Source: Rhodococcus sp. H36-A4 (GTDB taxonomy: Bacteria; Actinomycetota; Actinomycetes; Mycobacteriales; Mycobacteriaceae). Taken from it: a DNA stretch of 64,000 bases. The position numbers and the translations under genes are program-made. The stretch is from the NCBI RefSeq assembly GCF_027158005.1, contig NZ_JAPVLQ010000011.1, forward strand, positions 1 through 64,000. The letters are read 5' to 3'. A model generated the notes under the pieces. It was not told the DNA's origin, did not search any database, and saw only the letters and a list, made by a program, of their open reading frames with translations. Position 1 is the stretch's first letter; every line of letters begins with the position of its first letter. Shown piece by piece: positions 1-64,000 of this stretch.

Positions 1-46
1 GCTTGCGCACGATGTCTTCCGCGGAGTTCCGCTTCCGTCCAGCCAT
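1..46 (-). CDS. IS3-family transposase OrfA, partial
   Basis: Only the first 15 codons are in the window, starting at an ATG at 46 on the minus strand. They read MAGRKRNSAEDIVRK, identical to the start of OrfA of the second element at 44488. OrfA of IS3 elements is a helix-turn-helix protein that binds the element's ends and joins OrfB by programmed frameshifting. The rest of this gene lies outside the window. Confidence 0.8.
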   Translation of the reverse strand, partial: MAGRKRNSAEDIVRK

Positions 47-125
47 GTTCTCCATAGTCCTATCCGCCCAGCTCATGGGCAACAAGACTCTAAAACATGA
101 TGGCCCCGTTCGCCGGGGACACGCC
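1..125 (-). mobile_element. IS3-family element, left-end fragment (copy 1)
   Basis: The minus strand from 125 to 1 matches, at roughly 85% by eye, the left end of the IS3-family element at 44408. Both begin TGGCGTGTCCCCGG, carry the same spacer, and then start the same orfA. The element runs out of the window, so only its 5' end is visible. It lies at the 3' end of the permease gene and supplies that gene's last codons. IS3-family ends are typically TG...CA, which fits the TG seen here. The two copies differ at many positions, so they are related elements and not a recent duplication. Confidence 0.85.
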
Positions 126-1509
126 AGTAGCGCTGTCTGATAACGCCGATGGTGACAGCTATCGCGGTGACTACGGTTGTAAGCACCAGAGACTCTCGGC
201 TCGAAGGATTGTTGGCCATGCCGCCGATGACGGCGATCAGCACGATAAGTACGAGAATGTCGAGCGCTGGGAACAGCCACATTTTGAACTTCAGCTGCGC
301 ACGCTCTTCTGCCGACATACGCATACGGCTGCGGATGTGGGTTGCGGTGATGCAGACGTAGACGACTACCGCTATTCCGCCGGCGGAGTTCAGCAAGAAT
401 TCGTATACCGAAGCGGTGGGCAGGAAGTAGTTGGCAACGACGGTCAGCAGGCCCACGCTCGACGCCGCGAATACCGCGTAGCCAGGCACGCCCGACTTTG
501 TGGTTCGCGAGAGGATCTTCGGCGCCTCGCCGCGTGCGGCAAGTGAGAACAACATGCGGGACGACGCGTAGATGCCCGCGTTCAGGCAGGACAGCACGGC
601 GATCAACACAATGATGTTCATCGCCGTCCCGGCGTAGGGGATGTTGAGGTTGCTCAGCACAGCCGAGTACGGGGACTCTGCGACCTGGGTGGAATTCCAT
701 GGCAGAAGAGTGACGATGATGATGATCGAGCCGACGTAGAAGAGAAGGATGCGCCAGACCACCGAGTTGATGCCGGTACGGACAGCCCGCACGGGATCCT
801 CTGCCTCACCTGCGGCGATAGTGACGACCTCGGTGCCGAAGAACGAGAAGAACACCACGAGTGATGCTGTAAGGACCGCGGACCAGCCGCTCGGCGCGAA
901 GCCCCCCTGTCCAGTGAGGTTAGACATGCCCGGCGCGTCGACGCCGGGGAACATGCCGAGAATCGCTGCGATTCCAAGCAGCAGGAATACGACGATGGCC
1001 GCAACCTTGATCATGGCGAACCAGAACTCGAAGGTGCCGAAGTTCTCCACCCGGGTGAAGTTGACGGCGATCAGCGCCGCCATGAACACGAATGCTGCCA
1101 ACCACGTTGGTATCGAAGGGAACATCTGGTGCGTGATGGCTGCTCCGACGACGGCCTCGAACCCGATGGTGATGCACCACTGGTACGCGTAGAGCCAGCC
1201 GACGGACAATCCCGCCCACGAGCCGAGTTCGCGGCTCGCATAGCTGGAGAATGAGCCGCTCTCCGGCCTGTTCACGGACATCTCGCCGAGCATCCGCATG
1301 ACGAGAACGATGACGATGCCCACCGCCGCGTAAGCCACGAGTGTTGCAGGGCCGGCGATCTGAATGGCGGAGCCGGAGCCGACAAAGAGTCCGGCGCCGA
1401 TCACGCCTCCGATGGCGATCATCGTCATTTGCCGTTCGCGCAGTGCACCGCGCAACTTGTGGGTGCCCTCCGTGGATTGCACCGGGTACTTCACCGATCG
1501 TTTGGACAT
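73..1509 (-). CDS. amino-acid permease (APC/AAT family), C-terminus replaced by IS sequence
   Basis: This is a 478-residue polytopic membrane protein with about twelve hydrophobic segments. Near the N-terminus it has the APC-family signature IAIGGVIGAGLFVGSG. It most resembles proton-coupled GABA / D-serine / aromatic amino-acid permeases, but the substrate cannot be read from sequence. The last ~16 residues (from about VPGERGHHV to the stop at 73-75) are encoded by the inserted IS3 end, which also supplies the stop codon. Only the cytoplasmic tail is altered, since all membrane segments precede the junction, so the protein may still work. It is transcribed divergently from the C45 acylase gene, with palindromes in the shared upstream region, which suggests common control. 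Confidence 0.85.
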   Translation of the reverse strand: MSKRSVKYPVQSTEGTHKLRGALRERQMTMIAIGGVIGAGLFVGSGSAIQIAGPATLVAYAAVGIVIVLVMRMLGEMSVNRPESGSFSSYASRELGSWAGLSVGWLYAYQWCITIGFEAVVGAAITHQMFPSIPTWLAAFVFMAALIAVNFTRVENFGTFEFWFAMIKVAAIVVFLLLGIAAILGMFPGVDAPGMSNLTGQGGFAPSGWSAVLTASLVVFFSFFGTEVVTIAAGEAEDPVRAVRTGINSVVWRILLFYVGSIIIIVTLLPWNSTQVAESPYSAVLSNLNIPYAGTAMNIIVLIAVLSCLNAGIYASSRMLFSLAARGEAPKILSRTTKSGVPGYAVFAASSVGLLTVVANYFLPTASVYEFLLNSAGGIAVVVYVCITATHIRSRMRMSAEERAQLKFKMWLFPALDILVLIVLIAVIGGMANNPSSRESLVLTTVVTAIAVTIGVIRQRYWRVPGERGHHVLESCCP

Positions 1510-1583
1510 GTGCTCTTCTCCTGCGAGTCAACGTTGATTGTGCGCCAGTTCGGCATCATGTGGCGCGGACCACATCGTCCGCA

Positions 1584-1628
1584 TGCAACTAGAGTTGCAC
1601 AGTTGACTTCATTTGCATATACATCAAG
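1584..1628. promoter_or_regulatory. candidate operator palindromes between permease and C45 acylase
   Basis: Two inverted repeats lie in the divergent intergenic region. TGCAACTAGAGTTGCA at 1584-1599 is a perfect 16-bp palindrome. ATTTGC and GCAAAT form the arms of a second repeat at 1611-1616 and 1628-1633 (11-bp spacer starting at 1617). The TTGCA core recurs three times upstream of the RpiR gene and the crotonase operon (3903-3940). The simplest reading is a shared binding site for the RpiR-type regulator; this is inference. Confidence 0.5.
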
Positions 1629-1697
1629 CAAATCTTGTTGTAGGTTGATTTTTGTGTGGCGGATCACCGCCCGGCAACTGGCGTGAGGAGCAGCACC

Positions 1698-2813
1698 ATG
1701 ACATCGGTGAACATTCGCGAGCAGTCGGTGGCAGGTTTGCGCTGGCTTGTCGTCTCGGGCGAACGAGAGGCTGCATTCCGCGCTCTCGGCGAGCACACCC
1801 GCGAGAACATCGTCGCCGTCCAGAACTCGATGCCAGAGCGCGAAGACCTGCGCAGATTCACCACTACCGGCGGTGGTCGGCACACGCTGGCGGCCGTGGT
1901 CGAAGCCACCGCCCGCGAATATCCTGAGCAGCTCGCCGAGCTTCGCGCGCTGGCCGAGGGTGCCGGCGTCGACTATCAGTCGATCCTGTTGGCCAACCTA
2001 CGCGGGGACGTCGGCGTGGACGACGGCACCGGCTGCACCGACATGGCGTGGCACCGGAAGTCCTCTTTCGTGGCCCACAACGAGGACGGCGCGCCGGCAT
2101 TGCTCGGTCACTTCATGCTGCTCACACTGGAGATCGACGGGCAGCAGCCAGTCACCGCGCAGTGGTACCCAGGCTTCAGCCCAGCGAACGCGTTTGTCGC
2201 CAATGCTGCCGGCCTGATTTGGGGGATCAACCACATCCAGGTCGCGGGTCCGATCTACGCGCCCGGCCGGCATTTCATCGCGCGTGCTCTACAGCAGTGC
2301 ACCTCTTTCGAAGGGGCCATCGACTACCTGCGCACACACCCGAGCGCGGGTGGGTTCGCATACACGATCGGCGAGTCCGGCACTGGGCGATCCGCGACAG
2401 TCGAGACCGTCGCCGGTCGAGTCGCCGTACGATCGGCCACCGAGGAATCACCGCTGCAGTGGCATACCAACCATGTCCGGTTCCTCCCCTGCCCGCCGGA
2501 CATGCCGACCGCCTCGGGCGATGGCGCGGCCACCGGCAAACTCGGTCAATACAGCGAGTCCATGGCCCGCGGCAAGGTTCTCGAAGGACTGTCCACACCC
2601 GCGGCCGAACCCGACGCCGCTTGGTTCCAGACGATCCTCTCCTCGGAGCCTGTGCCGTGCGGCGTGCACAGGACTGCCGCCGGCAACGATCCACTGATGA
2701 CGCTATGCACCACCGTCGCGGACCTCACGAGAGAGCGTTTGCATATCCGAGGCGCGGACGGCGCTACTGCCGAGATCGCCCTACCAGCATTCGCGCGCGG
2801 CGAGCTGAGCTGA
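1698..2813 (+). CDS. C45-family acyltransferase/hydrolase (penicillin acyltransferase-like)
   Basis: This 371-residue protein has the look of peptidase family C45, Ntn hydrolases that cleave themselves before a nucleophilic cysteine and then act on N-acyl amides. The likely nucleophile is Cys113 in TGCTDMAW, followed by HNEDG and WGINHI as in the family. The ATG at 1698 is chosen because GAGGAG precedes it at a good distance. Known members include isopenicillin-N acyltransferase and amidases of N-acyl amino acids or acylated amines. Its neighbours are a permease, an RpiR regulator, an acyl-CoA synthetase and two crotonases. That suggests it releases a carboxylic acid and an amine from an amide substrate; the substrate is unknown. 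Confidence 0.8.
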   Translation: MTSVNIREQSVAGLRWLVVSGEREAAFRALGEHTRENIVAVQNSMPEREDLRRFTTTGGGRHTLAAVVEATAREYPEQLAELRALAEGAGVDYQSILLANLRGDVGVDDGTGCTDMAWHRKSSFVAHNEDGAPALLGHFMLLTLEIDGQQPVTAQWYPGFSPANAFVANAAGLIWGINHIQVAGPIYAPGRHFIARALQQCTSFEGAIDYLRTHPSAGGFAYTIGESGTGRSATVETVAGRVAVRSATEESPLQWHTNHVRFLPCPPDMPTASGDGAATGKLGQYSESMARGKVLEGLSTPAAEPDAAWFQTILSSEPVPCGVHRTAAGNDPLMTLCTTVADLTRERLHIRGADGATAEIALPAFARGELS

Positions 2814-2831
2814 GGACGGCCGTCAGTGCGA

Positions 2832-3782
2832 CTAGCGCGGTTCCGGCGGCGACGCCTCGGCCGAGTAGACGCCGAAGTCCTGCAGCAACCTCTCTTCCAA
2901 CAGCAGAGTGTCCCGCACCGAGTGGCCCTTGATTTGCGCGACGCCGTTGGCGAGGGCCTGGGAGAGCGAAGTGAACGCCGTCATCGAACGAAGTACGGAC
3001 GTGCTCGACGCATCGAGGTAGAACACGTCGTCAGCCCATTTCGCCAACGGTGAACTCGGGTTGTCCGTCATCGCGATCACATGCGCCCCGCATTGGTGCG
3101 CCCACTCGGCCGCGCGGACTGTGGCAGTGCTGTAGCGATGGATGGAAACAGCCACGAAGCAATCGCCGGGCCGCACGCGCCGCATCTCGTCGGTCAACCC
3201 GCCGAGGCTGGCGGTGATGATTTCGACGTCCTCACGCAACAGTCGCAGCAGATATCCCAAAAGATAGGCAGGGCCGTGGGTCTTGCGCATGCCCATCACA
3301 TGCACTCGGGCGGCGCCTGCCAGTTGCGCGACGGCCGAATCCCAGGTGGCGTCGTCGATCCGCGCGAACGTGCGCGAGATGTTCGACTGGTCCAACTCCA
3401 CGGTGCGCTTGATCATCTCTGCTGCCGAGTCGCCCATCTGCTCGAGCCTGTCGAACCGTCGGAGCATTTGTGCTTGCTCCTGGAGCCGCTCGCGGCACAG
3501 TTTTGTCAGACCTGGATAGCCCTTGAGCCCCAGCCCGCTCGAGAAGCGTACGACGGTCGCCTCATTCACACCCACCGCCGAGGCGAGCTCGGAGACGGTC
3601 ATGAAAGCAACGGTCTCCGGGTCTGCCATGACTCGTTCTGCAAGCAGCTTGTGCGAGGGCGAGAGCGTGTCGAACCGCGCACGAATCTGCGTCAGCAGCT
3701 CGGGAAAGGTCTCCGGCACAGCCACCTTTACCGCACCGGCCCCAATCCCGTCTACGGATCTTGCTGCGGGTTTGGCAGCCAT
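2832..3782 (-). CDS. MurR/RpiR family transcriptional regulator (HTH-SIS)
   Basis: This is a regulator of about 316 residues with an N-terminal RpiR-type helix-turn-helix (MTVSELASAVGVNEATVVRFSSGLG, split here as MTVSELASAVGV and NEATVVRF) and a C-terminal SIS domain, which in this family binds phosphosugars or related ligands. The ATG at 3782 is preferred over upstream starts because GAGAGGA lies just before it. The gene faces the C45 gene tail-to-tail and is divergent from the crotonase operon. TTTGCA-containing repeats sit on both sides of the cluster, so it probably controls the whole locus and perhaps itself. SIS-domain ligands outside sugar metabolism are known, so the inducer cannot be inferred. 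Confidence 0.85.
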   Translation of the reverse strand: MAAKPAARSVDGIGAGAVKVAVPETFPELLTQIRARFDTLSPSHKLLAERVMADPETVAFMTVSELASAVGVNEATVVRFSSGLGLKGYPGLTKLCRERLQEQAQMLRRFDRLEQMGDSAAEMIKRTVELDQSNISRTFARIDDATWDSAVAQLAGAARVHVMGMRKTHGPAYLLGYLLRLLREDVEIITASLGGLTDEMRRVRPGDCFVAVSIHRYSTATVRAAEWAHQCGAHVIAMTDNPSSPLAKWADDVFYLDASSTSVLRSMTAFTSLSQALANGVAQIKGHSVRDTLLLEERLLQDFGVYSAEASPPEPR

Positions 3783-3902
3783 GGTTTCTGTCCTCTCACC
3801 GGGTCCGCGCAGCCGCGCAGCCGTCGCCGACATTTGCATGCCGACGTTACCTGCAGTTCTGGTTGCGATCACTCTATGACCAATCGACACGACGCGACGC
3901 GA

Positions 3903-3940
3903 ATTTGCAAGATCTCATTAATTTGCAACTTTACTTGCAT
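3903..3940. promoter_or_regulatory. TTTGCA repeats in the rpiR / crotonase intergenic region
   Basis: ATTTGCAA occurs at 3903-3910 and again at 3921-3928 as direct repeats 18 bp apart, and TTGCA follows at 3935-3939. The same core appears as palindromes upstream of the C45 gene. The position between divergent rpiR and the catabolic operon is where an RpiR operator would be expected. Confidence 0.45.
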
Positions 3941-4021
3941 AGACTGCGCAGATGGTGTTGCATGTATCACAACGTTGCCGAATACGGCGCCCCCAAGACG
4001 ACCACAGGAAGAAGACACACC

Positions 4022-4795
4022 ATGACAACGGTGCTGACCTCCCGCCACGGCAGCGTGCTCACACTGTCACTCAATCGCCCCGAGCGGCTCAACGCGGTGA
4101 GCGAGGAGCTTTACGGTGACACCATAGATGCCCTCCGCGATGCCGACGCCGACCCCGAAATCCGCTCCGTCGTACTTACTGGCGCAGGCCGGGCGTTCTG
4201 TGTCGGCGCGGATCTCAAGGCTCACAAGTCCGGAGGCCGCTCTACCGAGGCGCAGGCCCACTATCTAGACCTAGGGCAGCGCGTCTGCGAGCAGATCCAA
4301 AAGATGAGCACCCCGGTTATCGCCGCTGTCAACGGTTACGCACTGGGAGCCGGTGCGGAGATGGCCGTGAGTGCCGACTTTCTCGTCATCGCCGAAGACG
4401 CGAAGATGGGTTTTCCGGAGGTCAGCATCGGCACCTTCGTCGGCGGTGGCGTCACCAACCGCCTGCCCCGCCTCGTGGGATTACGTCGCGCCACCGAGAT
4501 GCTCATCCTGGGCGAACGGTTCACCGGTGTGCAAGCCCTCGAGTGGGGTTTGGCCTACAAGTCGGTGCCCGCAGAGTCGTTGCTCGACGAGGCACATGTC
4601 CTCGCCGCCGCTCTCGCCGGCAAGGCGCCCCTGTCGTTGGCCCGCATGAAGGCCGCGCTGCTTCGCAACGACGACCTCGAAACCGTGCTTCGTACCGAGC
4701 CCCAGGAGCTGCTCGCCCTCATGAGCACCAGCGACTGGGCTGAGGGAGTCGCGTCGTTCGCCGAGAAGCGCGACCCAGTCTTTCAAGGAAAGTGA
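4022..4795 (+). CDS. enoyl-CoA hydratase/isomerase (crotonase) family protein
   Basis: A 257-residue crotonase-fold protein. Residues forming the oxyanion hole are visible in GAGRAFCVGADL and GYALGAGAEMA. Both glutamates used by true hydratases appear to be kept (GAGAEMA and FPEVSIG), so hydration of a 2-enoyl-CoA is likely. The ATG at 4022 follows a purine-rich GGAAGAAG. It is the first gene of a three-gene operon; the acyl-CoA synthetase starts 7 bases after its stop. The substrate chain or ring is not apparent. It probably acts on the CoA thioester made by the next gene. Confidence 0.85.
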   Translation: MTTVLTSRHGSVLTLSLNRPERLNAVSEELYGDTIDALRDADADPEIRSVVLTGAGRAFCVGADLKAHKSGGRSTEAQAHYLDLGQRVCEQIQKMSTPVIAAVNGYALGAGAEMAVSADFLVIAEDAKMGFPEVSIGTFVGGGVTNRLPRLVGLRRATEMLILGERFTGVQALEWGLAYKSVPAESLLDEAHVLAAALAGKAPLSLARMKAALLRNDDLETVLRTEPQELLALMSTSDWAEGVASFAEKRDPVFQGK

Positions 4796-4802
4796 TCTCG
4801 CC

Positions 4803-6950
4803 ATGACTGCGTCAACCACCACCCGGACCCAGCTCGAGCGGACCTTCGACCCCCGCTCCATCGCGATCATCGGCGCGTCCACCAACGCGTCCAAGCGCGG
4901 CTACCAAGCTGTAAGAGCATTGCAGGAGGCTGGGTACGAATTCCCCGTGTTTCCGGTGAACCCCACGGCCTCGGAGATCCTGGGCCTAACTGTGACGCCC
5001 GCCATCGGCGAACTGCCCCACGGCATCGACGTCGCGCTGATCGCACTGCCCGGCAAGGCTGTGCCCGACGCTCTGCGCGACTGCGCCGCGGTGGGCATCG
5101 CCGGAGCCGTCGTGCTCGCCAACGGATTCAAGGAGATCGGCGAGCAAGGGGCTGAACTCGAGCGGCAACTGACAGAGGCCATCGCCGAGACCGGTATCCG
5201 AGTAATCGGTCCCAATACCTCTGGCATGTTCAACGTCACAACCGGAGCAAACCTCGTCGGCCTGGCCGGCGTCCCCAAGGGCCCGATCAGCATCGTCACA
5301 CAGAGCGGTAACATGCTGCTCTCGCTGGTCAACGACAACAAGGTGCTGCGCGGGCCTGGCTTTCACACCTACATTGGCCTCGGCAACCAGGCCGATGTGC
5401 GCTATGACGAGTGTGTCACCGAACTCGTCCGCCATGAGCGCACCGGAGCCGTCGCGATTCACAGCGAGGGCCTGCAGGATGGGCGTGCATTCCTCGTCGC
5501 CGCTGCCGCCGCGACGGTCCACAAGCCCGTTGTGTTGCTGCGCGGTGGGCGCTCGGAGATCGGCCAGCGCACTGCGCTATCGCACACGGGCTCCATCGCC
5601 GGGTCCGACGCCGTCGCCACTGCTGTCCTCGGACAGGCCGGCGTGGAGTTGGTCGACCGATCCGACGAGTTGGCGGTGGTGGCCGGTGCACTCGCCACTA
5701 CGCTCCCTATCTCCCACGGACGCAAGGTCGCGATCCTGTCCGACGGTGGCGGCCATGCAACCCTGGCCGCCGATGCGCTCACCAAGGCCGGCGTCGAACT
5801 TGCAGAGCTCTCCGAGCAAACGCAGTCCGTGCTACGCAGTCTGCTCGGTATACCCGCCGCAGTGCACAATCCGGTAGATGTCGCCGGCGCCACCGATGCC
5901 AACCCAGGGCTGTTCGCCGACTGCGTCGAGTCGCTGATGGACGACGCCAATGTGGGCTTGGTGCTGATCGTCGGCCTCTACGGCGGTTACCACCTGCGCT
6001 TCGACGAGCGCCTTCGTACTCAGGAGGATGCCACCGCGTTGACACTCCTGCATCTGTCCACCCAGAAGAGGGTGCCGCTGATGGTGCAGAGTTGCTACGC
6101 CGGCGATGCCGTCGACAACCACACCGCGCTGCGAGACGGGGGCGTGCCGGTCGTGTCATCGATCGACCACGCGGTCCGGATCGTGGCCGCGCTCGATCGT
6201 CGTGGTCACCGGGTGGAGACCGCGTCGGCCCGCTCCTCGTTGGCACTGCCCGCGCCTATCGTTATCGCCGGTGCCACCTCCGGGATCATGGATGAGCCAA
6301 CAGCACGCCGCCTCGCTGAGGCCGCGGGTATCGACGTAGGCCGATGGAGTCTGGCGGCCGATCCCGATGAAGTGGAGACGGCCGTGCGCGAATACGACGC
6401 GCCGTGCGCCCTGAAGATCGTCTCCCCCCAGATAATCCACAAGTCCGATGTCGGCGGCGTGCGCCTGGGTGTCACTGCTCTGGACGCAGTTCAGCAGGCG
6501 CAGTCGATGATCGACACTGTCCTGACCAACGTGCCGAACGCCCAGATCACCGGCATCGTGGTCAGCCCCATGGCCAAGTCGGGGGTCGAACTCCTCGTAG
6601 GTGCCACTAGGGACCCCATCTTCGGGCCTGTAGTAGCCTTCGGCAGCGGCGGCGTCATGGTCGAGGCGCTCAAAGATGTCACGTTCCGCGCTGCGCCGTT
6701 CACCGAGCTGGAGGCAGCGGAGATGATCGACGAGACAATCGCGGCCCGCATGCTCGACGGCTACCGGCACCTGCCCGTCGTCGACCGCGCCGAGCTCGCC
6801 CGATTCCTGGTCAAAGTGGGCGACATCGTCGCGGCGCACCCGCAGATCAGCGAACTCGACCTCAACCCCGTAATAGCGAACGAAGACGGTATCACGCCCG
6901 TTGATGTTCGAATCGTTCTGTCCGACAACACGTCAGGAGCAAAGCTGTGA
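4803..6950 (+). CDS. NDP-forming acyl-CoA synthetase (acetate-CoA ligase family, single-chain)
   Basis: A 715-residue single-chain enzyme with the domain order of NDP-forming acyl-CoA synthetases. There is an N-terminal CoA-binding Rossmann domain (IAIIGAST...), then succinyl-CoA-ligase-like domains with the phosphorylated histidine in LSHTGS (about residue 260), and a C-terminal ATP-grasp domain starting around residue 500. Such enzymes convert a carboxylate, CoA and ATP to acyl-CoA, ADP and phosphate, and include feruloyl- and other aryl/alkyl-CoA synthetases. It lies between two crotonase genes, overlapping the second by four bases. It most likely activates the acid released by the C45 acylase or a related acid. 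Confidence 0.85.
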   Translation: MTASTTTRTQLERTFDPRSIAIIGASTNASKRGYQAVRALQEAGYEFPVFPVNPTASEILGLTVTPAIGELPHGIDVALIALPGKAVPDALRDCAAVGIAGAVVLANGFKEIGEQGAELERQLTEAIAETGIRVIGPNTSGMFNVTTGANLVGLAGVPKGPISIVTQSGNMLLSLVNDNKVLRGPGFHTYIGLGNQADVRYDECVTELVRHERTGAVAIHSEGLQDGRAFLVAAAAATVHKPVVLLRGGRSEIGQRTALSHTGSIAGSDAVATAVLGQAGVELVDRSDELAVVAGALATTLPISHGRKVAILSDGGGHATLAADALTKAGVELAELSEQTQSVLRSLLGIPAAVHNPVDVAGATDANPGLFADCVESLMDDANVGLVLIVGLYGGYHLRFDERLRTQEDATALTLLHLSTQKRVPLMVQSCYAGDAVDNHTALRDGGVPVVSSIDHAVRIVAALDRRGHRVETASARSSLALPAPIVIAGATSGIMDEPTARRLAEAAGIDVGRWSLAADPDEVETAVREYDAPCALKIVSPQIIHKSDVGGVRLGVTALDAVQQAQSMIDTVLTNVPNAQITGIVVSPMAKSGVELLVGATRDPIFGPVVAFGSGGVMVEALKDVTFRAAPFTELEAAEMIDETIAARMLDGYRHLPVVDRAELARFLVKVGDIVAAHPQISELDLNPVIANEDGITPVDVRIVLSDNTSGAKL

Positions 6951-7747
6951 ACAGCCCCCTAATGGTCGAGCGCAACGGCGACATCGTCACGTGGACCCTC
7001 AACAGCCCGGATACCCGCAACGCAATCTCCGACGAGGCCATGATCCTGGCGCTCGAAAATGCCATCGACGCTGTGAACGCCGACGAGAGCGTGCGGGTTG
7101 CGATCCTCACCGGAGCTGGGTCCGCGTTCTCCTCGGGCGGCAACGTCAAGCACATGCGCGACAAGGTCGGCATGTTCGGCGGCACCCCCGCCGAATTGCG
7201 CCAGGGCTACCGCCACGGCATCCAGCGCATCCCGCGCGCGTTCGCGAATTGCGAGGTCCCGGTGGTGGCCGCGGTCAACGGCCCCGCGATCGGTGCAGGC
7301 TGCGACCTTGCGGTGATGTGCGATCTGCGCATCGCGTCCACTGCCGCCCGCTTCGCGGAGAGCTTCGTCAAAGTGGGCATCATCCCCGGCGATGGCGGCG
7401 CATGGCTGTTACCCCGGGCGATCGGGATGGCCAGAGCCAGCGAGATGGCACTGACCGGCGACGCGATCGACGCCGCGAGAGCCCTGGACTGGGGCTTGGT
7501 TTCCCAGGTGGTGGAACCGGACGAACTCTTGGGCGCCGCTCACGCCCTGGCTGAACGAGTTGCTGCTAATCCGCCGCAGGTGGTCCGCATGACCAAGCGA
7601 CTGCTGCGCGAAGGGCAGCACCAGAGCCTCGAGTCCCTACTGGAACTCTCCGCCGCAATGCAGGCGGTTGCGCACCACACCGCCGACCACCAGGAGGCCG
7701 TGGCAGCGATGCTCGAGAAGCGCGCCCCCGACTTCACCGGCCGGTAG
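6947..7747 (+). CDS. enoyl-CoA hydratase/isomerase family protein (atypical active site)
   Basis: A 266-residue crotonase-fold protein starting at GTG 6947, which overlaps the synthetase stop (GTGA). Fold motifs GAGSAFSSGGNV and GPAIGAGCDLAV are clear. The first hydratase glutamate is replaced by Asp (GAGCDLAV), and the second is absent from SFVKVGIIPGDGG. It is therefore probably an isomerase, C-C lyase or thioesterase-like crotonase and not a simple hydratase. Translational coupling to the acyl-CoA synthetase suggests that it acts directly on that enzyme's product or one step later. Confidence 0.8.
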   Translation: MNSPLMVERNGDIVTWTLNSPDTRNAISDEAMILALENAIDAVNADESVRVAILTGAGSAFSSGGNVKHMRDKVGMFGGTPAELRQGYRHGIQRIPRAFANCEVPVVAAVNGPAIGAGCDLAVMCDLRIASTAARFAESFVKVGIIPGDGGAWLLPRAIGMARASEMALTGDAIDAARALDWGLVSQVVEPDELLGAAHALAERVAANPPQVVRMTKRLLREGQHQSLESLLELSAAMQAVAHHTADHQEAVAAMLEKRAPDFTGR

Positions 7748-7995
7748 GGCAAGTTCGCAGCTCCTTGAAGTCCTTCTGCAATTCGAAGAACTGAATGCGA
7801 TCTCGCCTGGCCGTATGTGGGCCGAAAATGCACCCATTTGGCAGCGCGAAGCACGGTACCGAATGTCATTTCCGCTCGAATCAGATGCTCATGTCACCGT
7901 CGGGTTCGAGCTCTTCCTGCTGACGAATTGCCAGCAACCGGAACGGTGACCAACGCGAAGATTGCCACTCGACCACGCTGTGGGCGCCCAACCTG

Positions 7996-9310
7996 TCACC
8001 CGAGTGCGACGGGAAGAAGTCCCCGAGGAGTGTTCCGTGCGATCTCTTCGAGAGAGCACGCCAGTTCCGGATACTCGAAGCAAAACCCCGACTCCGTCAA
8101 CACACCTGGATCCACCCAGCGGCTTTTCAACACCAGTTCCGCCTCTGTGCGGATCACGCGCGCACCGAACTGAAGCAACCACGCGGGCGTCGGTGCGCCA
8201 TGACTGCGTCCCAATGCAACTCGCACTTTCTTCATCAACTCGTCGTTGGTCACTGGGAACGGCGTAGCAACATTGACCGGCCCCGAAATGTCTTTGTGGG
8301 CATAGAGATGATCGATGGCGCGCGCGACATCGACGATGTGTACCCAGCTCAACATCTGGCGGCCATCTCTCATCCGGTCACCGAGTCCCACTCTGGCTAA
8401 GTTGATCACCGGATTGATGGCCCCTCCACCTGCACCCAAGACGATCGACAGCCGGAGCGCGACGCGGCGCACTGTTGCATCGGCGTCGAACATCTCACGC
8501 TCCCAGGACCGGGCCACCTCGACCGAGAACCCTGCACCGATCTCACCTGTCCGTTCATCCATCGCTCGGTCACGCGCATCGCGATAGATCGTGCCGGTGC
8601 TCGCGTTGACCCACAGTGCCGGAACCTGCTGCACGTCCGCCATCGCACGACCCAACTGGGCAGTCGTCTGTATGCGCGAGGACAGAATGTCGTCGGCATT
8701 GCTCTTGCTGTATCGGCAACTCACCGAACGTCCAGCGAGATTGACCACCAGATCGGCACCGTCGAGGACCTCCACCAGTCCGCGCGCCACCGGAAGCCGT
8801 GCCAAACGCACGGACTTCGCGACCACTGGAACTAGACCGCCGACCAACGCGCGTGTTCGTGTTTGGTCGTCGGAGGAGTCGGTGACCCAGTGCAAGGGGA
8901 CACCCAGGTATGCCATCCACAAAAGGGCCGGAAGGTTGTCACTCAACGAGCTTGGAACCTTCTGCTTCGACACCGTCAGTGTCGTGCGCATCAAATCGAT
9001 GGCCATGGATCTCGCGTCCGAAGATTGTTCGGAGAACGGGCTCGAATTCGACTTACGTGGCAGCGCCGACTGGAGGAAGGAACCGCCGAATGCGTGGTAC
9101 GGCCCCATTACGTCCAGTCCCGAATGCAATACGTCAGCCAGGTTCTCCGCCAAAGCGCCGCCTTCGACAAGTGCGGGGAGTGCACGGTCGCGGTGTTCGC
9201 GCTGCACCTTCAGATACAGCTCGTGAACAACTTGAACACGTTCAAGACGGATCACGGATCGGTGTCTGGGGACATCATTCAGTCCAGCAACCGACGTCGC
9301 GTCGAAACGC
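7996..9310 (-). pseudogene. chimeric ORF: TetR-family C-terminal part fused to a truncated SDR39U1/TIGR01777-like epimerase
   Basis: One open frame joins two unrelated proteins. From about 9310 to 8764 the translation reads like the ligand-binding half of a TetR regulator (HELYLKVQREHRDR, MGPYHAFGGSF, PALLWMAYLGVPLHWV), but no helix-turn-helix is recognisable in front of it. From about 8760 to 7996 it reads as a TIGR01777/YfcH-like NAD(P)-dependent epimerase: GADLVVNLAGRSV, SWVHIVDVARAI, ETELVLKSR-like RTEAELVLKSR. The epimerase lacks its first ~60 residues, including the GxxGxxG nucleotide-binding loop. A deletion that fused two adjacent genes explains this best. The frame stays open upstream to 9522, but that stretch is not convincing. 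The product is probably non-functional. Confidence 0.65.
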
Positions 9311-9494
9311 CCAACGCCTCTCATAGATCTGTCCCAGAGCAAAGAGCATGTCGCAGAACGTCCGCTCGAACTGTTCTGCCGTCCGTCAGATTCGGAGATG
9401 TGCGGTATCCCGGTCAATCGAACCCAGGTATCCAGTCGAGACTCGGCGAAAGGATCTCCGTCGCAACCTGTCCCCCACCCCACCACCCCGGAGG

Positions 9495-10138
9495 CTAGAG
9501 CCCTGTCTGATCCACTCCGCACTGAGCCTGGTCAGGGGTGAACCCTTCGTATATCAACTGATCGACGAGGCTTTGACGCGAGAAGGCGGTGTAGTCGAGG
9601 TAGTCCGGAGCGGAGAGCGCGGCCTGTTCGTTCCAATCAGCCGCCACATTGTCCACAGCGAAGGTCGCATCCTCAGTCGAGTAATCCTCATACGTCAGTT
9701 GATCGATCAGACCCTGTCGTGAAAACGACGAATAGTCCAGATACCTGTTGGCCGCACGCACAGCATTGTGCTGTCCGCCGGTCATCCCCGTCTGCCCGCT
9801 GGCCGGCTCGGTCGTCTTCGGTACACCAGGCGCGAGAGGTGCTGGCACCACAGGTTCGACGGTTTACACCGGCACGATAGGAGCCGCGGGCGGAAGAACA
9901 GTCGTGGTCGTGGCTTTCGGAATGACCGGAGCCGTTTCGACCGCACTCGATTGTGTCGTGGTGGCTGCCTGCCCGCTTGCTACGTCATCCGATGACTTGT
10001 CCGCTGAATTGAGCACACCGATAACGACGAGAGCACCACGCCGGCAGCCACGACCCATGGCCACTTCTTTCGGTTGGATCCACCGGAGGCCGGATCAGCA
10101 GGAATACCTGACAAGTGTTCGGAAGCAGTCGGTTTCAT
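9495..10138 (-). pseudogene. Ltp-family host-cell-surface-exposed lipoprotein-like gene, broken by a frameshift and an in-frame stop
   Basis: The 3' part encodes two Ltp repeats (YLDYSSFSRQGLIDQLTYE and YLDYTAFSRQSLVDQLIYE), each followed by an acidic AVDN/GVDQ motif, as in actinobacterial Ltp proteins. Upstream, the same frame is stopped by TAA at 9864-9866. Further upstream the frame changes near 10035-10045: an ATG at 10138 starts MKPTASEHLSGIPADP and continues to a membrane segment (KKWPWVVAAGVVL) in another frame, which resumes as LVVIGVLN. The intact protein would be a short cytoplasmic tail, one transmembrane segment, a Thr/Pro linker and two Ltp domains. Two independent lesions argue against a single sequencing error. 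Confidence 0.75.
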
Positions 10139-10440
10139 CGGATCTGGCTGAAGAGCGGTCGTCCACTGTTGGGTGGTCGCCCGTTACTGCTTGTCATTCA
10201 AATCCGCTGAGTTTGCGTCAGCGTATGTTTCCCCCACGGCTGCACTGTCACATCAGAATTCTTCGAGACCATCAGCACAGACAATCTTCTGCTTCGTCCC
10301 ATTGGGTCGCAGAATGGCCTGCTCCGAACTCCAGCGGAATCAAAGACTCAACCGATTGGCCCTGAACTGCTGAAATGCAGAAGTCGGTCCAAAAATTCAA
10401 CCGTCCGACTGACCCCACACCGATTCTCGTCCCACGGCTT
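10139..10440. other. intergenic, no gene seen
   Basis: About 300 bases lie between the broken Ltp gene (transcribed leftwards) and the stop of the next minus-strand gene. I see no convincing coding frame or terminator. It presumably held the Ltp promoter. Confidence 0.5.
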
Positions 10441-10860
10441 CTATGGAACAAAGAAGCTTGCGAGTCCCGGAGTGATCGTCCCAAGGGTGGATACGACGGT
10501 CAAAACAATGTGCCCAGACCCACTCAGTAACGTCGCCTCGGCCGGAAATCCGTATAGTCCGTCCGAGGTTCGCGCCGAGCCAGACGCTCCTGTCGACATA
10601 TTCAACCAATGCACCTCGGACGAGAGCAAGCAACCCCACCTGCCTTCTTTGCCACCGGTGATCGTCACCGTGCCAGGCTGCTCGCCGAGCACCGCCACAC
10701 AGCGCACAGCGGGAGCGTCGAAGCTGCCGTTAGGATTTCCGAACGGTGCCGGGTCGACTTGGAACGGAACGGTCACTGCCGCGGACGCAGTGCCAACCGT
10801 CGCCAGCGTCGAGCCGAGAACGACGGATGCGCAGACGAGCAGCGTACGAACAACTTTCAT
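10441..10860 (-). CDS. small secreted protein of unknown function
   Basis: A 139-residue protein starting at ATG 10860, seven bases after GGAGG. The first ~30 residues form a Sec signal peptide (MKVVRTLLVCASVVL... with a likely cleavage after ASA). The mature part is Gly/Ser/Thr-rich with two cysteines (VRCVAVLG, WGCLLSS) that could form a disulfide. I do not recognise the family. The gene is on the same strand as the metal operon upstream of it and begins about 100 bases beyond the ATPase stop, so it could be read from the same transcript. Confidence 0.7.
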   Translation of the reverse strand: MKVVRTLLVCASVVLGSTLATVGTASAAVTVPFQVDPAPFGNPNGSFDAPAVRCVAVLGEQPGTVTITGGKEGRWGCLLSSEVHWLNMSTGASGSARTSDGLYGFPAEATLLSGSGHIVLTVVSTLGTITPGLASFFVP

Positions 10861-10962
10861 CACAGCAACCTCCAGTGCAGGCCCGAACAACCGTCGGGCC
10901 TATCCTCCACCCGGCTCACGATCACGGCAAGGGCACACCTCGTCGTCGCCATGTCACGAGTG

Positions 10963-13146
10963 TCAGATACCCGCAGGCCGACGCCGAGGCATCGGCCGTG
11001 CGGAGGAAGAAGGTTCGCAGCAGCTACACCCGTCGCCGCAACTCTTGGTGTCGTTCGGCGTTGCACCGGCCAGCAGATTCGGTGTCAGCGGCACACGGGT
11101 ACCGGCGAACGATGGACCATCCGGCACATCACCGCGAGACGGAATCGGTCCACAGCACGCATCACCCAGAGCTACAGGTGGTGGGACCGTGAGGTGATGC
11201 TTCGCGTCGGCCGAGCCGGTAACCGACGCGCCGTCGATGCCCTTGACTCGTGCTGCGCGCACAGCATTGGCGATCACGAGCACCTCCGCGGCCTCGTGAA
11301 TGAACACCACCGTCGCGAGTCCCAGCACACCTGTTGCTGCGAGCGGAATCAGCACACCGATAATTGCGATCGACAATCCGATGTTCTGCAGCATGATTCG
11401 ACGCGCCCGCCTGGCCTGAACGAGCAATTGCGGCAGGTGGCGGAGGTCTTGTCCCATCAAAGCGACATCAGCGGTCTCGATCGCCACATCGGTGCCCATG
11501 GCGCCCATTGCGATTCCCACATCCGCCGTCGCCAGTGCTGGGGCGTCGTTCACTCCATCACCGACCATCGCGATCTTGCGGCCACCGGCGAGACTTCTGA
11601 TCAAGTCGGCTTTGTCTTCGGGAAGTAGTTCCGCATGAACGGTAGTAATTCCGGCAGAGGCAGCGAGAGCGTGCGCCGTCAGGGTGTTGTCACCGGTGAG
11701 CATGATGGTCTCGATGCCGAGACCGTTCAACTGGGTGATCGTTTCGGCGGCTTCGGGGCGTAATTCGTCGCGGACGGCGATCGCGGCGATCACCGATCCT
11801 GCCCTTTCCACCAAAACGACAGTGGCGCCGGCGGCCTGCATCCGCTCGACGTCGGCGGCGAAGACGGTGCTGGTGAACCAGCTGGGCTTGCCGAGCCGAA
11901 CCTCGACAGTGTCGATGGTGCCGGTCAGTCCGTGGCCGGGGACCGCTGTGACATCGTCGGCGGGCGCGACCGCGGGCGCCGCATGGACAATCGCGCTCGC
12001 CAGGGGGTGTTCGGAACGCGATTCCAGGGCAGCAGCAACACCGAGCACGTCATCGTGGTCGACGCCGTCGACGGTGACGATCTCGACGACTTGCGGCCGC
12101 CCAGCAGTGAGTGTGCCCGTCTTGTCGAGTGCGACGACTCTGATGCGCCCGAGATCCTCGACGGCGGCGCCGCCCTTGATCAACGCACCCCCGCGAGTTG
12201 CGGCACCGATCGCCGCGACCACCGAGAGGGGCACCGATATAGCCAGCGCGCAGGGTGACGCAGCGACAAGGACGACCAGTGCTCGCTCGAGCCACAGCAT
12301 CGGATTACCTAGGAGCGCACCGAATCCGGCGATCGCAGCAGCGAGGACCATGATCGCGGGAACCAGAGGCCGCGCGATACGGTCCGCGAGCCGCTGTCCT
12401 GCTCCTCTGCGCTCTTGCGCTTGTTCTACGATCCGCACGATCCGTGTCAGCGAACTGTCCGAGGGGTGCGAGGTGACCTCGACCTCGATTGCGCCACCGC
12501 CGTTGATTGCGCCGGCGTGCACCTCATCTCCGACCGATGCTTCGATCGGAACCGATTCGCCGGTGATCGCCGAGACATCGAGGCTTGTCCCACCCCGGAT
12601 GATCGTGCCGTCGGTCGCGGCTCGCTCGCCGGGTCGTAGCACCATCGTCTCGCCCACGAGTACGTCATCCGGGGTCACCGTCGATTCGCAGCCGGCGCGA
12701 ATGACGGTGACAGTCGGTGGGACGAGAGCGAGCAAGGATCGCAGACCACGCTGGGTCTTGGCGACGGCATGATGTTCGAGACCTTCGGCGATGGAGAACA
12801 GAATCCCGAGCATCGCCGCCTCGTGAATCTGGCCGAGGGCGATCGCGCCGACGAGAGCGATCGTCATCAGCGTGCCGACACCGATGCGTCGATGCCGCAG
12901 GTTGCGCAGAGTGGACGGCACGAATGTCGTCGCAGCGACCAGCGCGGCGAGCAGGGCGCCCGCACTCCCTACCGTGTCGGCACCCGACCGACCGATCAAC
13001 CACGACATCACAAGCAGTACGACTGCAACGCAAGCTATTTGCAGTTCACGGATCTTCCAGATCCGCTGCGACCCAGTCTCGGTACCGGCGGTGGTCGCCA
13101 TATCGTCATCAGCACCCGACGGCGCAGGGCAACATGCGTCGGCCAT
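10963..13146 (-). CDS. heavy-metal P1B-type ATPase (SPC motif, cysteine-rich tails)
   Basis: A 727-residue P-type ATPase that exports metal ions using ATP. Visible motifs are the actuator loop TGES, the transmembrane metal site SPCALAIS, the phosphorylated Asp in DKTGTL, the SEHPLAS nucleotide-binding motif and the hinge GDGVNDAP. SPC in place of CPC, a HEAAEVLV motif in a late membrane segment, and the lack of an N-terminal HMA domain point to the P1B-4-like group, reported for Co, Fe, Zn or Cd. Both tails carry cysteines (DACC at the N-terminus; CGDGCSCC near the C-terminus) that may bind metal. The start overlaps the DsbA-like gene (ATGA), and a CmtR-like sensor begins the operon. Confidence 0.9.
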   Translation of the reverse strand: MADACCPAPSGADDDMATTAGTETGSQRIWKIRELQIACVAVVLLVMSWLIGRSGADTVGSAGALLAALVAATTFVPSTLRNLRHRRIGVGTLMTIALVGAIALGQIHEAAMLGILFSIAEGLEHHAVAKTQRGLRSLLALVPPTVTVIRAGCESTVTPDDVLVGETMVLRPGERAATDGTIIRGGTSLDVSAITGESVPIEASVGDEVHAGAINGGGAIEVEVTSHPSDSSLTRIVRIVEQAQERRGAGQRLADRIARPLVPAIMVLAAAIAGFGALLGNPMLWLERALVVLVAASPCALAISVPLSVVAAIGAATRGGALIKGGAAVEDLGRIRVVALDKTGTLTAGRPQVVEIVTVDGVDHDDVLGVAAALESRSEHPLASAIVHAAPAVAPADDVTAVPGHGLTGTIDTVEVRLGKPSWFTSTVFAADVERMQAAGATVVLVERAGSVIAAIAVRDELRPEAAETITQLNGLGIETIMLTGDNTLTAHALAASAGITTVHAELLPEDKADLIRSLAGGRKIAMVGDGVNDAPALATADVGIAMGAMGTDVAIETADVALMGQDLRHLPQLLVQARRARRIMLQNIGLSIAIIGVLIPLAATGVLGLATVVFIHEAAEVLVIANAVRAARVKGIDGASVTGSADAKHHLTVPPPVALGDACCGPIPSRGDVPDGPSFAGTRVPLTPNLLAGATPNDTKSCGDGCSCCEPSSSARPMPRRRPAGI

Positions 13147-13820
13147 CAGGAATCTTGTCCTTCCAGTCGGGCGTCGATCCACGTAGACAGTTCGTCGTAG
13201 GTCGGCATCGGCGGCAGCAGAGCACCGTCGAGGAACAGCGTCGGCGTCCCCTGTACACCAGCCGCCAACCCGGCTGCGAAGTCCTGCTCGACTCGGTCAG
13301 CGACGGCGGGGTCGCCGAGGTCACGCAAGAACACACTCATGTCCATCCCGAGATCGCGCGCGAACCCCACGAACACGTCCTGTTGCGAGACCGCCGACTC
13401 ACCCCACTGCAGTTGGGTGTCGAACATGCGGTGATACATCTCCGTAAATTGTCCCTGCCGAGATGCCGCCTCCACCGTTCGCGCTGCGAGGACGGAATTG
13501 GTGTGGCTGGGAAGCGGGAAGTACCGCACGCCCAGATTGATTCGGCCGGCATAATCCGACCTGATTCGTTCCATTGTCGGATACAACGCTTTGCACGATT
13601 CACACTCGAAATCGAGGAACTCGATCAGCGTGACCGCATCGTCGTCCGTGCTCGAGGTGAGCAGATGCGCCTGATCGGCGAGCAGGGACGAGCCAGCATC
13701 CGCAGTCGCTGCGGCCCTGTTCTCTTTGCGCACCGTAGTGAAATAGACCGACAACCCGATCACCACCGCGAATGCGGTCACCACACTGATCGCCCACTGC
13801 ACCTTTGCTGATGTCGACAT
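13146..13820 (-). CDS. membrane-anchored DsbA/thioredoxin-fold oxidoreductase
   Basis: A 224-residue protein with one N-terminal membrane segment (about residues 9-27) and an extracytoplasmic thioredoxin-like domain. The active site is CESC in FECESCKALY, and GTPTLFLDG contains the cis-proline region. DsbA-like proteins oxidise or isomerise disulfides outside the membrane. Its position between the ArsR-type sensor (9 bases upstream) and the metal ATPase (4-base overlap) suggests a role in metal or thiol stress, perhaps maintaining cysteines attacked by Cd or Pb. That link is inference from context. Confidence 0.85.
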   Translation of the reverse strand: MSTSAKVQWAISVVTAFAVVIGLSVYFTTVRKENRAAATADAGSSLLADQAHLLTSSTDDDAVTLIEFLDFECESCKALYPTMERIRSDYAGRINLGVRYFPLPSHTNSVLAARTVEAASRQGQFTEMYHRMFDTQLQWGESAVSQQDVFVGFARDLGMDMSVFLRDLGDPAVADRVEQDFAAGLAAGVQGTPTLFLDGALLPPMPTYDELSTWIDARLEGQDS

Positions 13821-13829
13821 AACCGAGCC

Positions 13830-14159
13830 TCAGCAGCAATCGTCGGTCGCCGACGCCGCACAACACGTCGGATCGACAGCAAGAACGACCGCGAGCAGAT
13901 CATCCAAGGCCCGGCCGATGTTGCTATCGGCAAGCTCGTAGCGGGCACGCCGACCATCAGGAACCGCGACCACGAGGCCGCAACCACGAAGACATGCAAG
14001 GTGATTCGACAGCTTCTGACGTGTCACACCCAATGAGTCGGCTAGTTCCGCCGGATACCGCGGCCCATCTTTGAGCGCGAGCAGCACCTGGGTGCGAGTC
14101 TCATCCGACAGTGCGTGACCAAAACGCGACAACACGGAAACTCGGGTCAACAAATCCAT
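13830..14159 (-). CDS. ArsR-family metal sensor, CmtR-like
   Basis: A winged-helix repressor of about 109 residues closely resembling mycobacterial CmtR, the Cd(II)/Pb(II) sensor. It has the CmtR pattern of two cysteines in the recognition helix region (HLACLRGCGLVV) and a C-terminal cysteine cluster (DPTCCAAS...DDCC) that could supply the third ligand. It leads the operon with the DsbA-like protein and ATPase and would derepress it when metal binds. ATG 14159 gives MDLLTRVS; an alternative ATG at 14177 would add six residues. The near-palindrome TATTCATCAATA just upstream (about 14185-14196) is a possible operator. Confidence 0.85.
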   Translation of the reverse strand: MDLLTRVSVLSRFGHALSDETRTQVLLALKDGPRYPAELADSLGVTRQKLSNHLACLRGCGLVVAVPDGRRARYELADSNIGRALDDLLAVVLAVDPTCCAASATDDCC

Positions 14160-14213
14160 ACGATGACAGTACATCATTTTCTGTATTCATCAATAGCTGA
14201 ACCTGCGCGGTTA

Positions 14214-14456
14214 TCGACGGCAGCCTGTTGCTGGGCTGGGACGAAGCTGATGATTACGCCGTATTTCTCGACTCCGGTGAGGCCGCTTCGTTCCGGTTCT
14301 GCTCGCTGGTCCACCAAACAGACGGCTTCGTCTGTTCGAAGGCTCTAAAACGCGGCGCTCGATTTCCTCGACATCACTACCGGGCTACGGACTGCCGATG
14401 TCGTCGACAAACTCGACAGACCCCGCAACGAGTACCGGCTGGCCCTACGCGACTGA
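14214..14456 (+). pseudogene. possible decayed coding fragment, unrecognised
   Basis: Two overlapping frames look coding-like in sequence. The first reads IDGSLLLGWDEADDYAVFLD up to about 14345. The second reads LDFLDITTGLRTADVV...YRLALRD to a stop at 14454. The frame change near 14350 would split one gene. I do not recognise the protein, and chance open frames are possible in GC-rich DNA. Confidence 0.25.
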
Positions 14457-14465
14457 ACTGCTCTC

Positions 14466-15011
14466 TCAAAGCTTGTCCAAACTCCAATGCCATCGGTGCC
14501 TCAGCGCCATGTCCCGGATCAGCATCAGCACGTTCAGGCTCAATCCCCAGCCGATCATGCACAACAGCACGCCCACGCCGGACTGACCGGTGATGTCCGT
14601 ACTCGCCTCGACGCAGAACGCCGTCGAGAACCCGGCCGTAGTACCCAGAGCTGCGACGTACCCTCCGGTCACCTTCCAGCGCGACAAATGTGCGGCGAGG
14701 AAGCACAACAGCACTACCGTCGCACCACAGGCGACGACTTGCCACGTCGGGAACTGATTCGGCGCGGGTAGTCCGGGCCCTCGGAACTCACCTCTCTGCT
14801 CGGCAGACCAGCTCAGCCAACCCGCGCACGAGGCGAATCCGAAGACGAACGCGAGGAGTCCGGTGGCCCACAACCCCAGACGGCCGGTGCCCATACTTTC
14901 GTTCCGCTTCGAGGACCTACTCCATAGGAAAAGTGCACCGAACATCGAAGGCACGCCAACGAAGATGAAGGCGATCCATAGAAACTGGGACCACGAAAAA
15001 TCGTTTGTCAT
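14466..15011 (-). CDS. small multi-pass membrane protein of unknown function
   Basis: A protein of about 181 residues with four or five hydrophobic segments (around residues 8-27, 43-62, 84-104, 110-130 and 148-168) and Trp-rich ends. The ATG at 15011 is preferred because it overlaps the stop of the upstream small gene (ATGA), a usual sign of translational coupling. I do not recognise a family. It is likely an inner-membrane protein co-expressed with its small upstream partner. Confidence 0.6.
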   Translation of the reverse strand: MTNDFSWSQFLWIAFIFVGVPSMFGALFLWSRSSKRNESMGTGRLGLWATGLLAFVFGFASCAGWLSWSAEQRGEFRGPGLPAPNQFPTWQVVACGATVVLLCFLAAHLSRWKVTGGYVAALGTTAGFSTAFCVEASTDITGQSGVGVLLCMIGWGLSLNVLMLIRDMALRHRWHWSLDKL

Positions 15012-15190
15012 GTTTGTTCCCAACGCTCGTCAGTGTGACACCACAGCGTCGGTTCGTCATCGATCTCGATGACATTGCGATCCAACCAGAATGTGGCGTC
15101 AGGATCCCACCCACCGAGCAACGTCGATCGTTCGTTGTCGGACAACAAGATTGCGATACTGGGTGTAGTCGAACAAGCAGGATCAGCCAT
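15008..15190 (-). CDS. small acidic protein of unknown function, coupled to membrane protein
   Basis: About 60 residues, acidic, with three Trp and two Cys (MADPACSTTPS...DDEPTLWCHTDERWEQT). The stop codon overlaps the ATG of the downstream membrane-protein gene by ATGA, which supports a real gene pair. No clear Shine-Dalgarno sequence precedes the ATG at 15190, so the start is uncertain. No family is recognised. Confidence 0.45.
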   Translation of the reverse strand: MADPACSTTPSIAILLSDNERSTLLGGWDPDATFWLDRNVIEIDDEPTLWCHTDERWEQT

Positions 15191-15268
15191 CAGCAAGGGC
15201 GTCGACTGAATCGTCTACTCATGCTGTGGAGTGTAGGACATCGGAATCCTCTGCCAGTGCTGGACAAA

Positions 15269-15718
15269 CTACCAATGCCAGGCACTGCCGCCGACGTTCT
15301 CGATAGTCCGTTGCAGCACTTCGATGGTTGTTATGAAGTCTGCTTCGCTGATGCCCTTTATCCGTTCTTCTTGGAGCCTGCGCTGGACATCCGATCCAAC
15401 CCGAAACTGTTCGGCACCGTGCTCGGTCTGCTCGATAACCGAACCGGACAGATGAACGAAACCTTTCGCGACAGACGATTCGATTGCCTCGATGATGGCT
15501 TCCGGCGTGTCGTTGTGGCCGAGCTTCTCGATAATCTCTTCCCGGTCGACACCGGCGGGAGACAACGAAAGCTGGTGAAGAAGCCACCATTCGGGTTGCG
15601 AGAGCCCTACCTCGTGTAGTGCGCTGCGGGTACGAGCGCGAACTGCCTCGCCGGCTCGCACGGTCCAGAATCCGATGGGCTGACGGTTCGGTGGTTGCAT
15701 GGGCATCGGTGGTGTCAT
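15269..15718 (-). CDS. MarR-like winged-helix transcriptional regulator
   Basis: A protein of about 149 residues with the helical/winged-helix layout of MarR-type regulators: VRARTRSALHEVGLSQPEWWLLHQLS, split as VRARTRSALHEVG and LSQPEWWLLHQLS, then a recognition-helix region (EEIIEKLGHNDTPEAI) and a wing (KGFVHLSGSV). A GFW motif near the N-terminus (QPIGFWTVRAGEAV) is typical of a MarR-like group common in actinobacteria. The start at 15718 is one of several near ATGs. The target is unknown; the nearest candidates are the small gene and membrane protein on the same strand. Confidence 0.65.
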   Translation of the reverse strand: MTPPMPMQPPNRQPIGFWTVRAGEAVRARTRSALHEVGLSQPEWWLLHQLSLSPAGVDREEIIEKLGHNDTPEAIIEAIESSVAKGFVHLSGSVIEQTEHGAEQFRVGSDVQRRLQEERIKGISEADFITTIEVLQRTIENVGGSAWHW

Positions 15719-16005
15719 GAATCCGACGATAGGACCCAATCCGGGGTTGGGGGCAACTCGGCACGGTAAGTCGTACTGTGCGCGATACCGCCCAAGCACT
15801 TTCATCGAATGCGTGTTGAGAGGATCCGCGGGATGGCCAGGCATCTCGGCCTGGTTGCCGGAGACTCAGGGCGTTGGTCAATCGTGGTAACGACAGCCTG
15901 CATCCCGCTGCAGCCGGGTACGAAAAGACGGCTATTTCAATAGACATGAGCGAGCTGAGGCGCTCTCGCTGCTGATCTCGGATCCTGACAGGGCACACTC
16001 GGGAT

Positions 16006-16509
16006 ATGACGTTTCCCGATTCCGGCGATTTGGCCCATATCCATCGATGCGTCGAGCTCGCTCGCGAGGCGCTGGAAGCAGGCGATAAACCGTTCGGCTC
16101 CGTGCTCGTCGACGCCGAGGGCCGGGTGCTGTTCGAGGATCGCAACCGAGTAAGTGGCGGTGACTCCACTCGCCATCCCGAATTCACCATCGTGGAATGG
16201 GCCGTAAAGAACTTGAGTAGTGAAGATCGTGCACGGACAACGGTCTACACATCGGGCGAACACTGCCCGATGTGCTCTGCCGCTCACGCCTGGGTAGGTC
16301 TCGGCGACATCGTCATTGCGGTGACGAGTGCCCAACTCGCCGCATGGCAGCAGGAATGGAACGTCGATCCCGGACCGGTCGCACCGTTGCCCATCAGCCA
16401 GGTGGCACCATCGGTCACGGTCCGAGGACCCGTCGAGGACGTCCGCGAAGAGATGCGGTCGCTTCATCGACGAAATGCTGGTCTGTCGGGCGAATCAGTT
16501 TCGAGCTGA
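16006..16509 (+). CDS. cytidine/deoxycytidylate-deaminase-family zinc enzyme
   Basis: A 167-residue protein of the CDA fold. The zinc site is visible as HPEF (the usual His-x-Glu) and GEHCPMC (the CxxC pair). KPFGSVLVD and HIHRCVELAREAL are typical of nucleoside or nucleobase deaminases such as guanine deaminase and related enzymes. The product probably hydrolytically deaminates a free base or nucleoside in the cytoplasm. It stands alone between oppositely oriented genes, so its pathway is not indicated by context. Confidence 0.8.
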   Translation: MTFPDSGDLAHIHRCVELAREALEAGDKPFGSVLVDAEGRVLFEDRNRVSGGDSTRHPEFTIVEWAVKNLSSEDRARTTVYTSGEHCPMCSAAHAWVGLGDIVIAVTSAQLAAWQQEWNVDPGPVAPLPISQVAPSVTVRGPVEDVREEMRSLHRRNAGLSGESVSS

Positions 16510-16555
16510 ACGGGCCGGACACAAGAACCCCGGCCTTCCGGCCTTCCGGCCGACG

Positions 16556-18145
16556 TTACGGGCTGTTCAGTTGCGCCTGTTGCAGTGCAGCCGCAACCAT
16601 TCCGACATCACCGCCCACTTGGAAAACCCCGCGCGGCAGATCCGGGAAGACCGCACCCATGACCCCGACAACGAACAGCAGACGCCGTCCGTCACCGACA
16701 TCGAGGTATCCGGAGAGCGCTTGTAGATTGACGACCAACCTACCGCTCACCGGTTCGACGTCCGCCGACGTGCCGGTCTTTCCGACCACCGCACCCTTTG
16801 CGGCGCTGTCGACGCCCACACCCACCAGCGAACCGCGCTCGCCGAGTATAGGTTGGCCGGCCCAGAAGGTATCCGCCCAAGACTGATCGCTGACCCACTT
16901 CAGCCAGGTGACGATCGCCTGCGGAGTCGCGGACGACGGATCTCCGCCCTGGCCGTCCATGATCACCAGATCGGCCGCCGGAACGCCTGCCTCGTCGGCG
17001 AGTGCGCGCACTGTCGGCAGTCCATCTTTGCAGTTGCTGGATCCCGACTCGACCGCCAACAGGCACAAGAACGTGTTGGCGCCGGTGTTGTAACTCGTCG
17101 CAAGAATCATCGAGCCGGATTGCCTGAGTGGCGCGGACTCGAGACTCGCTATCCGCAGTGCGTCCTGATAACTGTCACTGGCGGGTAGGGACGCAACATT
17201 GTTCACTCTCGACGTGGACGAGACTGCTACCCCGTTTCGCTGCAGGGCCTCGACGAACAATTGGCGGGCCCAACTCTCCGCATCCGTAATGCGGAAGACC
17301 GTGAGCGACGTCTTTCCAGCAGGAACCGAACCTCGGACACGAATGAGGTTGGAGTCGACTGCATCCGCCTCGACTGTCAGGGTGGAATCACTGTCCGCGT
17401 CGCCGGTCGTCACCTGAGAATCGAGGGCAAAAAGACCGTTGCCGGGGAGCATTTCGATGGTGGCAGACGTACCAGGCGATCCCGGACTGGCTTGGATGTC
17501 GACGAGATTGTCGTTGACGAATATCGACGGCACCAGACCCTCGACCGTGGAGTACGTGTCCCACAGTCGGGTATCGACGACAACGTCGCCGTCGATGCGG
17601 TCGACCCCGGCAGACGCGACCTGGCGAGCAAGATCGTTCAGTCCAGCCAGCGGATCACCGGGCGCCAGGACCGCTCCTGGCAGCGCATCTGCATAGACGT
17701 GATCGATCCCATCGGTGGCGAAATTGAACTCGCCCTCTGCCGCGCCCCGCCCTCCCAGCGCCAGGTCACCCGAACCCACGAGTACCAAGTCGCCTGCGAG
17801 CGTTCCTCCCGATGGAGCGACCGTGGCATAGACCGGCGTGGTGATGGTGCGGTCCACACCCAGATCCTCGTAGACGGTACCGACAACGAAGTGTTTGGTC
17901 TGCGATGCAAGCAGCATGCGCTTGTCCGCCTCGCTGCTGTAGATCACCTCGTCCGTTTCGGGGTCCACGACGAGGTAAGGCCACCGAGCAGTCGTGTAGG
18001 GCGCGGATTCCATGATCTCGACGGCCTCCGAGGGCAGTGCTCCTGCAGTCTCGTCGTTGTCCGAAGTGGTCGCGTCGTTCGCGCAGGCCACCAAGAGCAG
18101 CATGCATGCCGCGGTAACCGCGAGGCGTTTTCCGGCAGTCATCAT
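16556..18145 (-). CDS. dacB: D-alanyl-D-alanine carboxypeptidase/endopeptidase, S13 family (DacB/PBP4-like lipoprotein)
   Basis: A 529-residue lipoprotein that trims peptidoglycan peptides outside the membrane. The N-terminus has a lipobox (LLLVAC), so Cys would be acylated. S13 catalytic motifs are present in order: SxxK in ASQTKHF, SxN-like SYN in ATSYNTGAN, and KTG in GKTGTSADV. The region between the first two motifs is the long insert typical of PBP4. It is divergent from a second lipoprotein serine hydrolase, both possibly acting on the cell wall. The symbol is used for the family; several paralogues are usual in these bacteria. Confidence 0.8.
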   Translation of the reverse strand: MMTAGKRLAVTAACMLLLVACANDATTSDNDETAGALPSEAVEIMESAPYTTARWPYLVVDPETDEVIYSSEADKRMLLASQTKHFVVGTVYEDLGVDRTITTPVYATVAPSGGTLAGDLVLVGSGDLALGGRGAAEGEFNFATDGIDHVYADALPGAVLAPGDPLAGLNDLARQVASAGVDRIDGDVVVDTRLWDTYSTVEGLVPSIFVNDNLVDIQASPGSPGTSATIEMLPGNGLFALDSQVTTGDADSDSTLTVEADAVDSNLIRVRGSVPAGKTSLTVFRITDAESWARQLFVEALQRNGVAVSSTSRVNNVASLPASDSYQDALRIASLESAPLRQSGSMILATSYNTGANTFLCLLAVESGSSNCKDGLPTVRALADEAGVPAADLVIMDGQGGDPSSATPQAIVTWLKWVSDQSWADTFWAGQPILGERGSLVGVGVDSAAKGAVVGKTGTSADVEPVSGRLVVNLQALSGYLDVGDGRRLLFVVGVMGAVFPDLPRGVFQVGGDVGMVAAALQQAQLNSP

Positions 18146-18271
18146 GCACCTGACTTTCGCTCGAACTCTTGGCTTAAAAACTTAGCCGAATAATACTGCA
18201 ATGTGCAGCATGCAAGATGCATAATCGAAGGAGGAGCCTTCAACACCCCTTCGCCTACCCAGGAGCTCACG

Positions 18272-19612
18272 ATGCCTCCATCGATGACCCTCTCTCCCAG
18301 ACGTCGGCACGCTGCAGTTGCCGCGATGCTCACGGTGATCACATTCACCGCCTCGTGCTCGTCGGACACGAGTCCTCCGACTACCGACTCGGCAGCTACC
18401 GCGTCGTCGGCTACGAGCACGCAGTCCGGCGATAGCGCGTTGGTGCCGTTCGACACCGCCGCGATGGATGCAGTCGTCGACGAAACTGCACAGGAATTAC
18501 GCGAAATCGGTATGGTCGTCCTCATCGAGACCCCCGATGGAAATTATATAAACACCTGGGGTGCAACAGAACTGGGCGGAACCGAGACACCGACGCTCGA
18601 TACCAGCATCCGTATCGGATCCAACACCAAGACGTGGACGGGTACCGCCATTCTGCAGATGGTCCAAGAAGGAAAGTTGTCGGTCGACGACCCGGTGAGC
18701 AAGTACCGACCCGACGTGCCGAATGGGGAGAACATCACCATCGGACAAATGCTCGACATGCGCAGCGGACTCTACAACTACACCGAAACAGTGGAGCTCA
18801 ATCAGGCCTTGGACGACGATCCTGGACGGGTATTTACTCCGGAGGAACTGGTCGCACTCGGAATTTCCAATCCGCCGTACTTTCCACCTGGTGAGGGGTG
18901 GCATTACTCCAACACCAACACGGTGCTCCTGGGCTTGATCGCCGAACAACTCGACGGAAAGCCGATCGATCAGATTTTCCAGGATCGGTTCTTCTCGAAA
19001 CTCAACATGAACGGGACGTCGTTTCCCTCGAATACCGATACCGCAATCCCCGTTCCGTTCGCGCGGGGATACTCCTACAGCGGCAACATCGAGACTCTCG
19101 GTGAGGGCAAGGATTCGCTGTCGCCGGAGAGACTGGCCGAGATCGAGTCCGGGTCCGTATCACCGCGCGATACGACTGGCGACAATCCTTCATGGACTTG
19201 GTCGGCGGGACAGGGGATCTCGACGGTCAACGATCTCGCGACGTGGGTACAGGCGATGGTGAAGGGTGATCTTCTCGACGAAAAGACACAGAAGCTGCGC
19301 ATGGATAGCGTCGCTTCCACGGACCCTGAATCACCGAAAGCCGCCAGTTACGGGTACGGCATCGCACAGATGGGCCCTCTCTTCGGCCACACCGGTGAGC
19401 TGCCCGGCTACAACTCGTTCATGGGATACGACCCCGTCAACGACGTGACGATGGTCATCTGGGGGAATCTTGCTCCGACGGCAGAAGGCAAAGCCCCTGC
19501 CGCTCGACTAGCGGAGAAACTGATCGGCTATGTCTACGCGACGACCGGTGGGAACGACAACGAAAATACCGCCGATGACATCGGCGAGGTAGGTGAGACG
19601 GAAGGCAACTGA
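18272..19612 (+). CDS. serine beta-lactamase-like hydrolase lipoprotein (class C / S12 fold)
   Basis: A lipoprotein of about 446 residues starting at ATG 18272 after GGAG. The leader ends in a lipobox (FTASC). The beta-lactamase/D-Ala-D-Ala peptidase fold shows SxxK (SNTKTW), YxN (YSNTN) and HTG (GHTGELPG) motifs. Such proteins include DD-carboxypeptidases and esterases and are seldom true beta-lactamases. The C-terminal tail is acidic and low in complexity. It is divergent from the DacB-like gene, which suggests linked roles in cell-wall remodelling, but no common operator was identified. Confidence 0.85.
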   Translation: MPPSMTLSPRRRHAAVAAMLTVITFTASCSSDTSPPTTDSAATASSATSTQSGDSALVPFDTAAMDAVVDETAQELREIGMVVLIETPDGNYINTWGATELGGTETPTLDTSIRIGSNTKTWTGTAILQMVQEGKLSVDDPVSKYRPDVPNGENITIGQMLDMRSGLYNYTETVELNQALDDDPGRVFTPEELVALGISNPPYFPPGEGWHYSNTNTVLLGLIAEQLDGKPIDQIFQDRFFSKLNMNGTSFPSNTDTAIPVPFARGYSYSGNIETLGEGKDSLSPERLAEIESGSVSPRDTTGDNPSWTWSAGQGISTVNDLATWVQAMVKGDLLDEKTQKLRMDSVASTDPESPKAASYGYGIAQMGPLFGHTGELPGYNSFMGYDPVNDVTMVIWGNLAPTAEGKAPAARLAEKLIGYVYATTGGNDNENTADDIGEVGETEGN

Positions 19613-19667
19613 GTCAGTAACTAGGCTCGGTGCTTTGCATCGGTAAGCACCCGGAGGGAATATCAGA

Positions 19668-20309
19668 GTGGCTCGTGAGGATTTGAATACGACGTCGTAT
19701 GTGATCCTCGGATTGCTGGTGTCGCGAGATTGGTCGGCCTATGAGATCGCAGAACACTTCGGCAAGGGCATCGGCGAACTGTGGCCGCGCGCGGACAGGC
19801 AGCGCTACAACGCCCCCAAGAAGTTGCTGAATCTCGGTCTGGTTACTGCTACCAACCAGGCGGTCGGTGCTCGAAACAGGACTGTCTACTCGATTACAAC
19901 GGAAGGACGCGATGCATTGGCGTCGTGGCTGTCGACAGAATCGCGTCCTTCCGCCTTCGAGTTCGAGGGCATGATCCGCGTGCTGGTGGCGGAACAGGGA
20001 AACATCGACGATCTGAGGAACAACCTCGTGATCATGCGCGATCAAGCGGCCCACAGCCGCAGCCTGTTCGGAATGAACGCCGTCCTGATCAGAGAGACTG
20101 ACGGTGGATCCTTCCCGGAGCGCGAACACCTCATGGCGCTCGCCAACAACTTCATGATGGGGCACTTCAGCCACATCGTCGAGTGGGCCGAGTGGGCCCT
20201 CGGTGAAATCGCAGACTGGCCCGACACCATCTCCCCCGCTACGAGCCACCACCAGCGCAGCCGCGCAATTCTCGCGGAGTCGGCCGTTTTCGCTCCCCCC
20301 CACCGGTAA
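19668..20309 (+). CDS. PadR-family transcriptional regulator
   Basis: A 213-residue protein with an N-terminal PadR winged helix (NTTSYVILGLLVSRDWSAYEI and RQRYNAPKKLLNLGLV) and a C-terminal helical Vir-like domain. It starts at GTG 19668 with GGAGGG a few bases upstream. PadR proteins repress nearby genes and respond to small hydrophobic ligands. It lies 55 bases after the serine hydrolase and about 110 before the lipase, on the same strand, so either could be a target. Confidence 0.85.
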   Translation: MAREDLNTTSYVILGLLVSRDWSAYEIAEHFGKGIGELWPRADRQRYNAPKKLLNLGLVTATNQAVGARNRTVYSITTEGRDALASWLSTESRPSAFEFEGMIRVLVAEQGNIDDLRNNLVIMRDQAAHSRSLFGMNAVLIRETDGGSFPEREHLMALANNFMMGHFSHIVEWAEWALGEIADWPDTISPATSHHQRSRAILAESAVFAPPHR

Positions 20310-20421
20310 ATTTTCTACTCCGAAGCAATAAGCACTCGCATGCGAGAGGAGGACCTGCGGAAGAACCAACGAGCCGGCACGTCCGGACGCAGATCCGACC
20401 TACAGAGGGGTAACAAATCCC

Positions 20422-21711
20422 ATGATTCGCCGCAGAATCGAAGCGATCAGCAGTCTTGCCGTCCTGACAGCCGTGGCGCTCGCGGTGATGAGTTCTGCGA
20501 CCGGATTGGCTGCCGCCGAACCAGCCTCACCGGCAGCGGTTCAGCCATTGCCCTCGGTCGATCCGTTCTACGACTGGACCGACTCACTCGACAATTCGGC
20601 ACCTGGTGCTGTCCTACGTACCCGGCCCGCGGCATATGGCGCGCCTGGAATTGCTACACCGATCACCTCTACGCAGGTGCTCTACCGGACGACCGATCAA
20701 CAGGGCAGCCCAGTGACGACAGTCGCGACGGTTCTGCGGCCACTCGTCCCAGGACCGACCGAACTGATCTCGTTCCACACCGCTTACGACGGTCTCGGCA
20801 CCGAATGCGACCCGTCGTACACCCTCAGCGGACACGGCGACAGCCGTACCGCGACGATCGAGCAGACCGTCATCGCCGGGTACATGGCCGCCGGGTACAC
20901 CGTCGTCGTCCCCGACTATGAGGGCGAGGATCTCGAGTGGACCATCGGACGCCAGTCGGGCTATGCGGCACTCGACGGGATCCGCGCCACGGAATCGGTT
21001 CTCGCACTGCCTGCGTCGACGCCGGTCGGGCTCATCGGTTACTCGGGTGGATCGGTGCCCACACAGTGGGGCGCCGAGATGGCCCCCCAATACTCACCCG
21101 AGCTGAACATCGTCGGTGCTGCAGCAGGCGGCCTGCCGGTCGATTTCGCGCGAAATTTGCCCTACGTCAGTGGGTCCAAGGATTGGGCCGGCGTGATCCC
21201 CGCCCTGATCGTCGCCTACCAACGGGCCTACGGCATCGATACCGACGCATTTCTCTCGGACAAGGGCAAGAACATCGTCGACGCCGTCCAATCGAACTGC
21301 ATCGGCGGTTTCGCCTCCAGCTACCCCGGGCTGACCGACGCCGAAATGCTCGCAGCGCCGTACACGTCCCTCCTTCAGGTGCCCGCGGCAGTCGAGGTCG
21401 TCAACGACAACATCATGGGAAGTACTGGAACACCAACCGTCCCAATCCTTCTCGGGGTCGGCGATTCCGACGGCATCGGCGATACGGTAATGGTCACCGG
21501 TGATGTGGAAGGGCTCGCCCACGAGTACTGCAACCGTGGAGTCGCAGTCACCTACGCCCAATACACCGGCTTGGACCACACCAAAGCCTTCGTACCGTTC
21601 CAGGCCCAAGCAGCCCAGTTTCTCACTGAACGCTTCGCCGGCGCCGCACCGACGAATAATTGCGCAGTGATCGGACCAGGAAACGATCTGACTCCAACAC
21701 CCATTCCCTGA
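20422..21711 (+). CDS. secreted lipase (LIP/PF03583-type alpha/beta hydrolase)
   Basis: A 429-residue exported protein. Residues 1-32 form a Sec signal peptide ending around LAAAEP. The mature enzyme has the secretory-lipase pattern: SVDPFYDW near the start, a GYSGGS nucleophile elbow, a likely acid in GVGDSDGIGD and a His in LDHTKAFV. GAGGGG-like purine-rich CAGAGGGG precedes the ATG. These lipases hydrolyse acylglycerols outside the cell and are common in Rhodococcus and Nocardia. No partner gene is evident; the PadR gene upstream may regulate it. Confidence 0.85.
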   Translation: MIRRRIEAISSLAVLTAVALAVMSSATGLAAAEPASPAAVQPLPSVDPFYDWTDSLDNSAPGAVLRTRPAAYGAPGIATPITSTQVLYRTTDQQGSPVTTVATVLRPLVPGPTELISFHTAYDGLGTECDPSYTLSGHGDSRTATIEQTVIAGYMAAGYTVVVPDYEGEDLEWTIGRQSGYAALDGIRATESVLALPASTPVGLIGYSGGSVPTQWGAEMAPQYSPELNIVGAAAGGLPVDFARNLPYVSGSKDWAGVIPALIVAYQRAYGIDTDAFLSDKGKNIVDAVQSNCIGGFASSYPGLTDAEMLAAPYTSLLQVPAAVEVVNDNIMGSTGTPTVPILLGVGDSDGIGDTVMVTGDVEGLAHEYCNRGVAVTYAQYTGLDHTKAFVPFQAQAAQFLTERFAGAAPTNNCAVIGPGNDLTPTPIP

Positions 21712-21746
21712 GTATTCGATCGACACAGGATCACTGTGCAATGGGT

Positions 21747-23345
21747 CTACACATCCTCGAAGACCGTCTCACCGCCGACAACGGTGCGGAGAACCTTCAG
21801 TGCCGACAGATCGACTGGGCCTTCCTCCAATGGATCGCCGTCGAGCACGACAAAATCTGCCAACAGACCAACGGCTATCCGGCCCTTGTCAGCGGCTTCG
21901 CCGGTAATTTGCGCAGCAGCACTTGTGTAGCCGGACAACGCAACGTCGGCGCTCACCCGTTGCTCGGCGCCCAGTACGTGACCCTCACGGGTCACCCGAT
22001 GTACGGCGGTATTCATGGTGAAGAGTGGATCGACCGGGGTCACCGGGCAATCACAATGCAAAGCAAAAGGAAGTCCGGCCGCCACTACGGACGCAACCGG
22101 GCTGATCCGCTCACCGCGCCGCTGCCCCAGGAACCGATCGCGGTGTCGATCACCCCAGTAGTAAACATGATTGACGAAAATAGAAGCGACAACGCCTAGT
22201 TCGACCATTCGTTCGATCTGATCGTCGCGCAAAGTCTGCACGTGTTCGAGGCGATGCATGATATCGGTTTCAGGGTGCGCAGCCTGAGCCGCCGCAATAG
22301 CGTCTAGCGCAAAATCGATGGCCTGATCGCCGTTGGTGTGAATTGCAAGCTGACGCCCTGCGGCATGATGTTCGTTCACCAGTGCGACGAGCGAGCCCGA
22401 CGAAATTGCCATTCCGCCGCAATGGCATCCACCCAAGTCGTGGTAAGGCTCGGTTAATGCTGCGGTATGCAGCTGAATCGAACCATCCGAAATCAGCTTG
22501 ACCCCTCCCACATTCACCAAGGCGGTCGGTTCGGGAGTTTCGCCCAGCTGATCGTGGACACCGTGCCCGAGGTACAGTCGCGCCCTCAGTCGCAGTTCGC
22601 CGGTCTCTTCGAGTTCACGGTAAGTGCTGTACATCTCTTTCGTCACAAACATGTCGTGGAAGCTCGTAATACCCACCGAGGCCATCACTTCCTGAGCGCG
22701 CAAGAGAGCGAGACTCGAAGCTTTGGGGTCGACGGCCGGGGTCAGTTTGTACACCAAGGACATTGCCGGCACTTCACACAACTCGCCGGTCGGAACACCG
22801 TCAGCCCCACGAACGATGACTCCGCCCTCCGGATCGACCGTCGTAGCGTCGATACCGCACATCTCCAGGGCCACAGAGTTGACATAGACGCCGTGGCCGG
22901 ACAGGTGACGCACCATGATCGGATGCTGCACCGATGCCCGGTCGAGATCAGCCGTCGTCAATCCCCGGTCTTCGGCCACCAGGCTGTCGTCGAATCCCCA
23001 CGCCTGGACAAGCTCACCGGCCGGTGTCGTCGCCGCACGCTCACCCAGTGCGGCGATGACCTCCTCGATCGTGGGGCAGGCACCGGTCGTCGCATTGACG
23101 TTACTGAGCCACATGCCCCACATGATCGGGTGCAGATGTGTCTCGATGAATCCCGGAACAACCACTGCCCCAGCCAAATCCACCACCGGAATGTCAGGGC
23201 CCGCCAAGGCGGTGATCTCGGCGTCGGATCCGACCGCGACAAACCTCCCGCCCTTGGTGAACAGTGCCGTCGGCGCGGTGACAGAAGCACCGTCCATTGT
23301 CTTGATAGCACCATTGATATAGATACGGTCGGCCGCGACGGTCAT
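21747..23345 (-). CDS. amidohydrolase family protein (YtcJ-like, metal-dependent)
   Basis: A 532-residue amidohydrolase-superfamily enzyme. The N-terminal beta-sandwich strand carries the imidazolonepropionase-like start (IYINGAIKTMDG), followed by the metal-binding ETHLHP. Further His/Asp residues appear in AIHTNGDQAIDF and HRLEHVQ. Related YtcJ proteins hydrolyse amides or cyclic ureides, but the substrate is unknown. The gene overlaps the upstream transporter gene by four bases (ATGA) and shares its divergent TetR regulator. Uptake or export of the substrate or product is therefore a plausible joint function. Confidence 0.8.
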   Translation of the reverse strand: MTVAADRIYINGAIKTMDGASVTAPTALFTKGGRFVAVGSDAEITALAGPDIPVVDLAGAVVVPGFIETHLHPIMWGMWLSNVNATTGACPTIEEVIAALGERAATTPAGELVQAWGFDDSLVAEDRGLTTADLDRASVQHPIMVRHLSGHGVYVNSVALEMCGIDATTVDPEGGVIVRGADGVPTGELCEVPAMSLVYKLTPAVDPKASSLALLRAQEVMASVGITSFHDMFVTKEMYSTYRELEETGELRLRARLYLGHGVHDQLGETPEPTALVNVGGVKLISDGSIQLHTAALTEPYHDLGGCHCGGMAISSGSLVALVNEHHAAGRQLAIHTNGDQAIDFALDAIAAAQAAHPETDIMHRLEHVQTLRDDQIERMVELGVVASIFVNHVYYWGDRHRDRFLGQRRGERISPVASVVAAGLPFALHCDCPVTPVDPLFTMNTAVHRVTREGHVLGAEQRVSADVALSGYTSAAAQITGEAADKGRIAVGLLADFVVLDGDPLEEGPVDLSALKVLRTVVGGETVFEDV

Positions 23346-24310
23346 GCTTCGATCTCCATTCGTCTGCCGACATCAGGCGTCGGTAATTTCACTACAGGCT
23401 GGCGCGTCGCGACAACCACTCCGGCAAGAATCAGCATCGCACCCACAATCTGCACAATGCTGGGGATTTGAGAAAGCAGGACGGCACCGAACACCAGCGC
23501 CGACGCTGATTGCAGCACCAAGCTGGCTGCGATATTTCCCGCCGGCAACCGTTGGCTGGCACTCGCTACCAAAAGCCAGCCCACTACCTGAGATACCAAG
23601 GCCAACAAAATGAGCCAACCTTGCGCCGCCAAAGGTGGTGAAATATCAAGAGTTCCGGTGACCACGCCGAACAATCCGGCCGTCACACCGGTGGCCGCAG
23701 TGGAGACCAGCATCGGCAGACCAGTCCTACCGGCAGCACGCGTCGCCAAGCCCATCATGAAGATGTATACGGCATAGGCTCCTGCCGCAATGATCGCGAA
23801 GGAAGCACCTACCGTCGGATTGGCTCCAGTCAGCGAGGTACTCATTCCCGCAACAAGCGCGACGCCGACAAAGAGCAGCGGCATACTCGTCAGTAGTGCC
23901 CTAGTGATGCGCTGACGCAGGACCACGTACCCGAGGATAGCCACGAACACGACCTGCAGGTTCAGCAGAACCGTCGACAGTCCGGCGCCGATCGAGTGGA
24001 TCGCCTCATGCCAGAGCACCAGGTCGATACCTAGGAACACTCCCGCGACGACGGCTTTGGCCACCCACCGACCGGGAGTTGGTTGTACGTGCGGGCGACG
24101 GCGTTGCACGAGTACGACGATCACGAGTGGGATCAAGGCGTAGAGACACCGAAAGAATGCACCGGTCGCGGGCGAGACGCCGGACAGGTCGTACAAGATC
24201 GAGGTCATTCCCAGGATGCAAGCGCCCGTGACCACTACCTGCAGATCGCGACGACGTCGAGCATCGCGAGTTGCATCGCGAACGACACCTAGGGATGGAG
24301 CATCACTCAT
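23342..24310 (-). CDS. EamA/DMT-superfamily transporter
   Basis: A 322-residue membrane protein with about ten hydrophobic segments in two EamA repeats, as in drug/metabolite exporters of the DMT superfamily. Small-residue-rich helices and a short basic N-terminus (VRDATRDARRRRDL) fit the family. It is the first gene of a two-gene operon with the amidohydrolase. A 15-bp palindrome lies immediately upstream of the start, between it and the TetR gene, so it is probably repressed by that regulator. Confidence 0.85.
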   Translation of the reverse strand: MSDAPSLGVVRDATRDARRRRDLQVVVTGACILGMTSILYDLSGVSPATGAFFRCLYALIPLVIVVLVQRRRPHVQPTPGRWVAKAVVAGVFLGIDLVLWHEAIHSIGAGLSTVLLNLQVVFVAILGYVVLRQRITRALLTSMPLLFVGVALVAGMSTSLTGANPTVGASFAIIAAGAYAVYIFMMGLATRAAGRTGLPMLVSTAATGVTAGLFGVVTGTLDISPPLAAQGWLILLALVSQVVGWLLVASASQRLPAGNIAASLVLQSASALVFGAVLLSQIPSIVQIVGAMLILAGVVVATRQPVVKLPTPDVGRRMEIEA

Positions 24311-24311
24311 G

Positions 24312-24326
24312 GTGATAAGCTATCAC
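24312..24326. promoter_or_regulatory. perfect palindrome, likely TetR operator
   Basis: GTGATAAGCTATCAC is a perfect inverted repeat with 6-bp arms and a 3-bp centre. It begins one base upstream of the EamA start codon in the 54-bp divergent intergenic region with the TetR gene. TetR regulators typically bind such sites to control both themselves and the divergent operon. Confidence 0.65.
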
Positions 24327-24364
24327 TTTCGTATCGCCGCGTCCCCACGAGGGAAGATGTTCAC

Positions 24365-24949
24365 ATGAGAATCCCGGTCACCCGCGAACGCATCATCACC
24401 GCCGCCGCCGAACTCGTGGACAGTCACGGGCCCGACGCCCTGGTCCTCAGTCGACTCGCCGACACTCTCGACGTGCGACAGTCAGCTCTCTACAAGCACG
24501 TGACCGGCGTCGACGATGTCCAGCATCAACTCAGCCTGCTCGCGCGACAGTTACTGGCAGAGGACCTCCGCGCAGCTGCAGTAGGGCTCGCCAAGGACGA
24601 CGCCGTCATCGCACTCGCCGACGCGTGGCGTAGCTTCGTCCGCTCACACCCCGGGCTGTACGCCATTACCGACCGCTACCCCACCGCCCCGCACGCCGAC
24701 CTTGTGGCCGCCGTCGGTGAGGTTGTCGATGTCATCAATCGCGTCATTGCCGGCTACGGCTTGAGCGCGGATGATTCCGAACAAGCAGCATGGTCCCTGC
24801 GCAGCGCTCTGCACGGGTTCTGTGTCCTCGAAGCGCAGGAAGGCTATCCGGCCGGCGCGGACCCCGACCGCGTGTACCGACGCCTGGTAGAACTGTTGTG
24901 TGCTGGCGTCATCGGCATTCTCACCCCACCGGTGAGCGGTGGAAACTAG
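24365..24949 (+). CDS. TetR-family transcriptional regulator
   Basis: A 194-residue repressor with a TetR N-terminal helix-turn-helix (RERIITAAAELVDSHGPDAL; LADTLDVRQSALYKHV) and a C-terminal WHG/TetR_C-type ligand domain (FVRSHPGLYAITDR, LRSALHGFCVLEAQEG). It is divergent from the EamA-amidohydrolase operon with a perfect palindrome between, which is strong context for local control. The inducer is probably the exporter's or hydrolase's substrate. Confidence 0.85.
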   Translation: MRIPVTRERIITAAAELVDSHGPDALVLSRLADTLDVRQSALYKHVTGVDDVQHQLSLLARQLLAEDLRAAAVGLAKDDAVIALADAWRSFVRSHPGLYAITDRYPTAPHADLVAAVGEVVDVINRVIAGYGLSADDSEQAAWSLRSALHGFCVLEAQEGYPAGADPDRVYRRLVELLCAGVIGILTPPVSGGN

Positions 24950-25286
24950 CGCTCATCAAGCGATCTGCAACGCCGCTAGTTCGAATGAATCTGTATCGTC
25001 AACCCACACACCAACGCCCACAAGGGTTCTCAGACGCCGAAAGGCGATCACGCCTCGATATCAGACTCCCTTATTGCGGCCCGCAATGCTCTCGAAGGTT
25101 CGGACTGTTCGTATCGACACTCGGGATCGGGCACATCCATGCAGCTTCTGGCTCGGGCTCAGCGAATCGATCATGTGCGGGCTTGTATTCGGCATTTCCT
25201 TGTGACCGATGAGTTTCGATCCGACTACTCGTCTACACGCTGTATCCCGACGAACCGGGTGCCGCAACCAAGGAAGTGTGACCGCT
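24950..25286. other. intergenic, no gene seen
   Basis: This stretch of about 335 bases holds no frame I can support. Open frames crossing it have no recognisable motifs, and the start of the downstream VOC gene is best placed at 25287 by its ribosome-binding site. Confidence 0.5.
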
Positions 25287-25718
25287 ATGCCCGCAAAGAT
25301 CTCCGTGAGTTTCCCGACCGCAAACCTCGAACGTAGCAAGACTTTCTACACCGCTATCGGCGCGACCATCGATCCGCTCCTCACCGACAGTAGAGTCGCG
25401 TGCCTGGTGTGGGACCACGATCTACAGTTCATGCTCCTGACTCGTGAGTTTTTCGCCGAGTTCACCGACAAACCTGTCGCCGATCCAGCCAAGACTGCGC
25501 AGGTCCAGATTGCGCTGGCCCTCGACTCGAGGGACGCCGTTGACACTGTCGTCCAGGCGGGTCTGCGCGCCGGAGGTTCCGAACCTCGGCCTGCCCAGGA
25601 TCACGGTTTCATGTACGACCGCGACCTGGAAGATCCCGACGGCAACAACCTGGCCTTCGTATGCGTGACACTCCCGGCGGTCGAGCAGGACCTGAGCGAC
25701 ACGGTCACCGCAACATAG
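25287..25718 (+). CDS. VOC (glyoxalase/bleomycin-resistance-like) family protein
   Basis: A 143-residue protein with the paired beta-alpha-beta-beta-beta modules of the VOC superfamily: ISVSFPTANLERSKTFYTAIG at the start and DPDGNNLAFVCV at the end. GGAAG precedes the ATG at 25287. It resembles the YybH/lactoylglutathione-lyase-like group (FTDKPVADP...) whose members often have no assigned substrate. Some VOC proteins bind a metal through His/Glu residues; not all are kept here, so a catalytic role is uncertain. Confidence 0.75.
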   Translation: MPAKISVSFPTANLERSKTFYTAIGATIDPLLTDSRVACLVWDHDLQFMLLTREFFAEFTDKPVADPAKTAQVQIALALDSRDAVDTVVQAGLRAGGSEPRPAQDHGFMYDRDLEDPDGNNLAFVCVTLPAVEQDLSDTVTAT

Positions 25719-25747
25719 CCGGTATCCCGACTCGAACCGGGACCGAC

Positions 25748-26905
25748 TTATCCCACCAGTTCGGGGAACGCCTCGCGGAGTGCCGCGTAGAGATCCGGAG
25801 TCTGTAATCCATATGCATGCGAAGCGTGGACGATTGTCTCGATCGCAGCCCTGTGCGGATCCGAATCCTGCGCGCTGAACAACGTAGGAATGGTCATGAA
25901 CCGGGGCTCGCCTCTGCCATCGAACGGAGTCTTCGGCCGACCACTGACGACTGTCGCGCTCGAAGACGTCGTGGCGCCTCCACCCGCGAGGTCCGCGAAA
26001 AGCGGCGCGAACGCATCGTTGATCTGCGTGATGTTTGCGAATGGTGCCGGAGGAGTTCGGTTCTCGGCTAATGCGTCGAGCGCCGGCCGCACCCACGGCA
26101 GCTCCGCCAGTCCGGCGTGTTCGCATGCTGCGTTCGCGCAGTACACCGCGATTCGGCGCGCAGTCGCGGCGTCGGTAGCGAGGAGTCCGACTACGAGGTC
26201 GCGGTCGAACTCGGCGAGCGTCTGGCCGCCATTGAAACCCGCGACCTGCTCGATCGGCTCCGGCCGAGCCAGACGTCGCTGTTCGAGGTCACCTCGCTCC
26301 ACCATCTCCGTGCTTCCGTCCTCATGAAAGACGGTGATCCAACTCGGCTCCTCGTTGCCGTAGGGAACGGGCTCGGAGATGAGCTCGGCGTTCTCCGGCA
26401 CGCCGTATCCGGGCATGTTCCACTGAATCGTTGGTCGCGTATCGCTGCCGTCGTCAGGCCAGAGCCGAATTCGCCAAGTATCGCCCGGCGTGGTGTCACC
26501 TGGCCATCCGTAATTGACAAATCCGCGGCCTGCCACCTGCACCAGATACTTCCCCTGCGGAACCGTGCAATCGACCGGACTCATGGTGGTCGAGTCGATC
26601 TGCAGCACACCCTCGGGTCCCACTTCGAGGCGATCCTCACATATCTGCTGCCACTCATCGTCGTCGCTGGGAGGACGTGCATCGAACACTTCGACAGCAA
26701 TAGGCATTTCGAAGTTGTTCTGATGCGGGTTCAGCACCACCATCGTGAGGCCGTCACCCGAGTTCGGTTGCGCTGCAAGAGCGTATTCGAGCAGCGGGAA
26801 CTCGTTTTCCTCGTCGCCCAAGCCTCCACGCAGGTAGAACTGGCCGTGGTCCATCATCAACGTCACATGCTGCGATGTCATCGGCTGCGAAAGCGGTTCG
26901 GTCAT
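25748..26905 (-). CDS. conserved-looking cytoplasmic protein of unknown function
   Basis: About 385 residues from the ATG at 26905. No signal peptide or membrane segment is seen. The first 200 residues are mixed and Trp/Asp-rich, with PNSGDGLTMVVLNPHQNNF and YGWPGDTTPGDTWRIRLW. The C-terminal half is helical and Ala-rich (RRIAVYCANAACEHAGLA, LPWVRPALDALAEN). I do not recognise a domain. The start is uncertain: the frame stays open upstream to 27097, overlapping the divergent methyltransferase gene, and no clear ribosome-binding site marks any ATG. Confidence 0.6.
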   Translation of the reverse strand: MTEPLSQPMTSQHVTLMMDHGQFYLRGGLGDEENEFPLLEYALAAQPNSGDGLTMVVLNPHQNNFEMPIAVEVFDARPPSDDDEWQQICEDRLEVGPEGVLQIDSTTMSPVDCTVPQGKYLVQVAGRGFVNYGWPGDTTPGDTWRIRLWPDDGSDTRPTIQWNMPGYGVPENAELISEPVPYGNEEPSWITVFHEDGSTEMVERGDLEQRRLARPEPIEQVAGFNGGQTLAEFDRDLVVGLLATDAATARRIAVYCANAACEHAGLAELPWVRPALDALAENRTPPAPFANITQINDAFAPLFADLAGGGATTSSSATVVSGRPKTPFDGRGEPRFMTIPTLFSAQDSDPHRAAIETIVHASHAYGLQTPDLYAALREAFPELVG

Positions 26906-27023
26906 GACTGCACAGTGCCACGGCGTGGCACTCCCCGCATCCTGAAAGCCGGGCGCACCTGAGGTGGGACTCATTCCCGGCATAATGATCGAACGCGTCC
27001 CGACGAGAGGTGCCAGACCCTTC

Positions 27024-27680
27024 ATGAACAGTGCAGACGACCAGCGACTTGCCACAGACTCGATCGAACAAGGAGACCCGACAGGCTGGTTCGACAAGCT
27101 CTACCGCGAAGCGGCCGACGGTAACGCCGTCGTTCCATGGCATCGCGAGGAACCCAATCCGCTGATCGTGGAGTGGGCGCAGAGCCGTGCCGGAGGCGGA
27201 CGCACTGCCCTCGTGGTCGGATGTGGGTACGGGACGGATGCCGAATTCATCGCGTCCCTCGGTTACGAGACAACAGCATTCGATGTCTCCCCCACCGCCA
27301 TCGACGCTGCGCGAACGCGTTTCCCCCAGTCGGCGGTGAACTACGAGGTGGCCGATGTTCTTGCGATGCCGACGCAGTGGCGGGGCACGTTCGACGTGGT
27401 GATCGAATCGATCACGGTTCAGTCGATGCCGCTGTGGGTGCGATCCGACGCCATCGCCGCGATAGGCTCGACCGTGTCGGCCGGCGGGACATTGCTGGTC
27501 GTGTCCGGAATCCGCGAGGAAGGTGTCGATGTCGACGGACCTCCGTGGCCGTTGACCAGGACGGAGATCGAATCCTTCTCGTTACACGGTCTTACCACTT
27601 CTGAGATCGAACAGGTGACGGCCGAGAACCGTTGGCGAGCAACCTTCGTCAACAATCAGAGCAATAAGGCGGGCAACTAA
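27024..27680 (+). CDS. class I SAM-dependent methyltransferase (thiopurine-methyltransferase-like)
   Basis: A 218-residue Rossmann-fold methyltransferase. Motif I is ALVVGCGYGTDAEF, followed by the acidic motif II residue in TTAFDVSP and FDVVIESITVQSM. The N-terminal GWFDKLYREA and the overall pattern resemble thiol/thiopurine-type methyltransferases. GAGAGG lies upstream of the ATG at 27024. The lipoprotein gene begins three bases after its stop, so the two are probably co-transcribed. Confidence 0.8.
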   Translation: MNSADDQRLATDSIEQGDPTGWFDKLYREAADGNAVVPWHREEPNPLIVEWAQSRAGGGRTALVVGCGYGTDAEFIASLGYETTAFDVSPTAIDAARTRFPQSAVNYEVADVLAMPTQWRGTFDVVIESITVQSMPLWVRSDAIAAIGSTVSAGGTLLVVSGIREEGVDVDGPPWPLTRTEIESFSLHGLTTSEIEQVTAENRWRATFVNNQSNKAGN

Positions 27681-27683
27681 GTC

Positions 27684-28169
27684 GTGCGCTCGCTAATGGT
27701 TATCGGAACCCTCGTTGCGGCAGCGTCGGTGAGCGGATGCGGCAACGCCATAGACACGGACATCGTCGGTAGGACCGCACTGGCACGCGACGCCGACGGC
27801 TCCGTGCTGGTTCTGGTCGACGCATGCCGCGGCAGTGTCGATTCCATCGGAATCTACGCCGGTCGCGACGGACTGGCCGATAGCGAGGTGAATCCGACCC
27901 TCGGCGAAATTCGAGCATCGAGCCCCCAATCGGGGCGAATCGAAGTGCCGCTGACTGCACCCGCCGACCCGTGGGCTGCGGATAGTGAAGTCCGACTTTC
28001 GGAGGATCCCGATTCACTGTTTATCGTCATCGCATCTCTGAAAGACGAGAACGCCCAAGCGGCCCAGGTATCGGCAACACAGAGCGAGGTTGACTCTCTG
28101 CCGCCGGGGCAGGTCCTCACCGCGTCGTCGCGAGTGGTTTCCGAAGCCGAATTCCATGACGCGTGCTGA
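27684..28169 (+). CDS. putative lipoprotein of unknown function
   Basis: A 161-residue protein starting at GTG 27684. The leader is short (MRSLMVIGTLVAAASVSGC) and ends in a lipobox, so it should be anchored by an acylated Cys to the outer face of the membrane. The mature part is acidic and has two further Cys (DACRGSVD and the terminal DAC). I do not recognise a family. It follows the methyltransferase gene directly. Confidence 0.65.
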   Translation: MRSLMVIGTLVAAASVSGCGNAIDTDIVGRTALARDADGSVLVLVDACRGSVDSIGIYAGRDGLADSEVNPTLGEIRASSPQSGRIEVPLTAPADPWAADSEVRLSEDPDSLFIVIASLKDENAQAAQVSATQSEVDSLPPGQVLTASSRVVSEAEFHDAC

Positions 28170-28290
28170 ACTAAGTCTCCCTCCGCACTGCTCGACGGCT
28201 CTACACGAGGGACCTGTGCCCATCGATGGACGACCTGGAGACTGTTTTCGTGCAGCCTGTGGCGGACTCGAAAAGTGACTGAGAGCAAAT

Positions 28291-28578
28291 AGTGACAAAG
28301 AGAGGCAGTCCTTCGCCAACAAAACCGCCGAACATGTCTAGAACCGCACCCGCACGAAACTCGCTCCCGAACTCCAACGCTCAGCACTGCGCAAACTGCT
28401 GATTCTCGACGCCGCGGACGACGTGAACGACCTCCGCGTCCCACCCGGCAACAGACTCGAAAAACTCAGCGGTGACCGCACCGGTCAACACAGCATCGGC
28501 ATCAACCAGCAATGGCGCATCTGCTCTATCTGGACACCCGCGGGACCCATCAACGTAGAAATCGTCGACCACCACTAG
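28291..28578 (+). pseudogene. higB: HigB-type (RelE/ParE fold) toxin gene, broken by an in-frame stop
   Basis: The 3' two thirds read as a HigB toxin: LAPELQRSALRKLLILDAA, PPGNRLEKLSGD and QQWRICSIWTP...VEIVDHH, ending at 28578. The 5' part in the same frame reads SDKERQSFANKTAEHV and is then stopped by TAG at 28339-28341. No usual start codon or MIRSF-like N-terminus is seen. HigB cleaves mRNA on ribosomes; without its N-terminal part it should be inactive. The intact antitoxin gene follows 42 bases later. Confidence 0.75.
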
Positions 28579-28619
28579 AACGACAAGGAGCAACCACCAG
28601 GCCAGACACCGACACCATC

Positions 28620-28904
28620 ATGGAGCCCATCCATCCCGGCGAGATCCTCCTCGAGGACTACCCCAAACCACTCGGCATCACCAAACACAAACTTGCCGTT
28701 GCCATCGCCGTACCCCAGAGACGAATCAACGAAATAGTCCACGGAACCAGACGCATCTCCCCCGACACCGCACTACGCCTCGCCCGCTCCTTCAGCACCA
28801 CCGAACGCTTCTGGCTCAACCTCCAAAACCGGCACGACATCGAGACCCAACGCACCCAACTGACCCACACACTCGAACAGATCATTCCGCTCAAAACTGC
28901 GTGA
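28620..28904 (+). CDS. higA: HigA-family antitoxin
   Basis: A protein of about 94 residues with a HigA/XRE helix-turn-helix: HPGEILLEDYPKPLGITKHK, VPQRRINEIVHGTRRIS and FSTTERFWLNLQNRHD are all diagnostic. In this family the toxin gene comes first, and the antitoxin binds both the toxin and the promoter. Here the upstream toxin gene is broken, so higA may survive as an orphan regulator. The ATG at 28620 is the natural start next to the conserved PIHPGEIL. Confidence 0.85.
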   Translation: MEPIHPGEILLEDYPKPLGITKHKLAVAIAVPQRRINEIVHGTRRISPDTALRLARSFSTTERFWLNLQNRHDIETQRTQLTHTLEQIIPLKTA

Positions 28905-29844
28905 CCTTCTCCCTCCGCCTCGGTCTGCATCGGTAACCGCGGTCGGATCTAACTCCGGGACAACGAGATTCAATGTGCGAGATACGGCGAGATCACCGAA
29001 CCTCGTCAAGCAGTCAGCTGACCGCCGACACCGACAGAAATCGGGACTGTATCGAGTACCGCTTCGAGAGATGAACAAGGCGTACTCCGAGCGTGCGCCT
29101 TGCAGATGTTACGACCGGACGCTCACATACTCGACACCACAACCGATCCCGGCTACATCATCCCCTGCTGACCGCGCCGCTTCACTCCTCCAGTGGCGAG
29201 AGTCTCGTATAACGCTCCTTCGCCGTGTATCCATCGCCTCACACAGCAGCGCGAGTGGCAACCGCGTCCAACAAAGCTCCAGCCGGCACTTGAACTCGAT
29301 AGCAATCGACCACGGGTGAGCAATTTCGATGAGCATGTCTTTCGTAAACGCTGTCGAACTTCGGACCCATTTCTGATCGCGGCAAGCTACTGACCCTGAC
29401 CTCATGAAAGCCATGACTGTTGTTGCGGAGGTCGCATCGACCTTGCCAAAACCCGACTGCAGAATCGCTTCTACCTTCCCTGGCCGAAATCCACGTGTCT
29501 ACGGCGGCGAGCAGACCAATTCCGAGTCACCCAAAGCGCAAGGGGGGGTCGTCGAATACGGTTACTAGGTCGCGGAGCTGGGTGGCGCTGAGATGGTTCT
29601 GTTCGACCTTGGTTTGCATTTGGGTCCACGAGAGCCCTGGCTGAGCAATGACAACGGCGCTGCGAAGTTGCGTCGGACGGGTTGTCAGAAACCATGCGGG
29701 GTGGTGTGGAACCAAGCCGAGCAATGCTCGAAGCAGTTGCTCGCCATCACTTCCCGATGATCGGCCCAGTCTCTGAGCTCAAAATACTGCACGCCCCCGG
29801 ACGTCCAGCCAGGCATCCAGCTTCGCGCGGTACAGTTCCCCCTC
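28905..29844. other. gene-poor stretch, one possible minus-strand fragment
   Basis: About 940 bases separate higA from the channel gene. The only coding-like reading is on the minus strand from about 29760 to 29527 (EQLLRALLGLVPHHPAWF..., ending VFDDPPLRFG). It has no convincing start and no family I recognise. The remainder shows no supported gene or RNA. Confidence 0.4.
29527..29760 (-). pseudogene. possible gene fragment of unknown identity
   Basis: The minus-strand frame reads GSDGEQLLRALLGLVPHHP, then AWFLTTRPTQLRSAVV, AQPGLSWTQMQTKVE and LRDLVTVFDDPPLRFG to a stop at 29527. Composition is protein-like, but a stop lies a few codons upstream and there is no start codon with a ribosome-binding site. 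It may be the tail of a lost gene. Confidence 0.25.
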
Positions 29845-30669
29845 ATGAACTATGAGCGGTGGGAGCGGTCGACGGAATGGCCGCTTGCTGGAGCAGCTTT
29901 GACGTTTCTCGCGATTTACGCGTGGACGGTGCTGACTCAACCAAGTGGACTGAGCGGCAGAATTGCCGAAAACGCCGTCCTCGCGATCTGGGTAATATTC
30001 GGTATCGACTACCTCGTTCGACTGACTCTCGCCGAACAACGAAAACGCTGGTTCGCTCTGCATCTTCACGAATTGGCCATCGTTGTCCTGCCCATATTGC
30101 GCCCGCTCCGACTCCTACGCCTGCTGACCTTGGTCAGTTTCCTGCAACGGTCAATCGGCGGCGCCCTGCGCGGACGAGTTGTCACGTACGCGATCGCAGG
30201 AACATTACTTTTGATCTTTGTCGCATCCCTGGCGATGTACGATGCCGAACGCACAACCCCGGAATCCACCATCAAAACATTCCCCGACGCACTGTGGTGG
30301 GCAGCCGCAACGGTGACCACAGTCGGCTACGGCGACTACGCCCCCACCACAGTCACCGGCCGATGCATCGCAGTGGGACTGATGATCGCCGGCATCGCCC
30401 TGCTCGGCGTGGTCACCGCCACTCTGGCATCATGGCTGGTGCAGAAGGTCGCCGAACAAGACGACCAGAACCAAGCAGCAACGCATGCCCAGATCGCCGA
30501 CCTCACTCGGGAGATCGTTGCTCTGCGAGCAGCCCTCAGTGCACCTTCAACTACGAACAATGCTCACGAACGCGGTGCCCTCGAGTCCGTTGCGGCGGCC
30601 GACTCGCGATCACCGGCTTCCGGGGCGGACGGCACCCACGGCTTGAGTGGTTGCAGCACTGTGCGGTAG
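29845..30669 (+). CDS. voltage-gated-type potassium channel (Kch-like)
   Basis: A 274-residue ion channel. Several membrane helices precede a pore region with the K+ selectivity filter TVGYGD (TTVGYGDYAPTT) and a final pore-lining helix (IAVGLMIAGIALLGVVTATLAS, split here as IAVGLMIAGIALL and GVVTATLAS). An S4-like stretch with regularly spaced arginines (LRPLRLLRLLTLV) suggests a voltage-sensor relic. A cytoplasmic coiled-coil-like tail follows (QIADLTREIVALRAAL). Its last 106 bases overlap the end of the convergent TerD-nuclease gene, an unusually long tail-to-tail overlap. Confidence 0.9.
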   Translation: MNYERWERSTEWPLAGAALTFLAIYAWTVLTQPSGLSGRIAENAVLAIWVIFGIDYLVRLTLAEQRKRWFALHLHELAIVVLPILRPLRLLRLLTLVSFLQRSIGGALRGRVVTYAIAGTLLLIFVASLAMYDAERTTPESTIKTFPDALWWAAATVTTVGYGDYAPTTVTGRCIAVGLMIAGIALLGVVTATLASWLVQKVAEQDDQNQAATHAQIADLTREIVALRAALSAPSTTNNAHERGALESVAAADSRSPASGADGTHGLSGCSTVR

Positions 30670-32567
30670 AACTCGTCGACACCGTCGGTGATGCTCCCGA
30701 TGAACCCCGCCGCCGAACCGGACCGCTTGCTTCCCATCTTCGTCGGCGCCGTCAACGTGAACCGCGTGAGCACACTGACCCGGCCCGCCGTCAAAGACTT
30801 CGCATCCCCGCGGACCGTCGCCAGACTCTCACACGAAATCTCCGCCGCATCCGAGAACACCGCCTCCACCAAAGTCTCCGCAGGCGCATCCTTGAGTTGT
30901 TTTATCAGCCAAGACGTTCGCTTGAGCGCAGTCCCATCATCGGGTGCGTCGATCGCGGTGCTGCACTGAATCTTGTTGGTCCGCAAATCTGCCTCGACCG
31001 TCAAATCACCAGCAGCATCGGGAATGCGCAGCGTCGCCGCCAACGCTCCAGTCGACGCAAGCCGCTCGACTAGGTACTCGTTTCTGGCCTGAGGATCGCC
31101 GCTCAACTTACGCGGCAAATGATATTTCACGCTCGCACCCAACTCCGCAGTCATGCGCAGCGCCAGATGCCGCGACAACGACGCCCAAGTGTTGGCCACC
31201 GCCAACCCTTTTGCATCACTGGGCCGCAACGTCCCGGCAGCCACCGAATCACGAACCGCCACCCAATGGCGACCCATATCCACGAACTCCGTCGCCCCCG
31301 ACTTCGGATGCGTCAGGTACCGCACGAACTCGTCGAGAATCCACACCTGCAATGGATCCGTCAGACCGCCATGAGAGAGCAACATTCGAGCTTCGTAAAT
31401 GACCTCGGACCACGAAATGTGACGCAGTGCAACTTTCGTGAGCTTGGACTTGCTCACCTCCACCGGCAACTCCCCCGTAGACGCGGGAATATCGTTGGAC
31501 AAACTGAGCACCACCTCGTATTTGTGTCGGCGCGCTACATCGAGATAATTCTCCAACTGTTCCTTCTGCAACCGGCCACTACCGGTCTTCACCTCTAGCA
31601 ACGCAGTCCACACGTGCCCGGCACGCGAGACCCGAAACACTCCGTCGGGGATGACCTTGCCTTCGCCTTTCACGAACGGCACCTCCAGATAGCCTTCGAA
31701 CGGCCCCGCCGGTGCCCCCGCTCGCGAGCAGATCGCGCGTGCAAAGGGCCGGACAGCCTGCATCGTCGCAATCAGCGCCGACGTTGCTCGCTTCTCCTGC
31801 TCCTCCCCCGACCCCACACCGGAAATCGAGAACAACCGAGCGCTCTGCCATGTCTCCGCGCCCGCAAGAGTGAACTGTGGCATCGCCGCCTTCTTCGCGG
31901 TCGGCTTCTTCGTGCGGACCCCGCGTTTGGGCGCATCGACAGTGTTCAACGCGACCTCGACAATTTCGCCGTCAGCTGCGACGGTGCGGGTGGTCGCCTC
32001 GACGACCTCGGCGACGACGATGTCCTCGGTAGCCTCTGCGGCTTCGCTATCGTCGACATCGACTCCGAAGTCAGCGGCCAACCCTGCCAAACCTGATTGC
32101 CAGCCCTGCCCCACAGCACGAAGCTTCCAGGAACCGTCTCGTCGATAGATTTCACCGAAGACCAACGCTCGCTCGGTATCCGTGTCCGCGGTGATGAACT
32201 CTCCGAGAACCGAACCCGACTGATCACGCACCTGCAACGCGAGCTTTCCGAACTCCCCTAACGCCAGATCACTCGAACTGCCAGCGATCACAATCTTCAC
32301 GACGTCAACCGGCACCGCGGCCAGCTGAATCGAGATCCGCTCCTGTTTACCCTCATCGGTACTACTGCTACCCAAATAGCGAACCGAGGCTTCCGCGGAC
32401 TCGGACTGGTTGTAAAACACAAAGTCGGCATCCGAGCGGACCTTGTCGTCCACGCCCACCAGCAACGCGGACGCATCGAGGTCGCGATCCGAATCGACCC
32501 ACGAGACAACGATATCGAGGACGCTCGTCTCCTCTGGTAGCGACACATTCTGACCTTTTGCCAACAT
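30564..32567 (-). CDS. TerD-domain protein fused to a PD-(D/E)XK-type nuclease domain
   Basis: A protein of about 667 residues. Residues ~1-175 are a TerD (tellurite-resistance/stress) domain: MLAKGQNVSL, DLDASALLVGVDDKVRSDADFVFYNQ split as DLDASALLVG and SDADFVFYNQ, then VVKIVIAGSS and ALVFGEIYRRDGSWKLRAVGQG. A Lys/Ala-rich linker follows. Around residues 295-350 the sequence shows a PD-(D/E)XK nuclease signature: VIPDGVF, then LLEVKTGSG (E-x-K), then QLENYLDVA. The C-terminal 250 residues are helical and unassigned. TerD domains bind Ca2+ and are known to associate with DNA-processing enzymes; this fusion suggests a stress- or phage-responsive nuclease. ATG 32567 matches the conserved TerD start. 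Confidence 0.75.
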   Translation of the reverse strand: MLAKGQNVSLPEETSVLDIVVSWVDSDRDLDASALLVGVDDKVRSDADFVFYNQSESAEASVRYLGSSSTDEGKQERISIQLAAVPVDVVKIVIAGSSSDLALGEFGKLALQVRDQSGSVLGEFITADTDTERALVFGEIYRRDGSWKLRAVGQGWQSGLAGLAADFGVDVDDSEAAEATEDIVVAEVVEATTRTVAADGEIVEVALNTVDAPKRGVRTKKPTAKKAAMPQFTLAGAETWQSARLFSISGVGSGEEQEKRATSALIATMQAVRPFARAICSRAGAPAGPFEGYLEVPFVKGEGKVIPDGVFRVSRAGHVWTALLEVKTGSGRLQKEQLENYLDVARRHKYEVVLSLSNDIPASTGELPVEVSKSKLTKVALRHISWSEVIYEARMLLSHGGLTDPLQVWILDEFVRYLTHPKSGATEFVDMGRHWVAVRDSVAAGTLRPSDAKGLAVANTWASLSRHLALRMTAELGASVKYHLPRKLSGDPQARNEYLVERLASTGALAATLRIPDAAGDLTVEADLRTNKIQCSTAIDAPDDGTALKRTSWLIKQLKDAPAETLVEAVFSDAAEISCESLATVRGDAKSLTAGRVSVLTRFTLTAPTKMGSKRSGSAAGFIGSITDGVDEFYRTVLQPLKPWVPSAPEAGDRESAAATDSRAPRS

Positions 32568-32852
32568 CGGTGAACTCACGAACGCACTCCAATCGCAACC
32601 GCGGACTCTCAATGAAACAGACTAGCCGGACCGTTAGCAGCGCACAGAAACCAGTGCTCAGTTCATTCAAACGAATGACCGGCCGTGTGCGGAATTCAGC
32701 GCACACCAGCCTTGTTGTTCCTGTGCAATGACCAAAGCGGACTCCTCGCTTGCCGGACGAGGACGCCCACGCGATCGAAACACACATTCCCGTAGCCGAA
32801 ATCGCGGGCTTCTCCTCGCCCTCTGGTGAGCAAGTAGTTGCGGGCTGGCGTC

Positions 32853-33251
32853 GTGACCAAGCGGAAGTGGTATGACAACCCCACCGTCGACCGATGGGGA
32901 ACTGTTTATCTATCAGTGGTTTCGGTCGTGCTGGTCGGGCCGCAGATCGTCGGCAACGTCATCGACGAGCCCTCACCGTGGAACATCACATTCGCTGTTC
33001 TATTTCTCGTGGCGTTTGCCATCATTGCCACGTCTTTCGTGCGGCAGTGTCGAAGACGCAATCGCGCCTCCTCGCCCGAGGTGACACGGGTCGAACCCAG
33101 CAGTGTTCCCACGCGCGAAGTCTGGAAAGCTAAGACCTCGTCGTCGTCACGAATATCCGCGATCAAAAAGCTGCGCGAAAGCTACCCCGGTCTTGGCCTT
33201 CGCGAAGCCGCGGATCTTGTAGACGACACAACCGACCCGCCGAACCTGTAA
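32853..33251 (+). CDS. small membrane protein with ribosomal L7/L12-like C-terminal motif
   Basis: About 132 residues from GTG 32853. Two adjacent membrane segments (around residues 15-33 and 43-62) are followed by a basic linker and a C-terminal stretch, RISAIKKLRESYPGLGLREAADLVDD. In two parts (RISAIKKLRES, GLGLREAADLV) this matches the ribosomal L7/L12 C-terminal helix pattern, which recurs in uncharacterised actinobacterial membrane proteins. The function is unknown. A TTG at 32838 is an alternative start; no clear ribosome-binding site distinguishes them. Confidence 0.6.
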   Translation: MTKRKWYDNPTVDRWGTVYLSVVSVVLVGPQIVGNVIDEPSPWNITFAVLFLVAFAIIATSFVRQCRRRNRASSPEVTRVEPSSVPTREVWKAKTSSSSRISAIKKLRESYPGLGLREAADLVDDTTDPPNL

Positions 33252-33255
33252 GGGA

Positions 33256-33393
33256 GTGTTCATACAGGTTTCTGGCCACTTGACCCCGGACGAGTTTTGG
33301 TATCACGTCGACGAGACGGATGAGCAAGTACGTCTCGCCGAAGCAACGACCCGACGATTGGGGATGCGTAGTTCGGTCACGAACTCCCAATAA
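33256..33393 (+). CDS. candidate 45-residue small protein
   Basis: A short frame begins at GTG 33256, four bases after the upstream stop and preceded by AAGGGA. It reads SGHLTPDEFWYHVDETDEQ and then ends in RRLGMRSSVTNSQ before TAA at 33391. It is acidic in its middle and basic at its end, and looks like real protein. Close spacing suggests co-translation with the L7/L12-like membrane protein. No family is recognised. Confidence 0.4.
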   Translation: MFIQVSGHLTPDEFWYHVDETDEQVRLAEATTRRLGMRSSVTNSQ

Positions 33394-33833
33394 AGGGCAT
33401 TGCGTGCGCAACGGTGGTCATCAGGCCGCGGACGGAGCCAAGAATTATCAGCAGCACCCGTAAATTCCACTGGAAGCCATGACCCCGTTCACGCTGGATA
33501 GTCAAAAACATCAAACGCCCTGGAGTGTGCATTTCGTTCACGCGAACGGCCCCATCCGAGGTCGGGCAGCGTGTCTCAGGAGGTCACGGTCGCGCTATGC
33601 CAAGAGGCATCAACCCCAGCAGTTCATGGTTGTGCGGCAACAGTGCGATATTGCCGATGGCTTGGGGCAGTCCCGTCCGCCACATACGCCTGATATACCG
33701 TCAGTCGATCATTCTCATCGGGTTGGCGGATTTCTGATCACGGTGCGTCTCTTGCCCTGTTAACTGCACCTTTGGATGGATAGTCTGCAGATCGCGGCTG
33801 CTCCAGCCCGACACGACCACAGATCCGGACGTC
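33394..33833. other. intergenic, no gene seen
   Basis: Roughly 440 bases with open frames in several phases but no recognisable protein motif, RNA gene or terminator. It separates the small membrane-protein locus from the DinB-like gene. Confidence 0.45.
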
Positions 33834-34472
33834 ATGACATCACAGACCGAACCGACACCTGACGACGTGGTGCATGCCGCGCAAGCTCTACACGCGCTCA
33901 CTGCGATACCCGATATATCGATGCAGTGGTCGAACACTGCGGATCCAACGCAGTGGACTGCACTCCACACCATCGAGCACATCAGCGATGCGTTGCTCTT
34001 CTACAGCGGTCAGGTCGCGAGACGAGCGCAGGTCCGATTACCGGTCCTGCGTGACGGACGTGAAGCTCGCGCATCCGAACACCTAGACAACGTGCTCTCG
34101 GCTGCACACATACTCGCGGCACTGCTCCGCGACCTTGGAGATCAACGTGCGTTCCACCCCAGCGGAACAGCCGACGCTGCGGGTTGGGCATGCATGGCTG
34201 TTACAGAAATACTGGTTCACGGCACCGATGCGGCGCGCGCAGTGGGGATGCTCCTGGATTTTCCCGAAAATGGCTGTGCGAGAACAGTGTCACGTGTGTT
34301 TCCGTGGATCGATACGACTTTGGGCAGCCCGCCCGAGTTACTTCTGGCTGTCACTGGCAGAACGGTAGTCGCCGGCGTTCACTCGGATCCAGATTGGTGG
34401 TGGCAGTCGGCCCCACTCACAGAATGGAATGGACTTCCAGCGCGGCGCGACGTCAAGCCGGGTTGGAGCTGA
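33834..34472 (+). CDS. DinB/MDMPI-like (mycothiol-dependent maleylpyruvate isomerase N-terminal fold) protein
   Basis: A 212-residue protein resembling the DinB four-helix fold used by mycothiol-dependent enzymes. HTIEHISDALLFYSGQVARR near residue 45 and VTEILVHGTDAARAVG near residue 125 contain the His residues that would bind a divalent metal. It lacks a recognisable C-terminal SCP-like domain. Members catalyse mycothiol S-transfer or isomerisation; the substrate here is unknown. It stands alone on the plus strand. Confidence 0.7.
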   Translation: MTSQTEPTPDDVVHAAQALHALTAIPDISMQWSNTADPTQWTALHTIEHISDALLFYSGQVARRAQVRLPVLRDGREARASEHLDNVLSAAHILAALLRDLGDQRAFHPSGTADAAGWACMAVTEILVHGTDAARAVGMLLDFPENGCARTVSRVFPWIDTTLGSPPELLLAVTGRTVVAGVHSDPDWWWQSAPLTEWNGLPARRDVKPGWS

Positions 34473-34635
34473 GCGCGGTAGCTCGACCACAATCTCAATG
34501 TCGATTTGCGCCGAAGATTAGCCAGATGTGACGCCAGTTTAGCGAGGTTAGTGGCGGAGGATCCGCGTCTTACGCTAATCCGTTCAGCTCCGCTGTTCGG
34601 GATTTGACCGGACCACCCACACGGGAACGCCCGGT

Positions 34636-35421
34636 TCAGGGTCGGACGTCGTGCATCGGGGATGATTGACGACGTCCGACATACAGATCAGTGCGATAGG
34701 GGATAACGATGCGGCCGAGTGGGCGAACCAGTTCAGCAACGTCGTTCAGTGCTGTTCGCCGTGCTGCTTCTGGGAGATTGGCAACCCAACTCCACGATGC
34801 CACCTGGGCGAGGAAAGCATCGTGCCCGAGTGACTGTTCGTGCGTCGCGTTGGTGTGCTGGAGGGTCTCGAACAAGCGAGTGCTCTCGAGTGTCTTCTGC
34901 CAAGTGACGCCGGCCGGGTAGTCGCCTGCCGACTCCTTGTGGTGCGAAAGTATGCGCCGGAGGTCCTGCAGCCAGGACGTGGTGTCCACCGTCCATATGG
35001 GTGTGTTCCACAGAAGCCCGAGACCTCCCGAGGGTTTGAGGACTCGGGCGATTTCGCTGGTAGCCGTTGCTGTTTCGAACCAGTGGAATGCTTCGCCGAC
35101 AACGACTACATCGACGTCTGAGTCCGGCAGTGGAATGGACTCAGCGGTCCCGTCGAGCACCGTGATGCCAGGCATAGTTGTCTTGATTCGTTCGCGCATC
35201 CCATGCACGGGCTCGACCGCGACGACGCTGCCGACGCGGCTGTGGAACAACCGAGAGAGCTGTCCGGTTCCGGCGGCGAGGTCGAGGACTCGACTGCTGA
35301 TACTGAGTTCTAGGTCAGTGAAAATTCGGTCGATCGACGCATCGGCGTACGACGGTCGTCCAGTCTCGTAGTCCTCTGCGACCGCGCGGAACCCGGAAGC
35401 CGCGCGAGAATCGACGCCCAT
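34636..35421 (-). CDS. class I SAM-dependent methyltransferase
   Basis: A methyltransferase of about 261 residues, from ATG 35421. Motif I is VLDLAAGTGQLSRLF, then VVAVEPVHGM, and DVDVVVVGEAFHWF, the pattern of UbiE/Coq5-like and fungal trans-aconitate-type methyltransferases in Rhodococcus. RPSYADASIDRIF near the N-terminus is also typical. The substrate is unknown. Upstream frames to 35484 are open but basic and unconvincing. Confidence 0.8.
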   Translation of the reverse strand: MGVDSRAASGFRAVAEDYETGRPSYADASIDRIFTDLELSISSRVLDLAAGTGQLSRLFHSRVGSVVAVEPVHGMRERIKTTMPGITVLDGTAESIPLPDSDVDVVVVGEAFHWFETATATSEIARVLKPSGGLGLLWNTPIWTVDTTSWLQDLRRILSHHKESAGDYPAGVTWQKTLESTRLFETLQHTNATHEQSLGHDAFLAQVASWSWVANLPEAARRTALNDVAELVRPLGRIVIPYRTDLYVGRRQSSPMHDVRP

Positions 35422-36859
35422 ACGGGGACGATAGCGCAGAGAAGACCGACGATGTCGACTGTTGCGATGGGAAATCCGGTTCACCAGCAGGCAATCCGTT
35501 TACGGGCGAAGCACCTACTTTGGTTGGTCTCCCCGGCTCACCCAACTTCTGCCAAAGTGCGATGGCGTGTCCCGTCGATCTTCGCTGCATCTCGACAGAA
35601 AGACCGCAATCGCGCCGACCCGCTCCATACCGCTGACATTGAGCGGCATTGCGCCCAGTGAAAGGAACTGACGTTCGGTCTTTCAGTTAGGGTCGGGTCA
35701 CGCGGGTAGGTTCGGCCGGGTTTGGGTCGGTCGTCAACGACCTGCCTCCGGCCTTTCGTATCGGCAGCTCCACCGAGCTGTGGGGCGGCCAGGCCCCGCC
35801 TGGGCCCTGTCGAGGTCAGTCGGTCCGAGTTGACCGTCGTAGTGCGCTGAAGGCTTATTCACCCCGCCTTATCAGGGCCTCGCTCCGCGTCGTCCGCTCT
35901 ACGTCCCATAGTCAGAACCGGAATCGGAATCGGGCCGCCCGAAAAGTTTGTGTCATGGAAGGTGGTCGCGACTGCCCGATATCCATGCAGGATCCGGCAC
36001 GTCAGAATCGACGAAGTCGATAAGTTCCTGCAACAGTGCGTCCGCCTGGGTTTCGACGTGGTTTAGTGATTTCGGAGGTCAGCAACGGCGCGCGCGGGTT
36101 GCGTGGCCGCTCCCCCGCCGATACGTAATCCCTTCGGATACCGGCGAGGGTGGCGCGGACCATCTCGTGGCCGCACGGGTTGTCATGGCCGGTAGCGCGG
36201 TGGCGGTCCGCGATCGCCGCGATGCATCGGAACCGGCTGCCATGCCATCTCGATGGCACCACCTCGTGCTCGCAGAAACGCGTCGCAAGATACAAGATCC
36301 AGGGACGAACTCCCCCGAGGCGTCGTTCTCGATAGATATAGGTGCAAAATTGCAGTCCGAGAACTACACCCGCCGTCGTCGGCAGATCATCTGGAGTCGA
36401 GCCACCGAGCATTGTCCCCGAAAAGATCCTCTGAGCGACGCAGTCTCAATACGAGGCACAGACTGAAGGTTTCTCACATATGCAGTGACGCCTCCGAATT
36501 GAAAAGCACGCAGAATCGGGTTCCACGTCGGTGCCCCGGGAACGCTGTTGCGTTGGCACCGTCCGACAACGAGAAGTTCAACAACCATCTTGTGTAGTCG
36601 CCGACCGCTGGCGGCGGAACCGTGGAGTCTTCGATATCGAGTGCGTCCACTGCGACGGTGACGACGCTGAACTTCGAGTCAACGGCGTGGGCTCAGTGAA
36701 GTCATGTTGCATATTTCGCGCCCTCGGACGAGACGAAGCCGTTGGGCGCGGAGTTACCTGTGAGCGACCACGTTAGCTCGCACAAGCGTTTAGGTCGACG
36801 AGAGACCTGGCGAGACCGATAGCTGCCCTCACGAACGTTATTACCGTATTGTCCTGTTC
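35422..36859. other. gene-poor region, about 1.4 kb, with a recombinase remnant
   Basis: No intact gene is seen between the methyltransferase and the secreted protein at 36860. The minus strand at 36002-36412 contains a tyrosine-recombinase remnant, described separately. The stretch 35650-35950 has no supportable frame. Low coding density next to recombinase debris fits a decayed insertion. Confidence 0.6.
36002..36412 (-). pseudogene. tyrosine recombinase/integrase remnant
   Basis: The minus-strand translation contains IAAIADRHRATGHDNPC, then HEMVRATLAGIRRD and PRAPLLTSEI. This is the typical junction between the core-binding and catalytic domains of actinobacterial tyrosine recombinases. 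After TSEI the expected catalytic domain is missing, and the sequence changes to unrelated residues. Another frame downstream reads VETQADALLQELIDFVDS, probably from a different lost gene. No R-H-R-Y catalytic part remains. Confidence 0.6.
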
Positions 36860-37378
36860 GTGACTCGATCCTGGACTGTCCGAACCACCGTTGTCGGCGC
36901 TGCGCTCGCGGCAGCTCTCCTCGGCGTGTCCGGGGTGGCGTCAGCGCACCACCAGGAGTTCACGCCCTTCCCGTACAATATTTCCCTGGGACGAGAGTTG
37001 TCCCTTCCGTGCGCCGGTGAGGTGGGCGGTGACGTCTACACCCCGCACGACAGGCCGGGCATCGCTGTTGTCACGCTGACGTGGCGGACATTCTTCAACG
37101 CTGACTGCCCGCTAACGGTGTACGTGAACATGAACAACTTCGATGCACCATGGGTCGACCCGTACAGCGGCGCCAAGCCGACCGGCGGCACCTGGATGGT
37201 CCACCTGAACTCTGCCCCCAGATCGGGAACAGTTCCCGCGCATGGCAGCGAGTGGACCAAACAGATCGCGATCGACATCGGTTCAGGCAATGCAGGATTG
37301 ACCGTAACCACGGACTCCCCGCTCAACACCACACTGTTCGATCCGGCGGGCAACACCGTGCGCTTCACCGTCGCCTGA
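36860..37378 (+). CDS. secreted protein of unknown function
   Basis: A 172-residue exported protein beginning at GTG 36860. The first ~30 residues are a Sec signal peptide with cleavage likely after GVASA. The mature protein starts HHQEF and is rich in Thr, Pro and aromatic residues (VTLTWRTFFNADC, MNNFDAPWVDPYSGA), with two cysteines. It looks like a small beta-rich extracellular domain. No family is recognised and no operon partner is apparent. Confidence 0.65.
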   Translation: MTRSWTVRTTVVGAALAAALLGVSGVASAHHQEFTPFPYNISLGRELSLPCAGEVGGDVYTPHDRPGIAVVTLTWRTFFNADCPLTVYVNMNNFDAPWVDPYSGAKPTGGTWMVHLNSAPRSGTVPAHGSEWTKQIAIDIGSGNAGLTVTTDSPLNTTLFDPAGNTVRFTVA

Positions 37379-37385
37379 CGGCTCG

Positions 37386-37619
37386 CTAGAAGATCGGCGT
37401 CTCGCCGTTGGCGACGGCTTCGATCCAGTCCACCGTCCTATCAGTCAGTTCGAACTCGCCCTCTTCCGACCCGCTCCCATCCCACGTCGAGCCGTCCGCC
37501 ACGGTTGTGACCGACAAGATGTCGGCGCGCACACTCGGCTCGACCGGTTCGCCGGCATGATCGAGCAGCCATTCCCGTGAATCCGCGGTCACCTTCGGCC
37601 ACCATGTCTCGATGTTCAT
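37386..37619 (-). CDS. small acidic protein of unknown function
   Basis: A 77-residue acidic protein (MNIETWWPKVTADSREWLLDH...; DWIEAVANGETPIF). Its N-terminus pattern is seen in uncharacterised actinobacterial proteins. The ATG at 37619 lacks a strong ribosome-binding site. It is convergent with the secreted-protein gene, with an 7-base gap between stops. A cytoplasmic location is expected. Confidence 0.55.
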   Translation of the reverse strand: MNIETWWPKVTADSREWLLDHAGEPVEPSVRADILSVTTVADGSTWDGSGSEEGEFELTDRTVDWIEAVANGETPIF

Positions 37620-38305
37620 AGCTCAAGTCTGGGCTCGCGTTCGGTCGAGCACATCAGGGAAAACCCTGACTCCTGCGAATCAAGGTCAGAAGTCCGCGCT
37701 GCGGGCCACTCGGCGCGTTCGGATCGCACTTTGTCGAAGCTTGGGACAAATGCGAATTCGGTGGCGGCCGCCGATCCATAGGCTGTCACCGTAGGCGTTG
37801 ATATTACCGCGGTCGAGAGCTGCAATCGCGTTGTAGGAGAGGCATGCGCCGGCCAAATGGAAGAGTACGACGTCGCGGCCTCCGAACAATGCCGCCGTCG
37901 ACCCGCCGGTCGGCAATGCGGCCGCGATCGCGTGACACTGCGCGGCACGTCGGATCGTTTTATCTGTGCGCGGAGTCCAATGCCAGCCGGAGCGAGGTCA
38001 CCCGGGCGGGTAGCGGCGAGGTGTCGGCGGTGGCGCACCAGTCGACAACAGCGCCCACTGGTAGCAGTAGTCGCCCAACGCGCCTCCCTGCCTCGACGTC
38101 ACCTGTGCGACGGTACCGGCCTGAGCCGACAGATCCGGGTCGACGGCGCGGACGTTCCGCCACAAATCCCCCTGGCCCGCACAGGCGACGCCGAAGTCCC
38201 TCCTGGCGAAACTGGTGGCCAGGCGACAGTCACCGATGCTGATCAACGCGAAGAGTCACAGGGACAATGCGGTCCTGTGACTCTCCTCGACGCTGCGAGT
38301 AGGAA
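37620..38305. other. decayed coding region, minus strand
   Basis: Three minus-strand frames each carry protein-like stretches that break off: CAGQGDLWRNVRAVDPDL and GALGDYCYQWALLSTGAPP near 38200-38050, VTSLRLALDSAHR near 37990-37960, and GGRDVVLFHLAGACLSYN then IAALDRGNINAYGDSLW near 37890-37790. Together they look like one gene split by several frameshifts. I cannot name the protein. Confidence 0.4.
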
Positions 38306-38513
38306 CTACTCGGCGAGCTTGGCGATGGACTGCGCCCAGAGGAAGTATTTGTTGCCTCCGAGATCGCCGATGGTCTTGATATTGAACGCGGCCTTGAGGT
38401 GTTCGGCGTCGCCGAGGCTCACGCCCTGCAGTGTTTCAACGGGTGCGTCGACGATTTCGGTAAGGGGCTTGTCTTCGTTTGCGTTGCCCGAGCTTGTCAG
38501 CGATTGCAGCCAT
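38306..38513 (-). pseudogene. small HhH-like protein gene with a one-base frameshift
   Basis: A strong AGGAGG precedes ATG 38513, which starts MAAIADKLG. The frame then goes off into basic residues. In the next frame, NANEDKPLTEIVDAPVETLQG, then GDAEHLKAAFNIKTIGDLG and NKYFLWAQSIAKLAE run to a stop at 38306. This is a common small actinobacterial protein with a helix-hairpin-helix-like core. The interval is 208 bases, one more than a multiple of three. Removing one G from GGG near 38487 would restore a ~68-residue protein. It is either a recent frameshift or a sequencing error. Confidence 0.6.
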
Positions 38514-38606
38514 GGGTATACCTCCTAGATCTCGTGTGCAGGCGCTCGGTTTCGGGCGCCGCCATCCGACGGTACGTAATCGACCCCGAGAGCGGGGTGT
38601 GTTCAT

Positions 38607-39411
38607 GTGCTCGTCACGATCGCCGGATTCACTGAGGCGGTGCTCTCCCCCGCTGGCTACAACTCCGCATTCCTACCCGCCATCGAACTTGATCCACCAT
38701 CACGGCCAAATCTGGTTGTGTTGCCGTACACGCACTTCACGGTCCGCGATCGACCCGGAGCGCTGCCTGGCGTCGAGCACAGCGGTGAACATCGGCGGAT
38801 CCCAGCTGCGCGATGTCGAACGCGGCGACGACTGGCGACTCGATCCGCGGCTGCCGGCCACGCAGCAGGCCGGCCCGCAGCTTTATGCCAGTAGCGATCT
38901 CTACCTCGGTCATCTGGTGCGGCGCCGCGACCCAGTCTGGGGCACCGCCGCGGTCGCCGAGCTGGCCAACGACGACACCTTCCACTACACGGTGTGCGGG
39001 CCGCAAACCGTGACCTTGAACCAGATGCATCTTCGCCGCCGACGATCCGGTGTACCGGGGCGTCGCAATTTTACGACGGTTCTTCAAAATAGCCGCCTGG
39101 GAACAGGAGTCACAGTTGGCGGCGACGGATACATCCTTGACCAGACACCCTCGTTAGGGCCGATCTTCACCCGACCTGCCCGAGCCGACTCCGCTACTCC
39201 CCCACTCGGGCCGTACCGGACCTTCCAGGTGCCCATCGAAGACATCGCCGCCATGACCGAACTATCGATGAAACAACTCGTCGCGGCGGATCGGTACATC
39301 CTTCAACCGGCCGCACGACTCGAACAGCAACGGTGGAGCGAACTTGCCGCGTACGCCGACATCGTTTCTCTGGCAGAGAGCTTCGGTGTCAGCCGTGACC
39401 CCGGCGGGTGA
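38607..39411 (+). pseudogene. DNA/RNA non-specific endonuclease (EndoG/NUC-type) gene, decayed
   Basis: Pieces of one gene lie in different frames. AGYNSAFLPAIELDPPSRPN starts in one frame. ERCLASSTAVNIGGSQLRD, GPQLYASSDLYLGHLVRRRD, WGTAAVAELANDDTFHYTV follow in a second, with the region equivalent to the catalytic DRGH motif changed to YLGH. Then FAADDPVYRGVAILRRFFK is in a third, and GYILDQTPSLG to TFQVPIEDIAAMT returns to the second. A middle segment after LNQ also seems to be deleted. Two or more frameshifts, a deletion and a damaged active site make it non-functional. Confidence 0.7.
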
Positions 39412-39446
39412 GTCGGCTGCGTTACCGACTTCAGATGGGCGTCGGG

Positions 39447-40331
39447 TCATGGAGCGCGGCGATCGGCAGCACCGTGGGAGTACACCACGACCCCGTTCTC
39501 TTTCACCCACGTCTCGTCAACGCCGCCGAAGTGCTCGACGAGCAACTCGACTGTCGGAATTTCCGCAGCGAGTGCATGATCGAACGCTGTCCGGGCGTTG
39601 CGGGCGCATACCGTTACCTCGGTGTCGCCGGTGTAGAGGGCGTCGATGACGAAACCAGGGGTGAAGCGGCCACCGAAAGGATCGCCGCCGTTGATCGCAT
39701 CGAGGCGGCCGCGCCACCACCGCCTTAACGCTCGCGCACGGGTGATCTCCGCGGGGGCCTCGACGTCGAGGATCGTGAATTTCTCGTAATCCGCAGATGC
39801 GAGGTCGTTCAGCAGACGAGGAGCGAGACCGGGCCAACTGAACGTCCCCTCCAGAACAATGTTTTCCCTACGCGCCATACAGATCTCGGTGATCGCGTCG
39901 AGAAGGATCGTCGACTCCGAGTGCACCAGGGTCGCGAGTTCCCGCGGCATCACCGGCTGCCCGTCGGGCAACACCTGATCGAAGAGGTCGTCGTAGACGC
40001 CGCAGGCGACCGCGTCGCGGAGCAGGTAGTCCTTGACGACGTCGGCGTCGAGGATCCGCCACCCCTGTCCGGCTAGATGGCGGCGGTCGATACTCGACGA
40101 CTTTCCGGCCCCAGGAGGTCCCGCGGTCGCCAACGCAAGGAACTGACGTCCGACGGCTACATCGGTGTGTTCGGCGAGGAAGGCTTCGACGATGCCGTCG
40201 CGGGTTCGGCGCCGCGACACCGGGTCGAAGGAGTGATTCGAGGCTCGGGCACCGTTCTTGTCGAGTACCCCACCGGGTCTGCACCAGGCTTCGAGTTCGA
40301 AGGCAACGGCAACGGCAAGGTCAGAGTGCAT
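39447..40331 (-). CDS. zeta-toxin-family kinase
   Basis: A protein of about 294 residues with a zeta-toxin/AAA-like P-loop, AGPPGAGKSSSID, and ILDADVVKDYLL and ENIVLEGTFSW downstream as in zeta toxins, which phosphorylate UDP-N-acetylglucosamine or related targets. WRGRLDAINGGDPFGGRF and a C-terminal ETWVKENGVVVY complete the pattern. The ATG at 40331 overlaps the end of the upstream HTH gene by 11 bases, the layout of an antitoxin-toxin operon. Whether it is toxic or a housekeeping variant cannot be told from sequence. Confidence 0.85.
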   Translation of the reverse strand: MHSDLAVAVAFELEAWCRPGGVLDKNGARASNHSFDPVSRRRTRDGIVEAFLAEHTDVAVGRQFLALATAGPPGAGKSSSIDRRHLAGQGWRILDADVVKDYLLRDAVACGVYDDLFDQVLPDGQPVMPRELATLVHSESTILLDAITEICMARRENIVLEGTFSWPGLAPRLLNDLASADYEKFTILDVEAPAEITRARALRRWWRGRLDAINGGDPFGGRFTPGFVIDALYTGDTEVTVCARNARTAFDHALAAEIPTVELLVEHFGGVDETWVKENGVVVYSHGAADRRAP

Positions 40332-40770
40332 TCGCCTGCGCACGCCGGTCGGCCGTGGCCGCGAGAAGCACTCGATAATCCTCGTCGACCAGGAGATCCC
40401 CAGCGCGTTCGATTTGATCCCACGTCCCCCGCACGTAGCTCTCCCCTGCCAGATCGCCGTCAGCGATGTGCCCGAATGTGTACGGCCACGAGGTCAGTTC
40501 GGCCACCATCGCGTCGTGGTCGAGGAGCTTGGCGGCATGCTCGAGCAACACCTCGCGCGGACTACGCTCACGTGCCGCCGGGTTGAGCCGCAACTTCTTG
40601 ACTATGCGGCTCACCTCGGGCTGCGTGACCGCAAGGCTCTTCGCAATGACCCGTTGAGCGATGCCATTGTCGGTAGCGTGCGCAACCGCGCGCAGGAGCT
40701 TGAGTTGCAGGAGTTCTCGTTCTGCAGGTATCGCCCGAAGGTCACGTTCCATGTCGTGAGCAAGTGACAT
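40321..40770 (-). CDS. helix-turn-helix protein, probable antitoxin of the zeta pair
   Basis: A 149-residue protein with a helix-turn-helix (GIAQRVIAKSLAVTQPEVSRIV), split as GIAQRVIAKSLAV and TQPEVSRIVKKLR, followed by a helical C-terminal part. GGAGG precedes ATG 40770 closely. It overlaps the toxin gene, and an imperfect palindrome lies just upstream, fitting an autoregulated operon. It is not a classical epsilon antitoxin; the pairing is inferred from overlap and order. Confidence 0.75.
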   Translation of the reverse strand: MSLAHDMERDLRAIPAERELLQLKLLRAVAHATDNGIAQRVIAKSLAVTQPEVSRIVKKLRLNPAARERSPREVLLEHAAKLLDHDAMVAELTSWPYTFGHIADGDLAGESYVRGTWDQIERAGDLLVDEDYRVLLAATADRRAQANAL

Positions 40771-40790
40771 CAGACCTCCTCAAATGCAGT

Positions 40791-40806
40791 TATACCAAAT
40801 TGTATC
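40791..40806. promoter_or_regulatory. imperfect palindrome upstream of the zeta operon
   Basis: TATACCAAATTGTATC is an inverted repeat (TATAC / GTATC, one mismatch) about 20 bases upstream of the HTH gene start on the minus strand. It sits where a promoter and autoregulatory operator would lie. The remaining ~285 bases to the next gene at 41093 hold nothing I recognise. Confidence 0.4.
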
Positions 40807-41092
40807 ACCGCGCCGTTCGATTGCAGCGCTCTCCAGTCTCGTACGAGACACATACTGGGTTGACCTACGGCGAACGAAGCGCGCCCTGCTCACCCCAGGC
40901 CGCAATCCGAACACCTGCACGACAACACGCTGGCCGTGCGCCGGTCGATCATTCGAACGGTACACACTCAACCGTGACCGAATCATTCAATTGAACGATT
41001 TCGCCACCGGTAGACAGCAGTTACACGATCTCAGCAACAGCAGCGCCGCGTACCAGGGTGCTGCACATTGGCTGTTCTGAGATGATTGCCCG

Positions 41093-41977
41093 ATGCATCG
41101 GATCCGGCTGATCTCCGCGCTCGTTGCGCTGACAATGCTCACGGCAGGATGCGCCGACGACCCTCCGCCCGAGCCGACACCGGTAGTCGTGGCCTTCGAC
41201 GACGGATGGGGCCAGCTGTTTGTCATGAACATCGACGGCTCCGGCCTGCGCCAGGTCACCCCGACCGTGGGCGAAGACAGCCGGGACCCGAACTACGGGT
41301 ACGGCGCCGCCCTCTCCCCCGATGGCGAGCAACTCGCGTACGCCCGAGGCCGGTTCATCGAGATCATCGACCTCGAGTCGGGTGAATCGACGTCGGTGTA
41401 CGAGGGTGGCTACCAACCGGCTTTCTCACCCGACGGATCCAAGATCGCGTTTACCGCAAACGGCAGCATCAACATCATGAACGTCGACGGATCCGACGCA
41501 CATGTCATCGCGCAAGAAGAGTCGGCCTTCGGAGCGACATTCTCCCCGGATAGCTCACGGGTGGTCTACGTCACCGGCGGATATCTGAACGAAGTACCTG
41601 TCAACGGCGGAGAATCGACAGTGCTTCTGCGCGACCAGTTCTGGAACTCCGACCCGGCCTTTTCGCCCGATGGGTCGACGCTCGTCTTCTCCAGTAACCG
41701 AGGCGGCAACAACGGCTCCGAGATCTACACAATGCCGTCCGGCGGCGGGGAGATCACACCTCTCACCGATACCTACGCCGTACATCCGAAGTTCACGCCC
41801 GACGGCTCGCGCATACTGTACGACCGGGCGGTTACACAGATGGGTGAACTGGTGACCGACATCGCCACCGGCTCCCAGCCTGAGATTGCATCGATGAACC
41901 CCGACGGATCCGACCAGAAACGGCTGACTCCACGCTCCCTGAGCGGTCAGATGCCGACCGTGGGTGGCGGACGTTGA
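41093..41977 (+). CDS. PD40/TolB-like beta-propeller lipoprotein
   Basis: A 294-residue lipoprotein: a short leader with lipobox (MLTAGC) and then repeated PD40/WD40-like units with SPDG motifs (ALSPDGEQLAYAR, AFSPDGSKIAFTA, TFSPDSSRVVYVT, AFSPDGSTLVFSS, KFTPDGSRILYDR). Six-bladed propellers of this type bind proteins or ligands outside the membrane. There is no obvious partner such as tolA or pal. It stands alone between the zeta operon and a gene-poor stretch. Confidence 0.85.
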   Translation: MHRIRLISALVALTMLTAGCADDPPPEPTPVVVAFDDGWGQLFVMNIDGSGLRQVTPTVGEDSRDPNYGYGAALSPDGEQLAYARGRFIEIIDLESGESTSVYEGGYQPAFSPDGSKIAFTANGSINIMNVDGSDAHVIAQEESAFGATFSPDSSRVVYVTGGYLNEVPVNGGESTVLLRDQFWNSDPAFSPDGSTLVFSSNRGGNNGSEIYTMPSGGGEITPLTDTYAVHPKFTPDGSRILYDRAVTQMGELVTDIATGSQPEIASMNPDGSDQKRLTPRSLSGQMPTVGGGR

Positions 41978-42444
41978 CCCGCGAGCTACTCTGCACTTTT
42001 GGGTTCGCTCGCCTTCGCGACGCGTCCAATCCGCAAGATCGATTACGCCGAGTGGTCTGAGAACCGGGCCAGTCTATGCGCCGAGTTTTTTTGCTACTGG
42101 CTATGTCGACCGCCGCGGGCGACAATCGCCCGCGAGAATAGTCCGGCCAAGACGTGATCGATATAGGCCTAGGGTCCGCGGTAGCGGTGACTGGAACGTG
42201 CTCGGTGAAGATAGCTAGCACGCAGTGACGACGGCGAGAATGCTGTTCGTGCAGCTGTCGGACTTGGTTGCCTCAGGAACAGACCTCGAACTTGCGCTCG
42301 ATCGCGACCCGGGCCTCGCTTGACCACCGAATCCGCAGCCGCCGTCGCCGAGAACGCGCCTCAACAGCCGATGATCAGGTCTTTACGTCAGTACGTCACC
42401 GTCAGGGCATCCTGACCCCGGCTGCGTCCCCCGCGCCGGCATCG

Positions 42445-42472
42445 GAGCACTGAGCGCTGAGCACTGAGCACT
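42445..42472. repeat. four tandem copies of a 7-bp unit
   Basis: The unit GAGCACT occurs four times in a row, the second copy reading GAGCGCT. Such short tandem repeats can vary in copy number by slippage. It lies in non-coding DNA about 140 bases before the DUF6745 gene. Confidence 0.7.
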
Positions 42473-42558
42473 GAGGAACTGCGATCACTTTTGATCTGCA
42501 GGGTTTGCAACAGCCCGCCTGGAATACTCGAGCGCACCACTAGCGGCGACGCATCATG

Positions 42559-42599
42559 TGTGTCAGGCTGTTCCCATGACTACCGGAAAGGCTGACACA
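42559..42599. repeat. inverted repeat upstream of the DUF6745 gene
   Basis: TGTGTCAG and CTGACACA are perfect 8-bp inverted arms separated by 25 bases, ending 11 bases before the GTG start at 42611. The right arm also lies in a smaller palindrome, GGCTGACACAGCC. It may be an operator or an RNA hairpin in the leader. Confidence 0.5.
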
Positions 42600-42610
42600 G
42601 CCTCCATCGC

Positions 42611-43882
42611 GTGAGCGCCGTGCAGATCCCCTCGACTTCTTCATCGCACGGGACACTCATCGAAGACCCCCATTCAGAACTCATCCGCAGTGTCGTATCC
42701 ATGCGCGACACCTATCTCGGTCACGGAATGCGCGCCGGACCATCGGATCGACACTCTGCCGAATCTGCTGTGGCTCAGCTGTATCGACATGCCGACCTCC
42801 CCGTTCCTCGCTTCGTATGGGAACCGTCTCCGGCAGCTGCAGCGGCCCGCATCGCCGGGGACGACCTGGCTTCCGCTGTAACCTTTGCCGTCGAAGTCCC
42901 CACCTGTGCATCGGCTCGCATCGCAACATTGCTCTCCATTTCACGCTCCCGAATGGACGCATGCATCCGGCTGCCGGTGAGCGAACGGCCACCACCCCGA
43001 TGGCCGATGACGATCCGGTCTCGGGCGCTCAGAGCAGCCCAAGGTCGCACAACGGCTGCAGTACGAAATCAGCCACCCGAAATGTCGGTCCGCGCGGGCA
43101 TCGGACTGAACCCGATCATACGATCGACGGTGTGGGACTCGTTGCACACCAGCCTGTTCGACGGCGTCGCACCCGCCATCAGGACACTGATGCCGCCCCT
43201 CGTCGGCGAAATCCCGTGGTACGGCCAGCAGGAAGCACACCGTATGGCGTACTACGACATCTACCGCCGCCTCGGCCTGGCAACCTTCCAACCACAGGAC
43301 AACGAACTGCTCGACGCACTTGTTGCCCTGACCGAATCGACGGGATGGTGGTGGGCGTTCGACGACGTCTGCGTCATGTCCGAACGACCGACCGTGCTGC
43401 ACTCCGAACCCATTCCCGATCGAGTACACGGCGAAAGACGGCTGCACCACCACGACGAACCGGCGATCCAATTCGCTGACGGCAGTGCGACATACGTCCT
43501 GAACGGCACAATTGTGCCGGATTGGGTGGTGCTCGACCCGAGCGTCGAACGCATCACCGTCGAACGCAACGTCGAGATCCGCCGCTCCGCAATCGAACGC
43601 ATCGGGTGGGACAACTACATCGACGCTGCAGGACTCACCCTGGTCGACAACGCCGACGATCCAGGCAACGACGGCTGCACTCTGCAGCTGTTCGCCGCCC
43701 CTGCCGGCTGGGGCGGCGAAGGTCGAGTGCTTCTCGCTGTCAATGGGTCTCGCGAACGCGACGGCCAGCGCAGACGCTACGGCCTGCACGTTCCAGGCGA
43801 ATTCTTCTCGGCCCTCGACACCGCAGGCTGGACCTACGGCCTCAGCGGAGAAAACTACGCCCAATTGCTCCGCCGAACCTGA
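42611..43882 (+). CDS. DUF6745-like protein
   Basis: A 423-residue protein starting at GTG 42611. The second half carries a pattern I associate with the DUF6745 domain: RRLHHHDEPAIQFADGSATYVLNG, split as HHHDEPAIQFADG and ATYVLNG, then VPDWVVLDPSVERIT and VEIRRSAIERIGWDNYI. The N-terminal half is Pro/Arg-rich. The function is unknown. The next gene, 26 bases downstream, encodes the small protein that often accompanies DUF6745 genes in actinobacteria. Confidence 0.6.
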   Translation: MSAVQIPSTSSSHGTLIEDPHSELIRSVVSMRDTYLGHGMRAGPSDRHSAESAVAQLYRHADLPVPRFVWEPSPAAAAARIAGDDLASAVTFAVEVPTCASARIATLLSISRSRMDACIRLPVSERPPPRWPMTIRSRALRAAQGRTTAAVRNQPPEMSVRAGIGLNPIIRSTVWDSLHTSLFDGVAPAIRTLMPPLVGEIPWYGQQEAHRMAYYDIYRRLGLATFQPQDNELLDALVALTESTGWWWAFDDVCVMSERPTVLHSEPIPDRVHGERRLHHHDEPAIQFADGSATYVLNGTIVPDWVVLDPSVERITVERNVEIRRSAIERIGWDNYIDAAGLTLVDNADDPGNDGCTLQLFAAPAGWGGEGRVLLAVNGSRERDGQRRRYGLHVPGEFFSALDTAGWTYGLSGENYAQLLRRT

Positions 43883-43908
43883 ACCTACTCTTACACAAGG
43901 TGACTGAG

Positions 43909-44364
43909 ATGAATCAGAACATGACCCTGTCCACATTGACAACGATGACCGGCCTCGACGTCTTCGACTATCTCGACAAGGAAATTTCGGTGCCGATCAT
44001 CGACGGTATGCAAGCGCAAGGCGACCTCATCGTCGTTCCGTATGCGCTGCTCGAAGGCGTCGTCTCCACCGGGGTGTGGACGCGAATCGACGACGTGCCC
44101 CTGTCCGGAATCGAGTTGCTGCGCAGCGTAGCGGGCGGAAATCCGCACAGCCTCGTAGCCGATGGCGGCCGATGCACGTGGTCGACACCGGTGAGCGATG
44201 CGCGGCGTCTGGCGCTCGGAATTCTCGACAACACGGTGACCGCCTACCTGATCCACCCCGAACACGGAGCCACCGGAATTGCCCCGGGCCGTTACGTCAT
44301 CGGCAGGCAACGTGAGCGTGGTCGAGGTGGGTACTTCGAGTCGACGCAGTTGGTCGCCGACTGA
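43909..44364 (+). CDS. small partner protein of the DUF6745 gene
   Basis: A 151-residue acidic protein. GAGGTGACTGAG precedes the ATG. Motifs include GDLIVVPYALLEGV, then TAYLIHPEHGATGIAPG and RYVIGRQRE. The HPEHG...YVIGRQRE pattern is familiar from proteins encoded beside DUF6745 genes. No function is known. A short hairpin follows the stop, and then the IS3 element begins 43 bases later. Confidence 0.6.
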   Translation: MNQNMTLSTLTTMTGLDVFDYLDKEISVPIIDGMQAQGDLIVVPYALLEGVVSTGVWTRIDDVPLSGIELLRSVAGGNPHSLVADGGRCTWSTPVSDARRLALGILDNTVTAYLIHPEHGATGIAPGRYVIGRQRERGRGGYFESTQLVAD

Positions 44365-44365
44365 G

Positions 44366-44380
44366 TGCGGCTCCGCCGCA
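44366..44380 (+). terminator. short hairpin after the DUF6745 pair; 12-bp unit repeated at the IS junction
   Basis: TGCGGCTCCGCCGCA forms a 6-bp stem with a 3-base loop just after the stop codon. There is no T-run, so termination is doubtful. The unit GGCTCCGCCGCA recurs at 44396-44407, directly against the left end of the IS3 element. Confidence 0.35.
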
Positions 44381-44487
44381 GAGGTGTGTCAGTTCGGCTC
44401 CGCCGCATGGCGTGTCCCCGGTGAACGACGCCATCTTGTTCTAGAGTCCTGTTGCCCGTGACCTGGGCGGATAGGAAGATGAGAATT

Positions 44488-44760
44488 ATGGCTGGACGGA
44501 AGCGGAACTCCGCTGAGGACATCGTGCGCAAGCTGCGCAGAGCCGACGAGCTCACCGCGGCGGGAAAAACGCAGGAGGAGATCGCCGCCGAACTCGAAGT
44601 CTCGGCGGCGACGTTGTACAACTGGCGCCGCCAGTACGGCGGCATGGACACCGACGCCGCGAAGGAACTCAAGGACCTTCGTGAGCAGAACGGCCGGCTC
44701 AAACGTCTGCTTGCGGATGCGGAGCTCGAGAAGGACGCGTTGAGAGAGGTGGCCAAGGAC
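44488..44760 (+). pseudogene. IS3-family orfA, 3' end displaced by IS110
   Basis: The HTH protein OrfA starts at ATG 44488 with MAGRKRNSAEDIVRK, followed by an AAELEVSAATLYNWRRQYG helix-turn-helix and a leucine-zipper-like coiled coil (LKDLREQNGRLKRLL). It is intact to about EVAK at 44757; then the frame enters the IS110 element and stops at 44814. The missing end, with the frameshift site, lies beyond the IS110 insertion at 46057-46068. Confidence 0.8.
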
Positions 44761-44773
44761 GCTCCTATAGATG

Positions 44774-45835
44774 TCAAGCAGTCAGCGCACCGTAATCTGC
44801 GCGCAGTGCGCTGAACACCTCACGCGCGAGGTAGCGTTTTTGGCATCGGAGGATCTCGGGCATCGATTTCCCCTCTGCTGTGCGGCGATTGGCGTAGGCG
44901 CGTGCCTCGTCGCTGTATTTGAGGCGGACGACGACGGCGGTGTGTAGGGCTTGGTTGGCGCGTCGGTCGCCGCCGCGATGTAGCCGGTGCCGTGTGGTCT
45001 TGCCCGACGACGCGGGGATCGGCGCTACTCCGCACAGGTGAGCGAACGACGATTCCGACCGTAGCCGGTCGGGGTTGTCGCCGACGGTGACGAGTAGCGC
45101 GGCTGCGGTGTCGGGTCCTAGTCCCAGGATTTCCGAAGTTCGTGGTGCGCTCTGCTTGACGAGTGCTGTGAGGTATTTCTTGAGTTCGTTTGCTTCTCTG
45201 CGTAATTCGCGGCACCGCCCGGCGAGCGAGCGGAGTGCGACGATGGTGGCGTTTGTCGGGTCGGTGAGAGCGCCGAGGTCGGGTTCGAGTGCGATGCACG
45301 CATCGAGCAGTGCGGTGGTGGTGCGTCCGCGCAGGTGGGTGCGCAGTGTTTCGGGTGCGGTGACGATCATCGATCGGACGGCGTTCATCGATGCGGTGGC
45401 GGCTTTGACTGCGCTCGATCTTGCGACGCGCAGTGCTCGGATTGCTTCGATGGGTCCGTCGCCGTGTTTGGGTTCGGAGAGTTGGTTGCGGGCGAGGACG
45501 GCGCGGGCTGCTGCTTCTGCGTCGATCGGGTCGCTGTTGCCGACGTTGCGGCGGAGTTTGCGGTTCGGGCGCGGAACTTCCACGACCGCGACGGCGCGGG
45601 AGCGGAGATGCCGGGTGAGGCCGGCGCCGTAGGAGGCAGTGCCTTCGATGCCGACGGCGATGGGCGCTCCGTGGCCGAGGATCCATGTGTGTAGCTCGCG
45701 GTATCCATCTGTGGTGGTGTCGAATTGGCGACTTTCGATGAGGATTCCGGTGTCGGTGATGACGGCGGCGTGATGGGTGTCGGCGTGGGCGTCGACGCCG
45801 CAGTAGATGCGTGGTGGTGTGCGTTTCGGTGTCAC
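44774..45835 (-). CDS. IS110-family DEDD transposase
   Basis: A 353-residue transposase with the IS110 RuvC-like N-terminal domain: YCGVDAHADTHHAAV has the first Asp, GIEGTASYG the Glu, and NRKLRRNVGNSDPIDAEAAA, split as NRKLRRNVG and NSDPIDAEAAA, the paired Asp residues (DEDD). The C-terminal transposase-20-like domain shows TSEILGLGPDTAAALLV and FAHLCGVAPIPASSGKT with the catalytic Ser. The GTG at 45835 is preceded by GAGGAAAGG. It appears intact. Members act with a non-coding bridge RNA encoded next to the gene. Confidence 0.9.
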   Translation of the reverse strand: MTPKRTPPRIYCGVDAHADTHHAAVITDTGILIESRQFDTTTDGYRELHTWILGHGAPIAVGIEGTASYGAGLTRHLRSRAVAVVEVPRPNRKLRRNVGNSDPIDAEAAARAVLARNQLSEPKHGDGPIEAIRALRVARSSAVKAATASMNAVRSMIVTAPETLRTHLRGRTTTALLDACIALEPDLGALTDPTNATIVALRSLAGRCRELRREANELKKYLTALVKQSAPRTSEILGLGPDTAAALLVTVGDNPDRLRSESSFAHLCGVAPIPASSGKTTRHRLHRGGDRRANQALHTAVVVRLKYSDEARAYANRRTAEGKSMPEILRCQKRYLAREVFSALRADYGALTA

Positions 45836-46054
45836 GTGGTCCGGCCTTTCCTCGGGCGGTTGGCGCGAGGTTCGGACGGGCCAGTGACGGGCCGAGGTGG
45901 GGCGGCAGGCTCCTATGAGGTCACGGACTTCGCGTGCTCCACAGTGTTGTGGTGGCCTGCGGGCGAGGCGGTCGACGGGTCCTTCGAAAGGCACCGGGTG
46001 GGCCAGGAAAATTCGGAGTCAGGCCACCTCGTCAGCGGGTTGATCCTATTATTA
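45836..46054 (-). ncRNA. candidate bridge RNA region of the IS110 element
   Basis: The non-coding 5' flank of the transposase gene can fold, on the minus strand, into a hairpin at 46030-45997 (GGTGGCC pairing with GGCCCACC). The loop contains GAATTTTCC. Sequence next to the insertion site, read on the same strand, contains GAAATTTCC (46065-46057), and GAGGTGGCC of the stem matches the other side (44746-44754, opposite strand). GCTCCTAT at 45909-45916 repeats the element's own end (44761-44768), as a donor-binding loop would. Known IS110-group bridge RNAs lie in this position. The order of target-like guides differs from that described for IS621, so the assignment is tentative. Confidence 0.45.
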
Positions 46055-46091
46055 CTGGAAATTTCTAGACCCAGCTGCTAAGCGCCGCGCC

Positions 46092-46967
46092 GTGGACATG
46101 CTCGTGAAGACGTTGCAGCTGTCGAAACGGTTGGCCTGCAAAGCAGTTGGGCTTCCCCGATCCACCTACGCCCGAACTCCGATCGCGCAGACACCCGCGG
46201 ACCCTGACGCCGACCTGAGGGCGGCGCTCTGCACCTACGCAGGGAAGAACCCGATGCACGGGTTCCGCCGCGCCTGGGCGCATCTGAGGCACGATGCGGG
46301 TATCACGGTGAACAAGAAGAAAGTGCACCGGTTGTGGAAAGAGGAGGGTCTGCAGGTTCGGATCTACCATCCCCGCAAGCGTGCAGGCATCAGCTCGACC
46401 CCACAGATCGAGGCCGATGCTCCGAAAGTCGTATGGGCACTTGATTTTCAGTTCGACTCCACCGTCGACGGCAAGGCGATCAAGATCGCGTCGATGATCG
46501 ACGAGCACTCCCGGCTGTCGGTGCTGAACATCGTGGAGCGGTCGATCACGGCTCGGCGGTTGACCGAGGAGTTGGAGAAGGCGTTCGCGTTGTGGGGTGG
46601 GCCGCCGCTGGTGTTGCGGATGGACAACGGACCTGAGTTCATATCGCATGTGCTGCAGCAGTTCTGCGGTGACCGCATCGGAATCTCGTACATCCCGCCG
46701 GGCACACCGTGGAACAACGGGCACATCGAATCTGGGGGCACCTCCCTGGACGAAGTCCTTGGGGGATCAATAACCGACTACGGAAGGGAATGCCTGAACC
46801 GCAACCATTGGATGAGTCTGCTCGAGGCTCGGGTGGTGATCGAGGATTTCAAGGACGACCACAACCACCGGCACCGCCACTCGTCGCTGAACTACCGAAC
46901 GCCGGCCGAGTACGCTGCGAAATGCACCCACATCCACCAACCGGTGGACGGCTGCGAGATCGACTGA
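46092..46967 (+). CDS. IS3-family transposase OrfB, with a small internal insertion
   Basis: The 291-residue integrase-like part of the IS3 transposase. It has the HTH_21 region (YAGKNPMHGFRRAWAHL) and DDE residues: Asp in WALDFQFDS, Asp in RMDNGPEF, and Glu in NNGHIE about 35 residues later. Directly after GHIES, ~36 bases (46731-46766) replace the usual FN, giving GGTSLDEVLGG in the helix that carries the catalytic Glu. One extra G at about 46785 returns the frame to RECLNRNHW. Activity is doubtful. The gene is normally translated as a frameshift fusion with OrfA, which is now separated from it. Confidence 0.8.
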   Translation: MDMLVKTLQLSKRLACKAVGLPRSTYARTPIAQTPADPDADLRAALCTYAGKNPMHGFRRAWAHLRHDAGITVNKKKVHRLWKEEGLQVRIYHPRKRAGISSTPQIEADAPKVVWALDFQFDSTVDGKAIKIASMIDEHSRLSVLNIVERSITARRLTEELEKAFALWGGPPLVLRMDNGPEFISHVLQQFCGDRIGISYIPPGTPWNNGHIESGGTSLDEVLGGSITDYGRECLNRNHWMSLLEARVVIEDFKDDHNHRHRHSSLNYRTPAEYAAKCTHIHQPVDGCEID

Positions 46968-47311
46968 CATCAATCAGAAGCGGCTCTAGATCGAAGTGGT
47001 CCGACTATCGGGGACCTGCCACAAGCTGGACCCAGGGACGCGCCGGACTCCGGGCTCGTTCGGATCGATGCCTTCTATGAACTCCATATCCGCCTCCACC
47101 ATCGGCCCGATCACCGTGCAGCCTCAAACCAAGTTATCGCAGGCGAGCTCCACCCGCCTTGGAAGTACGGGACAGTTGAACTGCTGCTGGCTGTGCGAGC
47201 AGCTTAGCCATACGACCAGTCTTGATATGCAGGCATACCAGCAAACGTTTGCATATGTGTGCAGCAGCATATTCGTTCTGCACTGCCAGCCGTTGCTACT
47301 GCGAATGTTGA

Positions 47312-47947
47312 TCAGTCTCGGTACACCGATTTGTATCGGTACCAAGGGCCATCGAGGTGGGAAATGGAGGAATCGACATTGCCCTGGCCGGCAGGTTCAT
47401 GATCAGGTGAGTACACCCACCCGCTCGTAAAGCTGAAGAAGATGGTCGAATTGTCGACGAAATAGACTTCTCCCGACGGGCCGCCTCGCGCGCGACTGAT
47501 ATCGAAAGGACCGATCTCGAACTCCTCGCGGGACGTGCCGGGGTTTTCCCTGATGTCGACGGCGATGGCCTCGAACTCGCTCCGCTTGTCGAGGAATGTA
47601 GTAGCTGGCCCGCACACCACGAATGCGAAGGCGGCAGAGACGAGGAAGGGCGCAGGGAGTATCCACCAGGACCAACGTCGGTCGCGGCCGAGCACGTAGA
47701 GGGTTCGGATCGCCCACACCAGGCCAGTGACGGCCAAAACCACAAGTACCGCTAGATGGGCCAGAAGTGGGTCGGCCCAGATGTGTGCGCCGAACGGCGA
47801 AGGCCACCAATTTCGTTTGACGCAGACCCACACCGCAACGGCGGCCGTCACGAAGGTCAGGTGTATTGGGCCGGGTGGCTTCGACCGTGTCTGCTCGCCC
47901 GTCAGCTGCTGATACACCCATCTGTCGAGCGATGTCATTCTCGCCAT
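47312..47947 (-). CDS. membrane protein of unknown function
   Basis: A 211-residue protein with three hydrophobic segments (about residues 28-45, 62-80 and 93-113) and an extracytoplasmic C-terminal domain with acidic and aromatic residues (FFSFTSGWVYSPDHEP). No family is recognised. The ATG at 47947 or the one three codons later could be the start. The ~290 bases between it and the IS3 element contain no supportable gene. Confidence 0.6.
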   Translation of the reverse strand: MARMTSLDRWVYQQLTGEQTRSKPPGPIHLTFVTAAVAVWVCVKRNWWPSPFGAHIWADPLLAHLAVLVVLAVTGLVWAIRTLYVLGRDRRWSWWILPAPFLVSAAFAFVVCGPATTFLDKRSEFEAIAVDIRENPGTSREEFEIGPFDISRARGGPSGEVYFVDNSTIFFSFTSGWVYSPDHEPAGQGNVDSSISHLDGPWYRYKSVYRD

Positions 47948-48052
47948 GGAGCTAGCGTATCGGTGGCAACACTACGGTGACCTCCACTGCAGCAGAACTG
48001 ATGCTCGGCACTGGCGTCGGCACCCGATGTAAATCGCGATTGGGATGTCGGG

Positions 48053-48118
48053 GGCACTGTCAGGTTAATTGAAACCTAGCAGCGAAGCCTGTTTGGTTTC
48101 AATTAACGTGACAGTGCC
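48053..48118. repeat. long inverted repeat, 24-bp arms, 18-base loop
   Basis: Arms at 48053-48076 and 48095-48118 pair at 23 of 24 positions (single mismatch at 48063/48108), including a perfect 12-bp core TTAATTGAAACC / GGTTTCAATTAA. The arms start GGCACTGTCA, which resembles the ends of some DNA transposons. There is no flanking direct repeat, and no T-run for termination. It could be a miniature element formed from two element ends, or a strong hairpin. It lies about 200 bases from the 3' end of tRNA-Pro. Confidence 0.75.
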
Positions 48119-48268
48119 GTACATCCACGTCCAAGACAAGCGCATCGGCCGCGAGAAATCACCAGAGACGAGGTCTCGGAGCTCGAAGTGACCGGATGTC
48201 CACATGGATCCAGGAACGTAGTTACGAAGGAGTTGTGACAACTCGTGAAACTGAGCCCTTTTTCGGCC

Positions 48269-48302
48269 AAAAAAAGCGGCCCCGGATTTCTCCGGAACCG
48301 CC
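48269..48302 (-). terminator. Rho-independent terminator downstream of tRNA-Pro
   Basis: On the minus strand, a stem (GCGG/CCGC and CCGGA/TCCGG with a mismatched pair between, loop GAAA) at 48302-48276 is followed by seven T at 48275-48269. This is a good intrinsic terminator about 20 bases after the tRNA gene. Confidence 0.8.
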
Positions 48303-48320
48303 TTTAAACTGCATAATCTG

Positions 48321-48394
<74 letters not shown>

Positions 48395-48479
48395 CCGCGC
48401 CCCGTAAGGCGCTTGATGAGAGTACCTCAGCCCCGCCTCTGAGCGGAAATCGCCTGCTCAGGGGCGGGGCCCGGGGGAA

Positions 48480-49922
48480 TCAACGCTTGTGACCCTTGCC
48501 TGGCCGTTCGCGCTTTTCGCGGATACGGACCGAGACGCGGACGGGGCTGCCGTCGAAGTTGAACTCTTCACGGAGTCGACGTTCGATGAAGCGTCGGTAT
48601 CCGGCCTCGAGGAAGCCGGTGGTGAAGAGCACGAACGTCGGTGGACGCGTCGTCGCCTGGGTTGCGAACATGATGCGCGGCATACGGCCCCCACGCATCG
48701 GCGGCGGGGTCGCTGCCACAACTTCCTTGAGCCAGTTGTTGAGGCGTCCGGTCGGCACACGCTTGTCCCAGGACTCCAGTGCAGTCTCGAGCGCGGGAAC
48801 GAGCTTCTGGACTGCGCGGCCCGTCTGAGCCGAAATGTTGACGCGCTGCGCCCACGGCACGCGAGCGAGATCGCGATCGATCTCCTTCTCGAGCATCTGG
48901 CGTCGGTCGTCGTCGACGAGGTCCCACTTGTTGAATGCCAACACGAGTGCACGACCAGCGTCGGCGACCATGCTCAGCACTCGGAGGTCTTGCTCGGAGA
49001 TCACCTCGGAGGCGTCGATGAGCAAAATTGCAACCTCAGCGGCCTCGATGGCCGATTTGGTACGCAGCGATGCGTAGAACTCGGCACCGCTGGCGTGACT
49101 GACACGCTTACGCAGACCTGCAGTGTCGACGAATCGCCAAGTCTTGCCGCCCAATTCGACCAACGAGTCGACCGGGTCGACGGTAGTTCCGGCCACCTCG
49201 TGGACTACGGAACGCTCGTCACCGGACAGTTTGTTGATGAGTGAGGACTTGCCTACGTTCGGCTTACCGACGAGCGCGACGCGACGCGGTCCCCCACCGG
49301 GGATTCCCTCGCGAGGAGTTTCCGGCAACGCGTCGAGAACGCGATCGAGCATGTCTCCGGTGCCGCGGCCGTGAGTAGCCGAAACAGCAAGTGGCTCACC
49401 GAGACCCAATGACCAGAGTGCAGCAACTTCGGACTCGGTGCGGCCGTCGTCGACCTTGTTGGCTATCAACAGGACCGGCGTCTTCGAGCGCCGAAGCACC
49501 CGGGCGACAGCCTCGTCGGTGGTGGTGGATCCGACACGCGCATCGACGACCAGGAGGATCGCGTCCGCGGTGCTCATCGCCAGTTCTGCTTGGCGGGCAA
49601 CGGATTGCTGCAGGCCCTTGGCGTCGGGTTCCCAACCGCCGGTATCCTGCACCAGGAAACGCCGTCCAGCCCAGTTCGCCTCGTAGGAGACACGGTCACG
49701 CGTCACCCCCGGCACGTCCTCGACCACTGCTTCACGACGGCCGATGATGCGGTTGACGAGAGTGGACTTGCCCACGTTGGGACGTCCGACCACCGCGAGG
49801 GTAGGAACGGCGACTTGTACTTCGCCGTCCTCGCCTTCGCTGAGGTCGACCATCTCCCATTCGCCCTCGTCGCTCCAGACGCCGTCGCCGGCTGTTTCGG
49901 AGCCGTAGAATTCTTCGGTCAC
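48480..49922 (-). CDS. der: ribosome biogenesis GTPase Der (EngA)
   Basis: A 480-residue GTPase with the two G domains in tandem that define Der. The first P-loop is GRPNVGKST and the second GKPNVGKSS, with matching DTGGWE / DTAGLR switch motifs and NKVD / NKWD specificity motifs, followed by a KH-like C-terminal domain. The N-terminal extension is acidic. Der acts in 50S subunit assembly. It overlaps cmk by four bases, as in other actinobacteria. Confidence 0.95.
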
Positions 49923-50602
49923 TGCATTGCTCCAGTTCTCTCGCTGACGACCTGGAGCAATGCGGCGACAACGCCGTCCATGTCCAGTTCGCTCGTATCC
50001 ACGATCACGGAGTCTTCGGCGGGCCGCAAAGGAGATACGGCGCGGGTGGAATCAGCATGATCACGGCGTTGGACGTCGGCGAGGACTGCTTGGTAGTCGT
50101 CGCCCCGTCCTTCGGTGGTGTTCTGTTTGTTTCGACGATCGGCGCGAGCCTCGGGCGAGGCTGTCAGAAAAACCTTGACGTGCGCGTCGGTCAGCACGAC
50201 TGTCCCGATGTCCCTGCCCTCCACGACGATTCGCGGTTGGGCCGAAGAGATTTCACGTTGCATCCGTACGAGAATGTCCCGTACACGTGGAACTGCGGAC
50301 ACAGCCGAGACCGCTTGGGTTACAGCAGCTCCGCGAATCTCGGAGGTGACATCTTCGCCGGCCAACGTCACTGCTTCGACGGCCGGATCGGTTCCGATGT
50401 CCAACGGCAGGGTCTCGACGACGTCGGCGACCTTGTCTGCATCGGACGGATCGATACCGGCCCGCAACACCCACACCGTCGCCACGCGGTACATCGCACC
50501 GGTGTCGAGGTAGCGAGCGTCGAGCGCAGTGGCCAACTTTCGTGAGACCGTCGACTTCCCGGTTCCCGACGGCCCGTCCATTGCAATGACGAGACTGTCC
50601 AT
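49919..50602 (-). CDS. cmk: cytidylate kinase
   Basis: A protein of about 227 residues with the P-loop GPSGTGKST and the CMP-binding motifs DTGAMYR and GRDIGTVV, and RADRRNKQN, as in bacterial CMP/dCMP kinases. It phosphorylates CMP and dCMP using ATP. ATG 50602 overlaps the stop of the upstream pseudouridine synthase gene; GTG at 50605 is an alternative. Its place between rluB and der is conserved. Confidence 0.95.
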
Positions 50603-51864
50603 CACAGCCCGACCGACTCGTAGAGTTTGCCGATCTCTCCACGGCCGAGGACCCGGAGCGTTCCCGGGCGCTGATCGCCGAGGGCGATGTTGCCGACGTC
50701 GGTGCGTACGAGACGGCCGACGGGGTAGCCGACCTTCTCGAACATGCGCCGCACGATGTGCTTGCGACCCTCGTGCAGGGTGACACGTACGAGCGACTTG
50801 CCTTCGTTGACGTCGAGGAGCGAGTAGCCGTCGACCTTGACGGGGCCGTCGTCGAGAACGACACCCGAACGCAACTGCTTGCCGACGTCGCGCGGGATAG
50901 TTCCATACAGCGTGGCGAGGTACGTCTTCGATACCTCGTACGACGGGTGCATCAGGCGGTGAGCAAGATCACCGTCGTTGGTGAAGAGAAGAAGGCCCTC
51001 GGTGTCGGCATCGAGGCGCCCGACATGGAACAGTCGCTGCCCCGCCTGAACGCGTTCGGAGACGATATCGCCGACGCACGGACGTCCCAGATCATCGGAC
51101 ATCGTGCACTGCCATCCACGCGGCTTGTTCATCGCGAGGTGGACGAGTTCTTCCTTGACGACGACTCGGGTGCCGTCGACGCGGACGACAGCGACGTCCG
51201 GATCGATGCGGATTCCTTGCTCGGTGACGATGCGTCCGTCGACCTCGACACGGCCGTCGGCGATCAGTTCCTCGGCTGCGCGGCGCGAAGCAACCCCGGC
51301 CTGAGCTAGAACCTTCTGCAGACGAACGCCTTCACCGCGGGGCACGTGGCGCCGTTTGGTGTCGGGTTCGATGTACTGATGCTTCGCGGGCTTCGCGTTG
51401 CTGATCGTGGTCGTCGGAGTCTGCTTCTTCTGCGGCTTCGGCGGCTTGGGGCGCGAGGGCTTCTTACGAGGCACCGCATCGTTACTGCGATCGTTGATGC
51501 CTGTCTCGACAGGCGTGTCCTCGAACGCGGGATCAACGAAAGGCTTGTTCACATACGGTTTGCGCTGTTCAGCAGGCTTACGGGGCCCGGTGGGTCGCCC
51601 TGAACCGCGAGGCGAATCCTCTCGACGCCCGCCTGAAGCGCCGCGCGGACCCTCGTCTCGGCGTCCTGAAGCTCCACGAGGAGAATCCTCCCGACGTCCT
51701 GAAGCTCCGCGAGGAGAATCCTCTCGGCGTCCCGCACCGCGGGGCGCGTCGCCGGTTCGGCGACCATCCCGAGGGCTTTCCGACCTACCTGCGGCCGGCT
51801 TCCGACGGGGATCTTGTCTTTTACTTCTGTCCGGTGTGCCATCACGGCGAGCGGGCTTGTTCAC
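50602..51864 (-). CDS. RluB/RsuA-type pseudouridine synthase with a repetitive basic N-terminus
   Basis: A 420-residue protein. The C-terminal 240 residues are an S4 RNA-binding domain ([22 protein letters not shown], split as [11 protein letters not shown] and [10 protein letters not shown]) and an RsuA-family catalytic domain with Asp in [12 protein letters not shown]. It would pseudouridylate 23S rRNA near helix 80-90 as RluB does. The N-terminal ~180 residues are disordered and include imperfect 11-12-residue repeats of [14 protein letters not shown] 51864 starts the frame. The stop overlaps cmk. Confidence 0.85.
51595..51735 (-). repeat. imperfect 33-36-bp tandem repeats within the rluB-type gene
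   Basis: The DNA encodes four adjacent variants of [11 protein letters not shown] ([12 protein letters not shown] twice, then [11 protein letters not shown] and [11 protein letters not shown]). At the DNA level units such as TCCTCTCGACG and GAAGCTCC recur. Repeat number probably varies among strains. The encoded segment is a basic, disordered tail likely to bind RNA. Confidence 0.7.
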
Positions 51865-51877
51865 TTCTTGTTACCTA

Positions 51878-52570
51878 TCAGTCGTCCGAGTCGAGCTCGG
51901 ATACCGGATCGGGTTTCGATCCGCGGTTCTTGGTGGAGCGAAAAACTCTGGGCTCGGTGTCCATGCTGTCGCTGATCTCGTCGATCAGATCCACACCTGG
52001 CAGCAACGGTGCCAGAGGCGGCAGGTCCGTCAGCGATGCCAACCCGAGCCGTTCGAGGAACAACTCGGTGGTCGAATACATGGTGCCGTTCGTTTCCGGA
52101 TCCACTCCAGCTTCCGAAATCAAGCCACGAGCGAGCAATGTGCGCATGACTCCGTCTACATTGACTCCTCGCACAGCACTGACTCGCGAGCGCGTCAAAG
52201 GTTGACGATATGCGATAACGGCCAGAGTCTCCAATGCCGCGCGTGTGAGTTTCGACCGAGCGCCGTCGAGAAGTAGCCGTTCGACATACGGCGCGTAGGC
52301 AGTGCGGGTGTAGAAACGCCATCCGTCGCCCGCATAGCGGAGATCGATTCCGCTGCCGCGTTCGGTCAGTTTCTCGGCCATCCGCGTCACCGTCTGCTTC
52401 ACCCGACGTGCTTCGCACCCGACGGCCGACGCCAACTGCTCGTTCGACGCGGGCGAGTCGACTACCAACAGGACGGCTTCGAGTGCGGCCTCGAGCGTCG
52501 CGTCGTCCAGCTCTTCGTCGGACTCGATGCCCGTTGACTGTTCACTCTCGGCAAGCTCTTTCTCATCCAT
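51878..52570 (-). CDS. scpB: segregation and condensation protein B
   Basis: A 230-residue ScpB with paired winged helices: EAALEAVLLVVDSPASNEQLA, split as EAALEAVLLVVD and SPASNEQLA, and ALETLAVIAYRQPLTRSRVS, GVNVDGVMRTLLARGLI. ScpB dimers bridge ScpA and SMC in the condensin-like complex that compacts the chromosome. The ATG at 52570 overlaps the end of scpA by 8 bases, so the two are coupled. Acidic tails flank the core. Confidence 0.92.
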   Translation of the reverse strand: MDEKELAESEQSTGIESDEELDDATLEAALEAVLLVVDSPASNEQLASAVGCEARRVKQTVTRMAEKLTERGSGIDLRYAGDGWRFYTRTAYAPYVERLLLDGARSKLTRAALETLAVIAYRQPLTRSRVSAVRGVNVDGVMRTLLARGLISEAGVDPETNGTMYSTTELFLERLGLASLTDLPPLAPLLPGVDLIDEISDSMDTEPRVFRSTKNRGSKPDPVSELDSDD

Positions 52571-53402
52571 AGTCCACCGCTGACACGAGCACTCCGTCGA
52601 CCTTCTCCGTACCGGTCCAGCTCACCGACAACTCCCCCAGCGGCTCGGGCTGCTCGAATACGATGACCTGTTCACGGAACAGCTCGAGCAACGCAAGGAA
52701 ACGCGCAATGATTTCGACAGGGTATTCGCAGCCCTCGATGATCTCACCGAACGTCGCCCACTGCCCCGAGCCCTTCCCCTGAAGAAGATTCATCACCCAC
52801 GCGGCCTGCTCCGGCACCGACACCGCGTGCTGATGAATGTGATCGAGGCCGACCTGCGGAATCGGCTTCGGCCGGAACGCCGTCGCCGCGATATCGGCGA
52901 AACGAACCGGGTCGACGCCGAGTAGCACTTCTGGAATCAGGTCCGCGAAACGGTCCTCCACGGACACCGACCGTGGATATCGACGCAGTGCGGCGGCTTC
53001 GAGCTCACCGAACAGCATTGCCACCTGCTTGTAGGCGCGATATTGCAGGAGCCGGGCGAACAGCAGGTCACGCACTTCGAGCAAGGCGAGGTCCTCGGCA
53101 TCTTCGACATCGCCGGACGGCAACAGCCGCGCCGCCTTGAGATCGAGCAACGTGGCTGCGACGACGAGGAATTCCGTCGTCTGATCGAGGTCCATTTCTT
53201 TGCCGAGTGACTTGGTGAACGCGATGAAATCGTCCGTGACGGTGTGTAACGCGACTTCGGTGACATCGAGGCGATGCTGACTGATCAGGGTCAACAACAG
53301 ATCGAACGGTCCTTCGAAGTTGAGCAACCGAACACGAAATCGCGACGGATCCTCCCCACCTGGAACCTCGATCGGAGCTTCGCCGAGGGTGGCGGCAGAC
53401 AC
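52563..53402 (-). CDS. scpA: segregation and condensation protein A
   Basis: A kleisin of about 279 residues: FEGPFDLLLTLISQHRLDV is the diagnostic N-terminal SMC-binding region, and a winged-helix C-terminus begins around EIIARFLALLELFREQV. It joins SMC and ScpB. The GTG at 53402 is two bases after the parA stop and gives an N-terminus like other actinobacterial ScpA proteins; an ATG at 53480 inside parA is less likely. Confidence 0.9.
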   Translation of the reverse strand: MSAATLGEAPIEVPGGEDPSRFRVRLLNFEGPFDLLLTLISQHRLDVTEVALHTVTDDFIAFTKSLGKEMDLDQTTEFLVVAATLLDLKAARLLPSGDVEDAEDLALLEVRDLLFARLLQYRAYKQVAMLFGELEAAALRRYPRSVSVEDRFADLIPEVLLGVDPVRFADIAATAFRPKPIPQVGLDHIHQHAVSVPEQAAWVMNLLQGKGSGQWATFGEIIEGCEYPVEIIARFLALLELFREQVIVFEQPEPLGELSVSWTGTEKVDGVLVSAVDYG

Positions 53403-53404
53403 GA

Positions 53405-54493
53405 TCAGGGACCGGACCGGTATATCACCTCTCGGGCTAGAGCCCGATAGGCTTGGGCCCCTGCCGATTTCGGCGCCCACGTGGTGATCGGCTCGCCTGC
53501 GACGGACGTCTCGGGGAAACGCACGGTCCTGGTGATCACGGTGTCGTACACGACGTCACCGAACACCTCGACCACCCTTGTCATCACCTCGCGCGAGTGC
53601 AGTGTGCGGGCGTCGAACATGGTGACCACGATGCCGGCGAGCTTGAGCCGTGGATTGAGCCGATCGCGAACCTTTTCGACGGTGTCGTTGAGCAGCGCCA
53701 ATCCGCGCAGGCTGAAGTACTCGCATTCCATGGGAATCAGAACTTCGTCGGCACACGTCAGTGCGTTGACAGTGAGTAATCCGAGGGAGGGCTGGCAGTC
53801 GATCAACACGTAGTCGTATCGATCCAGAATCGGGTGGAGTACCCGACCGAGAGTCTGTTCGCGACCGACCTCGGTGACCAACTGAATCTCAGCCGCCGAC
53901 AGATCGATGTTGCTCGGCAGCAAATCGAGATTCTCGACGCGCGTCCGCATCAGGACGTCGTCGGCGGATACCTTCGGTTCGACGAGGAGGTTGTAGACCG
54001 TGAGGTCGAGCTCGTGGTGTGCGACGCCTAGCCCTGCAGACAACGCACCCTGCGGATCCAGATCGACCAGAAGCACTCGACGACCGTAAGCAGCCAGCGA
54101 GGCACCCAGATTGATGGTCGACGTCGTCTTTCCGACGCCACCCTTCTGGTTGCACATCGCGATGATCTTCGCCGGACCGTGACTGCTCAGTGGCTGCGGT
54201 TCGGGAACCGGTCTGGTCTTGCGACCAGTGGGGCCGAGCGTGTCGACGGGAGGGATGACGTCCTTGCTCTCACGAGCGGACTCGGGCTGCCGGGTATGAA
54301 AGAGAGCTCCTTCGCTTGGTGAATGGAGCGGGGTCAGCCCGTCGGGCGTTGCCTCGTAGGACCTGTTCGAAGAGACTGTCGACGGCGAAGCGACCGGAGC
54401 CTGCTCGCCCCAGGTCGGTCCAAAACCTGACTCCGCCGCTGGCGGCTGCGGTGTCGACACGTTCCAGCGCTCCCCTGTCCGTTCGTTGATCAT
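53405..54493 (-). CDS. ParA/Soj-family partition ATPase
   Basis: A 362-residue protein. After a ~110-residue Pro/Ser-rich tail comes the deviant Walker A motif NQKGGVGKTTSTINLG, with LLVDLDPQGALSAGLG and DYVLIDCQPSLG. These are hallmarks of ParA ATPases, which form gradients on DNA to move cargo. No parB lies beside it. Like its M. tuberculosis counterpart next to scpA, it is a second ParA and not the oriC-linked one. ATG 54493 follows GAGG. Confidence 0.9.
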   Translation of the reverse strand: MINERTGERWNVSTPQPPAAESGFGPTWGEQAPVASPSTVSSNRSYEATPDGLTPLHSPSEGALFHTRQPESARESKDVIPPVDTLGPTGRKTRPVPEPQPLSSHGPAKIIAMCNQKGGVGKTTSTINLGASLAAYGRRVLLVDLDPQGALSAGLGVAHHELDLTVYNLLVEPKVSADDVLMRTRVENLDLLPSNIDLSAAEIQLVTEVGREQTLGRVLHPILDRYDYVLIDCQPSLGLLTVNALTCADEVLIPMECEYFSLRGLALLNDTVEKVRDRLNPRLKLAGIVVTMFDARTLHSREVMTRVVEVFGDVVYDTVITRTVRFPETSVAGEPITTWAPKSAGAQAYRALAREVIYRSGP

Positions 54494-54593
54494 GCATTCG
54501 CCTCGTGCCTGAAGGCACACAAGATGAAATACGCTCCCAAGAACGTACCGCGTGGCGCTGCGGCAGTATCGCCGGACACGCACAAACATGTCT

Positions 54594-55508
54594 TCACCTC
54601 GCGCGGGGATGAGCTCCTGCCCATACCTCGCGCAGCGTATTCACCGTCACTAGCGTGTAGATCTGGGTTGTGGTGACCGAGGCATGACCGAGTAGCTCCT
54701 GCACTACACGGACATCTGCCCCACCGTCGAGCAGATGCGTCGCAAACGAGTGTCTCAGGGTGTGCGGAGAGACCGGCGTAGCGATGCCTGCACGCTCGGC
54801 TGCCGTATGTAGTACCTGCCAAGCACTCTGCCGCGACAACCGACCACCGCGAGCATTGAGGAACAACGCAGGAGTCGACTTCGTGGCCAGCGCGGGCCGC
54901 CCTCGAACGAGATACGCGTCCACAGCCTCGATAGCGGGGCGGCCGACCGGTACCAGCCGCTGCTTGTCACCTTTGCCGTGAAGCATAACCGATCGCGTAT
55001 CGGTATCCACATCGTCGACGTCGAGACCCACTGCTTCGGAAATGCGGGCACCGGTCGAGTACAACAATTCGAGGATCGCCTTGTCACGCAAACCACGAGG
55101 AGCATCCGCACCCTCGGCGGTGGCCGATTCCAGAATCGCGATCACCTGGTCGAGGGGAAGCGACTTCGGCAGCCGACGACTCGGGGTCGGCGGCTTGACG
55201 GCACTGGCTACATCCGAGACCGTGAATCCCTCCGCGGCAGCGAATTTGTGAAACCCGCGGACCGCAATGAGCGTCCGTGCTGCGGAACTTGCAGCCAACG
55301 GTGGGAACTCGTCTCCACCTCGCCGCAGATACAAGACGAATTCGGTCACATCCGATTCGAATACCTTGGCCAAATCATCGATGTCGTGGGCAGTGAGAAA
55401 CGCCTCGTATCGCCGAAGGTCTCGGCGATACGAGGACAGAGTGTTCTTCGCCGACCCACGCTCGACCTCGAGGTGATCGAGATAGGTCGACATCTGTTCA
55501 CTCAACAC
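54594..55508 (-). CDS. xerD: tyrosine recombinase XerD
   Basis: A site-specific recombinase of about 304 residues acting at dif to resolve chromosome dimers. It has an N-terminal core-binding domain ([23 protein letters not shown], split as [10 protein letters not shown] and [13 protein letters not shown]) and a catalytic domain with R ([10 protein letters not shown]), HxxR ([12 protein letters not shown]), H ([10 protein letters not shown]) and nucleophilic Y (QIYT). GTG 55508 lies a few bases after the NUDIX stop and gives the expected N-terminus. Confidence 0.93.
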
Positions 55509-55513
55509 GGCGA

Positions 55514-58029
<2,516 letters not shown>

Positions 58030-58042
58030 TCAGCACCGGATC

Positions 58043-58990
58043 TTATCGGGCCGGTGCACCGACGGTGACCGCCGTCGCATTCGGACCGGTCCCGTAGCGG
58101 CCCGCGGCTGCATCCAACTGCTCCTGCAATGCCAGCGCCGTCGTAATCCGGCCGGCTTCCCGGTCAACGTTGTCCACCGTGCTCACAGCCGCGGACAAAG
58201 CTGAGTCCGCGCGCACCACAGCTACCGGCCCGTTGCCCTCTGCTGCTCCGGAACGTCCAGCCAGCACTGCGCCGGCGCCCCTCGCGTCGAGCCCGCCGGC
58301 GAAGCGCGCCACGATCGCACCACGGTTTCCGTCCCCGGTACCGGCATCACCGGCACCGGTCACGACGACCGCTAGCTGGGCGGGGGCCACGGCACCGTTG
58401 TCGTACGCAATGAAACCTCCACTGCGCAGCGTTTCGAGTGCGAGTGCAAGTTCCTCCGGGGTGGACTGAGGCTGGGCGTTCTCGGCATCGAGCAACAGAA
58501 CCGAGCCCATCAAGTCGCCCGCCATGCTTCCCTGATCTACAGATCCCGTGCGCAATTGAGTCCCGGCAGGCACGACATTGGTCAGTCGAGTACGGAGATC
58601 GTCACCGCTGGCAGCGGTGACGAACGAATCCGTCAACGACACCCGGCCCGTCACAGCCGCTCCCGACGCCTCTATCGAACGAGAAACACCGTCGACATCA
58701 CCCGGATCCGCGTCCGGAGTGGTGATCACCACCACGCTGCGGCCCGCCAACGCGTCGCGTACGACGCGTCCCGATACCGCCGCATCGAATCCATCAGCGG
58801 AGTTGAGCTGCTCGCCGAGCTGATTGTTGGTGCTTTGCAGCGAATTCACTTCGTTCTCGAGGTCGGTCTTGTCGTCCCGGAGTCCCGACACGAGACCACT
58901 GGACAACAACCCGGACCCGAGCACCACTCCGATAGCCAACGCGATGAATATCGCTGCGATCGAAATGGCATGTTGGCGCATGGAAATCAC
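58043..58990 (-). CDS. mctB: copper-transport/outer-membrane-associated protein MctB (SteB-like)
   Basis: A protein of about 315 residues with one N-terminal membrane segment (RQHAISIAAIFIALAIGVVLGS, split as RQHAISIAAIFI and ALAIGVVLGSG), then a coiled coil (DLENEVNSLQSTNNQLGEQL) and an Ala/Gly-rich extracytoplasmic domain. It matches Rv1698 (MctB), linked to copper efflux, and corynebacterial SteB, linked to cell division. The GTG at 58990 overlaps the steA stop (GTGA). Confidence 0.88.
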   Translation of the reverse strand: MISMRQHAISIAAIFIALAIGVVLGSGLLSSGLVSGLRDDKTDLENEVNSLQSTNNQLGEQLNSADGFDAAVSGRVVRDALAGRSVVVITTPDADPGDVDGVSRSIEASGAAVTGRVSLTDSFVTAASGDDLRTRLTNVVPAGTQLRTGSVDQGSMAGDLMGSVLLLDAENAQPQSTPEELALALETLRSGGFIAYDNGAVAPAQLAVVVTGAGDAGTGDGNRGAIVARFAGGLDARGAGAVLAGRSGAAEGNGPVAVVRADSALSAAVSTVDNVDREAGRITTALALQEQLDAAAGRYGTGPNATAVTVGAPAR

Positions 58991-60171
58991 TCCAGCAACC
59001 CCTGAACCCACGTTGCGAAGCGGTTCCACAAGTCGACTGTCCAGTCCAGGACTTCACTGCCCATGTTCGACACGACCAAAGCGACGATGACAGCAACCAG
59101 TGCGGCGAGAATCAGCAATGCAACAGCGCCACCCGATACGCGACTGCGGTACAGCGTCGCAACAGCCTTCGAGTCGACCAGTTTGGCACCGACCTTCAAC
59201 CGCGTCATGAACGCCGCCGGGTTGGTGTTTCGTCGACCACGATCGAAGAACTCGTCCAGGCTGGCCGGGCTTCCGACGGTCACGATCAGCGACGCGCCAT
59301 GATGGTCGGCCAGCAACAACGCCAAATCGGCAGGTGCACCAGTGGCGGGGAACGTCATAGCTCCGATACCGAGATCCTGGATCCGTTCGAGTCCGTTCGC
59401 ATGCCCGTCCGAGTCCGCCGGAAGCACCACTTCAGCACCGCATTTGAGCGTCTGGGCAGTGATGTCGTCAGGATCGCCGACGATGAGGTCCGGCTTGTGC
59501 CCAGCCTTCATTGCCGTATCGGCGCCTGCGCCGACACCGATGATGATCGGCGAATACTCTTTGATGAACGGCTTGAGCGCCTTGAGGTCTTCGGCATGAC
59601 CTGGTCCGTCGGCTACCACCACGACGTGACGGTCCTGCAAGTCGAGCTCGATGTCCGGGACACCGACCCCGTCTATGAGCAACGGACTTTCGGTGCGAAT
59701 GAACTCGATGGTATTACCGGAGAATGCTTCGAGATGGTCGACCAATCCGGTCTTTGCCTCGATCATCCGATCGGAGATCTCGGCTTCACTCTGCTCGTCG
59801 CCTTTCGCGAGACGACGATCGCCGGTGTACACGCCCCCTTCGTTGAGGCGAATCTTGCTGCCGTCCTTGATCTTTTTGAACACCTCGGTGCCGGTGGAGT
59901 CGATCAACGTTATTCCGTTGGCGACGATCACCTCCGGGCCCAGATTCGGATAGCGACCCGAAATCGATGGCGACGCATTGACTACCGCCAAGACACCCGC
60001 AGCGACCAGAGCGTCGGCAGTAAGTCGATCAAGGTCGAGTTCGTCGAGGACGACGATGTCCCCGGGACCTACGCGTTTGAGCAGTTTCGACGTGTTGCGA
60101 TCGACCCGGGCGATACCACTGATTCCGGGCAGCGAGTCCTGAGTTCGTGATAACAGAGCCGGCATCTTCAT
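58987..60171 (-). CDS. steA: SteA-like putative cytokinetic protein
   Basis: A protein of about 394 residues matching Rv1697/SteA. MKMPALLSR is the usual start. NASPSISGRYPNLGPEV is a conserved block, and VVVVADGPGHAEDLKALKPF with KPDLIVGDPDD belongs to a thiamin-pyrophosphokinase-like fold. One membrane segment lies near the C-terminus (VALLILAALVAVIVALVV). In Corynebacterium, SteA and SteB act together in cell separation. Here the genes overlap by four bases. Confidence 0.88.
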   Translation of the reverse strand: MKMPALLSRTQDSLPGISGIARVDRNTSKLLKRVGPGDIVVLDELDLDRLTADALVAAGVLAVVNASPSISGRYPNLGPEVIVANGITLIDSTGTEVFKKIKDGSKIRLNEGGVYTGDRRLAKGDEQSEAEISDRMIEAKTGLVDHLEAFSGNTIEFIRTESPLLIDGVGVPDIELDLQDRHVVVVADGPGHAEDLKALKPFIKEYSPIIIGVGAGADTAMKAGHKPDLIVGDPDDITAQTLKCGAEVVLPADSDGHANGLERIQDLGIGAMTFPATGAPADLALLLADHHGASLIVTVGSPASLDEFFDRGRRNTNPAAFMTRLKVGAKLVDSKAVATLYRSRVSGGAVALLILAALVAVIVALVVSNMGSEVLDWTVDLWNRFATWVQGLLE

Positions 60172-60378
60172 GGCTCCCATGATGAGGGCTTCGACTCGAG
60201 CCATGAAGGAGGCGCGCCGAAACAGATACCACACTGTCCACATGATTCACACACGCACCAGCTGATCCTACGGCCGGAAGCTAGGATTCAGTCGGTTCTG
60301 GGCCATGATTCCAACCCGACGCCCTTGGAATAGGGATATTGGGGAAAACGTGCCTCTTACGGGTCTTGTCGCATCCTG

Positions 60379-62145
60379 CTAGTCCGCACGCTCGGCGCGG
60401 GCAGTTGCCAACAGTTCTTCGGCATGCGCTCGACCGGTCTCGGTGTCGTCCAACCCAGCCAGCATTCGGGCCAGTTCGACAACACGCTCCGACGCGGACA
60501 GTGATTTCACTCCACTGTTGGCCGCGCCTTTACGCGAATCGGCCTTGTCCACCACGAGATGTGTGTCGGCAAACGCTGCAACCTGCGGCAAATGTGTCAC
60601 CACGATCACCTGATGTGTGCGGGCCAACCTGGCGAGACGTCGGCCTACCTCGACGGCTGCGCGGCCGCCGACTCCGGCATCGACCTCGTCGAAGACCATC
60701 GTTGCGCCCTTGTCCGATCCTGCGAGGACGACTTCCAATGCCAACATGACGCGTGAAAGCTCACCTCCCGATGCGCTCTTGCTGATCGGTAGAGCTTGCG
60801 CGCCGTCGTGTGCGGACAATTTGAACTCGACTTCGTCGACACCATTCTGACCTGCATGCAGCTCCGTACCCGCGATGTTCAGCGGTGCGTTGTCTTGCTG
60901 ACCTGCAACTGCAGCACGCAGATCGAGCTGCAGTTTCGCCTTACCCATCGCGAGACCGGCAAGCTCGACACTGACTGCCTTCGCGAGTTTTGCAGCGGCC
61001 TTGCTCCGCGCGGAGGTGAGTTTGGTTGCAGCTGCGGCCACCTCGGCAGCTGTCTCGTCCACTCGTCCCGACAGATCTGCCAACGTAGTGGCAGAGACGT
61101 CTATGTGCAGCAGTCGCTCACGCGCGTCGCTCGCCCAGGCGATGACGCCATCGACGTCGGCTGCGTATTTCCGCGTCAACCCTTTGAGCTCGGATTGGCG
61201 ATTGAGCAATGTTTCCAGGGCACTCGGATCAGACGGCAAATCCGACAGATATGCAGTGAGATCCGCACCGATGTCGGTAACCACAGCCATGGCTTCGTTC
61301 AGCCGAGGAAGCAGATCGGTCAACGCAGCATCGTCAGAACCCTCGAGCTGCGTGCGTGCCTCACCGAGCAGATGGAGAGCCGACATCGCCCCGCCCGTGT
61401 CCTCGACGGCACCGACCAGTGCAGCGCCGGCGCCCTCGGCAGATTCGCGCAGCGAGTCGAGGTCGCCGAGTCGGCGAACATCGGCCGCGATGGTCAGGTC
61501 TTCCTGGGGCTCAGGCGCCACGCCGTCGATCTCCTGGATGCCGAACTGCAATCGATCGGCCTCCTGAGCGAGCTCCCTGCTTCGCTCGGTTCGGTCGATC
61601 AATTCGGTCCGAGCAGCCAACCATGCGGTGCGGGCAGACCGGTACTTCTTCAGCGGACCGGAAACGGACTCGCCCGCAAAACGGTCGAGAGCCTCGAGTT
61701 GGCGATCGGCACGCAGCAGTCTTAGCTGATCGTTCTGGCCGTGCACAGTCAGCAACGAATCGGTGAACCCGGACAACACGGCAGCGGGAACGCTCCGCCC
61801 ACCCAGGTGCGCACGCGATCTTCCATCCGCGTTCACAGTGCGCAACGCGATGATCGATTGGTCCTCGTCGCGCTGAGCACCAGCCGACTCCAGGACCCTC
61901 TCGACCTCGTCGAGAACCTGCGCCGAAGCGGTCTCAGTACTGAACCGACCTTCTACAACGGCCCGATCGGCTCCCAGACGCACCCGCCCGGCGTCAGCAC
62001 GCGCTCCGGACAAGAGATGCAAACTGGTGACAACCATCGTCTTACCGGCACCGGTTTCACCAGTGAGCACGGTCAGACCCTCATGGAACTGAGCACTTGC
62101 GGCCGAAATGACACCAAGGCTGTCGATTCGAATTTCTTCGAGCAT
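60379..62145 (-). CDS. recN: DNA repair protein RecN
   Basis: A 588-residue SMC-like ATPase for double-strand-break repair. The N-terminal Walker A is TGETGAGKTMVV, the ABC signature is SASGGELSRVMLALE, and Walker B is TMVFDEVDAGVGG. Long coiled coils occupy the middle. The start overlaps nothing but lies three bases from the nadK stop, so it is in one operon with nadK and tlyA. Confidence 0.95.
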   Translation of the reverse strand: MLEEIRIDSLGVISAASAQFHEGLTVLTGETGAGKTMVVTSLHLLSGARADAGRVRLGADRAVVEGRFSTETASAQVLDEVERVLESAGAQRDEDQSIIALRTVNADGRSRAHLGGRSVPAAVLSGFTDSLLTVHGQNDQLRLLRADRQLEALDRFAGESVSGPLKKYRSARTAWLAARTELIDRTERSRELAQEADRLQFGIQEIDGVAPEPQEDLTIAADVRRLGDLDSLRESAEGAGAALVGAVEDTGGAMSALHLLGEARTQLEGSDDAALTDLLPRLNEAMAVVTDIGADLTAYLSDLPSDPSALETLLNRQSELKGLTRKYAADVDGVIAWASDARERLLHIDVSATTLADLSGRVDETAAEVAAAATKLTSARSKAAAKLAKAVSVELAGLAMGKAKLQLDLRAAVAGQQDNAPLNIAGTELHAGQNGVDEVEFKLSAHDGAQALPISKSASGGELSRVMLALEVVLAGSDKGATMVFDEVDAGVGGRAAVEVGRRLARLARTHQVIVVTHLPQVAAFADTHLVVDKADSRKGAANSGVKSLSASERVVELARMLAGLDDTETGRAHAEELLATARAERAD

Positions 62146-62148
62146 GCT

Positions 62149-63114
62149 CTACCTCGCCCTCCCCCGCCATCCCTTGATGGGCAATGCAAACTTCGTGACC
62201 ATTCGATCGGCGAAAGGTGCCGAATCGAGTCGGACCCATTTGATCGGCTCGGCGCCCCGGATCACCTCGACGCGTCCACCTGCAGGCAGCGTCAGAGTTC
62301 GTCTGCCGTCACAGAAAACCAGAGCTTCGTGACCGCCGGCGTCCGTCTCGACAGCAATGAAAGAATTGGGACTGGTCACCAACGGCCGCGCAAACAAGGC
62401 ATGTGCGTTGCTGGGGACCACGAGAATCGCTTCCAGTTCCGGCCAGACAACTGGCCCGCCGGCCGAGAATGCGTACGCAGTGGAACCTGTTGGAGTGGAG
62501 ATCAGGACGCCGTCACAGCCGAATGCCGACACCGGACGGTCGTCGACCTCGAGTACCACCTCGAGGACACCGAGCCGCGAGCCGTTCTCGATGCTCGCTT
62601 CGTTCAGTGCCCATCCTCGTTCGACGACCTGATCGCCGACGCGAATGTTGATATCGAGAGTCATCCGATTCTCGATTCGATAGTCCCCGCTCACGACGCG
62701 AGCCAGCGCATCCTCGAGATGGTCCACCTCTGCCTCGGCGAGAAACCCGATACGCCCGAGGTTGATTCCGAGAACGGCGATGGACGCCGCACGAGCGAGC
62801 TCGGCTGCACGGAGAAACGTCCCGTCGCCTCCGAGCACCAGCACCAATTCACAACCCAGTGCCGCATCGGGGCCGAATTCGACTACTTGTAGCTCGAACT
62901 CCTCCACCAGTGCGACCTCGGCTTCACGTACCCCGGAAGCCTCGGTGTGCGTCGAATGCACCTCGTCGACGAGTACCCGCAATCGAATACCAGCTTCGCC
63001 GAACACCTTCGCGACTCGAAGCGCCGTCTCGGCGATATCGGGCCTTCCCGGGTGGGCAACCAGCAATACCTCGCGAACCGGTGCAGGCTGCACTGTCGAA
63101 TCTGGCGTCGTCAC
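62149..63114 (-). CDS. nadK: NAD kinase
   Basis: A protein of about 321 residues that phosphorylates NAD+ to NADP+. The [11 protein letters not shown] motif, [10 protein letters not shown] and [14 protein letters not shown] are diagnostic. GTG 63114 is chosen because AGAGGGA precedes it and the N-terminus then matches actinobacterial PpnK; upstream frames are not conserved-looking. It lies between tlyA and recN as in mycobacteria. Confidence 0.93.
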
Positions 63115-63172
63115 CGTGGTCCCTCTGTTGTCGTGGGCCCGTGCCAACGTCCGCTGGCGTCGCTTCGCACTC

Positions 63173-64000
63173 TCACTGTGGCCCTTCTTCGACTGCGCGC
63201 TGCACCAGCGCTGCAGTGTCATCGCGCACTGACTCGCTCGGGTACACGACAGACCGCGATCGTAACCACAAAAAATACTCGACGTTGCCAGACGGCCCCG
63301 GAAGCGGACTTGCCGTAACTCCTTGCAGGCGAAGACCCAGCACAGCCGCCGCTTCCGCGACATCGACCACGGTCTCGGCGCGCAGTGCAGAATCGCGAAC
63401 TACCCCTCCCGATCCGACACGGTCCTTACCGACTTCGAATTGAGGTTTCACCATCAACGCGAGATCGGTTTCCGGGCCGGCGCAGGCCACGAATGCCGGT
63501 AGAACCAGCTTGAGCGAAATGAACGACAGGTCGGCCACGATGACCTCGACCACACCACCGATCGTCTCTGCATCGATGGAACGTACGTTGGTTCGATCGA
63601 CTACACGGACACGTTCGTCGGACTGCAACCGCCACACGAGCTGGCCGTATCCGACGTCCACCGCTACGACCTCGCGCGCGCCCCGACTCAACAGGACATC
63701 GGTGAACCCGCCCGTGGATGCGCCGGCGTCGAGACAGCGTTTTCCTGCCACGGAAAATCCTGACTGTTCGAACACATCGAGCGCACCCAGCAACTTGTGG
63801 GCACCGCGCGAGGCCCAATTCGTTTCGTTGTCCTCGACGGTGACGAGCAATGGTGTGCCCGGCTCGATTGCCGTTGCCGGTTTGGTAGCAACGGTGCCGG
63901 CGATCTTGACCCGACCGGCATCGATGAGATCGACTGCATGTTCACGTGAGCGAGCCAATCCTCGACGTACGAGTTCGGCATCGACGCGTGCGCGCCGCGC
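63173..64000 (-). CDS. tlyA: TlyA-family rRNA methyltransferase/hemolysin-like, 5' end outside window
   Basis: At least 275 residues; the frame runs off the window at 64000. The S4 domain begins before [18 protein letters not shown] and continues to GRVKIAGTV. An FtsJ-like methyltransferase follows: [20 protein letters not shown] is the SAM-binding motif, and DLSFISL and [10 protein letters not shown] contain the catalytic residues. TlyA 2'-O-methylates 16S and 23S rRNA and so affects capreomycin sensitivity. Gene order with nadK and recN supports the name. Confidence 0.93.

What the first reader, a model, noticed from the sequence alone, without database searches (positions are those of the whole stretch)
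30564..32567. TerD domain fused to a PD-(D/E)XK nuclease-like domain
The N-terminal TerD domain is clear, and the middle of the protein has the order PDG, then E-V-K, then a Q..LENYL helix, which fits a PD-(D/E)XK nuclease core. TerD proteins are implicated in tellurite, phage and stress responses and have been linked to DNA processing. A covalent nuclease link with a ~250-residue unassigned C-terminal part suggests a Ca2+- or stress-gated effector, possibly anti-phage.
Basis: partly seen in the sequence, partly recalled or inferred. Interest (0 to 1): 0.7.

Follow-up and report, generated by a model that had tools for sequence, protein, structure and literature searches.

The report
TerD stress domain on a nuclease
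A soil actinobacterium carries a conserved DNA-cutting-type enzyme joined to a TerD stress-response domain, and in the genomes checked this enzyme carries TerD only where many other TerD genes are present, which ties a poorly understood stress system to a probable nuclease.

Summary
The gene (30564-32579, minus strand; likely GTG start, 671 aa) encodes TerD (Pfam 1.5e-39), a variable linker, a PD-(D/E)XK nuclease domain and a C-terminal domain resembling YbjN/type-III-secretion chaperones. P307-D308, E325-x-K327, Q337 and E258 are invariant in 139 of 139 near-full-length relatives. An AlphaFold model (pLDDT 83) aligns this domain mostly with restriction-type nucleases (31 of the 50 rows shown). 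The family is widespread in actinobacteria. An unfused form exists (35 of 139 members); the fusion sits on one branch of the nuclease tree (support 100/96). Of 52 carrier genomes checked, all 25 with the fused form have 5-19 TerD matches, and 26 of 27 with the unfused form have none. 'Ca2+-gated' is weakened: the acidic loop of canonical TerDs is absent in 100 of 100 fused members. 'Anti-phage' got no support from the tests made: no defence-gene excess nearby, no phage copy, purifying selection. Best reading: a Ter-linked, metal-dependent nuclease for stress-time nucleic-acid processing. No activity has been shown.

The parts
32046..32567 (-). TerD domain, residues 1-174; a divergent TerD without the canonical GDNxTGEGEGDDE acidic loop
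31851..32045 (-). low-confidence, variable linker, residues 175-239; TerD-to-nuclease gap 47-152 residues across the 100 fused members
31296..31850 (-). PD-(D/E)XK nuclease domain, residues 240-424
31794..31796 (-). E258 on the first helix of the nuclease fold, invariant
   Evidence: 139 of 139
31644..31646 (-). D308 of the PD motif
   Evidence: 139 of 139
31587..31595 (-). E325-V-K327, the (D/E)XK motif
   Evidence: E and K 139 of 139
31557..31559 (-). Q337 on the helix after the ExK strand
   Evidence: 139 of 139
30567..31295 (-). C-terminal region, residues 425-667; last 17 residues low-confidence in the model
30630..31112 (-). chaperone-like (YbjN/type-III-chaperone, 'TY-chaperone') fold candidate, residues 486-646, order helix-3 strands-helix-3 strands-helix
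   Evidence: comparison with the domain folded alone could not be run
29845..30669 (+). convergent neighbour, ion-channel gene, overlapping the 3' end of the TerD-nuclease gene by 106 bases

Best explanation
The protein is a metal-dependent PD-(D/E)XK nuclease with a chaperone-like partner- or peptide-binding domain at its C-terminus and a TerD domain at its N-terminus. The nuclease plus C-terminal core also exists without TerD and is probably the older form. TerD was probably joined once, and the fused form is kept in genomes that hold a set of other TerD proteins. I propose that the TerD domain docks the nuclease onto the resident Ter/TerD assemblies, or reads the same ligand as they do, so that the nuclease is placed or switched on during chemical, metal or DNA stress and processes host (or invading) nucleic acid; the C-terminal domain would bind a partner protein. 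Shown here: the domains, the invariant catalytic residues, the fold (by model), purifying selection, one branch for the fusion, and the fused form's restriction to TerD-rich genomes among those checked. Inferred: activity, DNA as substrate, docking, the stress trigger, and the role of the C-terminal domain.
Against: No biochemical evidence. Because the fusion is one event on the gene tree, the tie to TerD-rich genomes is not many independent observations. The gene is not in an operon with ter genes in the window, and no neighbour is conserved across the family. The fused TerD lacks a canonical acidic loop, so its ligand is uncertain. The tree program warned that the long Streptomyces and Nocardiaceae branches meet. 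On a TerD-only tree the fused rows need 2 changes, though one origin is not excluded. The branch for TerD marks a gain only if the root lies among unfused rows. One of the 100 rows counted as fused (L049) has only a 22-residue TerD remnant in frame.
Confidence: 0.5

Rival explanations
1. Anti-phage effector: the TerD domain senses infection-linked Ca2+ or a nucleoside-like signal and releases the nuclease on phage or host DNA.
For: Published comparative genomics links some TerD systems to anti-phage operons with McrBC (passage in PMC3710099) and suggests that TerD is a ligand-binding sensor (passages in PMC7159879, and PMC7824862). The gene is patchy: 22 of 37 genus genomes, and 11 of 72,556 plasmid records carry relatives.
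Against: Flanking genes show no excess of PADLOC families: 6 families, each in 1 of 120 genes, against 37 families in 120 control genes at E up to 1e-10 (a crude count). No phage match and no viral-contig relative. dN/dS low in all three domains. Canonical acidic loop absent in 100 of 100. In one genome of each of three genera it sits in stable synteny beside cobalamin-type genes.
Confidence: 0.15
2. DNA-repair or structure-specific nuclease whose TerD part is only a passive stability or localisation module.
For: The core exists without TerD in 35 of 139 members, in genomes mostly without any TerD; strong purifying selection; a YbjN-like protein, DR1245, is a partner of the SSB-like protein DdrB (abstract of PMC3575483).
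Against: Absent from most genomes sampled: 30 of 151 of the family sample, 56 of 394 class, 19 of 396 phylum have it, so it is not a core repair enzyme. TerD stays conserved (W147, R150, G153, G155, G159 in 99-100 of 100), which suggests a working domain.
Confidence: 0.25
3. The domain keeps the restriction-type fold but acts on something other than DNA, for example RNA, or is a binding module without cleavage.
For: The fold shows no function by itself; the sequence matches to named nuclease families (VRR_NUC, Tox-REase-7, one Mrr_cat) are weak, and the two scored on the window protein are below cut-off.
Against: The whole metal-binding and catalytic set D308, E325, K327 is invariant, which a non-catalytic module would not need.
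Confidence: 0.1

Closest known systems
TerD domain proteins (Pfam PF02342; solved 3ibz, 2kxt)
   Same: Fold and sequence over residues 2-171
   Different: Lacks the GDNxTGEGEGDDE acidic loop seen in 13 of 19 distinct other TerD domains from the same and related genomes, and is fused to a nuclease
PD-(D/E)XK nucleases such as AF1548 (1y88, function unknown by its title), R.BspD6I small subunit, FokI cleavage domain, Card1, McrC
   Same: Core fold and PD...ExK motif
   Different: No sequence match to any solved chain by profile (none at E up to 10); different partner domains
VRR_NUC (PF08774)
   Same: Weak profile match over the PD/ExK region in 18 of 31 members at E up to 1
   Different: Best E 0.0017; window protein 11.8 bits (12.6 for residues 240-667 alone) against a cut-off of 23.8
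YbjN/AmyR, type III secretion chaperones, and the predicted TY-chaperone domains
   Different: No sequence match above chance; Z in the range where common arrangements also score
Ter stress-response systems (Anantharaman, Iyer and Aravind 2012; not held; known here through citing papers)
   Same: TerD domain; a DNA-processing link is in that paper's title
   Different: Single gene, not in a ter operon in the window; whether that paper already lists this architecture could not be checked

Membership tests
TerD (PF02342) | Profile score over the curated cut-off of 25.3 bits | tested here: met
   135.9 bits, residues 2-167
TerD (PF02342) | Canonical acidic Ca2+ loops (the link of these loops to Ca2+ is recalled; the calcium-binding title of 2kxt is) | tested here: inconclusive
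   D31 and D48 kept in 98 and 96 of 100; GDN and GDDE of the second loop in 0 of 100 fused, 13 of 19 distinct other TerD domains
PD-(D/E)XK nuclease superfamily | D, E/D and K in the PD...(D/E)XK order, conserved | tested here: met
   139 of 139
PD-(D/E)XK nuclease superfamily | Restriction-endonuclease-like core fold | tested here: met
PD-(D/E)XK nuclease superfamily | Metal-dependent cleavage | not testable with these tools
   No assay
VRR_NUC (PF08774) | Score over 23.8 bits | tested here: not met
   11.8 and 12.6 bits
Tox-REase-7 (PF15649) | Score over 25 bits | tested here: not met
   13.4 and 14.4 bits
YbjN / TY-chaperone-like domain | Chaperone-like fold | tested here: inconclusive
Ter system | Operon with ter genes (terC, PRTase, HAD, other terD) | tested here: not met
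   No other TerD on the window's contig C2; the six other TerD matches of the genome are on C22, C25 and C27. In one genome each of genera g10, g16 and g18 a ter cluster is about 17-27 kb away, not in operon
Ter system | Genome co-occurrence with other TerD genes | tested here: met
   25 of 25 fused carriers hold at least 4 further TerD matches; 1 of 27 unfused carriers holds any; the window's genome holds 6 others
Known anti-phage defence proteins (PADLOC 2023) | Profile match or defence-gene neighbourhood | tested here: not met
   No match at E up to 10; 1 of 31 members at E 0.058; no flank excess

The most novel reading that the evidence does not exclude
This is a direct nuclease output of the actinobacterial Ter system: a free-standing nuclease-chaperone enzyme that became Ter-controlled by capturing a TerD domain, and that is retained only where a Ter assembly is present to recruit or license it. 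It would be the physical link between Ter stress sensing and DNA processing.
Probability: 0.3. Interest if true: 0.7.

Novelty: new variant of a known kind. Interest (0 to 1): 0.5.

Why it matters
What TerD proteins do has long been unclear. A conserved covalent link of TerD to a probable nuclease, found in the genomes checked only where other TerD genes abound, and matched by an unfused control form in genomes mostly without TerD, gives a concrete way to test whether Ter systems act on nucleic acid and how TerD controls a partner. It also assigns domains to a widespread family that the plasmid records seen call only 'TerD family protein'.

Tried and rejected
Defence island: rejected as an argument. 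Flanking genes (3 on each side, 20 loci) matched 6 PADLOC families, each in 1 of 120 genes. Control genes from 20 other regions of the same genomes, placed by me, matched 37 families, 25 of them listed, mostly PD-T4-6 models each matched by 1 gene, possibly the same gene. The count is crude and speaks only against an excess.

Conserved operon partner: none found. The best non-core gene family occurs in 13 of 86 loci; several of the larger families follow local synteny of related species. The ion-channel gene next to the window copy was seen near it only in close Rhodococcus relatives: 9 loci, 6 upstream divergent (within 1.6 kb), 3 downstream convergent. In a genus sample it was found in 13 of 37 genomes against 22 of 37 for the nuclease, so the two are not a fixed pair.

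Phage gene: no phage match, no relative confirmed among 35 stretches in the viral-contig scan. 11 plasmid records hold relatives; whether the other contigs are chromosomal was mostly not checked.

Sequence link of the nuclease or C-terminal domain to a solved protein: none (no match at E up to 10, best E 0.33). The Pfam hits of the C-terminal domain (MIase in 13 of 89 and others) are weak and unrelated to the modelled fold, and were set aside.

Fisher values treat genomes as independent, which they are not; they are given as a description.

Foldseek against PDB and the viral library, and a separate model of the C-terminal domain, could not be run: the shared machine answered 'busy'. The structure comparison reported is the second-look aligner alone.

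Full report
WHAT IS THERE. The window lies in contig C2 of a 4.65-Mb genome; the closest named relative of the protein is from Rhodococcus sp. 1168, 97% identical over residues 226-667. On the minus strand, 30564-32612 is open. Residue numbers below count from the ATG.

DOMAINS. Residues 2-167 are TerD (PF02342, 135.9 bits against a cut-off of 25.3; solved TerD chains 3ibz and 2kxt, E 1.1e-31 and 1.7e-30). No NCBIfam or PADLOC model matches. Pfam gives only sub-threshold Tox-REase-7 and VRR_NUC matches over the PD/ExK stretch. With 31 members scanned, VRR_NUC appears in 18 and Tox-REase-7 in 13 at E up to 1.

FAMILY AND HISTORY. Carriers: 30 of 151 genomes of the family sample, 56 of 394 of the class, 19 of 396 of the phylum, the samples overlapping and each including the window's genome; 11 of 72,556 plasmid records, 10 of them annotated 'TerD family protein' and one without annotation. 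No match in phages; no relative confirmed in viral contigs. Other phyla were covered only by the narrow scan for close relatives. Of 139 members 100 carry TerD in the same frame and 39 do not. Among the 100, L049 has only a 22-residue TerD remnant in frame. Of the 39, four look split (in L013, L035 and L047 a TerD frame lies just upstream; L034 shows none in the data held), leaving 35 unfused; in 29 of these 35 the nuclease domain begins within 66 residues of the start of the open frame. On a tree of 98 rows (70 fused, 25 unfused, 3 split) the TerD label needs one change, on a branch with support 100/96, in all of 200 bootstrap trees. With the long Streptomyces branch left out it is still one change (support 92, quick method). 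All 8 rows from outside the class are unfused, so a single gain is the simplest reading, but the root is not fixed and no test of the clade was run. On a tree of the TerD domains alone with 21 other TerD rows (19 distinct), fused rows need two changes, with one origin not excluded.

LINK TO THE TER SYSTEM. Searches found 94 different carrier genomes; I searched PF02342 in 52 of them, chosen by me to cover both forms. All 25 with the fused form have 5-19 matches, the fused copy included. Of 27 with the unfused form, 26 have none and one (G278) has one. A sample of 197 genomes from the family of G437 repeats this: 41 carry the nuclease and 34 carry TerD. The three fused copies (G224, G287, G1052) are in genomes with 8, 7 and 4 TerD matches. 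Of the 38 other carriers (some with the gene in pieces) 35 have no TerD and 3 (G278, G1013, G1066) have one, elsewhere in the genome. Four other TerD-rich genomes of that sample (G1009, G1045, G1048, G1068) carry neither form. These genomes are related, so this is a strong pattern rather than many independent events. In the window's genome the six other TerD matches are on contigs C22, C25 and C27, not near this gene. In the one genome read of each of genera g10, g16 and g18 the fused gene sits in conserved order before an SDR gene and cobalamin-type genes (my reading of the sequences), with a cluster of TerD genes about 17-27 kb away; in another genome of the family (G148) the listed TerD matches on the same contig are about 310-320 kb away.

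WHAT ARGUES AGAINST Ca2+ GATING AND DEFENCE. Canonical TerDs carry the loop GDNxTGEGEGDDE. GDN and GDDE are each in 0 of 100 fused TerDs and 13 of 19 distinct other TerD domains from the same and related genomes; position 67 is Asp in 1 of 100 fused and 14 of 19 others. The 6 without GDDE come mostly from tandem or long TerD proteins, so the loss is not unique to the fusion. D31 and D48 remain. That this loop binds Ca2+ is my recollection, not a result. Flanking genes show no excess of PADLOC families over control regions; the window protein has no PADLOC match. Selection is purifying: dN/dS 0.04-0.08 (nuclease, 7 pairs), 0.06-0.11 (C-terminal, 7 pairs), 0.07-0.11 (TerD, 4 of 7 pairs where dS could be computed). 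In the linker it is 0.21-0.40 in five of the six pairs with a value and 1.04 in the closest pair, on very few changes. That is not the pattern of a fast-evolving effector.

LITERATURE. Seven paper searches showed no listing of a paper describing this fusion; the listings were read, not every paper. Passages seen: PMC3710099 (a TerD-dependent anti-phage system with McrBC), PMC7159879 (TerD as a possible binder of nucleotide derivatives), PMC7824862 (Ter components in jumbo phages). In PMC10853773 and PMC12839542 the terms searched occur only in the reference list, where the 2012 Ter paper is cited. That 2012 paper was not held, so prior mention of this architecture cannot be excluded.

VERDICT. 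The gating and anti-phage parts are not supported. The most informative new points are the unfused control form, the single branch of the fusion, and its restriction to TerD-rich genomes among those checked.

Noticed in passing
window 29845-30669 (+): Ion-channel gene (Ion_trans_2, 1.2e-17) overlaps the 3' end of the TerD-nuclease gene by 106 bases; in close Rhodococcus relatives it lies either divergently upstream (6 loci) or convergently downstream (3 loci), which suggests that one of the two genes has flipped.
   Followed up: partly
window 28310-28904 (+): HigA-like antitoxin gene (HTH_3) preceded by what reads by eye as a HigB-like toxin frame with an in-frame stop near its start (the HigB/HigA naming is recalled).
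   Followed up: no
window 32838-33251 (+): Small protein with a weak match to the ribosomal protein L7/L12 C-terminal domain (below cut-off), divergent from the TerD-nuclease gene.
   Followed up: no
G000:C22:311822-312973 and G000:C27:35801-36280: Other TerD architectures in the same genome: a 482-aa frame with two TerD domains and a 595-aa frame with one TerD and an unassigned remainder.
   Followed up: no
L086 (G103), G445:C11, G919:C1, G1042:C1, G498:C165: Copies of the nuclease gene in pieces or with internal stops, which suggests that the gene decays in some lineages or that assemblies have errors.
   Followed up: no
L296-L301: Conserved region in one genome of each of three genera: SDR, cobalamin-type genes and a ter cluster within about 30 kb, with the fused gene at one end.
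   Followed up: partly
L029: Contig titled Rhodococcus sp. JCM 9791 is listed under Cyanobacteriota in the tree tool's taxonomy, probably a mislabelled or mixed assembly.
   Followed up: no
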